From NCBI GenBank assembly GCA_026709625.1, contig JAPOSR010000054.1, positions 1-64,000 on the forward strand: 64,000 nt of DNA, read 5' to 3'. This document shows, one piece after another, positions 1 through 64,000 of this stretch. Under the pieces are notes generated by a model. That model did not search any database. It saw nothing but the letters and a program-made list of their open reading frames with translations, and had not been told where the DNA came from. The stretch is from Chloroflexota bacterium (GTDB taxonomy: Bacteria > Chloroflexota > Anaerolineae > Aggregatilineales > Phototrophicaceae). Numbering within the stretch: position 1 is the first letter of the stretch; every line of letters starts with the position of its first letter. Made by a program: the position numbers and the translations under genes.

Positions 1-120
1 AGGTTTCGCCGCGCATTCGCATAGACATCGAAGCCTCTTCAGAGGCACGATTCCGCCTCCCTTAGCTCCCCTTCCCCAATGCGTTGGGGAAGGGGCCGGG
101 GGCTGGGGTTAGCCTTCCAC
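1..120. repeat. Direct repeat copy 1 (R1), offset 548 bp from R2; contains a GC-rich hairpin
   Basis: Bases 1-120 match 549-668 with only a few mismatches (e.g. ccgcctcccttagctcc vs ccgactgatttagctcc). Contains ccccttccccaa-tgcg-ttggggaagggg, a perfect 12-bp stem. Confidence 0.93.
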
Positions 121-511
121 ACTGAGCCCTTACAGCTTCGGCAATAGCTTCTACAACGGCATCGGTTTTGCGAAGCGCCTGCGCATTGCTAAAACGCAGC
201 ACAGTCAATCCTAATGCCTGCAAGAAGCGCTGCCGGTCTTTATCGTATTCAGCATGACCAGGCTCATTATGAACCGAGCCATCCACTTCGATAACCAGTC
301 TGGCTTCGGCGCAATAGAAGTCGACGATAAAGCGGTTAATCGGATGTTGGCGGCGGAAACGGAGACCGCCAATTTGCTTGCCTCGTAGCCTTCGCCATAA
401 GATTTGTTCGGCTCGCGTAGGGTTTTGTCGCATGAAACGAGCGCGTTCCTTTATGTCCTGGTGTATGGCGCGGTCGGTGTGCGTATGCGCCCAGCCTTTA
501 GTGTCTTTCAC
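62..511 (-). CDS. DUF559 domain (Vsr/MTaseS-like) endonuclease
   Basis: ARFMRQNPTRAEQILWRRLRGKQIGGLRFRRQHPINRFIVDFYCAEARLVIEVDGSVH is typical DUF559. The last ~17 aa (RLTPAPGPFPNALGKGS) are encoded by the repeat. Confidence 0.88.
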   Translation of the reverse strand: MKDTKGWAHTHTDRAIHQDIKERARFMRQNPTRAEQILWRRLRGKQIGGLRFRRQHPINRFIVDFYCAEARLVIEVDGSVHNEPGHAEYDKDRQRFLQALGLTVLRFSNAQALRKTDAVVEAIAEAVRAQCGRLTPAPGPFPNALGKGS

Positions 512-548
512 CTTCTACCCCCTCGGTCCCCCCAAAGCATTGGGGGGA

Positions 549-668
549 AGGTTTCGCCGCGCATTCGCATAGACATCGAAGCCTCTTCAGAGGCACGATT
601 CCGACTGATTTAGCTCCCCTTCCCCAAGGCATTGGGGAAGGGGCCGGGGGTTGGGGTTAGCCTTCCAC
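549..668. repeat. Direct repeat copy 2 (R2); includes the 3' end of the type IIG gene
   Basis: Same 120-bp sequence as 1-120. Hairpin ccccttccccaa-ggca-ttggggaagggg. Preceded by another hairpin, ccccccaa-agca-ttgggggg. Confidence 0.93.
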
Positions 669-3521
669 AACCCGCACCTCACCCTCACTCAACCCATACA
701 GCCGATACACCAGCGCGTCAATCTCACCATCCACCGTCGCAATCAGCCGCTCGGCCATCTTGCGCCCTTCACCCGTCAAGCCCGGCAACTGCTTATGTCT
801 GTCCAGCATCTCGTCGACAAGTTCGACCATCTTGTCGTGCATGGCGACATCGGCGGGGTTGTCGAAGTCGATTGTGCGGATAGGAATAGTCTTTACTTGC
901 GGTGGGCCGATTCGTAAGTATCCGCCACTTAGTTTGTTGCCTCCAAACGTTGCGTTGTAGTAGTAGTCTACTAAATCGCTGTTTAGTACACCGACCAGAT
1001 ACTTCAAGTCAAAGTCTTCGCTCATTACTATCGTTGTCGATTTACCTGCCAGAATATTTCCGTCGTAATCCAACGCACACTCTAGCCGCTTGGTCATCCC
1101 GGCTATAATAACTTTCTGTGTTCTGGCTTGCTGAAGACGGCGCATAGGTAATGCTCTCTCATTCTGAACCGGGATAACAGGTCTGTCCATCTGGCGCTTG
1201 ATGTAACGAAATTTCTTTTGCCCCCAGAGGAAAGAAAACCTGTCAATAGTCCCACTGTTTGCCATTCTAAGGCGGTAATCAGGATAATCTTCCGCTTCGT
1301 GAATAAGGGGCTTGATATGATACGCTTCCGAGACCGTTGCGGCTCCGAGAACATCTGCGATCTCGCCTAGCCGAGGATTCGTACCCTCGATCTTTTCGAG
1401 GATTTGCCCCTCGTCTATTCGACCGAAAACCCTCCAAGTGTCGTTGGGATTACCGAAGTGTCTTTGATAATCTAGCTCATAGTGCTCTTTTACAATCGGA
1501 CTGCCTACTGTTTCTTGCATTCGTTCGTATACCACAGGTCTGTCGCGCTGGGCTGTTTTTCGGGCGATATAGATAATTGGATATACGCTGACGGGAAATA
1601 CAGGAACATGAGAATAGTCTCGAATCAGTTGCAATTGATTTTCATTAGCTACGACTTTTCTTGCGCCTTTTGCGTAGCTCGCGCTACCCAACTTGTTCGG
1701 CACAATCAGACTTGATATGCCATTGTCCCGACACAGACTCAATGCCTTATCAATGAAGACGCAGAACAAGTCCCAATTACCTGATGCGGCTGCATACTTT
1801 GAAGTGCAATAGGCTCTTTCTTCTGGGTGGTATAGCGTCATCCATTCGGAATCAACATAAGGCGGATTCCCAATCACCGCATCGAATCCACCCGCCGCCA
1901 TGATCGCGCCAAAACCATCTTCGCTGTCCCAATCGAAAGCCTTGACGCGCAGCATCGCTTCTTCATTGTCGAAGAGCCCCGCCTGGGATCCGCGGAAGAA
2001 GTCGCTGCCGACCAGCGAGTTGCCCCATTTGATGTTGTCGCTGAGGTCGGGCAGGATGCGTCCGCCAGCCGCGAACATCAGCGTCTGCGCGCCAGCCGCG
2101 GCACTTTCGTTCTCCAACATCTTCAGCAGCAGCGAGAGCTTGCTCACTTCCACCGCGTTTTGGTCGAGGTCGACGCCATAGATATTGTTCTGCAAGATGC
2201 GGCGCTTCTCGGCGGTGGTGAGCATCATGCCATCGGTGGTTTCGCGGCGGCGGTTGCGGAATTGGCGCGGATGCTCTCGATAGTAATTCAAGTGCCAGTC
2301 GAGCAGACATTGATACGCGCCGACCAGGAAGGAGCCGCTGCCACAGGCGGGGTCGAGGATGCGCAGGGTTGCCGCATCGGCTGGCGTTTTGCCTTTGAGC
2401 AGCGCGCCGACCGTGTTCTCTACGATGTAGTCGACGATATAGCTGGGCGTGTAATAGACGCCGCCGGCTTTGCGGACTTCGGGCTTGGCTTCGACGCGCA
2501 CCGCCCCGCTCGCGCTGAGTTCGATGACCTTGCCGAGGAAGCGCTCGTAGACCTGCCCGAGGATGTCGGCGGGCAGCGCGGAAAATTCGTAGGGGCTGAA
2601 AGGGAAATACAAGTTTTTGATGATGTGGCGCAGCGGCTCGTCGGGGATGTGGATGTTCAGCGAAAGGCGGTCGGGCTGGCTGGCGCGCGCTTCTGCCCCA
2701 AAGTGGAACAAGCCCGAGTTGTATTTGTCGTCGGCTGCGCTGAAGAGCCGCTTCAATTCGGCATAGACAGGCTTGTTGGCGGCGGCCGCGCTGCGCAGGC
2801 GCCCATAGGCTTCGATATTGCGGTCTTCGGCGATGCGCAGGAAGACGATGCGGTCGATCGTGCGCTGGACGATTAGGTTAAGCTGGCGCTGGCTGAGCTC
2901 GCGGTTGTGCAGGGCGATGTCTCTCGCCAGCAGCTCGCGCCAATCTTCCATCTCGCGCAGGAAGGCTTGGTCGACGCGGGAAAAGCCGCGAACCCGCTCG
3001 CCTTCGATCCAGTCGCGCAGCGCCCCTTGCGCCACCGCTTTACGGCTGAAGCGCGCTTCAAGCTCGTCCCATTTGTCGATGTAATCGCCATATTGATAAT
3101 AACGCAGGCGCGCCGTTGCTGCGGGGTCGCTGCGCTGTGGCTGGATGCGGCAATCATAGACGCTGAATTCTTCAAAGTCAGTCAAGACGCTGACCGGCGT
3201 GTTGCCCGACCAGCCATAACGCCGCAGCTGAAAAGCCGGGATGGGGTTTCGCTCCAGGTTCACATGCGGCATCTTCGTTTCGACGAAGAAATCTGGACTG
3301 TTGCCAATCTGGAAGCTGTAATCGGGGCGCTTGGAGCGCTCGAGGCCGGCTTCGCGGATGATCACGCGCGCTTCATGCCGCACCTGCCGCTTGTCTTGCA
3401 GGTCCCAGCCCAGCGCCGCAAACAGCGGATCGACAAATTGCACCCGCACTTCAGTTTCGCTGCCGGGCTTGTCGCGGGTGAATTTCTCGACCAATTTGTA
3501 GATGCTGTCGGGCGCGCTCAT
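657..3521 (-). CDS. Type IIG restriction enzyme/N6-adenine DNA methyltransferase (Eco57I-like)
   Basis: N-terminal HSDR_N-like domain (KRPDYSFQIGNSPDFFVETK), MTase motif I DPACGSGSFLVGAYQCLLDWH, motif IV GNPPYVDSEWM, C-terminal TaqI-like specificity region. ATG at 3519-3521 (MSAPDSIYK) has upstream ggag; the longer ORF start would overlap the next gene. Confidence 0.9.
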   Translation of the reverse strand: MSAPDSIYKLVEKFTRDKPGSETEVRVQFVDPLFAALGWDLQDKRQVRHEARVIIREAGLERSKRPDYSFQIGNSPDFFVETKMPHVNLERNPIPAFQLRRYGWSGNTPVSVLTDFEEFSVYDCRIQPQRSDPAATARLRYYQYGDYIDKWDELEARFSRKAVAQGALRDWIEGERVRGFSRVDQAFLREMEDWRELLARDIALHNRELSQRQLNLIVQRTIDRIVFLRIAEDRNIEAYGRLRSAAAANKPVYAELKRLFSAADDKYNSGLFHFGAEARASQPDRLSLNIHIPDEPLRHIIKNLYFPFSPYEFSALPADILGQVYERFLGKVIELSASGAVRVEAKPEVRKAGGVYYTPSYIVDYIVENTVGALLKGKTPADAATLRILDPACGSGSFLVGAYQCLLDWHLNYYREHPRQFRNRRRETTDGMMLTTAEKRRILQNNIYGVDLDQNAVEVSKLSLLLKMLENESAAAGAQTLMFAAGGRILPDLSDNIKWGNSLVGSDFFRGSQAGLFDNEEAMLRVKAFDWDSEDGFGAIMAAGGFDAVIGNPPYVDSEWMTLYHPEERAYCTSKYAAASGNWDLFCVFIDKALSLCRDNGISSLIVPNKLGSASYAKGARKVVANENQLQLIRDYSHVPVFPVSVYPIIYIARKTAQRDRPVVYERMQETVGSPIVKEHYELDYQRHFGNPNDTWRVFGRIDEGQILEKIEGTNPRLGEIADVLGAATVSEAYHIKPLIHEAEDYPDYRLRMANSGTIDRFSFLWGQKKFRYIKRQMDRPVIPVQNERALPMRRLQQARTQKVIIAGMTKRLECALDYDGNILAGKSTTIVMSEDFDLKYLVGVLNSDLVDYYYNATFGGNKLSGGYLRIGPPQVKTIPIRTIDFDNPADVAMHDKMVELVDEMLDRHKQLPGLTGEGRKMAERLIATVDGEIDALVYRLYGLSEGEVRVVEG

Positions 3522-3555
3522 ATTAACCCTCTCCTGCACCTCTGTGGTGGATGAT

Positions 3556-4524
3556 TTACGTTTCCATATCAATCACAATTTTCACCGCGCCCTCGTCTTG
3601 CAGGCGGTGCAGGGCATAGGCTTCGAAGACATCGTCAAATTTGAAAGTGTGCGTGATCATCGCCGCCGCATCGACCTCGCCACGGCTGATCCAGTCCAGC
3701 GCCCGCCGCGTGCAGGCATGCCCAGGGTCTTCCGCCGCCCCCACCATGCCGCGCGTTTGCAGTGTCTTCCAAAACAACTCGAAGAAGGGGAAGTCCATCG
3801 TCGCGAAGCGTGGCACGCCAAACCACAAGATGAAGCCGCCGCGCCGCGTGATATCCACAGCCAGGCGAATCGATTCTTCTTCGCCAGCCGCTTCAATGAC
3901 CACATCGGGCAGCTCTCCGCCACAAATCTCGCGCAGGGCCGGGGCGGGACTTGCGGCCGCGTTGCAGATGGTGTGCGTCGCGCCGAAGCGCCGGCTGTAG
4001 GCGAGCCGATACGCTTTGACATCCAGCGCGATGATCTTGTCCGCGCCCAGCCGCCGCAGCGCTTCGTTGAACCACAAGCCCGCCGAGCCCTGTCCGATGA
4101 CGGCGACCGACTTGCCGCGCAGATCTGGCAGCGCCTGGCAGGCATAGAGCACTGTGCCCAGCTGCTGCGCCTGCACAGCCTGCTCCAGTGGCACATGGGC
4201 GGCCAGCGGCAGCAGATGATCGACCGGCGCGCGATAATACTCGCACATGGCGCGATGATCGGGCGCAAGACACAGCACGCGCTCGCCCGGCTGCACAAGA
4301 CTGACGCTCGAGTCGATCGCCTCGACGACGCCGACCATTTCGTGCCCGGTTTCGCCGGCCGCGGTGGGATAGCTGCCTGCGGGCAGATGATGCAGGTGGC
4401 GGATGTCACTGCCGCACAGCGAGGTGCGCAGGGTGCGAACAATGGCGGTCTCGGGGGCGAGGGCGGGCTTTTGCGCATCGACAAACACGGGTTTGCCACG
4501 CGCGATGATCTGCACGGCTTTCAT
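3556..4524 (-). CDS. Zinc-dependent medium-chain alcohol dehydrogenase family protein
   Basis: MKAVQIIARGKPVFVD...RTSLCGSDIRHLHH...GHEMVGVVEAID...VIGQGSAGLWFNEALRRLGADKIIALD. Start moved to MKAVQ at 4522-4524. Confidence 0.85.
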   Translation of the reverse strand: MKAVQIIARGKPVFVDAQKPALAPETAIVRTLRTSLCGSDIRHLHHLPAGSYPTAAGETGHEMVGVVEAIDSSVSLVQPGERVLCLAPDHRAMCEYYRAPVDHLLPLAAHVPLEQAVQAQQLGTVLYACQALPDLRGKSVAVIGQGSAGLWFNEALRRLGADKIIALDVKAYRLAYSRRFGATHTICNAAASPAPALREICGGELPDVVIEAAGEEESIRLAVDITRRGGFILWFGVPRFATMDFPFFELFWKTLQTRGMVGAAEDPGHACTRRALDWISRGEVDAAAMITHTFKFDDVFEAYALHRLQDEGAVKIVIDMET

Positions 4525-4741
4525 CTGCTTTTGACTCCAAGGGCTGGCGCAATAGCGGACAGTATAGCACTGTCCAGGCGCGCTTTTTTGCATTGCCCCG
4601 AGGCGGTTGGCGGGCGGCCGCCCTTGCACGAATTCGGCTTTTTGGGGGGAATGGGGGCAAAGCAACGCGCGGCAAATTCCAGTGTACATCTGCGCCGCGA
4701 GTGATTACACTGCTGGCGGCAATTTGTTCTGAGGATCAACC

Positions 4742-6706
4742 ATGAGCGAAAAACTCACTTTCCAAGCCGAAACGCAGCAATTGCTGGATATCTTGATCCA
4801 CTCGCTCTATACCGAGAAAGAGATTTTCCTGCGCGAGTTGATCTCGAATGCGTCCGACGCGCTCAACCGCCTGCAATTTGCGATGCTGACCAACGATGCT
4901 GTGCTCGATGCCGATGCCGAGCTGTCCATCCGCATCACGGTGGACGAAGACGCCAAGACCTTGACCGTCAGCGACACCGGCATTGGCATGGACCGCGCCG
5001 AGGTCATCGCCGGGCTGGGCACAATCGCCAAATCGGGCGCCAAAGCCTTTGTCGAAGCCATGCGCGAGCAGCCCGAAAGCGCCAGCGACATCATCGGGCA
5101 ATTCGGCGTGGGCTTTTATTCGGCATTTATGGCGGCGCGGCAGGTGGATGTGGTTTCTCGCTCGTTTCGTCCCGACGACGAAGCGGTGATGTGGACAGCC
5201 AGCGGCGGCACAGACTACAGTCTTGCGCCTGCCGACAAGGCAACGCGCGGCACGGATGTCATCATCCACTTGCAAGACGACGCAGTCGAATTCGCCCGCG
5301 AGTTCCGCGTCAAGGACATCATCCGCCGGCATTCGGATTATGTCGCCTTCCCCATTTATGTCGGCGATGACGAAGAAGCGACCAACAAGCAGCAAGCCAT
5401 CTGGCGGCGCAGCCCGGGCGAACTGGAAGACGAAGACTACGACAGCTTCTACAAGATGCTGACCATGGACTTTGGCGGGGCGGCGCACCACCTGCATATC
5501 CGCGCCGATGTGCCTATGCAATTCTATGCCTTGCTCTATATCCCCGGCTCCAACCAGCCCAATATGTTCAACCCGCGCAAAGACCCGGGCTTGAAGCTGT
5601 ACGCGCGCAAGGTGCTCATCGAAGAATACAACCGCGAGCTGCTGCCCGAATACCTCAGCTTTGTGCAAGGCGTCGTCGATAGCGAAGACCTGCCCCTGAG
5701 CGTCAGCCGCGAAAGCATCCAGGCGACGCGCGTCATGGCCAGCCTGCAGAAGACCATCACGCGGCGCATCTTGTCTGAACTGAAGCGCATGGCAAAGAAC
5801 AATCGCGACCAATACTTGACCATATTCCAGGAATTCGGCGCTTGGCTCAAGCAAGGACTGGTCGTGGAAAGCGGCGACCGCGAAGATCTCGAGCCGCTGC
5901 TCTTGTTCCAGACCACCCACGATGACGACCCCAGCCAGTATCATTCGCTGGATGATTATGTCGAACGCATGGCCGACAACCAGTCCGACATCTTCTATAT
6001 CATCGCTGATGAATACAGCAGCGGCGCGCGCAGCCCGCACCTGGACACGTTTCGGCAGCGCGGTGTCGAAGTGCTCTACTTCACGCATCCCGTCGATGCC
6101 ATGCTGCCGATGGGCTTGCCAGACTACAAAGGGCACAAGCTGGTCGGCGTCGATTCCGCCGATTTGGATCTCGGCAATATCGGCGAAGTGGCTGAGGCGG
6201 ACGAGGTGCCGCGTCAATCGCTGGCGGATGAAGCCTTTGCCGAGCTGAAGAACCGCTTTGCGCAGACCCTCGGCGAACGCATCAGCGATGTGCGCGAGAG
6301 CAGCGCGCTGGTGGGAAACCCCGCCCGCTTGGTCAGCGATGACGAAGCGGGGAGCCGCCATATGTACCGCATCAACCGCCTGCTGGACAAAGAGCATGAG
6401 CTGCCGGTCAAGGCGCTGGAGTTGAACGCGCGTCATCCATTGATGCACAACCTCAGCGGCATGATCGCGGCTGGCAGCGATGACGCGCTGGCTGAGGCGG
6501 TGATCGAGCAGGTCTTTGAAACCGCCCTGCTGCAAGACGGCCTCCATCCCGACCCATCCAGCATGGCGCAGCGACTGACTCTGCTGATGCAGGCGGCAAC
6601 GGGGTCGGAACGCGGCGCGCTGGATTTCTCAAGCGCCGGCGCCAGCATCCCAGAGCCGGGCCGCGACCCCGACAGTGCAAACATGATCTCACTTGATGAT
6701 GCCTAG
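4742..6706 (+). CDS. htpG: Molecular chaperone HtpG (Hsp90)
   Basis: MSEKLTFQAETQQLLDILIHSLYTEKEIFLRELISNASDALNRLQF...DTGIGM...GQFGVGFYSAFMAA. Confidence 0.97.
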   Translation: MSEKLTFQAETQQLLDILIHSLYTEKEIFLRELISNASDALNRLQFAMLTNDAVLDADAELSIRITVDEDAKTLTVSDTGIGMDRAEVIAGLGTIAKSGAKAFVEAMREQPESASDIIGQFGVGFYSAFMAARQVDVVSRSFRPDDEAVMWTASGGTDYSLAPADKATRGTDVIIHLQDDAVEFAREFRVKDIIRRHSDYVAFPIYVGDDEEATNKQQAIWRRSPGELEDEDYDSFYKMLTMDFGGAAHHLHIRADVPMQFYALLYIPGSNQPNMFNPRKDPGLKLYARKVLIEEYNRELLPEYLSFVQGVVDSEDLPLSVSRESIQATRVMASLQKTITRRILSELKRMAKNNRDQYLTIFQEFGAWLKQGLVVESGDREDLEPLLLFQTTHDDDPSQYHSLDDYVERMADNQSDIFYIIADEYSSGARSPHLDTFRQRGVEVLYFTHPVDAMLPMGLPDYKGHKLVGVDSADLDLGNIGEVAEADEVPRQSLADEAFAELKNRFAQTLGERISDVRESSALVGNPARLVSDDEAGSRHMYRINRLLDKEHELPVKALELNARHPLMHNLSGMIAAGSDDALAEAVIEQVFETALLQDGLHPDPSSMAQRLTLLMQAATGSERGALDFSSAGASIPEPGRDPDSANMISLDDA

Positions 6707-6757
6707 ACAGATCGAGGCGAGGCGGCGACTCGCCCAAACAGTTATGGAAGGTGTGCA

Positions 6758-7183
6758 GTGGCGGAAAACAAAACAACTCGCAACGATGGCGATGTGCTGG
6801 CCTATCTGCAATCGGTAGCCAACAAGCGCCGCCGCGAAGATAGCCTGGTCATGCTCGACCTGATGGGCGAGGTGACTGGCTTGCCCGCGGAGATGTGGGG
6901 CACGAGCATCGTCGGCTTCGGCAGCTATCATTACCAATACGAAAGTGGACGCGAAGGCGACTTTATGCTGACCGGCTTTGCCCCGCGCAAGCAAGCTTTG
7001 ACGCTCTACATCATGGGCGGCCACGAACGCTATGCCGAGCTGTTTGCCAGGCTGGGCAAGCACCGCGCTGGCAAATCCTGTCTTTACATCAACAAACTGG
7101 CTGATGTCGACCTGGCGGTGCTGCGCGAGATCATCGCCGCATCGGTCGCGTTTATGCGCAGCGAGCGCCCGTCCAGCAATTGA
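6758..7183 (+). CDS. DUF1801 domain-containing protein
   Basis: WGTSIVGFGSYHYQYESGREGDFMLTGFAPRKQALTLYIMGG...GKSCLYINKLADVDLAVLREII is characteristic of DUF1801. Confidence 0.85.
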   Translation: MAENKTTRNDGDVLAYLQSVANKRRREDSLVMLDLMGEVTGLPAEMWGTSIVGFGSYHYQYESGREGDFMLTGFAPRKQALTLYIMGGHERYAELFARLGKHRAGKSCLYINKLADVDLAVLREIIAASVAFMRSERPSSN

Positions 7184-7272
7184 TGCGCGCAACAGCTCGC
7201 CCGTCTTTGCGTATTACACTGCGAGCCGCTACATCCCGCCGGGTTTGGGGGTATAATGAATAGTGAGGGACG

Positions 7273-7830
7273 ATGACCAGCACGGATTCGGGCGCGATGG
7301 ACGGATTGAGACTACTCGGTCAAATCGGTAAAGGCGTTGTCAAAGCCGTGCAGTTGGCCGGCAAGGGCGTCGGCATGACCGGACAAGCCATAAACGAAGG
7401 CGCAGTTGCAGTGAGGACAGCCATGCCAGTTACAGAAGTGACTTCGGTATTCAACACCACCGACGAGACCATCCGTTTCGTCAACCAGGAAAAGCCGCGC
7501 GACAGCAAGGAGATCTTGCCGCAAAGCGCAGTCTCGATGAAGACAGCCAATGCGGCTGGTGCCTGGGTGCCCTGGTTTCACCCGCCGCGCTTCGCTCCAT
7601 TCAGCAAAAAGCGCATGGAAGTCGTGGTGGACGACCTGCCTGTCATCTACATCTGGCAGCGCGATGATCACATTTACTGGTGCAATCGCCTCGACAGCCA
7701 GGGCAATCCCGCCAAAGCCTATGAAGTGCCAGGTATCTCGCATGTTGGCGGCAAGCGCATGCTGGTGGTGCGCAACGACCCCGAAAATGGCTACAGCGCT
7801 TTCTTGAGCGAGAGCGTCGAGAATCGATAG
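7273..7830 (+). CDS. Hypothetical protein
   Basis: Open 185-aa frame preceded by gtgagggacg; no recognised family. TATAAT at 7252-7257 just upstream. Confidence 0.65.
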   Translation: MTSTDSGAMDGLRLLGQIGKGVVKAVQLAGKGVGMTGQAINEGAVAVRTAMPVTEVTSVFNTTDETIRFVNQEKPRDSKEILPQSAVSMKTANAAGAWVPWFHPPRFAPFSKKRMEVVVDDLPVIYIWQRDDHIYWCNRLDSQGNPAKAYEVPGISHVGGKRMLVVRNDPENGYSAFLSESVENR

Positions 7831-7890
7831 CCCGATCATTTTGGGGCAGCCAGCCTCGCGCGCAAGAAAACACAATCTCAGGACAAAGAG

Positions 7891-8274
7891 ATGATCAACC
7901 GAGTAGGCACAGTCTGCATCTTTGTGGCAGACCAGGACCGCGCCAAAGCCTTTTATACCGAAAAGCTGGGCATGCGGCTGATCAGCGATGACGAGCTGTA
8001 TCCTGGCGCAGATTCGCGTTGGTTGGCGGTTGCGCCGGCCAGCGCCGAAACGCATATCGTCTTGTACAAGTTCGACGAAAACTGGCAGCACTACCGCTCA
8101 ACCTTTCAGCAGACACAATCGCTCACCCTGCAATGCGAAGATATTGATGCGACCTATCAACTCTACAAAGAGCGCGGCGTGGAGTTCCTTGGCGAGCCAG
8201 AAACGCAATTTTGGGGCACATTCGTTATGCTGAAAGATTGTGAAGGCAACACGCTTATCCTGGTTCAAGCTTGA
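7891..8274 (+). CDS. VOC/glyoxalase family protein
   Basis: MINRVGTVCIFVADQDRAKAFYTEKLGMRLISDDELYPGADSRWLAVAP...WGTFVMLKDCEGNTLILVQ. Confidence 0.92.
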   Translation: MINRVGTVCIFVADQDRAKAFYTEKLGMRLISDDELYPGADSRWLAVAPASAETHIVLYKFDENWQHYRSTFQQTQSLTLQCEDIDATYQLYKERGVEFLGEPETQFWGTFVMLKDCEGNTLILVQA

Positions 8275-8762
8275 TGGTTGATGATTTGCTGGCGCTGTCT
8301 CAGCAGGTTGGCGCGGCGCTGACAGCCGGCGGATTCTCTATCTGCGCGGCTGAGTCTTGCACCGGCGGCTTGGTCCTCAGCACGTTGACCGACCTGGCGG
8401 GCAGCTCCGCTTATGTTTTGGGTGGCTTCGTCACCTATTCCAATGCGGCAAAAATGCGTTTTTTGGGCGTGCGCGAGGCGACCTTGCTTGAGCATGGCGC
8501 GGTTAGCGAGTCAACAGCTGCGCAGATGGCGCGCGGCGCGCAGACAATCTTCGCAAGCGACTTCGCCCTCAGCGTAACCGGTATCGCGGGACCCGGCGGG
8601 GCAACTGCCGACAAACCAGTTGGCTTGACCTATATTGGGCTGGCGCGGCAGAGCGGCATCGTAAATGTGGCGCGGCATCTATGGACGGGCGGCCGCCTGG
8701 AAAACAAACAGCGCAGCGCAGCGGCGGCATTGAAATTGCTGCTGAGCGGATTGCCCGGCTAG
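8274..8762 (+). CDS. CinA C-terminal domain protein (nicotinamide-nucleotide amidase-like)
   Basis: ICAAESCTGGLVLSTLTDLAGSSAYVLGGFVTYSNAAKMRFLGV...GIAGPGGATADKPVGLTYIGL. Overlaps the preceding stop. Confidence 0.93.
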   Translation: MVDDLLALSQQVGAALTAGGFSICAAESCTGGLVLSTLTDLAGSSAYVLGGFVTYSNAAKMRFLGVREATLLEHGAVSESTAAQMARGAQTIFASDFALSVTGIAGPGGATADKPVGLTYIGLARQSGIVNVARHLWTGGRLENKQRSAAAALKLLLSGLPG

Positions 8763-8960
8763 TTCCGCGTCAAATCTTTCGCCACATCGGCATACACCCG
8801 CGTCACTAGCATTTCGATGTTCAGGGCGGCCAGCGGAATGGCGTCCTTGAGGCTGTCAAATGTTTGCGGCCGCCAGCCATCCTCAGCGCGCGTATGCGGC
8901 TCGGCGAAGATGCGGCGCTGGTCGATGATGAGGCAGGCGCGCAGTATCGCAAACAGCTCG
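8759..8960 (-). pseudogene. Probable C-terminal remnant of a Uma2-family endonuclease
   Basis: LRACLIIDQRRIFAEPHTRAEDGWRPQTFDSLKDAIPLAALNIEMLVTRVYADV resembles the Uma2 C-terminal pattern; the catalytic N-terminal part is absent. Confidence 0.4.
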
Positions 8961-8966
8961 GCAATC

Positions 8967-9440
8967 TCACCACAAGCCCAGCGTCGCGCGCAGGATGCCA
9001 AACTCGCCGATGTGGTAGGCATTGTGGGCGGAGACGATCAAAATCTCGCGCAGGATGCTGTGTCCCGGCTCGGCATGGGAGATCTGCGCAGTCAGGTCGC
9101 GCTCTGGATCTTGCGCAATCGCCACCAGCGCCGCCAAATCCGCTTTGAAGCGCGCGATTGTATGTTGCCAAGCCGCTTCGTCCGCCTGCGCATCGGACGG
9201 GATCCAATAATCTTCGGGAAATTTCCGGTGCGCATAATCGGGATTTTGGATGTAATCGAGGATGTCGGCTTGGGCGATGCGCAAATGCTCCAGCAAGTGC
9301 CAGAAGCTGTAGGACAGGCTTGGCGGCCGCGTGTTAAAATGCGCCGCAGGGAAGCCGTCAATGGCATCATCAAAGCTTTGATGCGCCTGGCGAACAGTCA
9401 GGGCATTGACGAGCTGCTGTCGCAGGTGCGAGTCGGTCAT
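8967..9440 (-). CDS. DinB family protein
   Basis: PSLSYSFWHLLEHLRIAQADILDYIQNPDYAHRKFPEDYW...HSILREILIVSAHNAYHIGEFGILRATLGLW. Start at MTDSHL (9438-9440). Confidence 0.85.
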   Translation of the reverse strand: MTDSHLRQQLVNALTVRQAHQSFDDAIDGFPAAHFNTRPPSLSYSFWHLLEHLRIAQADILDYIQNPDYAHRKFPEDYWIPSDAQADEAAWQHTIARFKADLAALVAIAQDPERDLTAQISHAEPGHSILREILIVSAHNAYHIGEFGILRATLGLW

Positions 9441-9527
9441 AAGGCGGCCTCCTTGGGCTCTTGGCGTCGCGCGGCTTATCTGGAGTATACTCGTTGCTGA
9501 CGGCAAAGTTCGCTTGCCGGCAACTGC

Positions 9528-9557
9528 TTGCGGAATGTCGGCGGCTTGCGCTATACT
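9528..9557 (+). promoter_or_regulatory. Possible sigma70-type promoter TTGCGG-N18-TATACT
   Basis: Motif at 9528-9533 and 9552-9557, upstream of the CDS at 9570. Confidence 0.4.
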
Positions 9558-9569
9558 GACTGTGAGTTT

Positions 9570-10439
9570 ATGGAGAGTCTGCGCATGTACGACAATTACC
9601 CACAGTGCCATGTGCCGCAGAACAACATCGTGCAGCGCTTCTTTGCGCAGCCAGCTGGCGCAATCGTTTTGGAAATGGTGATGACGGTGGTCATCACAGT
9701 CGCGGCGGGCAGCGCATTTGATTTGTTTGATCCCTTTGATGGCGCATCTGTCGCTCAGCCTGCGCAAGTCGCTGTGGCGCATTCACCGCTGCTTCCGCTT
9801 TGGGATGCCTCGCTGGCTTATTTGTCCCAGCGGCATTTTGTCGCGGCTGAAGCGATTGCGGATGTGGCGGCGGCAAGCGATCCGAATGAGCCGCTGAACT
9901 TCGCCTTGCTGGGCACGATTAATTTGCACAGCCGTGATTATGCCGAGGCGCAAAGCGACTTCACCACCCTGCTGTCTCTCGCGCCCGATTCGTTTGACGG
10001 GCACAATTCTTTGTGCTGGGCGCAGGGCGAGTTGGGCGAGTTCGCTTCTGCCTGGCAGCATTGCGAGGCAGCGCTGCAAATGGCGCAATCGCCGCTGCAA
10101 CGAGCCAGCGCATTGGAAAATCGCTGTTGGCTGCAAGTCGAAATGGCCGCCTATGCTGCCGCTGCCAGCGACTGCCTGGCTGTCCTGGAGCTGCTGGCCG
10201 GCTGCCACAACGAGATTTGCGCGCTGGCGCATTACAATCTGGGGCGCATCGCCTTGGCTCGAAGCGAGCCCGATGCCGCCCTGCAGCATTTCAACCTGGC
10301 GGCGCATATCGGTTCCGCCTATGCGCAGATGTATTTGGATATCGCCCATCTGTACGCTGCAATGGGTTATGAAGTCGCGGCGGAGCGCAGCTTTTCGCGC
10401 TATCAACAGCTTAACGCCAGCGCCTTGGCAGCAAAATGA
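9570..10439 (+). CDS. TPR-containing, probably membrane-anchored protein
   Basis: Hydrophobic segment AIVLEMVMTVVITVAAGSA, then TPR-like helices (LNFALLGTINLHSRDYAEAQSDFTTLLSLAPDSFDGHNSLCWAQGELGEFASAWQHCEAAL). Confidence 0.8.
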   Translation: MESLRMYDNYPQCHVPQNNIVQRFFAQPAGAIVLEMVMTVVITVAAGSAFDLFDPFDGASVAQPAQVAVAHSPLLPLWDASLAYLSQRHFVAAEAIADVAAASDPNEPLNFALLGTINLHSRDYAEAQSDFTTLLSLAPDSFDGHNSLCWAQGELGEFASAWQHCEAALQMAQSPLQRASALENRCWLQVEMAAYAAAASDCLAVLELLAGCHNEICALAHYNLGRIALARSEPDAALQHFNLAAHIGSAYAQMYLDIAHLYAAMGYEVAAERSFSRYQQLNASALAAK

Positions 10440-10448
10440 GGCAATCGC

Positions 10449-10479
10449 TTGACTCTTGCGCCATTGGATATGGTATACT
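10449..10479 (+). promoter_or_regulatory. Possible promoter TTGACT-N19-TATACT
   Basis: TTGACT at 10449-10454 and TATACT at 10474-10479, upstream of the CDS at 10539. The 19-nt spacer is longer than ideal. Confidence 0.4.
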
Positions 10480-10538
10480 CATCGTCAAGTTAGTCGGTTC
10501 AGCGAGACAAGAAGCCGTAAGGTCGGAGGGGGATCCTT

Positions 10539-12260
10539 ATGCCGAAATCGTACCCGCAGTATGATGTCCCGAAACGTTCACTCAAAGATCGCGTCTTTAG
10601 CCAGCGTCCCAGCGCTCTGATTATTGAGGGTTTGCTGGTGCTGGTTGCGGTTGTAGCCACCATCGGTTTTCTGTCCCCGGCAATGCCTGTTGTCGACAAC
10701 AGCGACACGATAGCCGAGTTGGAAGCCGTCATCGCCGCGCAAGAAACTGCCTTGGCAGAAGCGGCAGAAGCTGTCGCGCGAGCCGCAGAAGCGGCCTCCA
10801 TGCCACGCAACCTGATCAGCGTATCCGCAGCCAAGGATATGGCTTGGTCCAGCTTGTCCAGCGAGGAATATCGCTCGGCTATCTCGCTCTACACTTCGCT
10901 GATCGCCATGGGTGAAGCCGACCTCGACACCGTATTCGCGCGCGGTTATGCCTACAGCATGATCGACGAGCATGCCAAAGCGGCGCAGGATTATACGACT
11001 GTCCTGCAGCAAAGCCCGTCCGATGTCGCCGCGCTTAACAACCGTTGCTGGGCCTTCAGCGAAATTGGGCAGTTCGACCGCGCCTTGGCCGATTGCAACG
11101 ACCTTCTCGCCCTCTCGGCAGCCGAAGCCTACCCGTACCTGAATCGTGGCATCGTCTATGAGATGAAGGGCGAAATGGACAAGGCGCTCGCTGATTATGT
11201 CGAGTATATGAAGCGCAACAAGAGCCGCGTCGTTCGCAATGAAAACTTGGTCTGGGAAGGCAGCCTGGAAGTGCCTATGGAAGAAGGTCTGATCTATGTC
11301 TTCCCCTTCAATGCCAGCGCCGGGCAGGATGTGGTCGTCAGCGCCACCAGCATTCAGCGCGACCTGGATGCCGACCCGCTGGTGCTGATCCTCGACCCGC
11401 AAGGCGACCCGCTGATTGCCAATGACGACACCGGCGAATGGTGGGACAGCCTGGTTGAATTCCGCGCGCCAGTCAGTGGTGACTACGCCATTGTCATGAC
11501 GCACGCCGGCGGCAGCGTCGAGGGCATGGTCGAAGTGGCTTTCGATATTGCCGGGCAGTTCACCATGGGCAACGATGGCGCGCTCTTGAAGAGCGATGCC
11601 TATCGCGCCTTGATGTCGGGCGACTATAGCGCCGCGCTGGAAAACTTCCGCCGCGCCCTCGGCATCAACCATCAGGATGCCGAAGCCATGAACTGGCTGG
11701 GCGTTACCTACCGCTATATGGGCGACTACGAGGCATCGGTCACCCACATCGGCATGGCGATGCGCATGGACGAGAGCTATTCGCTGCCCTACCTGTCGCG
11801 TGGCATTACTTTCGAAGTCATGGGCGAGTCGGCAGCCAGCGCCGCTGATTACTTCCAGTACGCTATGCGCAACCGCAGCCGCACACTCTTCCATGCCGAG
11901 CTGGAAGGCGACAGCAGCTTCGAGCTGCCCATGCGCGAAGGCTGGGTCTATCGCATCCCCTTGGATGGGAAGCGCGGGCAAGAACTGGATATCAGCGTCG
12001 CGACCAGCGAGCCTGGATTTGTCGATCCATTGATCATTCTGATTGACCCGGATGGCAAGCCGTTGACCGGCGATGACGATATCTCCATCAGCGAATACGA
12101 TGCGACCATCAGCGACTTTCAACTGCCGAAGAGCGGTCAATACACGCTGGTACTCAGCCATGCCGAGGGTGGATCCAATGGCATGGTCAATGTCGATGTC
12201 GCGGTCACGCAGCCGTCTGCCATGTCTATCCCGCACTATATGGGCTGCAACGGGCACTAA
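10539..12260 (+). CDS. TPR and bacterial pre-peptidase C-terminal (PPC) domain protein with a duplicated TPR-PPC unit
   Basis: N-terminal TM segment. Two TPR blocks, each followed by a PPC-like domain (SLEVPMEEGLIYVFPFNASAGQDVVVSATS... and SFELPMREGWVYRIPLDGKRGQELDISVATS...). Confidence 0.85.
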   Translation: MPKSYPQYDVPKRSLKDRVFSQRPSALIIEGLLVLVAVVATIGFLSPAMPVVDNSDTIAELEAVIAAQETALAEAAEAVARAAEAASMPRNLISVSAAKDMAWSSLSSEEYRSAISLYTSLIAMGEADLDTVFARGYAYSMIDEHAKAAQDYTTVLQQSPSDVAALNNRCWAFSEIGQFDRALADCNDLLALSAAEAYPYLNRGIVYEMKGEMDKALADYVEYMKRNKSRVVRNENLVWEGSLEVPMEEGLIYVFPFNASAGQDVVVSATSIQRDLDADPLVLILDPQGDPLIANDDTGEWWDSLVEFRAPVSGDYAIVMTHAGGSVEGMVEVAFDIAGQFTMGNDGALLKSDAYRALMSGDYSAALENFRRALGINHQDAEAMNWLGVTYRYMGDYEASVTHIGMAMRMDESYSLPYLSRGITFEVMGESAASAADYFQYAMRNRSRTLFHAELEGDSSFELPMREGWVYRIPLDGKRGQELDISVATSEPGFVDPLIILIDPDGKPLTGDDDISISEYDATISDFQLPKSGQYTLVLSHAEGGSNGMVNVDVAVTQPSAMSIPHYMGCNGH

Positions 12261-12283
12261 ACCGCGGCAGCGCAGCATTTTCC

Positions 12284-12315
12284 AAAGGGCGGGCCAAGCT
12301 GGCGCGCCCTTTTTT
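12284..12315 (+). terminator. Rho-independent terminator
   Basis: aaagggcgggcc-aagct-ggcgcgcccttttttg; 11 of 12 stem pairs, then a T run, 24 nt after the preceding stop. Confidence 0.8.
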
Positions 12316-12484
12316 GTTGCCTGGCGGCGTGTGTTGTTTTTAGCTTGCTGCCCGGTCACCGAGCGCACACGGCGGAAGATGCCTTGCAGGCGCGCGATGT
12401 CCGCGGCGGCAAAGATCCGCGCGTGTCGGCGCAATCGGGCTTGATGCCTGTTATACTGTCGCTGTGAGCGAAGGGACTTCCGCG

Positions 12485-13357
12485 ATGCGTATTCATACAT
12501 TTTCCATTGTTGCCTACAGCGAATCCGAAACGTCTTGGGGGGTTGCGGTTGCCAGTAAATTTCCGGCGGTAGGCGCGGTGGTGCCTTGGGCGCGGGCGAA
12601 AGTAGGCGCGGTAGCCACCCAGGCCTATGCCAGAATGAGCTTTGGTCCCGATGGCTTGGCGCTGATGCAGGGCGGCTTGGCAGCTGGCGAGGCGCTGCGA
12701 CAACTATTGGACGCGGACGAAATGCGCGAGAGTCGACAGGTGGCGCTGGTGGATGCGCGTGGCTGCGTGGCGGCGCACACCGGCGCGGATTGTCACCACT
12801 GGGCGGGCCACCGGCTGGGCGATGGCTTCAGTGTGCAAGGCAATCTGCTGGCGGGAGAAGCGGTCATTGACGCGATGGCGACCGCCTTCATGCGCTGTGA
12901 AGGCGAATTGGCCGACCGTCTGGTGACTGCGCTGCGAGCCGGTGAATCTGCTGGCGGCGACCGGCGTGGCAAACAATCGGCGGCGGTGCAGGTGGTGCGC
13001 CCCAACAGCGGCTATGGCGAAGACACCGACCGCTACCTCGACCTGCGCGTCGACGACCATGCCGAGCCAGTCGCGCGTCTTGGCGAGCTGGTGCAGATGC
13101 ATCATCTCTACTTTCAGCCGCCCAAGCCCGAAGACGCCCTGCCTATCGCCGGCGATATCGCGCGCGAGCTTCAAGCCATGATGATCCAGCAAGGCTATAT
13201 GACGGGCGCGGTAAATGGTGTCTGGGACGAAGTCTGCCAACAGGTCTTCGCCCTGCTGATTGGCAATGAAAACCTAGAAATGCGCTGGTCGCTGAAGAAG
13301 AACCGCAACGTGATCGACCGCATGGCGCTGAATTACCTGCGCGAGCGCTTTGGCTGA
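12485..13357 (+). CDS. DUF1028 domain (Ntn-hydrolase-like) protein
   Basis: MRIHTFSIVAYSESETSWGVAVASKFPAVGAVVPWARAKVGAVATQAYARMSFGPDGLALMQGGLAAGEALRQLL. Confidence 0.92.
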   Translation: MRIHTFSIVAYSESETSWGVAVASKFPAVGAVVPWARAKVGAVATQAYARMSFGPDGLALMQGGLAAGEALRQLLDADEMRESRQVALVDARGCVAAHTGADCHHWAGHRLGDGFSVQGNLLAGEAVIDAMATAFMRCEGELADRLVTALRAGESAGGDRRGKQSAAVQVVRPNSGYGEDTDRYLDLRVDDHAEPVARLGELVQMHHLYFQPPKPEDALPIAGDIARELQAMMIQQGYMTGAVNGVWDEVCQQVFALLIGNENLEMRWSLKKNRNVIDRMALNYLRERFG

Positions 13358-14771
13358 GCGCCTCGCCAGGCTGGCTGCTGGCGCGGTGGTTTTGCTCTTC
13401 GTCTGCTTGCTGCATTTTCCCAAACTCCCCCCCGCTGCTGGCCGTTTCCTGCCCGATGAAGCATTCTTTATGACCTTTGCCCGGCGCGCCGCTGTCCAGG
13501 GCGAGTGGCTTTTGCCGGGCGCGCTCGACAAACCGCCACTGTTGATCTATCTGAGCGCCATCAGCATGGCATTTATCGGCAATACAAGCGGCGCAGACGG
13601 CGTGCTGCGCTTGGACACGCATGTTGGCGAATTCGCCGGCAAACTGCCCAACAGTTTGGGCGCTGTCTTGGCGGTGGCGCTGATGATGCGCCTGTGCGCT
13701 CAAGTCGGCGGCCGCGGCTGGGGCGCGCTGCTGGCAGGCTTGCTGACGGCTTGCTCTCCCTACCTGCTGGTGTATGGCGCAAGCGCGTTTACCGATATGA
13801 GCCTGCTCTGCTGCGCGTTGGCTGCCATCAGCTGCGGCTTGGCGCGGCGCTGGGCTTGGGCGGGCCTGCTGATGGGCTTGGCATTTTGGTGCAAGCCACA
13901 GGCGCTCTTCGTGCTGCCGCTTCTGCTGGCGCTGCCAATGCTTCGCCGCGCCCCTCGCCTAGCCTGGCTGCGCATGCTGCTGCCCTTGCTGCTGGTCTGT
14001 GGCCTGCTGCTGCTGTGGGATGCCGCGCGTCCGCAGACGAGCATCTTCCAACTGGCGGCGGCTAACAATTTGACTGCGGACATATTTGCCCGCCCGGCTT
14101 TGTGGTGGTCGCGGTTGTTGGCGTGGCTTGACGCGACTGCGTGGCTGCTGGGGCCGCCGCTGATCTCGGGGAGTATGGTCGCAGCTGTGGTGATCGCCTG
14201 GCGCAACGGGCAGAGTCGCCGCCTTGTCGCCGCGCTGTTTGCCTTTGTCGCTATGTTCATCGGCGCTCATACCATCTTGAACCTTAACTTGTATGCGCGT
14301 TATCTGCTGCTGATCTTGCCGCCGCTGGTTTTGTTGGCCGCCTGTTCACTTGCCAGCATGCGCCGCTTGCGGGCGGTCTTCGCTATATTGGCTGTTTTGG
14401 GCGCTTTGTGGACGCTTCAACAGGGCAGCCCGCTCGAAGAGGCGCGCAGTCAGCACGCTGGCATCGACGCGCTGGCGGACTACCTCAACCGCAAGCCCGT
14501 TGCCACAGTCGTCTATGACCCCTGGCTGGGTTGGCAGTTGGATTATTATCTGGGCGCATGGCACGACAAACGCCGCGTGCATTATCCCACGGCCCAGGCT
14601 TTGGCAGCGGGCGTGGCTGCGCTGGACGAGCGTGGTTTTCGCTATTTTGTCGCGCCTGTCGACGCGCCAGCCGAATCTTGGCTGGCTGGCTTGCGAGCGC
14701 TGGGCTTTGCTGTCGAGCTCGACTTCCAAAGCGAGAATTATCTGGCTTGGCGGCTAAGCCGTCCTCAATAA
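13350..14771 (+). CDS. ArnT/PMT-like (GT39-type) membrane glycosyltransferase
   Basis: LPDEAFFMTFARRAAVQGEWLLPGALDKPPLLIYLSAISMAFIG with many TM helices. TTG start overlaps the preceding stop. Confidence 0.8.
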   Translation: MAERLARLAAGAVVLLFVCLLHFPKLPPAAGRFLPDEAFFMTFARRAAVQGEWLLPGALDKPPLLIYLSAISMAFIGNTSGADGVLRLDTHVGEFAGKLPNSLGAVLAVALMMRLCAQVGGRGWGALLAGLLTACSPYLLVYGASAFTDMSLLCCALAAISCGLARRWAWAGLLMGLAFWCKPQALFVLPLLLALPMLRRAPRLAWLRMLLPLLLVCGLLLLWDAARPQTSIFQLAAANNLTADIFARPALWWSRLLAWLDATAWLLGPPLISGSMVAAVVIAWRNGQSRRLVAALFAFVAMFIGAHTILNLNLYARYLLLILPPLVLLAACSLASMRRLRAVFAILAVLGALWTLQQGSPLEEARSQHAGIDALADYLNRKPVATVVYDPWLGWQLDYYLGAWHDKRRVHYPTAQALAAGVAALDERGFRYFVAPVDAPAESWLAGLRALGFAVELDFQSENYLAWRLSRPQ

Positions 14772-14869
14772 TTTATGCATTGCGCCTCACACAAAACATT
14801 GGGGGGATTGCCGCGGATGGACAGCTGTTAGCATGGAAACGCTGCGCGCTGCCGGTTTTCTGCATTGAG

Positions 14870-14899
14870 TTGCCAGTCATGAAATTGCGGGCATATAAT
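14870..14899 (+). promoter_or_regulatory. Possible promoter TTGCCA-N18-TATAAT for the NfeD/SPFH operon
   Basis: TTGCCA at 14870-14875, TATAAT at 14894-14899. Confidence 0.5.
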
Positions 14900-14944
14900 G
14901 CATGAAATGACGAATGCGCGCCAAAAGAGGCTTGGGATCGTTGC

Positions 14945-15547
14945 ATGGACATGCTGACCGACGCCAACTTTGTGTACTTTCTGCTGATGGCTGGCATGTG
15001 GGTGAGCGCGACTGGCACCTACATCCCTGGCACCGGGATAGCCGAGATCGCTGGCATCGCCTTGATTATCGGCTCGCTCTATCTGATGAGCCTGTTGGCG
15101 GCGAATTGGCTGGCTGTGCTGGCGCTGGTGGCTGGCGCATCGCTCTTCTTTTTGCTGCCCTTGCTAAAATCAGAATGGGAGGCATTTGCCATCGCTGGCT
15201 TGGCCATCCAGGCGGCCGCCAGTTTCTTCTTGTTCAGCCAAGCCAATGTATCGCCCTTGCTGATTGCCATCGGCGTCATGCTGGCATTTGCCTATCACCG
15301 GGGCATCTTGCGCTCTATCTTGCTGCAGCAGCGCGAGCTGTCATCGACGCAGAAAGACGAATTTCTGGTCGGCGCTCGCGGACGGGTGATGGCAGCTATC
15401 GAAGAGCGCGGCACAGTCCAGGTCAAGGGCGAGCTTTGGACAGCGCGCAGCCGCAGCCGTCTCGAACCTGGCACAGACATTGTTGTCACCCAGCGAGAGG
15501 GCTTGGAGCTGCATGTCGAAAAAGCCAAACGCCAGCGCGCCGACTAA
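14945..15547 (+). CDS. NfeD-like membrane protein
   Basis: TM helices followed by an OB-fold-like C-terminus (GARGRVMAAIEERGTVQVKGELWTARSRSRLEPGTDIVVTQREGLELHVEK); adjacent to an SPFH protein. Confidence 0.88.
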   Translation: MDMLTDANFVYFLLMAGMWVSATGTYIPGTGIAEIAGIALIIGSLYLMSLLAANWLAVLALVAGASLFFLLPLLKSEWEAFAIAGLAIQAAASFFLFSQANVSPLLIAIGVMLAFAYHRGILRSILLQQRELSSTQKDEFLVGARGRVMAAIEERGTVQVKGELWTARSRSRLEPGTDIVVTQREGLELHVEKAKRQRAD

Positions 15548-15603
15548 GGCTGCCAGCGTTTGTCGTCTATTTTTTATAGCCATTCGAGACAGAGGGGACT
15601 GCA

Positions 15604-16596
15604 ATGAATGAGTTTGAACAAGCCATAGGCGCGGGCGCGCAGGGTCTGCTGCTGGTTGTCGTGGCGCTGGGCATCATCTGGCTGCTGCGCACATCAATCC
15701 GCGCGGTTAAAGAATATGACCGGCTGGTGATCTTTTTCATTGGGCGCTTCCGCACAGTGCGCGGACCTGGCTTGACCTTTGTGCTGCCCTTTGTCGAGTC
15801 GGCTATACGCGTCGATATGCGCGAGACGATCATCGACATTCCTTCGCAGACAGCCATCACCAAAGACAATGCCTCAATCGGCATCGACTTCTTGGTCTAT
15901 TATCGCATAACCGATCCCGAATTGTCGGTGACGAAGGTCGAGGATGTCGTCGAGGCAACTGGGAAAATCGCCACGACCACCTTGCGCGCGGTCATCGGCG
16001 ATATTGTCCTGGATGATGTGCTTTCCCGCCGCGACCAAATCAACGATGTGCTGCGCGTCAAACTGGATGAAACCACCGAGCGCTGGGGCATGAAGATCAC
16101 AACAGTTGAAATCCGCGAGATCGAGCCGCCGCGCGCTATCCTGGAAGCCATGAACCGCCAAATGAGCGCCGAGCGCGACCGCCGCGCCGAAGTCACGCTG
16201 GCAGAAGGCGAACGCGAAGCCGCCATCGCCCGTGCCGAGGGCAGCAAGCAGTCGGCTATCCTGGAAGCCGAGGGGCAAAAGCAATCACAAATCTTGCGCG
16301 CCGAAGGCGACCGTGAAGCCCAAGAGCTGCGCGCCCAGGGTTATGCCAATGCCTTGCAAGCCATTTATCAAGAAGCCCGCGGCATCGACAACAACACCAT
16401 GGCTTTGCAATATATGGACATGCTGCAAAAGGTGGGCAGCAGTCCATCAACCAAATTTGTGCTGCCTATGGAGCTGACCGGCATCGCGCAGAATATCGCT
16501 GGCGCAGTCAATAGGAATGGCGCGAGCCACACCCATGGCAGCAATGGCAAGCGCCAGGAACAGCCTATGCCGCTGGGTGAAGTCGCTATCGAATAA
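15604..16596 (+). CDS. SPFH/Band 7 (stomatin/prohibitin-like) protein
   Basis: VKEYDRLVIFFIGRFRTVRGPGLTFVLPFVESAIRVDMRETIIDIPSQTAITKDNASIGIDFLVYYRI...MSAERDRRAEVTLAEGEREAAIARAEG. Confidence 0.96.
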   Translation: MNEFEQAIGAGAQGLLLVVVALGIIWLLRTSIRAVKEYDRLVIFFIGRFRTVRGPGLTFVLPFVESAIRVDMRETIIDIPSQTAITKDNASIGIDFLVYYRITDPELSVTKVEDVVEATGKIATTTLRAVIGDIVLDDVLSRRDQINDVLRVKLDETTERWGMKITTVEIREIEPPRAILEAMNRQMSAERDRRAEVTLAEGEREAAIARAEGSKQSAILEAEGQKQSQILRAEGDREAQELRAQGYANALQAIYQEARGIDNNTMALQYMDMLQKVGSSPSTKFVLPMELTGIAQNIAGAVNRNGASHTHGSNGKRQEQPMPLGEVAIE

Positions 16597-16637
16597 GCGA
16601 GTGGATTGTGGGCGGTCGCAGGCGGCCGCCTCTTTCT

Positions 16638-19600
16638 TCACTTGAGTTCCAACTGCCAGGCAGACACAGCCAGAACAATGCCATCGGCAGCCACGATCGC
16701 CGGCAGCAAATCCGCATCCGCCGGCAGGTTTGTCATTGGCTCGCCGATCTGCTGGTCGTTGAAATAAGCGAGGATCTCGCCAGTTTCATCATTTCGTTCC
16801 AGACGCAGGCGCGCGATCATATTAGGCACTGTGCGCTGGCTGATGATGTCGGGACTTCCATCGCGCACTTGAGCCAGGCTGATGATGCCGCTGCCATCCT
16901 GGCGGATCTGGATGCCCGCGTCTTGGTCGCCCGCTAGTGACCGCAGGCGAATGCCAAAACTGACCTCGCCTTCTGCGACCAGCGCCGCCACGCTGCTGCG
17001 CAGGCTAAGCTCAGCCAATACGCCGACGATGCGCGCGGTCGGCTGGCTGCCATACTGCTGCTCCAGCAGATCGGCTGGCGGGCTCAGCGTGGTTGCTTTG
17101 CCAGCGACTGTTTCAGCGCCCAGCAGCCAAGAGTTGTCTACTTGCCGGAAACGGTCTGTATCCCAGACTGACGCGGCAGCTGCGTCACGGTAAATCGCCA
17201 ATAGGTCTTGCGCGCCCGTCAGCCCCCCCGGCGGCAATATGGGTGTGGGCTGGATGATGGATGGCGCTGTCGGGGATGGCGCTGGCGTAGCGGCGATGGT
17301 GGGCAGTGGCGTCGGCGCTGGCTCGGGAGTGGCTGTGTCGGTTGGCGTTTGGGTCGGCTCGCTGGTTGGCGTTGTGGCGGGTGTGCTGCTGGGCGGCAAA
17401 GTGGCGGTCGGCTCGGGCTGCAAGCCTGCCAGCAACGAAGCGAAGCTGCCATTGCCTGCCAGGACGGCCAACCCCCCGACAACCAGCGCGATACCTATGA
17501 TGGCTGTGAGATTGAAAAGCCAGCGGCGCGTCGGCGCTTGCTGCGCGGTGTCGATATCTTCAGAGGGGGGCGGCGCTGTTTCTATGTCGGGTATGCGCGG
17601 CGTGGCGGCTTGCGGCGGGGCGGGCAGATCGGCTTCTTCTGGTTCGGGGGGTTCTTCGGGCTGCGCTTCGACCAGTCGATACCAGTGACGGAAGAGCGAA
17701 TAAGCCGGATTGCGATCGATGAACATGGCTTTGAAGTGCTCATCCATTGCCTCGAGCTTGGCTTTGCGCCGCTTTTCGCCTGTGTAGATGCTCACGAAGG
17801 CTTCGTAGGTATCGCGCCAGCCCAGCATCATCTGCGCCTGCTGATAGCCAAGCAAGTCTTCGGTCACATCCGCTTGCATGTGAATCGCTTCACGGACATT
17901 GGGCTGCGGCTCGGCGCTCTGGCGGTCGATAGCCTGGCTGAGGCTGCGCCGCTGGATAACCAGCTCGGCCAGCGCGGCTTGCAGATTCATGATCCAGGCG
18001 CGGTAGTTGTCCAACTGGAGATCGGCATTGGCTTCAGCCTCGGCGATATAACGCAGCACCTGCTCGAGCTTGATGCCAGCGGCGCGAAATTCGGCATCTG
18101 CCCAATCGGCCAGGGCAGCCTCAAGCGCGCGCAGACTTTGCAGTCCCGATGTCAGCAGCTCGGCTTGTGGATTCTCTTCCAGTTGGCGCGCCAGCTCGCC
18201 CAGTCTGTCGACAACAGAGGGTCCGCGCAGTTCGGCAAAGATCTCTTGCGCCGCCAGCAGATTCTCGCGCCGTTGGATGAATTCGTCCAATTTTCCGACC
18301 GCGCTGTGGCCAGCGGCTGCGCTCGGCAAGCACCGTTTTGCCGCCGCCTGCCAAAAACGCGCGTCGTCCAGAGCCGATTCGTGCGCAGCCAAGACGCCAT
18401 TAAGCGTGTACTGCGTGAAAAGGATGCGCAGCGCCGCTGTATTGCTGGCGGCGAAACTATGCACCAGCCCCTGTCCCATCGCCTTGAGATAGGTTTCGGT
18501 GCTCGGCATCTGATTTTCAAATTGCTCGACGGCGCGCGCTTCGGCTTTGCTTAAGAGCGATTCAACTTCGGTGAGGGCGGCTTCGCTGCGGGTTTCGCTT
18601 TCGATCCCGTTGCGCTCCAGCCAGTCTCGCAAGCTGCGCGACAGCTTCATCAGTCGTTCGGCGATGAACTGCTCGCTGTCGCTGCGGGCGACTTCCAGCG
18701 CTTGTTGGCCGAGTCGTTGGGCGTCTGCCAGCTGCGATTTGTCAAAAGCCGCCCAGCCATCCGCCAGCGTTCGCCCTAGGTGTCCGGGCAGCGCATGTCG
18801 CTCAATGTACTCCGTGCTTTCTACCGTAGCGCGAAGCTGCCCGAACCAGCCAGCCAACTTAGGACTCAGCGAGCGCAGCGACTCGGCCGCGCGTTCCAAA
18901 GCGGCTGTCGCTTCGGCTCTGTCGCCCGCCATCACAACCTGGCGATAATGCGCCCAGGCAGCCTGCGCGCTTTCTATGCCAGCCAATGTGTCAGCCAGCT
19001 GCTTGTCTGACAGTTGGGCGGCAAAGGGCTGCAGCTCGGCATGTTTGGCGCTCAGCCAGGCATCCAGGTCGGCACCATCTGCGGCTGGGACAAATTGCTG
19101 GCTGTCTTGCAACAGTTCGTAAAGCAGGCTCATGAAGTCTTCGAGTTGGTCCCAAGCCGAATTGGGCGGGTCGATGGCGCGGCAGCCACCCAGGGCGTTC
19201 AATGCCGCGCGTGGGTTGCTGGCGGCGCATTGCCCGATTATGCGCAGGTTGTCTTCCAGCGCGCGCGCCGCGTCCAGCGCCCGCGACAGCGCCAACAAAG
19301 GCAGACGCCGTTCTGAGAGCGCGAGACGTTGGCTGAGCAGGTTCAATCCGCCATCCAGCGCCGACAAACTTACGACTATTTCATGGCAGGCATTGTGCAG
19401 GCTGTTGGCGCCGGGGATGCTCGTGCCCTTGGCAATATCTAGCGTTTGCATGATGCCAGCCAAACTGGCGCGCGCCTCGTCTATCTCGATGCCCTGGATG
19501 GCCAACTGATGCAGCGACTCATCGAGCTGCGCCAGATTGGGCCGCAGCAGCAGCACGTCTGGCACATGCGCGCTGATGCGTTCAGCCAGCTGCCATTGCA

Positions 19601-20843
19601 GGTGTCGGCTGGCGTCGTTGGGCGCGCCACTGGCCAACAGTCGGTTGGCGGCTTTATCGGCTTTGTTTTCGAATAGCAGCCCCGCCGCTTCGCCGATAAA
19701 GCCGGGTATGCTGGTGGATGGAGCGTCGATCAGCAGCAGACACCAGTCAAACAGCAGATGCACCAAGGCTGCGGTCTTGCTGCCGGCGCGCTCGCGCAGG
19801 TCGGCCAGCAAGTCAGCCGCGCCCGACCAGTTTGAACTGCTCAGCAGGATGCGCACGGCGTCCAAATCGGCAGAAACTTCCAGATCGCGCAGTCGGTCGA
19901 CAAGGTCGCCTTGCGTTTTTCGCGTGGCTGGGTGCGCCGGGTCTTGACGCAGCGCGCCCTGCAATGTGGTTTGCAGCGCCAGCAGGTCGTTGCGGCTTAA
20001 GTCGCTGGCTTTGAGTTTTTCCTTGGTGCGCGTCACGAGTTCATCGCGACGCTGTTCCAAGGGCCGCCGATAGCGCAGCAAATCTGTCGTCAGCTCAGCC
20101 AGCGCAGCATAGCGATAGCGCAGGTTTGGGTGGACGGCTCGCGCCACGATAGCTTGCAGCCGTTGGTCGACCTGGTCAGCATCTTGATGAAAATCGACTG
20201 CGAACTCGACATCGGCGACACGCGGCGCTTCGACGCGATGACCGCCCGACAGCAAAAAGTAGAGCAGCTCGCCAAGTTGATAGATGTCGGTCTGGCGGCT
20301 GATTCCTTGTGGCGTTGTCTCGTCGCCTTCGAGGAAGACGGCGTTGCCCCAGTCGATCACTTTCAACTGGTAGGTGTCGCGATTCCAAAACAGGTGCTTG
20401 GCGTCCACATCGTTATAGACAATGTCCTTGTCGTGCGCGGCTTGCAGCAAGTTGATCAGCTGCCCGACGACTTCCAGCATTTCCAGCTCGGGCAAACGTT
20501 GTTGATTGCCAGCCAGGCGCGCCACTTCGTCGGCGATGATGACGCCTTCGGCGCGTTCCATGACGATGTATTGCTGGGGGATGCCGCCGACAAAAAATTG
20601 CCCGCCGCCCAACAATTCGGTTAAAACTGGATGGTCAGCCAGACGCGTTAGCGCTTCACGCTCGTTGATGATGCTGACTTCTTGCCCGGCGCGGATGGGT
20701 GGCGCGTCATTGGGATGCGGGCGCTTGATGGCGACAGGCCGGTCGTCATCAAATGTATCCACCGCTCGCAAGGTCTCGCCAGAACGCCCGCGCGGATAAA
20801 TGTAGTTATACCGATATCGCTTGTCGAACAAGCTGTCTGCCAT
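16638..20843 (-). CDS. Receptor-like protein with N-terminal Ser/Thr kinase-like domain, long helical region, TM helix and Pro/Thr-rich linker to an extracytoplasmic C-terminal domain
   Basis: RPVAIKRPH, IVYNDVDAKHLFW, KVIDWGNA, RQTDIYQLGELLYFLLSGG. TM at WLFNLTAIIGIALVVGGLAVLAG, then a PT-rich linker and a jelly-roll-like C-terminus. Confidence 0.85.
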   Translation of the reverse strand: MADSLFDKRYRYNYIYPRGRSGETLRAVDTFDDDRPVAIKRPHPNDAPPIRAGQEVSIINEREALTRLADHPVLTELLGGGQFFVGGIPQQYIVMERAEGVIIADEVARLAGNQQRLPELEMLEVVGQLINLLQAAHDKDIVYNDVDAKHLFWNRDTYQLKVIDWGNAVFLEGDETTPQGISRQTDIYQLGELLYFLLSGGHRVEAPRVADVEFAVDFHQDADQVDQRLQAIVARAVHPNLRYRYAALAELTTDLLRYRRPLEQRRDELVTRTKEKLKASDLSRNDLLALQTTLQGALRQDPAHPATRKTQGDLVDRLRDLEVSADLDAVRILLSSSNWSGAADLLADLRERAGSKTAALVHLLFDWCLLLIDAPSTSIPGFIGEAAGLLFENKADKAANRLLASGAPNDASRHLQWQLAERISAHVPDVLLLRPNLAQLDESLHQLAIQGIEIDEARASLAGIMQTLDIAKGTSIPGANSLHNACHEIVVSLSALDGGLNLLSQRLALSERRLPLLALSRALDAARALEDNLRIIGQCAASNPRAALNALGGCRAIDPPNSAWDQLEDFMSLLYELLQDSQQFVPAADGADLDAWLSAKHAELQPFAAQLSDKQLADTLAGIESAQAAWAHYRQVVMAGDRAEATAALERAAESLRSLSPKLAGWFGQLRATVESTEYIERHALPGHLGRTLADGWAAFDKSQLADAQRLGQQALEVARSDSEQFIAERLMKLSRSLRDWLERNGIESETRSEAALTEVESLLSKAEARAVEQFENQMPSTETYLKAMGQGLVHSFAASNTAALRILFTQYTLNGVLAAHESALDDARFWQAAAKRCLPSAAAGHSAVGKLDEFIQRRENLLAAQEIFAELRGPSVVDRLGELARQLEENPQAELLTSGLQSLRALEAALADWADAEFRAAGIKLEQVLRYIAEAEANADLQLDNYRAWIMNLQAALAELVIQRRSLSQAIDRQSAEPQPNVREAIHMQADVTEDLLGYQQAQMMLGWRDTYEAFVSIYTGEKRRKAKLEAMDEHFKAMFIDRNPAYSLFRHWYRLVEAQPEEPPEPEEADLPAPPQAATPRIPDIETAPPPSEDIDTAQQAPTRRWLFNLTAIIGIALVVGGLAVLAGNGSFASLLAGLQPEPTATLPPSSTPATTPTSEPTQTPTDTATPEPAPTPLPTIAATPAPSPTAPSIIQPTPILPPGGLTGAQDLLAIYRDAAAASVWDTDRFRQVDNSWLLGAETVAGKATTLSPPADLLEQQYGSQPTARIVGVLAELSLRSSVAALVAEGEVSFGIRLRSLAGDQDAGIQIRQDGSGIISLAQVRDGSPDIISQRTVPNMIARLRLERNDETGEILAYFNDQQIGEPMTNLPADADLLPAIVAADGIVLAVSAWQLELK

Positions 20844-21099
20844 GACCCTCTGCCTCTGGCGCTGCCCCGGCAGAACCGACTATGTGAGACGAACAGCGCG
20901 GGGTCGGGAAAGCAAAAAAACCACCTTTCATTGTAGACCCTTCGGCATAGCGCGCAAGCAGGATAGGCTGCGAACCTCCATTAATTAATCACGGCGAATC
21001 ATTCTTTTTGCCACCGAGCTCGCCGAGTTTTCAGAGCGTTTCTTTACAGATTTGCGGGAAATGGCTGAGCGTTGCGCAACTGTGGCGCAGGTCCCGCTG

Positions 21100-21277
21100 A
21101 GAGTGGTGAATGCGTGGATATGGCAACCAACCCCCCATCCCCGGCCCCTTGCCCCCAGAACGAGGGAAGGGGAGTTTTTCCTACGCTTCCGCAGCATGGT
21201 AGCCCCCTCCTTCATTTTGGGGAGAGGGCTTGGGGCGGAAAGCAACGCGCACCCACCAAAATCAACACGCCCTTCCG
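21100..21277 (+). repeat. Intergenic repeat family copy A
   Basis: gtggtgaatgcgtggatatggcaaccaa...ccccggccccttgcccccagaacgagggaaggggagttt...cgcttccgcagcatgg; near-identical blocks to the reverse complement of 47863-48066. Confidence 0.88.
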
Positions 21278-21398
21278 CTGGACCCCATGCACTCGGTGGT
21301 AAAGTAATATGAGCGTGGTTTTTGCTCTAATGCGGTTGCCCTGTCGACAAGCCCTATAAACTTGCAGCGAATGCAAGGACAATACGGCGCATGAATGC

Positions 21399-24300
21399 TT
21401 GGCAAATCGTTTTGCCGCCGCGCGAGCTCTGGTGGCGCTTGTGAATAACCTGGCAAACACTTCGAAGCTGCCCATGCCGCAACCGCTGCGCCGCGCCGCG
21501 CCCGATATCGCCCTGATTTGCCTGCTGCTGCTGATGCCGCTGTTGCTGTTTCATCAGCAGACCCTGGGCGACCGCACCCTGCTGCCCACCGAGAATCTGT
21601 TTCAGTATCCGCCGTATGCCGCTTTCCGCGAGGTCGCCAAAGCCCCCGCGCCGCACAACCACCTGCTTTCGGATATGGTGCTGCAAAACCTGCCTTGGAA
21701 GTCGTTTATCCGCGCGCAGTTGGCGCAGGGCGAAATCCCGCTGTGGAATCCACATCAATTCGCTGGCATCCCGTTCTTTGCAGCCGGCCAGCATTCCGCG
21801 CTGTATCCATTGAGCGCCATCTATTATCTGCTGCCGCTGAGCGCCGCGTATGGCTGGTTTATCGCGCTGAACCTGTGGCTGGCTGGCGGCTTCATGGCTG
21901 GCTATCTGCGCGCGCTGGGCGGCAGCCGGGCTGGCGCTGCGCTGGCTGGCGTCAGTTGGCAGCTATGTGGTTTTTTGATCGCCAATGCAGTCTTCCCCAT
22001 GATCGTGGCGACGGCGGTCTGGCTGCCATTGATTCTGTGGATGATTGAAAACATCCTGCGCGAGCGCGATTTGTGGATCTTTCGCGGCACGGCGCTGCTT
22101 TGGGTGGTCATCGGCGCGGTCGCGGTTGGCTGCTGCATTTTGGCGGGACATGTTGAAATGACCATCTACACGCTGCTGATCGCTGGCTATTACGCCGCGT
22201 TTCGCCTGCTGTGGGTGGGCGCGCGCGCGTGGCGGCAGACGAGCAACCTGCCTCTGCGCTGGCTGGCGAGCAAAAGCCTGTGGCTGCTGCTGCTGGTTGC
22301 GCTGGGTGTGGGCTTGGCAGCCCTGCAATTGATCCCCTTATATGAATTTGTGCAGAGCAACTGGCGGGCAGAACGTTCTAGCCTGGCGACAGCGCTTGGT
22401 TATGCCCACCCGCCGCGCGACCTGCTGCTCTTTTTGCTGCCCAATGCCTTCGGCAGCCCGGCGCATCACAGCTATGTCGATGTCTTCAGCGGGCAGACCA
22501 TCACGGCGCTGGTCGATGCGGCTGGCAGCAAGATTGACTTCATTTTTTGGGGCGTCAAAAATTATGTCGAAGGCGCGTTGTATGTGGGTCTGCTGCCGAT
22601 GTGCCTGGCTGGCTGGGCGCTGTTGACGAGCCTGCGCCGCCGCCTGCCCGAAGCGCAGTTCTTGCTGATATTCGCCCTGCTGGCTTTGGTCGCGCTGTCT
22701 TTTATGTTTGGCGCGCCGACCTATGCTGTGGTTTATCAGCTGCCGGGCATGAATCAACTCAATTCGCCTTTTCGCTGGGTGTATGCGCTGAGCTTTGCGC
22801 TGGCGGTCATGGCTGGGCTGGGCATGACGATGCTGACAGAGCGGCGCGGCAAACCCCTGTGGCTGGGGCGGATGCTGCTGGTCGCTGCTGGCGGGCTCGC
22901 AGTTTGCGCGGCATCGCTGTGGCTGGGCTTCGATCGCTTTGCGCCGATAGTTGACCGCATTGTCCAGACTGTGGCGCTGGCAGACGGCGCATTCGCGGAC
23001 GGACGCGCCCTGTTCAGCTATCTGCTGCCACAAACGCTGCTGCTGGCGGCGCTTCTGGCGCTCAGTGGCATTGTTCTGCTTTGGGCCTGCCGCGCTCACG
23101 GGCTTCGCTGGCAGTTGCTGGCAGTGGCGCTGGTGGCGGGCGACTTGCTGCTGGCATTTGCTGGCTTCAACCCGGCCAGCGACCCCGCTTTGTTGGATTT
23201 CACTCCGCCGTCCATCGAGTTTTTGCGCGGGCAGAGCGGGCATTTTCGCATCACCAGCCTCGAAGACGAGCGCGCTGGCGGTCCGATTTTGGTCGCCAAC
23301 AGCGGCATGCGTTATGCGCTGGACGATATACGCGGCTACGACAGCATCATTCCGGCTGGTTATGTCGCCACCATGCGCTCGCTGCAGCCCGCGCACAACC
23401 TCGACCATAACCGCATCTCGCCGCTGTTCACCGCGCCCCACAAGAATCACGCCGGCTATGAAACAGCGCTGCAATCCGACCTGCTGAATCTGCTCAATGT
23501 CCGCTATGTGCTGACCGCGCCCGACCTGGATATCCCGCTGGCGGGCTGGAAGCCAGTGTATCGACACGAGCTTGCTATCTGGGAAAACGAATCGGTCATG
23601 CCGCGCGCCTTTACAGTCGACAAAGCCAATTGGGATTCGCGCTGGCTGGCTGAACATGGCGGCGGCTTCCGCTTTGATGAATTGGGCATCTTGCAGGGCG
23701 GCTTGCATATTCCGCGCTATCGACCGGCGGTTATCACGCGGGATACTGGCCGCGAGAAGTTCATCGACATCAGCGTGTCTGCCGATAGCTGGCTGGTCAT
23801 CAGCGAGAGTTTTATGCCGGGCTGGCGCGCTTTCGCCCGGCCCTTTGGCGCGGACGAAGCCGCAGAATTTGGGCTGGAAGTGCGGCTGGCGCTGGCGAAC
23901 CTGCAAGGCGTCGAGTTGCCGGCGGGCGACTGGACTGTGCGCCTGGTCTACAGCCCGGCCAGCGTGCAGCTGGGCATGTTCGCGTCTTCCATCAGCGTGG
24001 CGCTCATCGTATTTGTGCTGGGCGGCTGGTTTTGGCGCGCCTACATCGGCTTGAACAGCGCCGACTCTTCCGATGTAGCCAAGGTCGCGCGCAACAGCAT
24101 CGCGCCCATCATCTTGAATCTGTTTAATCGCGGCATCGACCTGGTCTTCGCCATCGTCATGTATCGTTTGCTGCTGCCAGCTGAGGTGGGGCTATACAAT
24201 TTCGCGGTTGTGCTGTTTGTCGCCTTTGACATATTCACCAATTTCGGCCTGGATGTCTTTCTCATCCGCGAAGCCGCGCAAAACCGGGCGCGGGCGGGCC

Positions 24301-25553
24301 ACCTCTTGTACAACACATCGCTGTTTCGGCTGTGTTTGAGCCTGGCTGGCGCGCCTTTGTTGGCTGGCGCTTTGCTGGTGTGGGGCAGCTCGGGCGCAGA
24401 GGCGATCGGCGGCGAAGGCTTGCTGGCTATTGGTTTGCTGTATATCGGGCTCTTCCCCGCCAGCTTGTCCAAGGGCATGACATCGCTCTTTTATGCCAAC
24501 GAACAGGCGGAAAAACCGGCTGCCATCGCCACCATCACCACCATCAACAAAGCTGTACTGGGCGTAATCGCGCTTTTGCTGGGCTATGGCATCGTGGGGC
24601 TGGCGGCCATCAGCATATTCAACAACATGCTGACACTGGCTGTGCTGCTGTGGACGGGACGGGCGCTGATCGGCCGCATCAGACCGCGGCTGCCCGACCG
24701 CCGGCTGGCGCGCACTATGGTCGGCGAATGCTTTCCGTTGATGCTCAACCACTTTCTGGCGACGGTCTTCTTTCAGATCGATATTGTCATCTTGCAGGCG
24801 GTGAAGGGCGCGGCGACAGTGGCGCAGTACAACACCGCTTATAAATGGCTGCTGGCGATCAATATCGTGCCGGCTTTTTTGACGCAGGCGCTCTTCCCGG
24901 CGCTTTCACGACAAGCCAAAGACGACCGGCGCGCCTTCAGCCAAACCTGTCGCTTTGCCATCAAGCTGCTCTTCGCCATGACATTGCCGCTGGCGGTGGC
25001 ATTTACGCTGCTGGCTGAACCGCTGACCCTGCTCTTGGGTGGCCCGCGTTACCTGCCTGATGGCGCAATCGCCTTGCAGTTGATGATCTGGAGCATCCCG
25101 TTTGGCTGGATCAACAGTCTGACGCAGTACGCCTTGATCGCTTTGGGCTTGCAGCGAATGATCACGCGGGCATTCGCCACTGCCGCGCTCTTCAATATCG
25201 CTGCCAACTTGATTTTCATCCCGCAGTATGGATTTCAGGCGGCTGCGTTGGCCACAATCGCCTCGGAGTTGGCGCTGCTGGCGCCTTTCCTGTTTCTGCT
25301 GCGCCGCGAACTGCCCAGCCTGCGCCTGGCCAGCTTGCTTTGGCGTCCGTTGGCGGCTTTGCTGATGATGGGTCTGGCGCTGCTGATTTTGGGCGCTTCG
25401 CTTGGGGCGCTGCTCGCGTCTGGCGCGGTATATGTCATCACGCTGCTGCTGCTGCGCCCGCTGGATGCCGCAGAGGGCGAAGCGCTGCTGAAGCTGCTGC
25501 CCGCGTCTGCCCGCAGCCGGACTTGGCTGCGCTGGCTCACCGCAGCTGTTTGA
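21399..25553 (+). CDS. Fusion: YfhO-like multi-TM (GT-C-type) domain plus C-terminal polysaccharide flippase (Wzx/MATE-like) domain
   Basis: N-terminal part PLLLFHQQTLGDRTLLPTENLFQYPPY...WNPHQFAGIPFFAAGQHSALYPL...; C-terminal part SIAPIILNLFNRGIDLVFAIVMYRLLLPAEVGLYNFAVVLFVAFDIFTNFGLDVFLIREAAQNR. Start uncertain (TTG 21399 or ATG 21474). Confidence 0.87.
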   Translation: MANRFAAARALVALVNNLANTSKLPMPQPLRRAAPDIALICLLLLMPLLLFHQQTLGDRTLLPTENLFQYPPYAAFREVAKAPAPHNHLLSDMVLQNLPWKSFIRAQLAQGEIPLWNPHQFAGIPFFAAGQHSALYPLSAIYYLLPLSAAYGWFIALNLWLAGGFMAGYLRALGGSRAGAALAGVSWQLCGFLIANAVFPMIVATAVWLPLILWMIENILRERDLWIFRGTALLWVVIGAVAVGCCILAGHVEMTIYTLLIAGYYAAFRLLWVGARAWRQTSNLPLRWLASKSLWLLLLVALGVGLAALQLIPLYEFVQSNWRAERSSLATALGYAHPPRDLLLFLLPNAFGSPAHHSYVDVFSGQTITALVDAAGSKIDFIFWGVKNYVEGALYVGLLPMCLAGWALLTSLRRRLPEAQFLLIFALLALVALSFMFGAPTYAVVYQLPGMNQLNSPFRWVYALSFALAVMAGLGMTMLTERRGKPLWLGRMLLVAAGGLAVCAASLWLGFDRFAPIVDRIVQTVALADGAFADGRALFSYLLPQTLLLAALLALSGIVLLWACRAHGLRWQLLAVALVAGDLLLAFAGFNPASDPALLDFTPPSIEFLRGQSGHFRITSLEDERAGGPILVANSGMRYALDDIRGYDSIIPAGYVATMRSLQPAHNLDHNRISPLFTAPHKNHAGYETALQSDLLNLLNVRYVLTAPDLDIPLAGWKPVYRHELAIWENESVMPRAFTVDKANWDSRWLAEHGGGFRFDELGILQGGLHIPRYRPAVITRDTGREKFIDISVSADSWLVISESFMPGWRAFARPFGADEAAEFGLEVRLALANLQGVELPAGDWTVRLVYSPASVQLGMFASSISVALIVFVLGGWFWRAYIGLNSADSSDVAKVARNSIAPIILNLFNRGIDLVFAIVMYRLLLPAEVGLYNFAVVLFVAFDIFTNFGLDVFLIREAAQNRARAGHLLYNTSLFRLCLSLAGAPLLAGALLVWGSSGAEAIGGEGLLAIGLLYIGLFPASLSKGMTSLFYANEQAEKPAAIATITTINKAVLGVIALLLGYGIVGLAAISIFNNMLTLAVLLWTGRALIGRIRPRLPDRRLARTMVGECFPLMLNHFLATVFFQIDIVILQAVKGAATVAQYNTAYKWLLAINIVPAFLTQALFPALSRQAKDDRRAFSQTCRFAIKLLFAMTLPLAVAFTLLAEPLTLLLGGPRYLPDGAIALQLMIWSIPFGWINSLTQYALIALGLQRMITRAFATAALFNIAANLIFIPQYGFQAAALATIASELALLAPFLFLLRRELPSLRLASLLWRPLAALLMMGLALLILGASLGALLASGAVYVITLLLLRPLDAAEGEALLKLLPASARSRTWLRWLTAAV

Positions 25554-26040
25554 CCAGGTAGAGCGCCAGGTTATCGTCCAGCGCGCAGGTTGCGCCGGGT
25601 GGCAGCGGCTCGCCAAAATAGTGTGCGCCTTGTCCGTCTGGCACATAACCGCGCAGAATGTACAGCCGCTGCGCCGCGCCATAGTCGGCGTACAAGCCGA
25701 AGCCGATGCCGGCCAAGCGCGATCGCCGGGCAATGCGCGCTTCTGCCTCGTCCAGCAGGCGCGATGCCACGCCAATCCGCCGCCGCGACCGTATGACATT
25801 GAGGTCCTGGATTTCTGGAATGCCTCGCTCGCGAAAGCCCGCATAGTCAGGCGACCAAACCAGCTTGCAATGACCGAGGTAGTCGCCGGCTTCCAGCGCC
25901 AACAGCAAAATCAACGCGCCAGCAGCCTGCTCGTCCAACACCCCCTGAAAGTAACCGGCTGGTTTGCGCCAGTTCAGCCCGACTGCAAAGCTGTCTTGCA
26001 GCCAGTTGGCGTCGCCCGGCTTGGCTGGGCAAATCTGCAT
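25537..26040 (-). CDS. GNAT family N-acetyltransferase
   Basis: IPEIQDLNVIRSRRRIGVASRLLDEAEARIARRSRLAGIGFGLYADYGAAQRLYILRGYVPDG. Start at MQICPAKPGD. Confidence 0.9.
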   Translation of the reverse strand: MQICPAKPGDANWLQDSFAVGLNWRKPAGYFQGVLDEQAAGALILLLALEAGDYLGHCKLVWSPDYAGFRERGIPEIQDLNVIRSRRRIGVASRLLDEAEARIARRSRLAGIGFGLYADYGAAQRLYILRGYVPDGQGAHYFGEPLPPGATCALDDNLALYLVKQLR

Positions 26041-26047
26041 GGATCGC

Positions 26048-26947
26048 TCAGCCAGCGCTGGCCGGGCGCGCCCAGCGATTTTTGAATGCCAAATCGCCCA
26101 CGACCACGCTGTCTGCCAAGTCGCTGGATGGCGGCTCGCCGACTTGGAAGTCAATGCGGTACAACTGCCCCGCGCTGCTGGTCAATTCCAGTGTGAAGTT
26201 GTCATCAGGATGCAGGTCGTCCGTCAGGTTCATCAGCATGAGGTGCATGCCGCCCGGCGCGAGTTCGACTTCGCTCTCGCCGGGCACGACCAGTTTGTCG
26301 AGGCGCTTCATAGACGCCACGCCGTCGGCCACGCGCGTCTCGTGAAATTCAATCATTGCCGCCGCCGCGCTGGCTGCCGATACCAAGGCGATATCATCGC
26401 GGCCACGGTTGGCGATTTGCAGATAAGCGGCGCTGGTCGCCCCGGCTGTGTCCGCCATTGCCATGTCGCCCATGCCTGCATGATCATCGTGAGTCATGGC
26501 GTCCATTTTCGCGTCGTTCATGGCGGCGTGATTGTCGTGAGCCATTGCTTGATTTGTGGACGGGCTGACGACATCAAAGCGAAATACTTGGCGGGCAACT
26601 TCGTCGGCGGACAGCGCCAGGCTGGCTTCGACACGCCAACTGCCGCCCATCGTCCACTCGAATGGCACGTTGAAGACGCCTTCGACTGCGTTGTCGGCTT
26701 CGGCCAGCACGGGCACCATCCCAGCGTGGTCCATATCGCCGCGCAGGCTCAGTATGCCGGGCTCGGCAAGCATTTTGCCTTGCTTGTCGCTGACGCGGAC
26801 TGTCAGCAAGGTCTCACCCACCTGCAAATCGCTCACCGTCATATCCAGCACGACATCGCTGGCAGTCGGTTTTTGCTCTTGACGGCAGGCGGCGCTAACC
26901 AGCAGCATCGTCATGAGACACACGCGCAATAGAGTTGTCCCCGTCAT
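26048..26947 (-). CDS. Lipoprotein-like copper protein: FixH/YtkA-like N-terminal domain plus PCu(A)C copper chaperone domain
   Basis: MTGTTLLRVCLMTMLLVSAACRQ signal, His/Met-rich linker, PCuAC motif FHETRVADGVASMKRLDKLVVPGESEVELAPGGMHLMLM. Chosen start is an inference. Confidence 0.85.
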   Translation of the reverse strand: MTGTTLLRVCLMTMLLVSAACRQEQKPTASDVVLDMTVSDLQVGETLLTVRVSDKQGKMLAEPGILSLRGDMDHAGMVPVLAEADNAVEGVFNVPFEWTMGGSWRVEASLALSADEVARQVFRFDVVSPSTNQAMAHDNHAAMNDAKMDAMTHDDHAGMGDMAMADTAGATSAAYLQIANRGRDDIALVSAASAAAAMIEFHETRVADGVASMKRLDKLVVPGESEVELAPGGMHLMLMNLTDDLHPDDNFTLELTSSAGQLYRIDFQVGEPPSSDLADSVVVGDLAFKNRWARPASAG

Positions 26948-26978
26948 TGTGCCCTCGCAGCTCAATATGGATGTTGGA

Positions 26979-28052
26979 CTATGCTGGCGCGGCTGGCGGT
27001 CGCATAAGCAGGCTTAAGCCATAGCCAAATGCTCCAGCCATCACTGGCACGCCCAGCCACATGTGAATCAACCACCACAAACCCTCTGCGCCCCAGACGC
27101 TCGCGCCCAGGATCTCGACCACAATCAGCGCGCCCAGGCTATAGGCAAAAGGAATCACAATGCTGAAGAGTCGCGTGCCCGCCACGGTCTCCAAAGCGCC
27201 GCGCTGCAGCAGCCAATCGGCCAGCAAGCCGACAGCCAGCGCGCTGAGCACAAAAAGAAATTCTTTGTTGTGTTGCACGCGCAGCCAGGTCATCAAAGCT
27301 GCGCTGCCGACAAAGATGAGTGTGGCTGTGCCAACTGGCAGCCGCCAGCGCCGCGTCGCCAGCAGCAGCACGCCCAGCAGTATGTTGCTGTGCAGCAGAA
27401 AGCCGACAACACCCAAGCCATCAATCAGCCGCGTCGAGGCGGGACGCGAGCCTGTCAACATAGCGGTGCTGCTGGTTATCGCCGCGAATGCCACAAAGAA
27501 CAAGAAGATCGAGGTGATGCAGGTGAGAGACAAGACCGCCGGCAGCAGGTCGCTCCAGGTCTCACCGCCCCTGCGCTGCCAGGCGGCTCGTATGGGGCCG
27601 GTGACGATCATCAAGCCCGCGACTGCCAGAAATAGGTGCGATGGGCTGATCAGCGCTTCGATGTTTTCTTCAAAGCCGAATACCTCGTGCCAGACCATAT
27701 CGGCGACGCCCCCAGCCGCAAACATGAAGAACCCGACCAGCGAGGCTGTATACCCAGCTGGCAGCGCGCCGCTAAAGCGAAAGCCCTTGCTGACATTGCG
27801 CATGTGCGTGACGATCAGAATCAAGCCAGACAGCCCCACCGCGCCATATAGCAGGGCATGCCAAGGCGTGAAGAAGCTGTCGTCGACCCGGCCGTGGTTG
27901 TGCGCCCAGCCATCAATGAACAGGCCGAATGTGATTAAGCAAGCAGCCAGCGCCATCAAGCGGTCGAGCTGGATGCTGTCGGCTGGGATGGCGGCTGGTC
28001 GGTCTGTGCCGCGCGCGCGCATCCTGCCACGCAGCAGGTCTATGCTCGTCAT
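26979..28052 (-). CDS. Multi-pass integral membrane protein of unknown function
   Basis: About 9-10 hydrophobic segments; ITFGLFIDGWAHNHGRVDDSFFTPWHALLYGAVG; adjacent to and co-oriented with the copper protein. Confidence 0.75.
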   Translation of the reverse strand: MTSIDLLRGRMRARGTDRPAAIPADSIQLDRLMALAACLITFGLFIDGWAHNHGRVDDSFFTPWHALLYGAVGLSGLILIVTHMRNVSKGFRFSGALPAGYTASLVGFFMFAAGGVADMVWHEVFGFEENIEALISPSHLFLAVAGLMIVTGPIRAAWQRRGGETWSDLLPAVLSLTCITSIFLFFVAFAAITSSTAMLTGSRPASTRLIDGLGVVGFLLHSNILLGVLLLATRRWRLPVGTATLIFVGSAALMTWLRVQHNKEFLFVLSALAVGLLADWLLQRGALETVAGTRLFSIVIPFAYSLGALIVVEILGASVWGAEGLWWLIHMWLGVPVMAGAFGYGLSLLMRPPAAPA

Positions 28053-28239
28053 TGGAAAATACCCTCCTGCCGATCATCATTGCCTTCATTATATCCAAAA
28101 ACTGCCAGTCGAGTCGTTTCGCTTTCTCGCCTGGCGCAAGCGGCGAATCCCTGCCCAAGCGCCGCGCGGTTGGCTAGCGCGTTTTACGACTTGCTGTAGA
28201 ATCACGGTTATTGTCGGCAGTCGATCGTCTTGGCGAATC

Positions 28240-30345
28240 ATGGCATTTGATTTGGAAGCCTTGGTCGGGCATCTCTACATTGTTGGCGGGCGCGTGATCA
28301 ATGTCAACCCGCCCGGCGCTTTGGTCGAGGTCGCCCCGCCAACTGCCGCGCGCGGACGGGAAGGCGATACCTTCTTCATCTTGATCTTGCCCTCTGGATC
28401 AATTGCCCCGACGACCTTTTACGAGCAGCTGGCGCAGTTGGCAGCCGAGCGCTACTTCAGCATGGGTGGCAGCGTCGCGCTGGCTTTGCGCAATATGTTC
28501 CAACAGATCAACCGCAATCTCTACGAGCACAACCTGGAGCATGCGGCGACTGGCAAGCAGCAATTTGAGACCAGCATGATCGCGGCTGTATTGCATGAAG
28601 ACGACATGGTGGTGGCGCGCGCCGGCCCCGTAATTTCTGCTTTGCAAACAGCCGGCTTGACATTGACCTTCCCCGGCGACCTAAGCGAAGAAGCGCCTCT
28701 TTTCAGCGTGCCGCTCGGTTTGCTGCCAGAGCCTGAAGTGGCTATGGTGCGCTATGGCGTCAACGCGGGTAGCCGCCTGGCGCTCTCTGATGCCAATCTG
28801 GCGGATATTCCAGCCGAGCGATTGACGAGCATCTTGCTGGAAAACGACATCGGCAAGACCTTGGATGGCTTGCGCCGCGCCATTCGTTTCCAGTGCCAGC
28901 TGATGTTGGTCGAGTTGGTGTCGCCCGACTATGAAGCGCCGGTGCTGGCCGCCCCGGGCGAATCATCGCACGAGGTGCAAATGCGCTTGGGCGAAGCGCG
29001 CATGCAGCTGGATGGCGACAGCCGGCAGTGGCAGCTGCCGCGCCGCGACGACTTCGGCTCGCTGCTTGGCTGGGGCTTGGCGCGTTTGGCGGGCAGGGCA
29101 GGCGGTTTTTTCTTATCGCTGGGCGCGCTCTTCCAGCGCTTCTTCCCGCTGCCGGCGACTGCGCCTTCGCGCCGCGCTTCGTCTGGCACATTAATCCTCA
29201 CCGTCTTGCTCATTCCGCTGATTATCGTCAGCATCGTGATCGTCTCGTGGGTGTCCAATCTCGGCGAGACTGAATTTGAGCAGTGCCTGGGCAGGCTGCA
29301 AGAGACATCCAGCCTGGCGCGTTCGATCGATTCCAGCAACCGCCGCAGCACCATATCCGCCTGGAATGCCACGTTGCAAGTTGCCGATGCCTGCGCGATT
29401 ATGCGCGCTGGCGATCCCTTTGTGAACAATATGCGGCGCGAAGCCCAAGCGCTTATTGACACGATCAACAAGGTCGAACGGCGTGAAGCCGTGCCGCTCA
29501 CCAACTTTGAAAACGCCGCTATCAGCCGATTGCGCCTGCAAGGCACCGACTTGTACGCGCTGGATGACCGCAACGACCTCGTCTATCATGTGACGCTTGC
29601 CGACGATGGCAAACAAGCCCTGCGCCAAGATCCTGTCTCGCGCATGCGGCTGGGGGCGACTTATGAAGGCTACACAATCGGGCAGATCGTCGATATCGCC
29701 TTCGATAGCTATTCCGGCAACCTGGCCATGTTGGACGCCAATGGCACCTTGCTGCGCTGCGAGCCGCAGATTATTCTGAATTGCGATGCCCAGCGCTTGC
29801 TCAATGCCGACGACTGGCAGAATCCGGCTTCGCTGACGATATGGAATCGCAACCTATACATCCTCGACAGCGAAAGCGGACAAATCTGGCGCTATGACCC
29901 TTCGGGCAGCAGTTATGTCAGCGCCCCGCGCGAATACTTCTCGGGCACTGCGCGACCCAACTTGCGCAATGTGGTCGACTTCACCATCAGCAGCGATGGC
30001 GTGGTCTTTGTGCTCTATGCCGATGGCGTGATGAAAAGTTACATCTCGGGCAGCGAAGTTCCCTTTGCCTTCAGCGGCTTCAACGAAGGCAGCGAACCGC
30101 ATATTGTGCGCACCGAAGGCTTTGCGATAAACGACAGCGCCTTTGCGCCGGGCTTCTTTTTGATCAGCCGCGGCGCGCGCGCCATCTACGAAACGACTGT
30201 CGCGGGCACCTTTATCGACAGCTACCAAGCTTTTGACCAGAGCAAGCTGGAGTTGATTTCGGCGGTGGTCGCCTATCCCGAGCAGAACATCATCTATGTC
30301 GCTTCGGGCAATACCATCTTCCACATCGACATGGCTTTCCAATAA
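28240..30345 (+). CDS. PP2C-like (degenerate) N-terminal domain, TM helix, extracytoplasmic beta-propeller-like domain
   Basis: ATG at 28240 (MAFDLEALVGHLYIVGG). PPM-like pattern FETSMIAAVLHEDDMVVARAGPVISAL...NAGSRLALSDANLADIPAERLTSIL; TM LILTVLLIPLIIVSIVIVSWV; repeated DLYALDDRNDLVYHVTL / NLYILDSESGQIWRYDP. Confidence 0.75.
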   Translation: MAFDLEALVGHLYIVGGRVINVNPPGALVEVAPPTAARGREGDTFFILILPSGSIAPTTFYEQLAQLAAERYFSMGGSVALALRNMFQQINRNLYEHNLEHAATGKQQFETSMIAAVLHEDDMVVARAGPVISALQTAGLTLTFPGDLSEEAPLFSVPLGLLPEPEVAMVRYGVNAGSRLALSDANLADIPAERLTSILLENDIGKTLDGLRRAIRFQCQLMLVELVSPDYEAPVLAAPGESSHEVQMRLGEARMQLDGDSRQWQLPRRDDFGSLLGWGLARLAGRAGGFFLSLGALFQRFFPLPATAPSRRASSGTLILTVLLIPLIIVSIVIVSWVSNLGETEFEQCLGRLQETSSLARSIDSSNRRSTISAWNATLQVADACAIMRAGDPFVNNMRREAQALIDTINKVERREAVPLTNFENAAISRLRLQGTDLYALDDRNDLVYHVTLADDGKQALRQDPVSRMRLGATYEGYTIGQIVDIAFDSYSGNLAMLDANGTLLRCEPQIILNCDAQRLLNADDWQNPASLTIWNRNLYILDSESGQIWRYDPSGSSYVSAPREYFSGTARPNLRNVVDFTISSDGVVFVLYADGVMKSYISGSEVPFAFSGFNEGSEPHIVRTEGFAINDSAFAPGFFLISRGARAIYETTVAGTFIDSYQAFDQSKLELISAVVAYPEQNIIYVASGNTIFHIDMAFQ

Positions 30346-30443
30346 GCCGCGCTAGCCAGGCCTAAGGGAGAAGTCGCACAAACTTAACATCGAGGTTTAT
30401 TGAGAAGCGAATTAGCTGAAACCATGTAGCGAAAGGAACAGTC

Positions 30444-31100
30444 ATGAGCAAACACGCCTTGATCGTCTATGGCGGCTGGCAGGGACACGACCCAGTCGAG
30501 ACATCGCATTTGTTCGCGGCTTTGCTGCGAGAGGCTGGCTTGCGCGTAACTTTGTCTGAGACCCTGGACAGCTTTCTGGATGCCGAGTTGATGAACGCGG
30601 TCGACATGGTCGTGCCCGTGTATACCATGAGCAGCATCACGCGCGAGCAAGAAGCTGGCTTGCTTGATGCCGTGCGCGAGCGAGGCGTCAATGTCGGCGG
30701 CTGGCATGGCGGAATGGCCGACGCCTTCCGCAACAACACCGAATACCAGTTTATGTGTGGCGGGCAGTGGGTGGCGCACCCGGGCAATATCATCGACTAC
30801 CGCGTCAATGTAACAGACCCGGCGCATCCCATCACAGCTGGCATCGCCGACTTCGCCATGCATTCCGAGCAGTATTATATGCACACCGACCCCTCTAACC
30901 AGGTGCTGGCGACCACCACCTTCAGCGGCGAGCACGCCCCCTGGATCGATGGCGCTGTCATGCCAGTGGTTTGGACGCGGCGGTATGGGGCGGGCAAGAT
31001 TTTCTACAGCTCGCTGGGGCATGTCATCGGCGACTTTGATGTGCCCGAAGCGCGGGAGATCGTGCGGCGCGGCTTGCTGTGGGCGGTGGACAGCCTATAA
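30444..31100 (+). CDS. ThuA-like domain protein
   Basis: [40 protein letters not shown]...[30 protein letters not shown]...[23 protein letters not shown]. Confidence 0.92.
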
Positions 31101-31886
31101 CAGATAGGGGCGCGCTCGGCGGTCGGCGCGAGAAAGCCGGCGATGCCGCCAGCGAATCTGCCATACGCGCAGCGCCGCCTCCAGCGCGATACGGCTCGAC
31201 ATCTTGGACTGTCCATGCGCCCGGTCGGGAAAGTGAATGGGCACTTCGCCTATGGCATATCCCAGTCGCTGCGCCACATAGACCATCTCCACCAAGAAGA
31301 CATAGCCGTTGGAGCGCACGCGGTCGAGGTCGATGCCGATCAGCGCTGCGCGATGAAAAACGCGAAACCCACCCGTGGCATCACGCACCGGCAAGCCCAG
31401 GATGAGCGGCGCATATACGCGATTCGCCCAGTAGCTCAGCAGCTTGCGCCAGACGCCCCAGTTGTTGTCGACGCTGCCGCCCGGCGCATAGCGCGAGCCA
31501 ATCACCATATCGCAGTCCGCCGCTCGCCGCAGCAGCGCCGGGATGCGCTCTGGCTGGTGCGAAAAATCGGCGTCCATGCCGATGATGAGGTCGGCTTTCA
31601 TAGCCAGCGCACGCTTGAAGCCGGCGATATAGGCAGGCCCCAGTCCGCGCTTGTGTGGGCGATGCAATACGCTCAGCCGGCGCGCATAGTCGGGCCGCTG
31701 CGTCAGTTCATCCGCCAGCTTGCCTGTTCCGTCCGGCGAGTTATCATCGACGATCAGGATATGCAGGTTGGCGACTCGCAATCGGCAGAGCGCCGGCAGC
31801 ATCCGCGTGATATTTTCCCGCTCGTTGTATGTCGGCAGGACCACCACCACTTTGGGCGGTTCTTCTCCTGCGGCGCTGTCAGTCAT
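31095..31886 (-). CDS. Polyprenol monophosphomannose synthase-like GT2 glycosyltransferase
   Basis: [20 protein letters not shown]...[19 protein letters not shown]...[36 protein letters not shown]. Confidence 0.93.
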
Positions 31887-33885
31887 CCAGCAGTGAGCTA
31901 ACGGCTTCGGCGAGGTGCCCTGGCGTCAAACCGAATTGCTGGTACAGGTCTGTATACGGAGCGCTCGCGCCAAAGCGGTCGACGCCCAGCGCAATGCCGT
32001 CTGTGCCGATATAGCGCTCCCAGCCCAAGGTCGCCCCGGCTTCGATGCTGACGCGGCAAGTGACCTCTGGCGGCAAAACAGCGGCTTTGTATTCGTCCGA
32101 TTGCGCTTCGAACAGCTCCCAGCAGGGCATGGAAACGACGCGCGCGCGGATATCCGCCTCTTCCAGCAAGCCGGCTGCATCCAGCGCTATGGCCACTTCA
32201 CTGCCGGTGGCGATGATGATGACATCCAGCTCCTTCGATTCGTGTTCGGAAAGCACATACGCGCCACGCGCCACTCCTTCTATGATGCCGGCGTCGTTGC
32301 CTGCCAGCGCCGGCAAGTTCTGGCGGCTCAGCACGATGGCGGCGGGGTGGGGCAGCTCGGCGATGGCCGCCCAGGCGCCGGTTGTTTCGGTCGCGTCAGC
32401 TGGGCGGAAAACATGCAGATTGGGCATGACGCGCAGCGACATCAGCTGCTCGACTGGCTGATGGGTTGGACCATCTTCGCCCAAGCCAATGCTGTCATGC
32501 GTGAATACATACACAGTCGGCAGGTTCATCAGCGCGCCGAGGCGGATGGCTGGGCGCATATAATCGCTGAAGGTGAAGAAGGTCGCGCTGTAGGGTTTGA
32601 CCATCCCGCCGTGCAAAGCCAGTCCATTCACGATCGCGCCCATGGCATGTTCGCGCACGCCAAACCGCAGGTTGCGCTCGGCTGGCTGCCCAGGCCCGGT
32701 GTTCTGCGCGCCTTTGATCAGCGTGCGGGTGCTGCCGGCCAGGTCGGCATCGCCACCGATCATGGTGGGCGCAAAATGCGCCAGCGCATTCAGCGCCTCG
32801 CCGCCCGCGCTGCGTGTGGCAAGCTGCATATCAGCCTCCCAACTGGGCAGTTCAGCGCGCCAGCCCGCTGCGAATTCGCCGGCTTGCGCCCGTTCATAGT
32901 CGGCCGCCAGTTCGGGATAAGCCACGCGCCAGGCTTCGTATTTGCGCTGCCAGTGGCCTTCGGCGGCTGCTCCCGCGTCTATGCAACTGCGGAAGTGTTC
33001 CAGCGCTTTGTCGGGGATGAAGAAACTGTCGGTCGCGCTCCAACCCAGATTCTTCTTGGCGAGCGCGACCTCGTCCACACCCAGCGGGCTGCCATGGGCG
33101 GCGCTGCTGCCTTGTTTGTTGGGGCTGCCATAGCCGATGATGCTGCGCACGGCGATCAGGCTGGGTTTGTCGGTTTTGGCTTTGGCTTGGTCGATCGCGC
33201 GGGAAATCGCGGCGACATCGGTTCCGTCGGGAACGCGGTCTACATGCCAGCCCATCGCCAGGAAGCGCTGCGCCACATCTTCGCTGAATGTCATCCTGGC
33301 AGCGCCGTCCAGCGTTACCTGGTTGTCATCATACAAAAAGATCAGCTTGCCCAAGCCCCAGTGCCCGGCCAGCGCGCAGGCTTCGAGGCAAACACCCTCC
33401 ATCAAGTCGCCATCGCTCACCAGAACATAGGTGTGATGGTCGATGATGTCGTGCCCGGGGCGGTTGAAATAGCCAGCCAGATAGGCTTCGGCAAGCGCCA
33501 TGCCCACCGCTGTCGCCGCGCCTTGCCCGAGCGGGCCGGTGGTCGTTTCGACGCCTGGAGTATGCCCATATTCGGGATGGCCTGGCGTCTTGCTGCCCCA
33601 CTGGCGAAAATTCTTGATCTCATCCAGTGAGAGGTCATAGCCGGTCAAATGCAGCAGCGAGTAGAGCAACATGGAGCCGTGTCCGGCGCTCAGCACAAAG
33701 CGGTCTCGATCTGCCCAGCTCGGGTTGCGCGGGTTATGGCGCAGGTGCCGCAGCCAAAGCGTATAGCCAACTGGCGCTGCGCCCATAGGCAAGCCGGGGT
33801 GCCCGCTGTTGGCTTTTTGCACCGCATCCATCGACAGCGCGCGGATGGCATTGATGGCGAGATTCGTCAAGTCGGGCACAAGCAA
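31879..33885 (-). CDS. tkt: Transketolase
   Basis: [111 protein letters not shown]. Confidence 0.98.
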
Positions 33886-33978
33886 ACTCCCTGCCGCAAA
33901 TAGAAAACTTCCCGCCAGTATTATACCCGTGGCGCCAAGCTGGGCTATAGCTGTTTGCGCAAAGAGGCTGCCAACCCG

Positions 33979-34329
33979 CTAGCCGAGTGGCCGCGGCTCG
34001 ACACGAAAGCGCACGGCGGTTCGTTCCTTGCCGTCGATATCCACCTCGGTGAAGTAGGGCGTGGCAATAAGGGCGATGTCATCGCGTTCCAAATAGCCGC
34101 GAGCAATCGCCAAGGCTTTGACCGCCTGGTTGACAGCGCCAGCGCCAATGGCTTGCACATCCGCGGTGCCGTGTTCGCGCATGACGCCGGCAATTGCGCC
34201 CGCAACCGCTGTGGAGCGCGAGCGCGCCGAGACTTTGATAAGCTCTGGCGCTTCTGCAAGGCTTGCGCCCGCTTCGGGCGGAAATGTCTGGTTTGGGAGC
34301 AAATGATTGTACTCGGACATCGTATTCAT
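33979..34329 (-). CDS. Stage V sporulation protein S (SpoVS) family
   Basis: LIKVSARSRSTAVAGAIAGVMREHGTADVQAIGAGAVNQAVKALAIARGYLERDDIALIATPYFTEVDIDGKERTAVRFRVEP. Confidence 0.95.
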   Translation of the reverse strand: MNTMSEYNHLLPNQTFPPEAGASLAEAPELIKVSARSRSTAVAGAIAGVMREHGTADVQAIGAGAVNQAVKALAIARGYLERDDIALIATPYFTEVDIDGKERTAVRFRVEPRPLG

Positions 34330-34455
34330 CTTTCATGCGCCAAAACGACAGGCAACTGCTTGCCATGCGCCAGATAGCTTGCAAACATTTTAGATCGCAA
34401 CAACGCTTACTTGCCTAATTTTACCATACAATATCGAATACAGCTATAGACGGGA

Positions 34456-34573
34456 GTGGCTCGTTGCGTGGATATGATAACCCAGTCCCAATTCTCGTCC
34501 GCTTGCTCCCAGAACGCGGGAAGGAGAGTTTTCCCCAGCGCTTCCGCAGCATATAAGCCACCTCTCTCATGTT
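34456..34573 (+). repeat. Intergenic repeat family copy C (degenerate/truncated)
   Basis: gtggctcgttgcgtggatatgataaccca...ttgctcccagaacgcgggaaggagagttttccccagcgcttccgcagcat aligns with copies A and B. Confidence 0.72.
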
Positions 34574-34689
34574 GCGCCGCAGTCGACGCAGGCAACCTGT
34601 AAAGACTCGCGCAGCTTGGTTACAATTCTTTCCAGATACCGGGTCGCGCTGCGGCTCGGCCACTTCATCTAGCGATAGGGGACAGCCTG

Positions 34690-37548
34690 ATGCAGTTCAC
34701 AGCGCCAGCTGCGGTTCTTTTGCTGGTTATATTGCTGCCACTGCTTTGGCTGATCGGCTTCCCGCGCCATGCGTTTCGCCGCCGCCGCGATATCAGCAGT
34801 CTGCTGCTGCGCTCGCTAATTGTGACGCTGCTGGTGTTTGCGCTGGCGGGCTTGCAGCAAGTGGGCGCGGTCGAAAGGCTGGCGGTTGTTTTTCTGGTCG
34901 ATGCCTCCGACAGCATGGGCAGCGATGCCGAATCTGCCCAGTTGGACTTTTTGCGGGGGGCGCTGGCAAACAAACCGCACGCTGATGAATGGGCGCTGCT
35001 GGTCTTTGGCGACGATGCCGTGCCCGAGCGAGATTTCAGCGCGCTTGGCGAGATTGAAGGCATCGCATCCACGCCGAGCGCCAGTGGCACCAATATCGCC
35101 AAAGCTTTGCAAACCGCGCTGGCTATGTTCCCGCCCGATGCCACTCGCCGCATCGTCATGTTGAGCGACGGCATCGCGACAAGTGGCGATGCCCTGGCTC
35201 GCGCGCAACGGGCTGCCGCAGCTGGCGTCGAGATCAGTTATGTGCCGTATGTCCGCGAGCCAGCGCCTGATGTGCGGATCCGCTCTCTCGATGCGCCCGG
35301 CCGAGTCGCCCAAGAGCAAGCCTTTGATATCGCCGTTAGCATCGAGGCCGACATCGACACCCCGGCCACGTTGCTGGTCTTTTCTGGTGGCGAGCTGATT
35401 TATGATGAGCAACTGGACCTGCAAGCGGGCGAAAATCGCTACAGCTTGACTCAGCATAGCGGCAAAAGCGGCTTTCTTGATTTCACCGCCCAGGTCATTG
35501 TGCCGGGCGAAAACGACCATTTCGCGCAGAACAACCAGCTGGGCGCATTCAGCCAGGTTATTGGTCCGGCGCGCGTCTTGCTCATCAGCGCCGAGCCAGC
35601 CGAGACGCAGTTTTTGCTGCCGGCGCTCGAGCAGGCGGGCTTGCAGGTCGAGCAAGCGCCACCGCACATGCTGCCGGTGAATATGGCTGAACTGGCTGAT
35701 TACAAGAGCGTCGTCGTGGCGAATGTGCCAGCCACTGAGCTGAGCCGCGTCCAGATGAGCCTGCTGGACACCTATGTCAGCGACATCGGCGGCGGATTGG
35801 TCATGATCGGCGGTCCGCAGAGTTATGCGCCTGGCGGATATTACCAGACGCCGCTGGAACGCGCGCTGCCGGTGGATATGCAGATCAAAGACCAGCGCCG
35901 TCTGCCGCAGTTGACAATCGCCTACTTGATCGACCGTTCGGGCAGTATGGGGCAGGCGGGCCGCAGCGGCGTGCCCAACCTGGAATTGGCGAAGCGCGCC
36001 ATCGTGCTCTCGCTGGAGTTGCTGCAAGCCAGCGACCGCGCCGCTATCGGCACTTTCGACACGGGTGGCGCCTGGGTTGTGCCCTTCCAGCAAGTCAACG
36101 ATGCCCAAGCCATGATCGCCATGACCAACTCCATTCGCTCGGGCGGCGGCACCGACATCCTGGCGGGCTTGAGGCTGGTCGAGCGCGATATAAAAGAAGA
36201 GCCATCGCAGCTCAAACACCTGATCTTGCTGACAGACGGCGGCGCGAACTCGACTGGACTGGTGGAGTTGACCGAATCGCTGCATGCGGAACATGGCGTC
36301 ACGCTTTCGTCAATCGCTATCGGGCGCAATCCGGGCGCATTCCTGCAGCCCATGGCTGAAGCCGGGCAGGGCAACTATTACCGCGTCGCCAATGTCGAGG
36401 AGATCCCGCTCATCTTTGCGCAAGAGACTGTCTTGGCCTCGCGTTCCTACATCGTTGAAGAGACATTCACGCCGCGCGTAACCGGCAGCAGCGCGATTTT
36501 GGATGGCATCGGCGCGCTGCCACCGCTGCGTGGCTATGTCGCGTCCACGCCGAAGACCGCCGCCCAGCGCATTCTCAGCGGGCCCGAGCCCTACGCCGAC
36601 CCAATCTTGGCAGCCTGGCAATATGGTTTGGGCAGGGTGGTCGCCTTTACCGCCGATGCCAACGCGCGTTGGGCGAATGAATGGGTCGTATGGGAAGATT
36701 TCTCGCGCTTTTGGGGACAAGCTGTGACGTGGAGCATCAACGCCGGCGCCAACGAAAACCTGGAAACAAGCATCGTGCTCGAAGACGAGCGAGCGCGGAT
36801 TGTCGTCGATGCGCGGGACGAGACCGGCGGCTTCTTGGACGGCTTGGCGCTCGATGGCGCGGTGCTCAATCCAAATGGCAACAGCCTGCGCCTGGGCCTG
36901 CAGCAGACTGCGCCTGGCCGCTATGAAGCCAGCTTCAGGCCGGGGCGCGAAGGCGCTTATTTCCTCAACATCAGCGGCGAGGCGGCTGCGGAGGCTGGCG
37001 CCGCGCCCTTGACTGATCTTAAGGGCTGGGTGCGCTCCTATTCGCCGGAATACCTGCCACATACGGGTGGCGAGGCGCTGCTGGCGGATCTGGCGGAGGC
37101 GACAGGCGGGCGCAACCTGGCTGATGCGCCGCAGGCAGTCTTCGCGCACAACCTGGGCGAGCGGCAAGCTGCCAATGATATCTGGGAGAGTCTGATCTTG
37201 CTGGCGCTGCTGTTGCTGCCGCTGGATATCGCGCTGCGCCGGCTGATCATCACACGAGGCGATTTGCAACGCTTGCGGGCATTCGCAACCGGGCGCGGGA
37301 CGCGGCAGGCTCGCTCGCAGCAGATGCAGGCGCTCTTCAGCGCGCGCAGCCGCAGCCGCGAGACGACTGGTTATGGCGCAGATCTGCCCGATGGCTTGCG
37401 TCCACCCGCTGGCGACAGCCCGGCACCAGTCTCTCAGCAAGCCAGCCCGCGCCGGTCTGCGCGTGAGCCGGAGTTCATGCAACCGCCGGACGATCAACCC
37501 AATCTGGGCGCGCGTCTGCTGGAACGCAAAGGACGGCGGAGCGATTAG
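34690..37548 (+). CDS. VWA-domain membrane protein (BatA/GATase1-like architecture)
   Basis: Two N-terminal TM helices; VVFLVDASDSMGSD; second VWA TIAYLIDRSGSMGQAGRSG; GGGLVMIGGPQSYAPGGYYQTPLERALPVDM. Confidence 0.92.
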   Translation: MQFTAPAAVLLLVILLPLLWLIGFPRHAFRRRRDISSLLLRSLIVTLLVFALAGLQQVGAVERLAVVFLVDASDSMGSDAESAQLDFLRGALANKPHADEWALLVFGDDAVPERDFSALGEIEGIASTPSASGTNIAKALQTALAMFPPDATRRIVMLSDGIATSGDALARAQRAAAAGVEISYVPYVREPAPDVRIRSLDAPGRVAQEQAFDIAVSIEADIDTPATLLVFSGGELIYDEQLDLQAGENRYSLTQHSGKSGFLDFTAQVIVPGENDHFAQNNQLGAFSQVIGPARVLLISAEPAETQFLLPALEQAGLQVEQAPPHMLPVNMAELADYKSVVVANVPATELSRVQMSLLDTYVSDIGGGLVMIGGPQSYAPGGYYQTPLERALPVDMQIKDQRRLPQLTIAYLIDRSGSMGQAGRSGVPNLELAKRAIVLSLELLQASDRAAIGTFDTGGAWVVPFQQVNDAQAMIAMTNSIRSGGGTDILAGLRLVERDIKEEPSQLKHLILLTDGGANSTGLVELTESLHAEHGVTLSSIAIGRNPGAFLQPMAEAGQGNYYRVANVEEIPLIFAQETVLASRSYIVEETFTPRVTGSSAILDGIGALPPLRGYVASTPKTAAQRILSGPEPYADPILAAWQYGLGRVVAFTADANARWANEWVVWEDFSRFWGQAVTWSINAGANENLETSIVLEDERARIVVDARDETGGFLDGLALDGAVLNPNGNSLRLGLQQTAPGRYEASFRPGREGAYFLNISGEAAAEAGAAPLTDLKGWVRSYSPEYLPHTGGEALLADLAEATGGRNLADAPQAVFAHNLGERQAANDIWESLILLALLLLPLDIALRRLIITRGDLQRLRAFATGRGTRQARSQQMQALFSARSRSRETTGYGADLPDGLRPPAGDSPAPVSQQASPRRSAREPEFMQPPDDQPNLGARLLERKGRRSD
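37521..37548. repeat. 28-bp direct repeat, left copy (3' end of the VWA gene)
   Basis: ggaacgcaaaggacggcggagcgattag; 25/28 identical to 40097-40124, first 19 nt identical. Confidence 0.92.
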
Positions 37549-37656
37549 ATGGAATACAGAAGGGCTCGCGTGAGATGCTGTGTTACAATTTGGCGTGAGT
37601 TCATTCTCTAGCCGGGGAGGTCGGCAATTACGCAAATACCGTTACCCAAAGATTCG

Positions 37657-39138
37657 ATGCAGGATGTTGAGGTGTTGCGCACTGCATTCACTACGGGCGA
37701 TATGTCTTGCTCCACGGCTCGCACTGCCCTTGAGAGACATTTTGCGCCTTTGTTGAAGCCCACTTCTCGATTTAATCGGAAACTCGTCAGCTATCAAGCT
37801 AACAAGTCGACCAGTACGCATCGTTGGTTCAAATTCAAAGAGGGCTTTTCTGCACAGCTCGTAAAGGAATTTGTTGGGGAATTCGGACTCGGACCCTCAC
37901 AACGTATTTTGGATCCCTTTGCCGGCGTTTCAACGACATTGATGGTTGCCGAAGAATTAGGAATTGACGCAACCGGAATAGAAGTAATGCCAATCGGCGA
38001 GCTGATATGGAAGGCAAAGTCTGGAGCGGCAGAATACGATATAGACCGAATTAGGGAGATTCGCGAATGGGTTGCGAAGACGCTTCCGCAGCGCTCTAGC
38101 CACGGATTCCCGCACATTCCGATAACGCGCCAGGCATTTGATGAAGAGCAAGAAGCTAAGTTGATGTGGTACAAGGAGAGATTCGCGAGTTTCGATGTCG
38201 ATGACAGGACTGGTGATTTGCTAAGATTCGTTTTGGTATCGATTTTGGAAGACATAAGTTATACGAGCAAGGACGGTCAGTTTTTGCGCTGGGACAGTCG
38301 CTCCAACAAGATGCAGATACGCAACCAGCAGCGCATCGCGGAAGGAAAGCAGCCTGTAAAGCAGTTCCACAAGCGCCAAATACTTCATGTGCAGCAAGCA
38401 ATACTAAGGGCGCTGGACTTAATTCTTTTCGATGTCTCACAGTCTGCTAATTTGGCTAATGCTCGAGGTGATCAGGAACTTGTATCTGGATCAGTCTTGG
38501 ACTTGCTGCCAATACAGCCTGCTGACAAATTCGATGCAGTGATTACTTCGCCGCCATACTGTAATCGCTACGATTACACGCGAACATACGCGCTGGAATT
38601 GGCATTTATTGGCGTCGACCAAGAGGCGATCCTCGAACTTAGACAGCGTCTTCTAAGCTGCACAGTGGAAAATCGAACGAAACTCATGCAACTTCGTCAG
38701 GGTTACGCGCAGATCGGTCGCTTGCAGTGTCTTGAGCAAGTGTTGTGTCTGCTCAACGAGCATGACGCATTTCAAGAGATCCTCACAGCCTTGAGAGCGC
38801 GCAGCCATCGTGGTGAAATGAACAACCGCGGCATCATTACCATGGTTGAAGGCTATTTTACGGAAATGGCGGTTGTAATCTTCGAACTCTTCCGAGTTTG
38901 TAAACCAGGCGCATCCGTTGCGCTTGTCAATGACAATGTCCGCTACAGCGGCGAGGTCATACCAGTAGACTTGATACTGACTGACTTCGCAGCCCAGCTT
39001 GGTTTCTGTCCGCAGTACATATATGTTCTTCCGCAGCGAAAGGGAAACAGTAGCCAGCAGATGGGCAAGTACGGCCGTGCGGCGCTCAGAAAGAGCATTA
39101 TGGTATGGAAAAAGCCGATGAGGTCTTATGGCAGTTGA
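37657..39138 (+). CDS. Type II DNA methyltransferase (SPPY, probable N4-cytosine)
   Basis: Motif I ILDPFAGVSTTLMVAEELGIDATGIEV; motif IV VITSPPYCNRYDYTRTYALELAF; translationally overlaps a downstream endonuclease. Confidence 0.88.
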   Translation: MQDVEVLRTAFTTGDMSCSTARTALERHFAPLLKPTSRFNRKLVSYQANKSTSTHRWFKFKEGFSAQLVKEFVGEFGLGPSQRILDPFAGVSTTLMVAEELGIDATGIEVMPIGELIWKAKSGAAEYDIDRIREIREWVAKTLPQRSSHGFPHIPITRQAFDEEQEAKLMWYKERFASFDVDDRTGDLLRFVLVSILEDISYTSKDGQFLRWDSRSNKMQIRNQQRIAEGKQPVKQFHKRQILHVQQAILRALDLILFDVSQSANLANARGDQELVSGSVLDLLPIQPADKFDAVITSPPYCNRYDYTRTYALELAFIGVDQEAILELRQRLLSCTVENRTKLMQLRQGYAQIGRLQCLEQVLCLLNEHDAFQEILTALRARSHRGEMNNRGIITMVEGYFTEMAVVIFELFRVCKPGASVALVNDNVRYSGEVIPVDLILTDFAAQLGFCPQYIYVLPQRKGNSSQQMGKYGRAALRKSIMVWKKPMRSYGS

Positions 39139-40090
39139 CAAGCGGCGCGCGTGGGCTCTCGATCAACTTCAAAAGAGCCTGTTCTTTCATCAGCGACTTC
39201 ATGACTGGGGACTGATCGAGGTTGCTAAGGAAATTGAAGAAATCTCTGGTGAGAACCTGGAATGGGACTTGCAGACACTGGACATATCGAACTTCGCCTG
39301 GAATAGAGTTATCCATTCCGGAATAAAGCCGATCCTTGTCTTCGCGCATCCCGAAGTGTTGCGGACAGTTCCCAAAGCCGTAAGCTACTACCGAATGCTG
39401 AGCATGGTTTCACAGAAGTCCATGAACCAATTGGGAATGGCTACAGGGCGATTCGAGCAAGGCGACAAGACACCTAAGTCCAACTTGGCCACGAGGATTG
39501 CTAAGAGGGTCAACTCTGTCATTTGTGCGCTCATTGAGAGTGAACACAGAATTGAGCGACGCGAGTTTGACATTTGGCGCGGAATGGCGGCAGGGTCTCA
39601 GGCTCAGGGATCATGGCAGAATCGGAAGGGCGATGTCGCCGAAGCGATTCTACGCGAGGACTTACTCGCACAATTGAAGAGGTTGCGTCTAGTCGATCCA
39701 GAATTCTCAATTGATTTGCAGCAACGAAATGCACTGCTCGAATTGCATGATGGAAGAATAGTGCGGCTGGGTTCAGAACCCGATATCTTGATTCGGGACA
39801 GTTTTAGAATACAGGCTGCTGTCGAAATAAAGGGCGGGATAGATCCTGCTGGAGTTCTTGAACGCGTAGGCGCAGCGATAAAAAGCTTGAGCCGCGCCAA
39901 AGAAGAGAGCCCTGGCGCAATCACGATTTTATTGATATCTGCTACTTCAATGTCGGACCAAGCCGAGCGAGATATTCTCTCAAACAGAAGCAATGTCAAT
40001 TACTGGTTTACTGTTGAAGACATTCTGCAGAATTCGGAAGTAAAACAGAACTATTACAGTTTGATGGGTCTTGGCCACGAAGTCAAATAA
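39128..40090 (+). CDS. Type II restriction endonuclease, XcyI-like (tentative)
   Basis: PD-(D/E)XK-like EPDILIRDSFRIQAAVEIKGGIDPAGVLERVGAAIKSL; GSWQNRKGDVAEAILREDLL; 11-nt overlap with the methyltransferase. XcyI assignment is from memory. Confidence 0.72.
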   Translation: MAVDKRRAWALDQLQKSLFFHQRLHDWGLIEVAKEIEEISGENLEWDLQTLDISNFAWNRVIHSGIKPILVFAHPEVLRTVPKAVSYYRMLSMVSQKSMNQLGMATGRFEQGDKTPKSNLATRIAKRVNSVICALIESEHRIERREFDIWRGMAAGSQAQGSWQNRKGDVAEAILREDLLAQLKRLRLVDPEFSIDLQQRNALLELHDGRIVRLGSEPDILIRDSFRIQAAVEIKGGIDPAGVLERVGAAIKSLSRAKEESPGAITILLISATSMSDQAERDILSNRSNVNYWFTVEDILQNSEVKQNYYSLMGLGHEVK

Positions 40091-40096
40091 TCTTTC

Positions 40097-40124
40097 GGAA
40101 CGCAAAGGACGGCGGGATGATTAG
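40097..40124. repeat. 28-bp direct repeat, right copy (duplicated VWA 3' end)
   Basis: ggaacgcaaaggacggcgggatgattag; still reads ERKGRRDD* in the VWA frame; its ttag contains the DinB stop. Confidence 0.92.
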
Positions 40125-40600
40125 CCAGCAGGGTCCGCCGCTTCATCCAAAAATATCGGAAAATCCAATTCGCCGGGCGAGCATCCAAGGGTGGTCAGCA
40201 GCGCCGCGCACTCCGCCCGATGCTGGGTGCCATGATTCACCACATGCCACAGGCAATGCCAGACCAGCCGCCGCCGTCTGCCGCCAGCGCCGACATACGT
40301 GAACTCTCGCTGCAGGTCGCTTTCGCCCAGACTGCGCAGGTAGCGCCAGAATTCGTCTTTTTCACGCCGCCACAGCTTTTGCACCGCCATCAGGTCGGCG
40401 CAGTCGTCTGGCTGCAAAAAGTCGGTGAATTGGCCGCGGGTCATCAGCATGCGCCAGGCTCTTTGCGCTTCGCAGATATGCGCCAGCGTCGCCAAGAGCT
40501 CTTGCGGGGGCGCATTCTCTAGGCGCGCCGCCGCCGCCAGCAATCGCTCGGTCGCCCAGTCATGATAGTCAAACAGCAGAGTGAGGTCGGCAAGTCGCAC
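40121..40600 (-). CDS. DinB family protein
   Basis: LTLLFDYHDWATERLLAAAARL...LATLAHICEAQRAWRMLM...LWHVVNHGTQHRAECAALLTTLGCSPGELDFPIFL. Confidence 0.93.
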   Translation of the reverse strand: MRLADLTLLFDYHDWATERLLAAAARLENAPPQELLATLAHICEAQRAWRMLMTRGQFTDFLQPDDCADLMAVQKLWRREKDEFWRYLRSLGESDLQREFTYVGAGGRRRRLVWHCLWHVVNHGTQHRAECAALLTTLGCSPGELDFPIFLDEAADPAG

Positions 40601-40990
40601 AGGATGCGCCTATCTGTTTGCCTGGGTCAAAAACACCGGGATTCCATAGCGCCCGGTAGACTGCCCGAGGTCGGTGAGCGGCACCGCGCATTCGCCCATT
40701 TGTTGGTAGCATAGCGCGACTTGACCGCCGTCGATGCAGGCACCGACCCTTTTGCAACGAGAATCGCGCCAGTATAACACAGCCAATGCCAAGATAGGCG
40801 TGAAAACATAGCCGCCACAGAGGGCTGGGGCAGGGGCGGATTGATTCAATCGCCCGCTTAATCTTTCCGGGCAGGAATGTCCCTACAGTCCTGTACGACT
40901 CGATTTTTTCTATGCCTCACTTGAACTTACTGAGAATGCCCGGCTTGATGGTAAAATCGTCAGGCAGGTTTCGTATGCAAAGGTGGCGCG

Positions 40991-42055
40991 ATGTCCATAC
41001 TAGCGAGCCTGGCAGCAATCATCGTGGCGATATTCGCTTTGGCGCTGCTGACAGACAAGTTCTTTATCCCGAGCCTGGATAAAATCTCCCGCCGGCTGCA
41101 GCTGTCTGACGAAGTCGCGGGCGCGTCGCTGATGGCGATAGGCTCGTCCGCGCCCGAGTTGGCGATCGCGCTGTTGGCTTTGTTTACGAGCGGCGGCGCG
41201 CATAGCGATGTCGGCATCGGCACGATTGTTGGCTCGGCGGTCTTCAACATTTTGGTGATTACCGGCTTGTCGGCGGTGGTGGCGGGCGGCTTCCGCGTCC
41301 ACATTTTCGCTGTGCGCCGCGATATAATCGCTTATCTGGTGGCTATCGGCTATCTCGCGCTGGTCTTCTCCGATGGTCAAGTCGCGCCGATGGAAGCGCT
41401 GGCTGGCTTGGGTCTGTATGGCGTGTATTTGATTGTGCTGGCGCGTTTGCAGGTCCCGCAGAAAGCGGACGACTTGGCGGAGCGCCCGCCGCCCCCCGCC
41501 CCGCCCAGCCATGATCATCCCAGTCCAAGCGCATGGCGGCGTGTCGAAGCGCTGCTGGCGTCGCTGCTGCGGCTCATCACGGGCGACCCTCATCAACATT
41601 ACCTGCGCGCATTTGTGGTGTCTATCGCGCTGATCGTGCTGCTCAGCTACTTGTTGGTCGAAGCGACAATAGTTTTTGCGACAGGCATTGGCATTCCGCC
41701 GGTCATCGTGGCTTTGACTCTGCTGGCGGCAGGCACATCCGCCCCCGATCTGATGTCGTCGCTGGAAGTCGCCCGCGCTGGCCGTGGTGGCATGGCTTTG
41801 GCAAACGCGGTCGGATCAAACACCTTCGATTTGCTGATCGGCCTGGGTTTGCCCTGGATCATCGCAATGAGCGTGTTGGGCGAGTCGAGCATCCATGTCG
41901 GCACCGACGACCTGTGGATGTCCATTGGCATGCTGGTGATCACAACTTTGATTCTCTTCATTTTCCTGGAGATACAGCGCTTGCTGAGTCGCCGCGGGGG
42001 CTGGCTGCTGCTGCTGCTTTATGGCGGCTTCATCTTGTATACATTGCTTGCATGA
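40991..42055 (+). CDS. Sodium/calcium (cation) antiporter, Na_Ca_ex family
   Basis: Two alpha-repeats: GASLMAIGSSAPELAIALLALF...GTIVGSAVFNILVITG and LAAGTSAPDLMSSLEVARAGRGGMALANAVGSNTFDLLIGLGLPW. Confidence 0.95.
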   Translation: MSILASLAAIIVAIFALALLTDKFFIPSLDKISRRLQLSDEVAGASLMAIGSSAPELAIALLALFTSGGAHSDVGIGTIVGSAVFNILVITGLSAVVAGGFRVHIFAVRRDIIAYLVAIGYLALVFSDGQVAPMEALAGLGLYGVYLIVLARLQVPQKADDLAERPPPPAPPSHDHPSPSAWRRVEALLASLLRLITGDPHQHYLRAFVVSIALIVLLSYLLVEATIVFATGIGIPPVIVALTLLAAGTSAPDLMSSLEVARAGRGGMALANAVGSNTFDLLIGLGLPWIIAMSVLGESSIHVGTDDLWMSIGMLVITTLILFIFLEIQRLLSRRGGWLLLLLYGGFILYTLLA

Positions 42056-42065
42056 GGGAAATCGC

Positions 42066-43556
42066 ATGAAAGCCGAACAGCGGCGTTTTGTGTCTGGGCG
42101 GGATAGTTTGCGGCTGCCGTTGCTGGGGCCTCTGCTGCTTGGGCGATATGGACGGCTGTTGCTGCAAGCGCCCTTGACTGTGTTGGCGCTGTTGTTGGTG
42201 ATCGACGGCTTTACAGGCCCGCAGTCGGCGGCGCGCAACCTGGCGACTGTTGCGCCATGGGTGCATTATCGAGGGCTGGTTGTGCTGGCGCTGCTGCTGG
42301 CGGGCAACCTGTTTTGCATGGGCTGTCCCTTCACCTTGCCGCGCAGCCTGGCGAAACGCTTGTCCAGCCGCGGCCGGCGCTTTCCCCAGCGGCTGCGCAA
42401 CAAGTGGCTGGCGATCGGCAGCCTGTTCGCGCTCTTTTTCGCCTATGAATCCTTCGATTTGTGGGCTAGCCCGCTGCTGACAGCTTGGTTGATCGTGGCC
42501 TATTTCATCGCGTCGTTTGTGCTGGAAGCCCTCTTCAGCGAGTCGGCATTTTGCAAGTACATTTGCCCGCTGGGCTCTTTTAATATGGTCTACTCGACGC
42601 TGTCGCCGACGCAGATTTCGGTGCGCTCTCACGATACCTGCGCGCAATGCGTGGGCAAAGAATGCGTCAATGGCAGTTATGCGGCGCAGCCCATCATTCG
42701 CATCGACGAGATCACAGCAGACAGCGGCGCGCCTCTGCGCACTGTGCCGGTCGCGCATGGGCCGTCTGGCGCGCTCGGCTGTGGCACAGAGCTTTTTGCC
42801 CCGCAGGTGCAAAGCAACATGGACTGCACAATGTGTCTGGATTGCGTCCGCGCCTGCCCGCACGACAACGCCGGCTTGTTCCTGCGCGCGCCTGGCGGCG
42901 AGTTGGACCAGCCAGACAGCCTGCCGCGCCGCTGGGATATGTCGCTGTTGTTGATCGCGCTGGCTTTTATGGGGCTGTCCAACGCCTTTGGCATGGTGCC
43001 ACCCTATTATGCCTTGCAAGAATGGCTGGCGCTGAATCTGGGCATTGCCAGCGAGTTCGTCATCCTGCTGCTGATATTCGGCGTCTTCAATCTGGCGCTG
43101 CCGGCTCTGGCTGCTGTCGGCGCGGCGTATGCGGGCCGGCAGCTGGGTGGCTTGGGCAGGCGCGCTTCACTGCGCGATACAGCCGCTGCCTTTGCGCCTT
43201 CTTTTGTGCCCATCGGCTTTGGCATCTGGTTCGCGCACTACAGCTTTCACTTCTTGATCGGACCAGGCTTGATTGTGCCCGTCATCCAGGAGTTCCTGGG
43301 CGGGTTTGGCGACTGGGCGACCTGGAGCTTCAGCCTCGAGACCAACATCATCGGCTTGCTGCAAGCTGCCGCTTTGGTCAGCGGCTTTGTGTGGAGCCTG
43401 CGTCTGGCGCAAAAGACGGCGCTGCGGCTGTATCGGCGCAAAGCCACGCCGGGCCTGCTGCCTTGGGCGCTGCTGCACTTGCTGCTGATGCTGGCGGCTT
43501 GGCAGATCTTCACGCTGCCGATGGAAATGCGCGGCACTTTGTCGCTCTTTGGCTAG
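42066..43556 (+). CDS. Membrane-bound 4Fe-4S ferredoxin-type protein (NosR/CcoG-like)
   Basis: FCKYICPLGSFNMVYSTLSP, DTCAQCVGKECVNG, NMDCTMCLDCVRACPHDNAGLF; multiple TM helices. Start at 42066. Confidence 0.85.
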   Translation: MKAEQRRFVSGRDSLRLPLLGPLLLGRYGRLLLQAPLTVLALLLVIDGFTGPQSAARNLATVAPWVHYRGLVVLALLLAGNLFCMGCPFTLPRSLAKRLSSRGRRFPQRLRNKWLAIGSLFALFFAYESFDLWASPLLTAWLIVAYFIASFVLEALFSESAFCKYICPLGSFNMVYSTLSPTQISVRSHDTCAQCVGKECVNGSYAAQPIIRIDEITADSGAPLRTVPVAHGPSGALGCGTELFAPQVQSNMDCTMCLDCVRACPHDNAGLFLRAPGGELDQPDSLPRRWDMSLLLIALAFMGLSNAFGMVPPYYALQEWLALNLGIASEFVILLLIFGVFNLALPALAAVGAAYAGRQLGGLGRRASLRDTAAAFAPSFVPIGFGIWFAHYSFHFLIGPGLIVPVIQEFLGGFGDWATWSFSLETNIIGLLQAAALVSGFVWSLRLAQKTALRLYRRKATPGLLPWALLHLLLMLAAWQIFTLPMEMRGTLSLFG

Positions 43557-43560
43557 AGGC

Positions 43561-44316
43561 TCAGGCAGACGCGGGAAGCCGCTTGCCATTGCGCAGCACC
43601 TGCTCGGCGCGGGCATGAAAGCCTGTGCCAGCCCGATTCATAATCGGCTCGGGAGAATACTGCGCCAGGTAGCACCGCCGATAGTTGTCGGTCAGGTTGG
43701 CGCTGCTGCGATGAAAGGTGCGACTGCTGAAGACGACGATGCTGCCAGCAGGCACCAGCGCGGGCAGGCCGGGGTCATCGCCATGATAGCCGACTCGATC
43801 CTTTGTCCGTTCTTCTGTGTCATGTTCGGCAATCTCATCGCTGTCGGCGCGGCCATCCCGCGAATAGGGCAGGATGTAGACAGTGCCGTTTTCTTCGCTC
43901 ATATCATCCAGGGCGCACCAGCAGGACAGGTACGGCTGGTGATAGTGTCCGACATAACCCGAGTCCTGGTGCCAGGCGAACTTGGTGTCGGTATCAGCCG
44001 CCTTGACGACATACTGCTCATTAAACAGGTAGGCGGTATCGCCCAGGGTGGCTCGGCAGATGTCCGCCATTAGCTGGCTGAACAGGAAATCGGTCATAAT
44101 GGGGCTGGTGGCGCTGCGGTTGCTGATGAAATAGCGCTTTTTGTAATGCGAAATGTTGTGCGATGTCGCGCCTCTGGCTTCCATCTCGCGGTCAAACTGC
44201 TCGACCATCCGCATACACTCCTCGCGCAGCGCGGCCAACATGTCAGCTGGGATGACCGATTCCAATATGAAGTAGCCTTCGTTATGGTATTGTTCGACTT
44301 GTTGAGGCTTTATCAT
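43561..44316 (-). CDS. Phytanoyl-CoA dioxygenase (PhyH) family protein
   Basis: VEQYHNEGYFILESVIPADMLAALREE...FAWHQDSGYVGHYHQPYLSCWCALDDMSEENGTVYILPYS...VPAGSIVVFSSRTFHRSSANLT. Confidence 0.94.
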   Translation of the reverse strand: MIKPQQVEQYHNEGYFILESVIPADMLAALREECMRMVEQFDREMEARGATSHNISHYKKRYFISNRSATSPIMTDFLFSQLMADICRATLGDTAYLFNEQYVVKAADTDTKFAWHQDSGYVGHYHQPYLSCWCALDDMSEENGTVYILPYSRDGRADSDEIAEHDTEERTKDRVGYHGDDPGLPALVPAGSIVVFSSRTFHRSSANLTDNYRRCYLAQYSPEPIMNRAGTGFHARAEQVLRNGKRLPASA

Positions 44317-44505
44317 GACGATGCCTTTTGTTCTCACCCGCTAATCGTGAACCCCAGTATAGCCACAGGCGCGCCGCGCTGTAAATCGCGACTGGGTACA
44401 GGTCCATGGCCAATCGCGTCAAACTAATTTCCCACAGCGCCCCTACAGCGCTTAATCCTTTTGCATTATTTTCCTGGTTCAGACTGAATCACAAGGAGGC
44501 GCGGC

Positions 44506-45915
44506 ATGTCCAGGCGCACACGCAAAGACAAGCGACCCAATATCCTGCTCTTTCTCACCGATGATCATGGCGCTTGGGCGACTGGCGCTTATGGCAACGA
44601 AGAAGTGCAGACGCCAACGTTGGACTCGCTGGCGCGGCTGGGTGCCCGTTTCACTCGCGCATATACGCCCACGCCAGTTTGTTCGCCAGCGCGCGCTTGC
44701 CTGCTGACCGGCAAAACCGCTTCGCAGCTCGGCATTCACGATTGGCTCGAAGAAGCCGTGCCCGAGATCGGCGAACGTGATTGGCTGGCGGGCTCGCGCA
44801 CGCTCTTCGACTGGCTTGCCGAGGCCGGCTATCACACTGGCTTGAGCGGCAAGTGGCACCTGGGCCAGTCGCATCTGCCTCCGTCCGGCGCCGATTATCA
44901 TTTCGGGCTGCCCGGCTGGCAGGGCGCTCACAACGGCACCTATACCTATGTCCGCAATGGCGACCTGGTCGAGTTGGACGGCAACAAAAGCCGCTTCATC
45001 ACCGATCATGCCATCGAGTTTCTGGATGCCGCGCCTGCCGACAAACCGTTCTTCCTGAATGTCGGGTATATCGCCACGCATTCGCCCTATCAGCAAAGCG
45101 CGCATGACCCCCAACAGACGGCGCGTTATCAACAGTGCGCATTTGACGAAATCCCACCCTATCAGCCGCACGCCTGGGTGAAAAACGAAGGTGGCGGAAA
45201 CGCGCTGAGCGCCAAAGACCTGCGCGACCGCTACATCGGCTATTATGCCGCCGTCAGCGAGATCGACGCCAACATCGCCCGCATCATCGACGCGCTCAGT
45301 CGGCGCGGGATGCGCGAAGACACCATCATCATATATACATCCGACCATGGCTGCGCTATGGGTCATCAAGGTTTCTTTGGCAAAGGCAACAGCACGCGCC
45401 CGCTGAATATGTACGACATCTCGCTGCAGGTGCCATTGATTGTGGCTGGCGCGAAGCTGCCCGCGCAGATCGCCCATTTCCAAGTCGATCATTGCGATAC
45501 CTTCCATACAATCTGCGAACTGGCCGGCGGCGAACTGCCCGGGGACGGAGCCTTCGCTGGCAGGTCCTATGCGCCCGCGCTCTGCGGCAGGGGCATGATT
45601 TGGAACAATACGCGCTATGGCGAATATGGCGACTTGCGCATGATCCGCGACGAGCAGTGGAAGCTGGTTTGGCGCTATCCCGATGGTCCTCACGATCTCT
45701 TTGACCTGGCCGCGGATGCCGGCGAGCGCCGCAATATCTTCACGCAGCAGCCAGCAGTGGCATCACAGCTCAAGACGCGGCTGGATGCCTACTTTGCTCG
45801 CCATGAATCGCCACAGAAATCGGGCCTGCGCGTCAAGCAGCTGCCGGCGCACAACAGCGAAAATGAAGCCTGGCGAGACGGCCGACGCGAGGCGCGGGGT
45901 TTGCAACGATATTAG
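44506..45915 (+). CDS. Sulfatase (Cys-type)
   Basis: RPNILLFLTDDHGAWATGAYGNEEVQTPTLDSLARLGARFTRAYTPTPVCSPARACLLTGK; ribosome-binding site aaggaggcgcggcATG. Confidence 0.95.
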   Translation: MSRRTRKDKRPNILLFLTDDHGAWATGAYGNEEVQTPTLDSLARLGARFTRAYTPTPVCSPARACLLTGKTASQLGIHDWLEEAVPEIGERDWLAGSRTLFDWLAEAGYHTGLSGKWHLGQSHLPPSGADYHFGLPGWQGAHNGTYTYVRNGDLVELDGNKSRFITDHAIEFLDAAPADKPFFLNVGYIATHSPYQQSAHDPQQTARYQQCAFDEIPPYQPHAWVKNEGGGNALSAKDLRDRYIGYYAAVSEIDANIARIIDALSRRGMREDTIIIYTSDHGCAMGHQGFFGKGNSTRPLNMYDISLQVPLIVAGAKLPAQIAHFQVDHCDTFHTICELAGGELPGDGAFAGRSYAPALCGRGMIWNNTRYGEYGDLRMIRDEQWKLVWRYPDGPHDLFDLAADAGERRNIFTQQPAVASQLKTRLDAYFARHESPQKSGLRVKQLPAHNSENEAWRDGRREARGLQRY

Positions 45916-47804
45916 GGGCGCTGCAGCGACACCTCTAGGGTGATGCCGTCGCCCACGCCAGCCTTTTCCAGCGTCAGCAGCGCTGGCCCGCCCATCGGCA
46001 TCACAAAAGGCAGCGGCAGCGCATCGGGCAGGCCCATGGTGCTGTGCGCCATGACTTCCATGCCATCAATGCTGACGCGCGCAAACAGGTCGGCGACAGC
46101 CCCGCCACGTTTGACGATATGCAAGACCAGCAATTCGGCGGCTGCCGCATCAAAGACAAAGCGATCGCGGACAGATTTGTCGTTCAGCGTCACAGTCACG
46201 GCGCTTTCATCCAGTTGGCGCACGGGATTGCGCGCCAGCCGCAAGACTCCGCCGCCAGCCCGCTCGTCAAAGCTCGCTACCACCAGGATGTAGTCGCCCG
46301 ACTGCTCTATGGCGAGATTGCTGAGCTCAGCATCCAGCCCGCCGCCGCTGTCATCATCAAAGGCGACTGCGCGGCCATCTGGCGCGACCAACCGCAGTAG
46401 GCTATCCAGCGAGCCGCCTGTGTCGATACTGATGGTCACGATGTCGCCAGCCGATAAAGCCAGCCGGTAATAGAGCCGGGGCGCTTCGCTTGTCAGCGCA
46501 AAGACGGTCTCGCCAGAGCGCAAGGGCGTCGGGCGCGCTTCAGCAATCACCACATGGAAACTGCCCGACTCGGCCGCCTGCGCCATCATCAGCGGCTCGC
46601 CAGCGATTGCGAGTTGATAGCTTCCGCTGTATGGCAGAACCAGCGGGCCCAGGATGGCGTTCCTGCCGCCGCGGCGATTGTCACTGGTGACGAGCTGAGC
46701 CTCGTCCCGCCCAACCAACACAGCCGCAGGGGCGAATTCAGCCGACTCCACGCGAATCTCGACTACCTGCCCGGCTGTGCCCTGGAAGCTGACCTGCGCT
46801 GCCCCGCTTTGCAGGCGACTCTCGATAACCTGGGCGGGCGTGGCGGGGGGCGCCGGCGTCGCGGCTGTTGGCGCTGCGCCCACAATCAGCCTGTCCCGCG
46901 CCATTTCGCTGCCCTCGACATACAGCGCGATTGTATAGACGCCCTCGGCAAGACTGTCCGGCGTCGCGAAAAGCAAACTGGCTGCTCCATCGCTGGATGC
47001 CCGCGTCGAAAGCGCGTCGATCAAGGTGCCGTCTTCCGAAAGCAGCTGGGCGCTGACCGCGTCAAAGCCCGCCAGCCCAGCGACCTGCAATGTCACCGAT
47101 TCGCCTGCTTGCACAGACCGCGGGCGCACCTCGAGCCTTGTGTCGCGGACCAGCGGCTCTTCGATGATGAAGTCGGCCTGCGCAACCGGCAGCCCCGCTT
47201 CGTCATAGACAGCGAGGGTATGCGCGCCCGGCGTATCGCCCGCCTGCGCAGCGATCTCAAAGTCGATGCCGCCTGCCTGGCTGCTCTTGTGCGCGCGCCG
47301 ATACGCCAACTGCTGTGTATGGTCGGTGATGGTCTCGATGATGTAGGTCGTGTTGGGCAGCAAGCCAGCAATCTGCACAGTTTGCGGTCGTCCGAAAACA
47401 GCGCGCTGTGGCTGCACAATGGCTTGCGGGTCTGCGGGCTGCTGCGCCGGCGCGGTCAGCTCAAATTCACCTTGCGCCACCACGATGTCACTTCGCAATG
47501 TCCGAACCCGCACATGATAGATACCCGGCTGGTCGCCGGCGGTGCTGTGGATATGCAGCGGGATGTGGCCAGCCGCGTCGCTCTCTTTTTCTGTGGTGAA
47601 GACAGTCGCGCCTGCAAAGTCAATCCCGATGCGATAACGCGATTGCGCTTCCAAGCCGTCGATTTCGACCAGAAAATCAGCCATTTCGACTTCGCCAGCG
47701 GCTGGCGTTATGGACACGGAAGGCGCAACCTGGGCCGAGGCGTACAGCGACAGCCAGCAGAGCAGCCCGCATAGCCCGACAATCGCCCTATTTTTGATGA
47801 TCAT
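45912..47804 (-). CDS. Secreted PPC-domain protein
   Basis: Signal MIIKNRAIVGLCGLLCWLSLYASAQ; PPC-like LRSGETVFALTSEAPRLYYRLALSAGDIVTISIDTGGSLDSLLRLVAPDGRAVAFDDDSGGGLDAELSNLAIEQSGDYILVVASF. The ORF upstream of 47804 is repeat-derived. Confidence 0.83.
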   Translation of the reverse strand: MIIKNRAIVGLCGLLCWLSLYASAQVAPSVSITPAAGEVEMADFLVEIDGLEAQSRYRIGIDFAGATVFTTEKESDAAGHIPLHIHSTAGDQPGIYHVRVRTLRSDIVVAQGEFELTAPAQQPADPQAIVQPQRAVFGRPQTVQIAGLLPNTTYIIETITDHTQQLAYRRAHKSSQAGGIDFEIAAQAGDTPGAHTLAVYDEAGLPVAQADFIIEEPLVRDTRLEVRPRSVQAGESVTLQVAGLAGFDAVSAQLLSEDGTLIDALSTRASSDGAASLLFATPDSLAEGVYTIALYVEGSEMARDRLIVGAAPTAATPAPPATPAQVIESRLQSGAAQVSFQGTAGQVVEIRVESAEFAPAAVLVGRDEAQLVTSDNRRGGRNAILGPLVLPYSGSYQLAIAGEPLMMAQAAESGSFHVVIAEARPTPLRSGETVFALTSEAPRLYYRLALSAGDIVTISIDTGGSLDSLLRLVAPDGRAVAFDDDSGGGLDAELSNLAIEQSGDYILVVASFDERAGGGVLRLARNPVRQLDESAVTVTLNDKSVRDRFVFDAAAAELLVLHIVKRGGAVADLFARVSIDGMEVMAHSTMGLPDALPLPFVMPMGGPALLTLEKAGVGDGITLEVSLQRP

Positions 47805-47862
47805 CGCTACGTCTCTTTTCTGTCGCGGATGCCGCAAAACGAGTTCATACTGCCTGCCAGTA

Positions 47863-48066
47863 TAGGGAATGGTGATTTTGATGGATATGCTTTGCTTTGC
47901 CCCCCCACCCCAAACCCCTCCCCGACCGCCTGTGTCTACGCGGCGCAAAAATGAGGGAGGGGCTGCCATGCTGCGGAAGCGCAGGCAAAACTCCCCTTCC
48001 CTCGTTCTGGGGGCAAGGGGCCGGGGGATGGGGAGCTTGGTTGCCATATCCACGCAGTTACCACTA
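47863..48066 (-). repeat. Intergenic repeat family copy B (inverted relative to copy A)
   Basis: Reverse complement gtggtaactgcgtggatatggcaaccaagctccccatcccccggccccttgcccccagaacgagggaaggggagtttt...ggggcaaagcaaagcatatccatcaaaatcacc. Confidence 0.88.
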
Positions 48067-48111
48067 CCCTAGTATAGCATCTTTGATAGCGAGGCTTGTC
48101 TGAATTACAAT

Positions 48112-49143
48112 GTGGGCATGGCTGGCGCGATGGATGGCAAGGCGAGTTGGCGCGTAATCGGGCACGATTGGGCGGTGGATTTTCTGCGCCGCGGCTTGCT
48201 TATGGGCCGCAGCCGCCATGCGTATTTGATCAGTGGCAGCGCTTCGCTGGGCAAGATGACCTTGGCGCGCAACTTTGCCATGGCGCTGAATTGCCAAGCT
48301 GCCGACCCGAGCGCCCGCCCCTGCTGGCAGTGCCGAACCTGCAAATCCATCGCTAGTGAATCCGACCCCGACCTGCTGCTGGCGGCTGGAGAAGCTGGCG
48401 CGCCGCTAAAGATTGACGCCATCCGCCAGGTGACGCGCATGCTGGCGCTGAAGCCTTATGCCGCTCGCTTTCGTGTCGCAGTCTTCTCCGACTTCGACCA
48501 GATCGCGCCGCTGGCGCAGGACGCGCTGTTGAAGACCTTGGAAGAACCCGCGTCCCATGCCATTCTCATCTTGCTGGCTGACAATATCGAGCGCGTTTTG
48601 CCCACCATCCGCAGCCGCTCGCAGCATATCCCGCTGCGGCCCGTCCCACCGTATTTGATCGCCGAGCAGCTAATGGCGCGTGGCTGCCCGACCGAGCAAG
48701 CCGAGTTCATTGCGCGCTTGAGCAACGGCCGCATGGGCTGGGCATTGGCTGCGCTGGCAGACGCCTCTGTATTGGCGTTCCGCGCCGAAATGATCGACCT
48801 GCTCTGCGCAATCGTGGCTGGACGGCGCTTGCAGCGACTCAAAGTGGCGGACGATCTGGGCAAGCGCATCGGCCGCGACAAAGCCATGCTGCGCCGCATC
48901 CTGGAGTATTGGACGACATTTTGGCGCGATGTCCTGCTGCAATGCTGTGGAGAACCGGCGCAGCCTTGCAACAGCGACCGCAGCGCCGACATTCAGGCGT
49001 TGGCGGCACAGCTGCAAACGCCTGCCGTCCACGCCGCTATTGTCGCCACCCGCGCGACCATGAGCGCTTTGGCCACCAATGCCAACCTGCGCTTGCTTTT
49101 GGATGCGCTGTTTTTGGATTATCCGTGGCTAGCGCGGCGCTAG
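48112..49143 (+). CDS. holB: DNA polymerase III delta' subunit
   Basis: WRVIGHDWAVDFLRRGLLMGRSRHAYLISGSASLGKMTLARNFAMALNC...RPCWQCRTCKSIASESDPDLLL...DFDQIAPLAQDALLKTLEEPASHAILILLADN. Confidence 0.93.
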   Translation: MGMAGAMDGKASWRVIGHDWAVDFLRRGLLMGRSRHAYLISGSASLGKMTLARNFAMALNCQAADPSARPCWQCRTCKSIASESDPDLLLAAGEAGAPLKIDAIRQVTRMLALKPYAARFRVAVFSDFDQIAPLAQDALLKTLEEPASHAILILLADNIERVLPTIRSRSQHIPLRPVPPYLIAEQLMARGCPTEQAEFIARLSNGRMGWALAALADASVLAFRAEMIDLLCAIVAGRRLQRLKVADDLGKRIGRDKAMLRRILEYWTTFWRDVLLQCCGEPAQPCNSDRSADIQALAAQLQTPAVHAAIVATRATMSALATNANLRLLLDALFLDYPWLARR

Positions 49144-50177
49144 GTGATGGGCACCCAGTTGTCGGGCTTCTGGGCGGCTGCCAAGACCGAGTCTGGCACC
49201 AGCACGATTTTGCCGAGTCCCGCTGTTTTCTCCGCTCGTTGATGCGCTTGCCGCGCCTGGCTCAGTGGCAGCACTTCGTCGACCAGCGCGCGATAGTCAC
49301 CATCTGCCAAATGCTGCAGCAGCTCGGTCAAATCGTCAACCGCGATTGAACCGTGCGCGCCATGGATGCTCAGATTTCTGGCAACCAGGTCGCGGGCATC
49401 CAGCTTGACAAGCCGCTCGTCAAGCGCGCCCGTCAGCGTCAGCCGCCCGCGCGCCGCCAGCATATCCAGCGACTCGCCCAGGTCGAGCCGCGGGCCGGCG
49501 TGCAAGACGAGGTTTGCGCCAATGCCGTCTGTCGCCACCTTGACCTGGCGCACGAGGTCCTCACCCGCGTCTTCTAGCACAATATCCGCGCCGATGCCGC
49601 GCAGTCCTTCGGCATGTTCGAGCGGGCTGATGGCGATGACGCGCGCGCCGGCTTGACGGGCGATCTGTACTGCCGCCGCCCCCAAACTGCATGCCGCGCC
49701 ACGAATAACCAGTGTTTCCCCCGCTTGCAGGCGTCCATTGCGCATTAGCGCGAGGGTTGCATCGGCGAAGGCTGCGCCAGCCCCAACCGCCGCTTGAAAG
49801 TCGAGCTTCTCGGGCAGGCGCGCCAGATGCTGCGCCGCTATGCAGCAGGCTTCGGCATACGCGCCATCAATCTCGCAGCCCAGCTCGTCAAAGCAGGCAA
49901 AGACGCGGTCGCCAACCTGCCAGCCCGCCACATTCTCGCCCAACTTTGCTATCGTGCCCGCCACATCGCCACCGAGGATGTGCGGCAGGGGCTTGCGGAT
50001 GATGAAGCGTCCGCTGCGCAAATGAAGATCGCGCGGGTTGACCGAGGCGGCCCGCACTTTGATTCGTACCTCGCCGGCGGCGGGCTCGGGCAGCCACCGA
50101 CGCGCAACTTTTAAGACGCGCGGCTTGCCGATAGCATCGATGATGACAGCGCGCATGGTCTCGCGCGGTTGCGCCAT
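49140..50177 (-). CDS. Zinc-binding dehydrogenase/quinone oxidoreductase-like (MDR)
   Basis: MRAVIIDAIGKPRVLKVARRWLPEPAAGEVRIKVRAASVNPRDLHLRSG...LGGDVAGTIAKLGENVAGWQVGDRVFA. Confidence 0.93.
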   Translation of the reverse strand: MAQPRETMRAVIIDAIGKPRVLKVARRWLPEPAAGEVRIKVRAASVNPRDLHLRSGRFIIRKPLPHILGGDVAGTIAKLGENVAGWQVGDRVFACFDELGCEIDGAYAEACCIAAQHLARLPEKLDFQAAVGAGAAFADATLALMRNGRLQAGETLVIRGAACSLGAAAVQIARQAGARVIAISPLEHAEGLRGIGADIVLEDAGEDLVRQVKVATDGIGANLVLHAGPRLDLGESLDMLAARGRLTLTGALDERLVKLDARDLVARNLSIHGAHGSIAVDDLTELLQHLADGDYRALVDEVLPLSQARQAHQRAEKTAGLGKIVLVPDSVLAAAQKPDNWVPIT

Positions 50178-50247
50178 ACGGCTCCCCCCGATATTCGCTG
50201 CTGGCTACGCGGCAAGTCTAGCGCAATCGCGGGTGACTGTAAACCGG

Positions 50248-50520
50248 TCAGGCGCGCGGAAACCGGGCGGCATTGCGGGCGCGGGCTTTGGCGATTTCGG
50301 CTGCGCGACTGCGGGGCGGTGCGCTGGTTTCCAGCGATTCCAGCAGGCGCGCTGTCGCCCCCGCCACTTCACGGACAGCGCGTTCAAATGCCAGCTGGTT
50401 GCGCGTCGATGGTTTGCGAAAGCCGCTGACCTTGCGCACATATTGCAGCGCGGCCGCTTCCATATCGGCGCGGCTGCTGGCTGGCTCATAATTGAAGAGC
50501 GGGCGAATGTTGCGGCACAT
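50248..50520 (-). CDS. DUF2277 family protein
   Basis: MCRNIRPLFNYEPASSRADMEAAALQYVRKVSGFRKPSTRNQLAFERAVREVAGATARLLESLETSAPPRSR. Confidence 0.95.
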   Translation of the reverse strand: MCRNIRPLFNYEPASSRADMEAAALQYVRKVSGFRKPSTRNQLAFERAVREVAGATARLLESLETSAPPRSRAAEIAKARARNAARFPRA

Positions 50521-50541
50521 GAACAGTTCCTTTCAGCGCAT

Positions 50542-51423
50542 TCAGTCTCGGCGCAGTTGGCTGGTCGCATCGTGGTATGCTGGCAGGAGATACGGGCGGG
50601 TATCGGCGATACGCATGAACGCGTCCAACAGAGCCGGGCTGTCTGGGGCATGCGGATTGTTCGCCTGCTTCCACCGGTAGTAGGGATAAACTTGCAGGCG
50701 GGCGCTGCGAAATTCTTCGATTGCCAGTCGCGCTACATTGCCGCCGCGCTCTGCGTATTGCATATCCGCAAAAGCAGTGAAAATCGGCTGCATGTCATAG
50801 TGAATGCGGCGATGCGCAAGCAGCTGCCAGCCGGTTTCACTGCCTTCGATGATCATATAGCTGGCGCTGAGCTCGCCATCCAGCGGCATGCCCACCGAAC
50901 CTGGGTTGAAGATCTGCCAGCGCCCCGTGTGCCGCTCCAGCGCAATATGGCTGTGCGCGCAGACAATCGCGCGCTCTGGCACGGAAGACAGCCAAGTTGT
51001 GATGACGCTTTCGGCTGTCTGTGGAAAGATCGCTTGCCATGGATTGCCCGGAATGCCGTGCACAACCCGCAGCGGCGGCGCATCGGGGAAGCGCAGACTC
51101 AATGAATCGGGTTGGCAGGCGAGCAGCCTGATGCCCTCTTCGCCCAGTTGTTCGCGCAGGATGGGTGGCAACGTGAAGCTCGACCAATGGGCTGGCGCGC
51201 GAACGGTGCCGAAGTCAAGCGCGTATAATTCGTTGTTGCCGCGCACGACAGCCCATCTGCGCTGCGTTACGACCTCCAGCGTTTCCCGCGAGAAGGGTCC
51301 CCAGTTGACGGTGTCGCCGGCCACGACCACCTGTTGCACGGCGAAGCGCTGCATATCGGCGATTACGGCTTCCAGCGCAGGCAAATTACCGTGGATATCC
51401 GCCAGCAGCGCCAGTCGAGTCAT
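50542..51423 (-). CDS. Metallophosphoesterase family protein
   Basis: MTRLALLADIHGNLPALEAVIADM...VVVAGDTVNWGPFS...VCAHSHIALERHTGRWQIFNPGSVGMPLDG. Confidence 0.93.
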   Translation of the reverse strand: MTRLALLADIHGNLPALEAVIADMQRFAVQQVVVAGDTVNWGPFSRETLEVVTQRRWAVVRGNNELYALDFGTVRAPAHWSSFTLPPILREQLGEEGIRLLACQPDSLSLRFPDAPPLRVVHGIPGNPWQAIFPQTAESVITTWLSSVPERAIVCAHSHIALERHTGRWQIFNPGSVGMPLDGELSASYMIIEGSETGWQLLAHRRIHYDMQPIFTAFADMQYAERGGNVARLAIEEFRSARLQVYPYYRWKQANNPHAPDSPALLDAFMRIADTRPYLLPAYHDATSQLRRD

Positions 51424-51482
51424 TGCCTCGCCGCCCGGTTGGCTACAGCAATAAATACAGCTTGCAGCATTCGATTCACCAC

Positions 51483-52469
51483 TCAGCTTGTGTAGCCATT
51501 GGGATGCCGGCGGTGCCAGCGCCAGGCGGTTTGGATGATGGCTTGCAGGTCCTTGTACTGCGTCGCCCAGCCCAGTTCGCTGCCGATTTTGTCGCTATTG
51601 GCGATCAGCACAGGCAGGTCGCCCGCTCGCCGCGGCGATTCGCTGGTCGGGATGCGGTGCCCGGTGACCAGGCGGGCGGCTGCAATCACTTCGCGCACCG
51701 AATAGCCGCTGCCACTGCCCAGGTTATAGACGCGGCTCTTGCCATCGCTCAGCGCCTCCAGCCCCTGGATATGCGCTCGCGCCAGGTCTTGCACATGCAC
51801 ATAATCGCGGATGCAGCTGCCATCGGGCGTGTCATAATCGGTCCCGTAAATATCGATTGCGTCGCGCTGCCCCAGCGCCACTTGCAGCACCAGCGGGATA
51901 AGGTGCGATTCGGGGTCGTGCGCCTCGCCGATGTGTCCGTCTGGGTGCGCGCCACAGGCATTGAAGTAGCGCAGGCAGCAGAATGCCATGCCAAAGAGCC
52001 GCTCCATCCACAGCAGCAGCCGCTCAGCCATATATTTGGTTTCGCCATAGACGCTGCCGGGCAGCAGCGCCTCGTTTTCATGGATCGGGATGTGCGCGGG
52101 CTGGTCATATAGGTTGGCCGTCGACGACAGGATGAACCGTTTGACGCCACGCTGGCTGGCGCATTCCAGCAGGTTGATGATGGTGTAGAGGTTGTCGCGC
52201 AGGTATAAAAATGGCTGCTGCATGCTTTCGCCGACAAGGATGCGCGAGGCGAAGTGCATGATGCCGGTGAATTCATGCGCCGCGAAGAGCGCCCCCAGCG
52301 CCGCCTGGTCGTGCAGGTCGCCTTCGATCAAGCGCGCAGCCGGGTGCACAGCCGCGCGATGTCCGGTGCTCAAGTTGTCAAAAACCACCACGTGATAGCC
52401 GCCTTCGACCAGCATCTGCACCACATGGCTGCCGATGTAGCCGGCACCGCCCGTCACCAAAATCGTCAT
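51483..52469 (-). CDS. galE: UDP-glucose 4-epimerase
   Basis: [41 protein letters not shown]...[12 protein letters not shown]...[64 protein letters not shown]. Confidence 0.96.
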
Positions 52470-52574
52470 GGTTTCGCTCCTGTCACGCGCTGATTATAGC
52501 CCTGCCGCCACTGGGTACAAGACAGCGCATCGATTTTCCCAAGCGCGCGTATAATACGCAAACCCGAATTGACG

Positions 52575-52739
52575 ATGGACGCGGCAATGCGAGATGGAAA
52601 GCAGAGCGACACAGGTTGGTCGCAGGCAGAGCGGCGGTCTTTGCGGATGCTGCTGCGCATGGGGCTGATCTTGCTGCTGGCGATCGCCGTGGCGGGCACA
52701 ATCGCGGCGCTGCTGGCTTCGGCGCTGGGCACGATTTAA
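52575..52739 (+). CDS. Small single-TM protein (54 aa), hypothetical
   Basis: MDAAMRDGKQSDTGWSQAERRSLRMLLRMGLILLLAIAVAGTIAALLASALGTI*; TATAAT at 52550-52555. Below the length cut-off of the supplied ORF track. Confidence 0.45.
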   Translation: MDAAMRDGKQSDTGWSQAERRSLRMLLRMGLILLLAIAVAGTIAALLASALGTI

Positions 52740-52807
52740 TGGCGAAAGCGTGACTTCGCGTGCGCGGCTGTGGTAAACTTCTGGCCGAAGATTGAGGATA
52801 CATCGTC

Positions 52808-53077
52808 ATGATTAAGTCGCCAGTTCGCAACCCGCTGGATGATGTCGCTGACTTCCTGGCGACAGCCCCCGACGATGAGCAGTTGTTTGCCTTCTACTTG
52901 GCTGATGACTTGCAGGAGCGGCTGAATTATCTGCTTGATCTCAATGGCGCAGGCGAGCTAACCGACGAGGAAGAGCGCGAACTCGACGATTTCATCCGCG
53001 CTGATCACATGGTTTCTCGACTCAAAACCAAGACGAAACTGCGCCAGCGGGGCTTGCACGATAGCAGCAAAGGCTGA
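52808..53077 (+). CDS. Hypothetical 89-aa acidic protein
   Basis: MIKSPVRNPLDDVADFLATAPDDEQLFAFYLADDLQERLNYLLDLNGAGELTDEEERELDDFIRADHMVSRLKTKTKLRQ; plausible folded protein. Confidence 0.75.
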   Translation: MIKSPVRNPLDDVADFLATAPDDEQLFAFYLADDLQERLNYLLDLNGAGELTDEEERELDDFIRADHMVSRLKTKTKLRQRGLHDSSKG

Positions 53078-53234
53078 GCAGCCGCGATCGTCTATGCGAC
53101 ACAGATTGCGAAGCGCGGGCGGCCATGATCACGGCAATGACTTGCAACCCGCTTGCTCTCATAACCGAGTTCCTGACTACTGACAATGACAGCATGAAAC
53201 GCAATAAGGAACGCCACCGTAAGGGTTTGAAACT

Positions 53235-53663
53235 TTGACCATTGCGGCTGGACTGAGACGGGAAATCTTAGAGCGGGCTGGTCATTGTTGCGAGTATTGC
53301 CGTATGCCAGAGCTTGTTCGACATGCCAAGTTTCATATTGACCATATCATTTCGACAAAGCATGGCGGCGGAGATGATAGCGAAAACCTCTGCCTCGCAT
53401 GCGCGCCTTGCAACCGTTGCAAGGGCGCGGACATTGCTGCGAATGACCCTCTGACAGAAAAGATTACCCGATTGTTCAATCCGCGCCTGGACACATGGGA
53501 TGATCACTTCCGCATATATCCGGATGGCGCGTTGGGAGAGCGCACACCCGAGGGACGCGCAACCATTGTGTTGCTGCGCATAAATCAAGCGCCGCGCATT
53601 GAACAGCGCAATATCGAGCGCTTGCTAGGCAATTACCCATGCCAGAACAATCCCTCACCCTAA
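53235..53663 (+). CDS. HNH endonuclease
   Basis: LERAGHCCEYCRMPELVRHAKFHIDHIISTKHGGGDDSENLCLACAPCNRCKG. TTG start. Confidence 0.93.
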   Translation: MTIAAGLRREILERAGHCCEYCRMPELVRHAKFHIDHIISTKHGGGDDSENLCLACAPCNRCKGADIAANDPLTEKITRLFNPRLDTWDDHFRIYPDGALGERTPEGRATIVLLRINQAPRIEQRNIERLLGNYPCQNNPSP

Positions 53664-54562
53664 ACGCCACCACCGCCAAGTTGCGGCTGGACAAGTTTCT
53701 GCTGGCGCACCTGCCCGGCTATTCGCGCGCGCAGGTCCAGCGATTCATCCGCGCGGGCTTGGCTCTGGTCGATGGCGTCCCCCAGAAAGCCGGCTACAAA
53801 CTCAAAGGCGGTGAAATCGTCACGCTGCATCTGCCCGAGTCTCAAGCGACATTTATCGAACCAGAAGCCATTCCGCTGGAAATCGTGCACGAAGATGCGC
53901 GCCTGGCGGTTATCGACAAGCCGGCTGGTCTGGTTGTGCAGCCCGGACCTGGACACGAAACGGGCACACTCGTCAATGCGCTGCTTTGGCGCTATCCCGA
54001 GTTGGCGGATATGCTGGACGACCCCGAGGCTGGCGAACGGCTGGGCATCGCGCATCGGCTCGACCGTGGCACCAGCGGCTTGCTGGTTGTCGCCCGCGAC
54101 AAAGCGACCCTGCTGGCGCTGATGGAGCAGTTCCAGGCGCGCGCGGTCGACAAAAAATACTTGGCGCTGCTCGAGAAACGCCCCAAATCCAAGGCTGGCT
54201 TGATCGACGCGCCAATCGCCCGCGACCAGCGACAGCGCAAACGCATGGCTGTGCAGCGAGGCGGCAAAAACGCCCAGACCGAATTTGAGGTGCTGGACGA
54301 CCATTTTCAAGGCGAACGAGCCTTCGTGCGGCTGAACCTGCTGACGGGGCGCACGCACCAAATCCGCGTGCACATGGCTTTCATCGGCTGCCCGGTCGTG
54401 GGCGATGCGGTCTATGGCTATCGCAAGCAGCGTCTGAAGATGAAGCGGCTATTTTTGCACGCGCAGGAGCTGGCTTTTGACCATCCTGATACGGGGGAGC
54501 GTCTGCGCTTTGTGAGCGAGCTGCCGGTAGGCTTGCGGAGTGTGATGGAGAAGCTGCGCTGA
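53639..54562 (+). CDS. RluA family pseudouridine synthase
   Basis: LDKFLLAHLPGYSRAQVQRFIRAGLALVDG...VIDKPAGLVVQPGPGHETGTLVNALLWRYPEL...GIAHRLDRGTSGLLVVARDKATL...LLTGRTHQIRVHMAFIGCPVVGDAVYG. Confidence 0.96.
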   Translation: MPEQSLTLNATTAKLRLDKFLLAHLPGYSRAQVQRFIRAGLALVDGVPQKAGYKLKGGEIVTLHLPESQATFIEPEAIPLEIVHEDARLAVIDKPAGLVVQPGPGHETGTLVNALLWRYPELADMLDDPEAGERLGIAHRLDRGTSGLLVVARDKATLLALMEQFQARAVDKKYLALLEKRPKSKAGLIDAPIARDQRQRKRMAVQRGGKNAQTEFEVLDDHFQGERAFVRLNLLTGRTHQIRVHMAFIGCPVVGDAVYGYRKQRLKMKRLFLHAQELAFDHPDTGERLRFVSELPVGLRSVMEKLR

Positions 54563-54585
54563 TTTGCCGTGGAGGTGCAGAGGAA

Positions 54586-55722
54586 CTATTGTTTTTTATT
54601 TCGAAGATATCGCTCGACGAGCTCTGGATTATTACGGAAGTCGTCAAGGGGCTTCTTTACTCCATTGGAATCTTCATAGTACCAAAAATCTTTCCATCCA
54701 TTTGTGTTTGGGTTCTTATTTATATTTTTCTCTTTATGGATTCTAGTTTTATGCTGCTTAGCTAATTTAGATAAGGTGTACGTTTTCCCCTTGTATAAGA
54801 CAATTTTGTCGTTTCGCTTTTTGTATGTATGTTTGACCTGAAACTTCACCTCAAAGTCTTCACCTTCATATTGGGCATAAATTGGTATCCAAACGCCTTC
54901 GTTGGATCTCATTTCAGAAATACTCTTGCGGGTTACTGCTTCATTGCCTAATAAAGGAGAAGTGCTGATTGGTTCTGAAATGACACTCGGATTGAAGATG
55001 GTTGTCTTTGCCATCTCGTCATCTTCGTCTAGCCTATGCGAGCGCTTGGGCACCTCAATATCTACTAGCTCCCGCCAGGCATCGCGCAAAAGATTCCGAT
55101 ATTGCTGCTTATCGTTGGCTGTCATTCGCCCGTAGTGGAGGGGTTTGGCAAAGTACTCGACCAGCGCGTCGGAGGGTTTTTCCATTTCCTGTTCTAGCAA
55201 TTGCTTGATCCGCTGCCGCTGCGCATACGCCAGGATTTCGTTGGTGTCCCAGTGCGCCTTCGTAAAGTTATTCAGAGCCGAGACTGATTCCTTGTCCAAG
55301 TCAAGCATGTTAATCGTAAGGAACGGCTGCTTGTCCATGATGTTGGATTTTTTGAGGTCGGTGTAGAAGCGGTACTCCAGCCCGTTTGTGAGAATGCCAA
55401 ATCGCACATCTTTTGCATTGAAGTAGTTGTGCAATTGTTTCCAATGCGTTTCGTTGAGCTTTACACTCGCCGACTTGGCTTCGATAAAGACGACCGGCTT
55501 GTCATCGCGCATGATGGCGTAGTCAACACTCTCACCGCCTGTCGACTTGGCATCGGCTGTGAATTGCGGTACGACCTCTGCGAGGTTTCGGAAGTTGTAA
55601 CCGAGCACATCCTCAATGAATGGTCGAATGGAGACTTGTAAAGTCGCTTCTTCACCTGTCATCAGACTTATTTGTTTTTCAACGTCGTCCGCAATTGCGC
55701 TGATCGTATCAAACAGACTCAT
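54586..55722 (-). CDS. Type I restriction R-protein N-terminal (HSDR_N-like) domain protein
   Basis: LQVSIRPFIEDVLGYNFRNLAEVVPQFTADAKSTGGESVDYAIMRDDKPVVFIEAKSASVKLNETHWKQLHNYFNAKDVRFGILTNGLEYRFYTDLKK. Start at MSLFDTIS. AT-rich. Confidence 0.88.
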   Translation of the reverse strand: MSLFDTISAIADDVEKQISLMTGEEATLQVSIRPFIEDVLGYNFRNLAEVVPQFTADAKSTGGESVDYAIMRDDKPVVFIEAKSASVKLNETHWKQLHNYFNAKDVRFGILTNGLEYRFYTDLKKSNIMDKQPFLTINMLDLDKESVSALNNFTKAHWDTNEILAYAQRQRIKQLLEQEMEKPSDALVEYFAKPLHYGRMTANDKQQYRNLLRDAWRELVDIEVPKRSHRLDEDDEMAKTTIFNPSVISEPISTSPLLGNEAVTRKSISEMRSNEGVWIPIYAQYEGEDFEVKFQVKHTYKKRNDKIVLYKGKTYTLSKLAKQHKTRIHKEKNINKNPNTNGWKDFWYYEDSNGVKKPLDDFRNNPELVERYLRNKKQ

Positions 55723-55783
55723 ACCGCGTTTCCCGTGCACCAGGCTAAACTTGTCGCGAATTATATCACACTCGCTCACCTCC

Positions 55784-55822
55784 ACCTTTCTCTGTGCCCT
55801 CTGTGTCTCTGTGGTGAAGTAA
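55784..55822 (-). repeat. Intergenic repeat of the ttcaccacagagacacagagggcacagag type
   Basis: Reverse complement reads ttcaccacagagacacagagggcacagagaaaggtgg, translating as FTTETQRAQRKV. Confidence 0.6.
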
Positions 55823-55837
55823 GCTATACTCCCAATC

Positions 55838-57139
55838 ATGATCAACACAACAGAACGCCCCACCGCCTTCCACTTGATGACCAAGCCGCGCGGCGCTATC
55901 TGCAATCTCGATTGCAAGTATTGCTATTTCCTCTCCAAAGAGGCGCTGTATCCGGGCAGCGACTTCCGCATGTCCGACAACCTGCTCGAAGAATACATCC
56001 GCCAATACATCGCGGCGCAGACGGCGCGCGACATCAACTTCGCCTGGCAGGGTGGCGAGCCCACGCTGATGGGCATCGACTTCTTTCGCCAAGCTGTCCG
56101 CTATCAGCAGAAGCACAGGCGACCGGGCATGCGCATCACCAACGCGCTGCAAACCAACGCCGTCACCTTGGACGCCGACTGGTGCGAGTTCTTCGCAAAA
56201 AACGATTTTCTCATCGGCGTCAGCCTCGATGGTCCGCAAGACATGCATGACTATTATCGCGTCGACAAAGGCGGCAATCCGACCTTTGCCAAGGTCATGC
56301 GCGGCATCCGTCTGCTGCAAGAGCACAGCGCCGAGTTCAACATCTTGACGACTGTGCACGCCGCCAACGAAGGGCAGGGCGCGCGCGTCTACACATTTCT
56401 GCGCGACGAGGTCGGCGCGACCTACATGCAGTTTATCCCTATCGTCGAACGCGACAATGCCACCGGCTATCAAGAGGGCGACCAGATCACCGAGCGCTCA
56501 GTCACCGCCGCCGGCTATGGACAATTTCTCATCGACATGTACGAGCAGTGGGTGCGGCGGGATGTCGGGCGCGTTTTTGTGCAGATCTTCGATATCGCGC
56601 TGGCTGCCTGGACGGGCGCGCCACCCGGCCTCTGCGTATTTGACGAAACTTGCGGGCTGGCCTTGGCGATGGAGCACAACGGCGATGTGTATTCCTGCGA
56701 CCACTATGTCGAGCCCGCTTACAAGCTGGGCAATATCATGGATGTGCCGCTGAGCGAGATCGTCGTCATGGATGCCCAGCGCGAGTTTGGCTTGGCGAAG
56801 CGCGACAGCCTGCCGCAATACTGCCGGGACTGCGAAGTCAAGTTCGCCTGCAATGGCGGCTGCCCGAAAAACCGCTTCATCCAGACGCCGACTGGAGAAA
56901 ATGGCTTGAATTACCTGTGCGCTGGCTACCGCGCCTTCTTCAACCATGTGCGCCCGACCATGCAGTTCATGGCTGGCGAGCTATCACAGCGGCGTCCGCC
57001 AGCCAATGTTATGCTGCAAATGGCGCGCTATGATAAGCAGATGGAAAAAGCCTTCGCTGCTACCGGGCGCAACGACCCCTGCCCCTGTGGCAGCGGATTG
57101 AAGTTCAAGCGCTGTCATGGCCGGCGCGGCAAGTGGTAG
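55838..57139 (+). CDS. Anaerobic sulfatase-maturating enzyme-like radical SAM/SPASM protein with C-terminal SEC-C motif
   Basis: KPRGAICNLDCKYCYFLSKEALYPGSDFRMSDNLLEEYIRQYIAAQ...FAWQGGEPTLMG; SPASM cysteines (YSCDHYVEP...CRDCEVKFACNGGCPKNR); terminal NDPCPCGSGLKFKRCHG. Confidence 0.95.
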   Translation: MINTTERPTAFHLMTKPRGAICNLDCKYCYFLSKEALYPGSDFRMSDNLLEEYIRQYIAAQTARDINFAWQGGEPTLMGIDFFRQAVRYQQKHRRPGMRITNALQTNAVTLDADWCEFFAKNDFLIGVSLDGPQDMHDYYRVDKGGNPTFAKVMRGIRLLQEHSAEFNILTTVHAANEGQGARVYTFLRDEVGATYMQFIPIVERDNATGYQEGDQITERSVTAAGYGQFLIDMYEQWVRRDVGRVFVQIFDIALAAWTGAPPGLCVFDETCGLALAMEHNGDVYSCDHYVEPAYKLGNIMDVPLSEIVVMDAQREFGLAKRDSLPQYCRDCEVKFACNGGCPKNRFIQTPTGENGLNYLCAGYRAFFNHVRPTMQFMAGELSQRRPPANVMLQMARYDKQMEKAFAATGRNDPCPCGSGLKFKRCHGRRGKW

Positions 57140-57163
57140 TGCACAGACAAGTCCAGCCGCGGC

Positions 57164-57316
57164 TTACTGGGCATCGCTTATGAGTTGGCGGATGACATTG
57201 TCTGAGGGGGCGGCGCGCTCAGTCTTGAAGTAGATGAGAAGCAACAGAACGACCGTGCCGGATCACTCTTGATAGACGACGCGAAACCCGCCGCTTTTGC
57301 CGCGCTTGGCCACGAG
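57164..57316 (-). pseudogene. Remnant of a RelE/ParE-like toxin with an in-frame TGA
   Basis: Minus frame reads LPTLVAKRGKSGGFRVVYQE*SGTVVLLLIYFKTERAAPSDNVIRQLISDAQ*, matching the C-terminal pattern of RelE-like toxins; TGA at 57263-57265. Confidence 0.75.
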
Positions 57317-57518
57317 AGTTGGCAGCCAACATCTGACGGAGCTCACGCATTACTTCGTTAGCAGGTCGCGTCCGTCCCGCTTTGATATCTTCGAGAGCCT
57401 CGCGCAGCATCTCAATCAGGTCTTCTGTTTTCGGCTCGTCAGCGTCGTCTATCGCCGCGGCCCGCGAAAGTTCTGTGGCGAATGGCTTCGCTTCTGCTTT
57501 GAGTTGAATCGGATCCAT
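57219..57518 (-). pseudogene. RelB-like antitoxin gene running out of frame into the toxin remnant
   Basis: MDPIQLKAEAKPFATELSRAAAIDDADEPKTEDLIEMLREALEDIKAGRTRPANEVMRELRQM followed by an aberrant Arg-rich tail in the +1 frame of the toxin remnant. Confidence 0.6.
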
Positions 57519-57599
57519 CTGGAAGCGCCTCTCCCTTGACAGCCATTGAAATGCTAGCACAATCTTGGAACAGGTACAATATCAGCGAGCATTCAGCCT

Positions 57600-57983
57600 A
57601 TGTCCAAGCAAGTGATCGCTACCGAAAATGCGCCGGCCGCGGTGGGCGCGTATTCACAAGGCATCATCGCCAACGGCTTCGTCTTCACAGCCGGGCAGAT
57701 CCCGCTCGTCCCGGGCGCATCGTCTCTGCGCGAAGGCGGTATCGCAGCGCAGACGCGCCAATCTTTGAACAATGTCAAAGGCGTTTTGGAAGCCGCTGGC
57801 AGCAGCCTCGACAAGGTCGTCAAAACCACTGTCTTCCTGGCGGATATGGCAGACTTCGCTGCGTTCAACGCTGTCTATGCCGAGTTCTTCTCGACCAATC
57901 CGCCCGCTCGCTCGACAGTCCAGGCGGGTGGGCTGCCCGTGGGCGCGCTGGTGGAAATCGAAGCCGTGGCCACGCTGGATTAA
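57600..57983 (+). CDS. ridA: RidA family enamine/imine deaminase
   Basis: ATENAPAAVGAYSQGIIANGFVFTAGQIPLVPGASSLREGGIAAQTRQSLNNVKGVLEAAGSSLDKVVKTTVFLADMADFAAFNAVYAEFF. Confidence 0.96.
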   Translation: MSKQVIATENAPAAVGAYSQGIIANGFVFTAGQIPLVPGASSLREGGIAAQTRQSLNNVKGVLEAAGSSLDKVVKTTVFLADMADFAAFNAVYAEFFSTNPPARSTVQAGGLPVGALVEIEAVATLD

Positions 57984-58052
57984 CGCGCCATCTGGCTGGT
58001 ATACTTTCGCTGTCCGCCAGTCTCTGCAACGAGCGCGAGGAAGACGTTTCTT

Positions 58053-58616
58053 ATGATCGATGTGAATCAACTGCGCAAAGGCGCGACTTTCACGCAGAAC
58101 AGCCACCTCTACCGCGTGCTGGAATATCGCCATCACAAACCCGGCCGCGGCAAAGCCACCATCCGCGTGACCGTGCGCGACCTGCGCAGCGGCGCTACTG
58201 TTGAAATGACCTTCAATTCTGGCGAACGCGTCGAAGACATCCGCGTCGAAGCCCTGCGCGTCGAATACCTCTTTGCTGATGATGACTTCGTGACCTTTAT
58301 GAACACCGAAACTTATGAACAGCCGCAGTTGAATCGCGTCATCTTTGGCGATGATTTGAAGTTCATTAAAGACAGCATGGAGATCAAGCTGCTCAGTTAT
58401 GCCGGCGAGATTATCGACTACGAGCTGCCCAAGACAATGGAATACGTTGTCGTCGAGGTCGAGGCGGCTGTCGCCGGCGATACAGCCAACAGCCCCACCA
58501 AGAAGATCAAGCTGGAAAGCGGCTTCGAGGTCAGCGCGCCTATGTTCATCAATGTCGGCGATGTCGTGAAAATCAACCTCGAAGACCAGGCTTATGTGAC
58601 GCGCGTGAGCAAATAA
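58053..58616 (+). CDS. efp: Elongation factor P
   Basis: MIDVNQLRKGATFTQNSHLYRVLEYRHHKPGRGKATIRVTVRDLRSGATVEMTFNSGERVED...FINVGDVVKINLEDQAYVTRVSK. Confidence 0.97.
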   Translation: MIDVNQLRKGATFTQNSHLYRVLEYRHHKPGRGKATIRVTVRDLRSGATVEMTFNSGERVEDIRVEALRVEYLFADDDFVTFMNTETYEQPQLNRVIFGDDLKFIKDSMEIKLLSYAGEIIDYELPKTMEYVVVEVEAAVAGDTANSPTKKIKLESGFEVSAPMFINVGDVVKINLEDQAYVTRVSK

Positions 58617-58641
58617 GACTCGCCGCCGCTTTGCGAATAGC

Positions 58642-59943
58642 CTAGGGCGACAAGCCCGGCGCAATCACCCGAAACAGCAGGTACACATCCACAAAAGCCA
58701 AGCCAGCCAGCCCCAGCGGCAGCAGCCAGCGCGCCCATTTCCAGCGCCACAGCCAGCTGCTTGCGCCGCAGGCCACGATCAGCGCCAACGGGACCAGCGC
58801 CGGAAAAAAATAGCGCCCCTGCCACTGCACAAACTCGATGTTGTAATAGAGCGTCTGCAGCCCGACCAGCCCGACCGCGCCGAGCAGGATGACGCGCGCT
58901 GACTTGGCGATGCGCTTCATCCCCCGCCAGGCGCCCGCCAGTCCCAGCAGCAGCAGCGCCCCATACGCCCGATACAGCCAGCCGCCCAGCACGCTATCTA
59001 GGGGCAGCGCCATCCAGCCGAATTGCCCAAAGGAACTTCTGATCAATGTGCCGGCCAGGCCGATCAGATAGACGAGCGCGCCATTCGCGGCGATGTAGTC
59101 GGCCGTGCGCGGTTGGTCGTCGACGACGGCATCGTGCGCGCCCAAAGCCAGTATGTCGGGAAAATTGTATTCATGCGCATTGCGCAGCCACCACAACCCG
59201 CCGACAGCGCCCGCCACCAGCGCAAACACCGCCAATGCACGAGCCAGCTCGGGCAGCTCGCCTTTCTCGCCGCGCCAGCGCAGCCAGATCGCCAGCGGTG
59301 CCAACAGCGCCAGGAAATAAATGGTGAGCTTGGTGACGAATGCCGCGCCGACCAACAGCCCCCCGCCCCAGACAGGCAGCGGCTCGCCGTCCAGATAGCG
59401 GAGAATCCACAACAGGCACAAGCTCGCCAGCAATTCTGCCAGCGCGTCGTTGTTGACGGCGGCCAGCATGGCGACATGCTGAGGCAGAAACGCCACCAGC
59501 GCCATCACAGCCAGCGCGATAGTTGGCTGGTCTGGCAGCAGTTGCCGGCTGATGATGAAGCTCAGCGCCACCGACCCCGCGCCCAGCAGCACGCTGAAAA
59601 GCCGCAGCGGCAGCAGCACGCCACCGCTGGCTTGGAACAAGGGAGATGCCAGCAAATAATAGAGCGGCGGCTGATGATCTTCGTATTGTAGGCCAGGCAG
59701 CAGGTGCAGGCGCTCGGACGCAAATCGCGCGCTGGTCAGCAGCGAAAGCGCCGCGCTGTCCCAATCGCCCGGCTCGATGCGCGGACAGCAGCCTCGCTCA
59801 GCGATGTGGCGGATGTAGTTATAATGGGCTGGCTCGTCAGGCGCTTGCCAGGCTGGGGTGTAGATGGCAAACAGCCCGCCGACCACAAGGTAGCCTGCCA
59901 AGATAATCAAGAAGCCTGCGCGCTCAAGCTGTGGCGCTGCCAA
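58642..59943 (-). CDS. Multi-TM glycosyltransferase-like protein (ArnT/DUF2142-like)
   Basis: GGLFAIYTPAWQAPDEPAHYNYIRHIAERGCCP...YEDHQPPLYYLLASPLF; multiple TM helices. Confidence 0.8.
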   Translation of the reverse strand: MAAPQLERAGFLIILAGYLVVGGLFAIYTPAWQAPDEPAHYNYIRHIAERGCCPRIEPGDWDSAALSLLTSARFASERLHLLPGLQYEDHQPPLYYLLASPLFQASGGVLLPLRLFSVLLGAGSVALSFIISRQLLPDQPTIALAVMALVAFLPQHVAMLAAVNNDALAELLASLCLLWILRYLDGEPLPVWGGGLLVGAAFVTKLTIYFLALLAPLAIWLRWRGEKGELPELARALAVFALVAGAVGGLWWLRNAHEYNFPDILALGAHDAVVDDQPRTADYIAANGALVYLIGLAGTLIRSSFGQFGWMALPLDSVLGGWLYRAYGALLLLGLAGAWRGMKRIAKSARVILLGAVGLVGLQTLYYNIEFVQWQGRYFFPALVPLALIVACGASSWLWRWKWARWLLPLGLAGLAFVDVYLLFRVIAPGLSP

Positions 59944-60097
59944 GATTTGCCCGCCTGTTTTTGCTGCCGATTGTAGAAGGCATTATGACACAGATGCCCA
60001 GACGCAGGCCTGCAGGATTGGCAGTGCGCCGACCAATGCGCCGGCTATTTTGCGCTATACTGCAGGCTTGTCAAAACGGAGGCATTGAGAGGCGGCA

Positions 60098-61126
60098 ATG
60101 GGAAGGTCCGGGCTGAAGGCAGTTTCTATCGGCGGCGGCTTGGGCGCTGTGCAGATCATGCAGGGTATGCGGCGGCATACGGCGGAGCTCACCGGCATCA
60201 TCGCCGTAACCGATACGGGACGCAGCACGGGCATTGTCCGCGAATTCGCCCAGATACCCGCGCCTGGCGACATCCGCAATGCCTTGGCGACCCTCGCTCT
60301 GGACGACGATTCGCTGCTGACTCGCGTGATGCAGCATCGCATCGCCGCGCCTGGCAACGCCCAACTGGACGGCATGGCTTTCGGCAACCTGTTCATCGCG
60401 GCGCTGACGCAGATGTCCGACAGCTTCACCACCGCCATCGCCCAAATCAGCCGTTTTTTGGATGTGCAGGCGCGCATCTATCCCGTGACCGAAGAGAATA
60501 CCCACATCTGCGCCGAGTTGATGGACGGCACGATCGTCGAACAGGAATTCAATGTGCGCCAGTTGGACAAAGCCGCCATCAAGCGCATCTTCGTGCAAAA
60601 TCCCGAAGCCACCGCCTATGCGCCTTGCCTGGCGGCGCTGCAAGAAGCCGACTTGATCACCATTGGGCCTGGCAGCCTCTTCACCACCGTCATCGCCTGC
60701 CTGGCTTTCAAAGAGATTTCGCAAGCCATTCGCGATTCCCGCGCGCTCAAGGTCTATGTCTGCAACACCACCACCCAGCCCGGGCAAACTGACGACTATT
60801 CGCTGTCCGACCATGTGCAGCAGGTTGTTTCTTATCTGGGTTTGGGCATCCTCGATTATGTCGTGCTTAATTCGACGCCCCCCAGCAAAGATCTGTTAGA
60901 CCTGTATGCCCGCGAGCGGGTTAATGTGCTGCTGCCGACGCCAGACGAGATTCACAAGATCAAGACCATGAATGTCAAGCCCGTGCTGGCGGATGTCGCC
61001 GATACGCGATCGGGCAAGCGCGCGCTGTGGCAAAAGCAAGACACCATCCGCCACAACCCCGAGCTCATCGCCAATACGCTGATGGGGCTGGTGGGGGAGC
61101 GGCGCGGCCTCAAGATGATGGCTTAG
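60098..61126 (+). CDS. yvcK: Gluconeogenesis factor YvcK/CofD-like
   Basis: LKAVSIGGGLGAVQIMQGMRRHTAELTGIIAVTDTGRSTGIVREFAQIPAPGDIRNALATLA...TEENTHICAELMDGTIVEQE...DLITIGPGSLFTTVIACL. Confidence 0.95.
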   Translation: MGRSGLKAVSIGGGLGAVQIMQGMRRHTAELTGIIAVTDTGRSTGIVREFAQIPAPGDIRNALATLALDDDSLLTRVMQHRIAAPGNAQLDGMAFGNLFIAALTQMSDSFTTAIAQISRFLDVQARIYPVTEENTHICAELMDGTIVEQEFNVRQLDKAAIKRIFVQNPEATAYAPCLAALQEADLITIGPGSLFTTVIACLAFKEISQAIRDSRALKVYVCNTTTQPGQTDDYSLSDHVQQVVSYLGLGILDYVVLNSTPPSKDLLDLYARERVNVLLPTPDEIHKIKTMNVKPVLADVADTRSGKRALWQKQDTIRHNPELIANTLMGLVGERRGLKMMA

Positions 61127-62538
61127 CTTGTCTCTTCGGGCAGGCGCGGCGCTGCAACTTCCGCGTTCTTTTCCATGTCATTGCTTTCCAGCAAGCCATC
61201 AATGCGGCCGAAGCGTCGGTCGAGTGCGCGCGTACGGGTGAAGGTTAGTTCGTGGAAGCGCTTCTGCATCGTACCAAATGTACTTTCCAATTGCCGCATC
61301 TTGTCGGTGTATTTCGTCCATTCGCCGCGGATTTCGTTGACGATACCAACGATTTCGCGGGATTTCCGCTCCACATTGAAGTTCTGTGCCGCCTGCCGTA
61401 TCAATGCCAGCACGATGTACAGGGTCAGTGGCGAGCACAAAATGACCTTCTGCTGCAGTGCGCTATCGATGATGGAATGGTCTTGCTCATGGATGAAACG
61501 ATAGATCTGCTCATTGGGGATGAATATCAGCACGCAGTCCACAGTCTCCGCGTTGATGTATTGCCGCTTTTGGATTTCTTTTATCCGTGAGTTTACATCG
61601 CTCAGGAACTCATCGCTGAAGGCCTTGCGTTCGATATCGTTCTCGGCATTGTGATAGCGCTCATAATTGTCCAGCGGGAATTTCACATCCATATTCAGCG
61701 ACATGTGATTGGGCAGGTGAAAGGTGAAATCAGGGCGCGTGCCCTCGCCAGTGGTCAGTTGTTTGTCATAGTGGATGCCCTCAATCAGCCCCATCCAACG
61801 CAAAATATCCTCGGCGATGCGCTCCCCCCAGCGCCCCCGCTCACGATTGTCCGCCAGCGCCTTTTGCAAGGCGGCGGCTGTTGATGTCAGATCCTGCAGT
61901 TGCTGCCCCAGCGCGCCATATTGCGCTTTGCGGTCGGTCTGTAGCTCTTGCACCAGTTGCTCGACCTTGCCGAGCTTGGCATCCATGTCGGTCAGACGTT
62001 GGTCGATGAGCTGCTTTTTTGAGTCCAGTTCCTTGCTATGCTCCTTTGTTTGCGCCTCCGCTTTTTCTGTCAATTGGTTCAGATAGTTTTTATTTGATTC
62101 CGTAATATGCTCAGCCGATTTGCCCAGCGCCTCGCTGACCTTGGTCTGGCTTTTCTCCAACTCGGTGGGCACAGTTTTCAAGGTCTCGGACATATTTTGT
62201 AGTTGCGTATCAATCAGTTCTTTCTTGGAATCGAGCTCGGTCGCGTGTTGCTCGGTCTTCTTGCCCAACTCACGGTCGGCCAAAGACAGGAACTCTTTTT
62301 GATTGTTTGTCAGGGCTTCTGAAGACAGGCTGCGAAATGACGATTTCATGTCCGCCGTTGCGCTGTCGTAGGATTTCTTCATCTCACCAGACAGGCTTTC
62401 AAAGGTCCTGCGAATGTTTCTGGCATTGGAACGGTAAATCAACATGGCGAAGACAAATCCGCCGACCAAGCCCAGCCCCAGCCCGAGCGCGACGCTCAAA
62501 CCATCCAAACCAGTAATCACATTTGCGATATCGTCCAT
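61123..62538 (-). CDS. rmuC: DNA recombination protein RmuC
   Basis: Coiled-coil N-terminus; LQKALADNRERGRWGERIAEDILRWMGLIEGIHYDKQLTTGEGTRPDFTFHLPNHMSLNMDVKFPLDNYERY. Confidence 0.96.
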   Translation of the reverse strand: MDDIANVITGLDGLSVALGLGLGLVGGFVFAMLIYRSNARNIRRTFESLSGEMKKSYDSATADMKSSFRSLSSEALTNNQKEFLSLADRELGKKTEQHATELDSKKELIDTQLQNMSETLKTVPTELEKSQTKVSEALGKSAEHITESNKNYLNQLTEKAEAQTKEHSKELDSKKQLIDQRLTDMDAKLGKVEQLVQELQTDRKAQYGALGQQLQDLTSTAAALQKALADNRERGRWGERIAEDILRWMGLIEGIHYDKQLTTGEGTRPDFTFHLPNHMSLNMDVKFPLDNYERYHNAENDIERKAFSDEFLSDVNSRIKEIQKRQYINAETVDCVLIFIPNEQIYRFIHEQDHSIIDSALQQKVILCSPLTLYIVLALIRQAAQNFNVERKSREIVGIVNEIRGEWTKYTDKMRQLESTFGTMQKRFHELTFTRTRALDRRFGRIDGLLESNDMEKNAEVAAPRLPEETS

Positions 62539-62697
62539 TTGCCCACCCCTCGCTTCGAGATCGCGTTGAGCTTACCGCGATTTCCCCGCAGGTCAACACA
62601 AGCTCGCTGCCGGCGAGCCGCGCCGCTGTCGATATGTTGCCTCTGCGCGCGCTTTGTGCTTGAATCTCTAAGTCCATGCGCAAGGGAGCGCCCAGCT

Positions 62698-63666
62698 TTG
62701 ACGCAGGCCCGCACCGGCATCATCATCAGAGAACAGAGCGGCTTTTATTGGGTCGCGGCTGACGACAGCCAGACCTATATGTGCCAGTTGCGCGGACGGC
62801 TTATGGAAGAAGCGAAGACATCGGACATTGCCGCCATCGGCGACCGCGCCACCATCAGCCTGCGCCGCGAAGCAGGCACGGATGCGCTGATGGGCACGAT
62901 AGAGCAGCTGGCGCCCCGCCGGTCGGCGCTTTCGCGGGCGGTGCGCACGACTGGCAAACGCGGCGCTGGCCAAGCCGAACGCGAGCATGTGCTGATCGCC
63001 AATGCCGACCGCGCGCTCTTTGTCTTCGCCGCCGCGCAGCCCGCCCTCGACTTAAGCATGCTCGACCGACTGCTGGTGGCAGGAGAAAAGTCGGCGATAG
63101 GCGCGCTGTTGATCGTCCTGAACAAGATCGACCTGGGCGCTCCACCGGCTCTGGATGCCATCCTGGCGGGTTATGAACGGCTGGGCTATCGCACGTTGCG
63201 CACCAGCGCCCGGCATGGCGATGGCATCGAAGAGCTGCGTTCGCTCTTGGGCGCCGGCATTTCGGTGTTTACCGGACCCTCGGGCGTGGGCAAGACCAGT
63301 TTGCTCAACTGTTTGCAGCCTGGTTTGGGTCGCCAGGTCAAAGCGGTGGGCGGCGCATCACAAGAGGGCGTGCACACCACCCGCGACAGCGCTCTCGTGC
63401 CGGTGGGCGGCGGTTACCTGGCGGATACGCCCGGCATCCGCTCGCTTGCGCCTTGGGATATTGAACCGGACGAACTGGACGCCTACTTTGTGGATATTTC
63501 GCGTTTTGTGCAGCGCTGCAAGTTCAGCAACTGCACGCACATCGACGAGCCAGCCTGCGCCGTCCGCCAAGCTGTGGCGACAGGCGAGATTGCCCGGCAT
63601 CGTTACCAGCACTATCTGGAATTGCGCGAAGAACTGCGCGATACCTACATCGTCTACAACCGCTAA
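62698..63666 (+). CDS. rsgA: Ribosome small-subunit-dependent GTPase A
   Basis: GFYWVAADDSQTYMCQLRGRL; NKIDLG; FTGPSGVGKTSLLNCLQPGL; GVHTTRDSALVPVGGGYLADTPGIRSLAPWDI; CKFSNCTHIDEPACAV. TTG at 62698 with upstream gggag; upstream ORF extension has no family support. Confidence 0.95.
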   Translation: MTQARTGIIIREQSGFYWVAADDSQTYMCQLRGRLMEEAKTSDIAAIGDRATISLRREAGTDALMGTIEQLAPRRSALSRAVRTTGKRGAGQAEREHVLIANADRALFVFAAAQPALDLSMLDRLLVAGEKSAIGALLIVLNKIDLGAPPALDAILAGYERLGYRTLRTSARHGDGIEELRSLLGAGISVFTGPSGVGKTSLLNCLQPGLGRQVKAVGGASQEGVHTTRDSALVPVGGGYLADTPGIRSLAPWDIEPDELDAYFVDISRFVQRCKFSNCTHIDEPACAVRQAVATGEIARHRYQHYLELREELRDTYIVYNR

Positions 63667-64000
63667 CCTTCAAACAGATTCTCGCCCGCAGACAGCCGCC
63701 GCGCGATGCTATAGGTCTGGAGCTGCGAGCGCATGGTCGGGGCGTGGGCAGCCAGATAGCGAGCCGCCGCCACCAGGACATGCTCGGCGCGCCCCTGCGA
63801 TTCTCGGCTGATGAGGCTGTACTGATTGAAAGCCGCTTCGATGCACTGGATGGTGTGAAAGTTGCGGTCTTCGCGCAGCAGCAGCTTGCCCATGCACGCC
63901 ATGAGCTTGTTCGCGCAGCCGCCGCTGGCAAAATACTGCGCCACCAGCGCGCCAGCCGGGTTGACCTGCTGCTGCAAGTTGAGCAGCGCCTCGAGGTCGC
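63663..64000 (-). CDS. Hypothetical protein, C-terminal part; may continue past the window edge
   Basis: Frame MQQQVNPAGALVAQYFASGGCANKLMACMGKLLLREDRNFHTIQCIEAAFNQYSLISRESQGRAEHVLVAAARYLAAHAPTMRSQL...; extends at least to 63977. Confidence 0.55.
   Translation of the reverse strand, partial: DLEALLNLQQQVNPAGALVAQYFASGGCANKLMACMGKLLLREDRNFHTIQCIEAAFNQYSLISRESQGRAEHVLVAAARYLAAHAPTMRSQLQTYSIARRLSAGENLFEG

Follow-up and report, generated by a model that had tools for sequence, protein, structure and literature searches.

How can a restriction-modification (R-M) pair come to lie between two convergent genes that share their stop codons, leave both of them whole, and do so without an integrase of its own? 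The question arises from a 64,000-nucleotide stretch of contig JAPOSR010000054.1 from a Chloroflexota bacterium (the window; its genome is G000 in what follows). A first-pass annotation, made from the sequence alone, had described there a DNA methyltransferase and an XcyI-like endonuclease bounded by two 28-base repeats, and had read them as an integrase-less insertion that preserves the end of the target gene. The features are listed in Table 1. Sequence search recovers both 28-mers where that annotation had placed them, in direct orientation and identical at 25/28 positions; all three mismatches fall in a single codon, AGC in the left copy and GAT in the right. As had been described, the left copy is the C-terminus of the VWA gene and the right copy still reads as one, its TTAG also holding the stop of the convergent DinB gene, and VWA and DinB are both whole. 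Within the window there is no third match to the 28-mer (shuffles gave 0.00), and its 19-base core occurs at two places only in the whole 3.24 Mb genome, which rules out a dispersed repeat. The length of 28 bases would fit XerCD/dif, yet the repeat shows no resemblance to the dif sequence by eye.

Table 1. Features at the end of the VWA gene and of its insert (positions count from the first base of the window).
Feature	Position	Strand	Evidence
VWA-domain gene, 952 aa; its 3' end is the target	34690..37548	+	ORF; PF13519/PF00092
Left 28-base copy: present VWA C-terminus ERKGRRSD and stop	37521..37548	+	sequence matching
Module leader: -10-like TTACAAT 37583-37589; Shine-Dalgarno GGGGAGG 37614-37620	37549..37626	+	
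Type II DNA methyltransferase, probable ATT start; DPFAG and TSPPY motifs	37627..39138	+	PF01555; PADLOC MTase_II 3e-146
XcyI-family type II restriction endonuclease	39128..40090	+	PF09571 7.8e-18; PADLOC REase_II
Spacer TCTTTC, the entire gap between endonuclease stop and right copy	40091..40096	+	
Right 28-base copy: displaced native VWA-DinB junction, in frame, ERKGRRDD and stop	40097..40124	+	
DinB-family gene, convergent, stop inside the right copy	40121..40600	-	ORF; PF05163

Between the repeats, open reading frames and a profile search give two enzyme genes only, overlapping by 11 bases, with no integrase or other mobility gene, in agreement with the first-pass annotation. The identities it proposed for both enzymes hold as well: the endonuclease scores 65.2 bits against PF09571 (curated cut-off 25) and has a PD...EIK catalytic pattern (PD at 218, EIK at 232), and the PF01555 match of the methyltransferase likewise exceeds its curated cut-off. 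The module had also been called AT-richer than its flanks, and the computed GC content is 49% for the module (37627-40090) against about 62% for the flanks, where windows mostly range from 57 to 67%. A consensus scan of the leader (37549-37626) detected no sigma-70 promoter; the -10-like TTACAAT was placed by eye, through alignment with TATAAT in the other copies of the genus. At the module ends there are no inverted repeats (11/30 matches, a value equalled by shuffled ends in 58% of trials). The pair may serve in defence by restricting unmethylated DNA, and it may also maintain itself through post-segregational killing, a known property of type II R-M systems.

Removal of the module was predicted to restore VWA and DinB genes with overlapping stops, and this is the arrangement found in the four closest relatives (G003, G007, G027 and G030; VWA protein identity to G000 88-92%), all of which are free of the module and have a single copy of the junction. 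No module-free relative carrying both 28-mers was observed. Relatives carry, behind the DinB-family gene, one to three more tandem DinB copies that are 34-47% identical to the DinB of the window, where the gene is in single copy. The five genomes are related as (G027,(G000,(G030,(G003,G007)))). The VWA gene of G027 ends in CGG CGG GTG GAT TAG CC, and the right copy in the window reads CGG CGG GAT GAT TAG CC in the same frame; the right copy is thus the displaced native end of the gene, and VWA now terminates in the left copy. By direct count over 28 bases, 3 differences separate the two copies, against 6 and 7 that separate them from G027, which probably places the duplication after the split from G027; the evidence is moderate, given that 28 bases are few and constrain the age weakly. 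Between a gain and a loss from a repeat-bearing ancestor, the copy sequences, short as they are, favour a gain after that split.

The genus was sampled with 34 genomes, one per species, many of them fragmented drafts. The VWA gene is present in all 34 and the endonuclease in seven (G000, G001, G015, G020, G023, G025 and G029); the R-M pair follows directly behind the VWA stop in 7/7, and no pair was found away from the VWA end in any of the 34. At the same place G005 and G010 retain decayed stubs, consisting of the leader and the first methyltransferase codons, and two of the seven copies are broken, that of G029 by a frameshift and that of G001 by a contig end that cuts off the endonuclease. 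Two contig ends in G001 (the end of L038 and the start of L159) break the endonuclease gene with matching inverted termini, TATAAGGCTTGTCCGATAA, probably those of an insertion sequence. GC content is 46-50% for the R-M genes against 56-65% for the flanks in 7/7 carriers. The 3' neighbour of the module varies, being DinB in some carriers and a transporter cluster in others; in many members of the genus the 5 kb after VWA, to judge by eye, look like a beta-helix gene and genes for sugar transporters. The VWA end was also considered as a general hotspot for cargo and rejected: in other genera neither the methyltransferase nor the DinB neighbour turned up close to VWA.

A displaced VWA end is absent from G015, G023, G025 and G029 according to the repeat scan, and inspection of G001, which lies outside the reach of that scan, revealed no duplication on the far side. 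A second one is present in G020, where a clade-specific tail of 24 bases, CGCCACGACGAAGCGGAAGATTAA, lies beyond the module. It reads CGC CAC GAC GAA GCG GAA GAT TAA and immediately precedes the gene found after VWA in the empty sister species of G020. Counts by eye give 22/24 identical positions with the VWA end of G016 and 17/24 with the left copy of G020 itself. Since the displaced end in G020 is that of another clade, there were at least two separate events at the VWA gene.

The R-M tree pairs G025 with G029 and G015 with G023 at full support, as does the VWA tree. Its single conflict with the latter joins G000 to G001 (87-91% support), and the AU test does not reject a VWA-like arrangement of the R-M tree (p-AU 0.055). 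In the six genomes whose VWA is complete, R-M distances are correlated with VWA distances (r 0.79, over pairs that are not independent), and to the eye the leaders of G010, G015 and G023 are similar from the VWA stop on. The shared site, the stubs, the compatible trees, the correlated distances and the similar leaders together make a long residence of the pair at this site likely. What the first-pass annotation called an integrase-less insertion therefore stands with regard to the empty sites and the displaced native end, and finds no support as a lone recent event: with the same site used in 7/34 genomes, two remnants besides and a compatible tree, the duplication marks only the latest entry, in G000 and separately in G020. 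Could one ancient insertion followed by many losses account for everything, the G000 repeats being old and the empty relatives having lost the module through them? The single site in all carriers, the stubs as witnesses of loss, the lack of significant tree conflict, the correlated distances and a methyltransferase start of AUU/AUC common to nine copies would agree with pure vertical descent. We nevertheless consider it improbable, as both G000 copies are clade-1 sequence and resemble each other more than either resembles G027, the right copy of G020 is clade-3 sequence, five carriers (G001 by inspection) have no displaced VWA end, and an old non-coding copy would be expected to have decayed.

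Beyond the genus, a genome from another family of the order (G143) carries the same enzyme family at an unrelated site, 3' of a presumed proline-catabolism dehydrogenase gene (named by eye), between 26-base repeats that agree at 25/26 positions and are unique to that locus in its genome. No empty site was recovered for G143, the intergenic region being different in its relatives. The repeat sequence is not conserved among G000, G020 and G143, and those of G000 and G143 are unrelated. Among 47 further methyltransferase loci in the class, one reached the flanking-repeat threshold of 14, with a G/T-rich 15-mer at L227; many of the 47 are without a detectable XcyI endonuclease and have ill-defined module ends. 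Flanking repeats were rejected as a general trait of the enzyme family, 46/47 of these loci having none at that threshold. In a gammaproteobacterial MAG (L134), a related R-M pair lies between two MITE-like copies with palindromic ends (about 3690-3830 and 6560-6690); as MITE-like, palindrome-ended sequences these flanks are probably unrelated and were discarded as a parallel case.

The diversity of repeat sequences bears on the idea that a recombinase acting in trans, such as a host or phage tyrosine recombinase, integrates the module site-specifically at the VWA end. A fixed site at a gene 3' end, with the gene restored, does recall the integrative elements at tRNA genes. Yet the module has no integrase, the repeat is not conserved among the three duplications, the VWA ends of the carrier clades differ strongly and copies free of repeats exist, all of which makes this account very improbable. 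It is also doubtful, though somewhat less remote, that the XcyI-type R-M lineage as such prefers one gene end and moves without a recombinase, for instance as a circle that enters through short homology and leaves likewise, with duplications of 24-28 bases as the outcome.

The main rival to one-sided homologous recombination is a transposition-like insertion, in which a staggered break of about 24-28 bases was filled in and the differences between the copies arose later. G143 lends it weight, with the same enzyme family between genome-unique repeats at an unrelated site, and its 25/26 duplication fits such an event better than homology. The repeats are also of similar length (28 bases in G000, 26 in G143, 24 in G020), the left copy of G000 is of the native clade type, and some R-M units are described as inserting with short target duplications and others with long, variable ones (PMC3874152). 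The account leaves unexplained why all copies in the genus sit at a single gene end, however, and finds no inverted repeats at the module ends, no such repeats at 46/47 other loci and, in G020, a non-coding right copy that resembles the VWA end of a relative more closely than the left copy of the same module. We regard it as possible, if on the unlikely side.

The reading we prefer, to which we assign a probability of roughly one half, is that of a polymorphic R-M locus with long residence, recurrent decay and loss, and recent re-entry in at least two lineages (G000 and G020), where the duplication of the gene end was left behind. It starts from what is directly observed: the site shared in 7/7, two stubs, single-copy empty sites, and clade-specific ends displaced to the right in G000 and G020. 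The R-M pair and its leader, about 2.5 kb, would be a presence/absence allele at the VWA 3' end, resident there through most of the genus's history and subject to frequent decay and loss. The module may re-enter empty strains from related carriers, with no integrase or transposase of its own. Its left joint would form at the VWA end, most likely by homology with VWA in a close relative that carries the module, and its right joint non-homologously, 24-28 bases before the VWA stop of the recipient, whose native gene end would thereby survive beyond the insert. A homologous left and a non-homologous right joint would account for the structure, for the shared site and for copies that differed from the outset. 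Selection would favour a duplicating join, the only kind that keeps VWA and DinB both whole when their stop codons are shared. Recombination between the repeats would excise the module and recreate the empty site, and losses can therefore be clean. Against this reading stand the five of seven genus copies that have no duplication. Nor do the VWA genes of G000 and G020 show any donor tract; the homologous left joint therefore needs a donor of the same clade, outside our sample. As for carriage by phages or plasmids, matches on both were of 24-28% identity only, and none was confirmed in viral contigs.

The methyltransferase start deserves separate mention. The first-pass annotation began the gene at 37657, which is indeed its first ATG; the probable start lies 30 bases upstream, at ATT 37627 behind GGGGAGG. 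In all nine copies of the genus, stubs included, the apparent start METHYLTRANSFERASE is ATT or ATC, a few bases 3' of a purine-rich, Shine-Dalgarno-like stretch, and this arrangement occupies the same place in the window (37614-37629) and in G001, G005, G010, G015, G020, G023, G025 and G029. Outside the genus, homologues carry ATG or GTG at that position, with peptides such as MQQLSL and MSQLPL against IKQLSL and ITQIPL within it. No in-frame ATG, GTG, TTG or CTG lies between the preceding stop and the ATT/ATC codon in six of the nine copies, the exceptions being G001 and G005 (CTG) and G029 (TTG). The comparison suggests a fixed non-canonical AUU/AUC start. A limited text search of the literature found no precedent for such a start in R-M systems, which is weak evidence; if confirmed, the AUU/AUC start would represent an unusual control of R-M expression.

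Recognition-site counts were also compared. CCCGGG, the cleavage site expected for the XcyI family, occurs 8 times in the window against 14.9 expected, with a similar ratio in an empty relative and one of about 1 in the other carriers. GGCGCC is strongly avoided in the clade of the window (15 observed, 88 expected in the window; ratio 0.18 in G007 and 0.38 in G003 plus G030), but the remaining clades of the genus, at 0.84-0.94, do not avoid it. The avoidance suggests an old, clade-specific restriction pressure that does not obviously come from the R-M module.

Movement of R-M systems without mobility genes has hitherto been deduced chiefly from pairs of strains. Here, 34 genomes present the whole cycle at one gene end, with empty sites, fresh duplications, older duplication-free modules, frameshifted or interrupted modules, and stubs. 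How often the module is gained or lost, and where each repeat copy came from, can be tested directly at the VWA end, and the locus illustrates how R-M modules can enter and leave genomes integrase-free. It also suggests a rule: where convergent genes share their stops, an insertion is harmless only if the shared end is duplicated.

Among known systems, XcyI-family R-M (PF09571) agrees with the module in an endonuclease above the family cut-off and a methyltransferase adjacent upstream; plasmid-borne enzymes of the family are about 24-28% identical, and the methyltransferase here is apparently AUU/AUC-started. Integrative elements at the 3' ends of tRNA and other genes likewise leave the target end whole, with a duplicate on the far side, but here there is no integrase, the flanking sequence is not conserved and the duplicate is missing from most copies in the genus. 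Insertion of R-M units with target duplication has been described since 2000 (Nobusato et al. 2000; Furuta et al. 2010), is treated also in PMC3031569 and PMC1643837, and is summarised in a 2013 review (PMC3874152), which sets short duplications with imperfect inverted repeats apart from long, variable ones of about 100 bp. Our case shares with these insertions a unit of R-M genes alone, flanking direct repeats, an empty site and the lack of an integrase. It differs from them in repeat length, 24-28 bases falling between the short class and that of about 100 bp, and from the short, transposon-like class in having no inverted repeats at its ends. It differs further in that one orthologous gene end is used across a genus, the native end being displaced with its frame intact. 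The case belongs to this class of R-M insertions with target duplication, and the repeated use of one orthologous gene end is its most notable feature.
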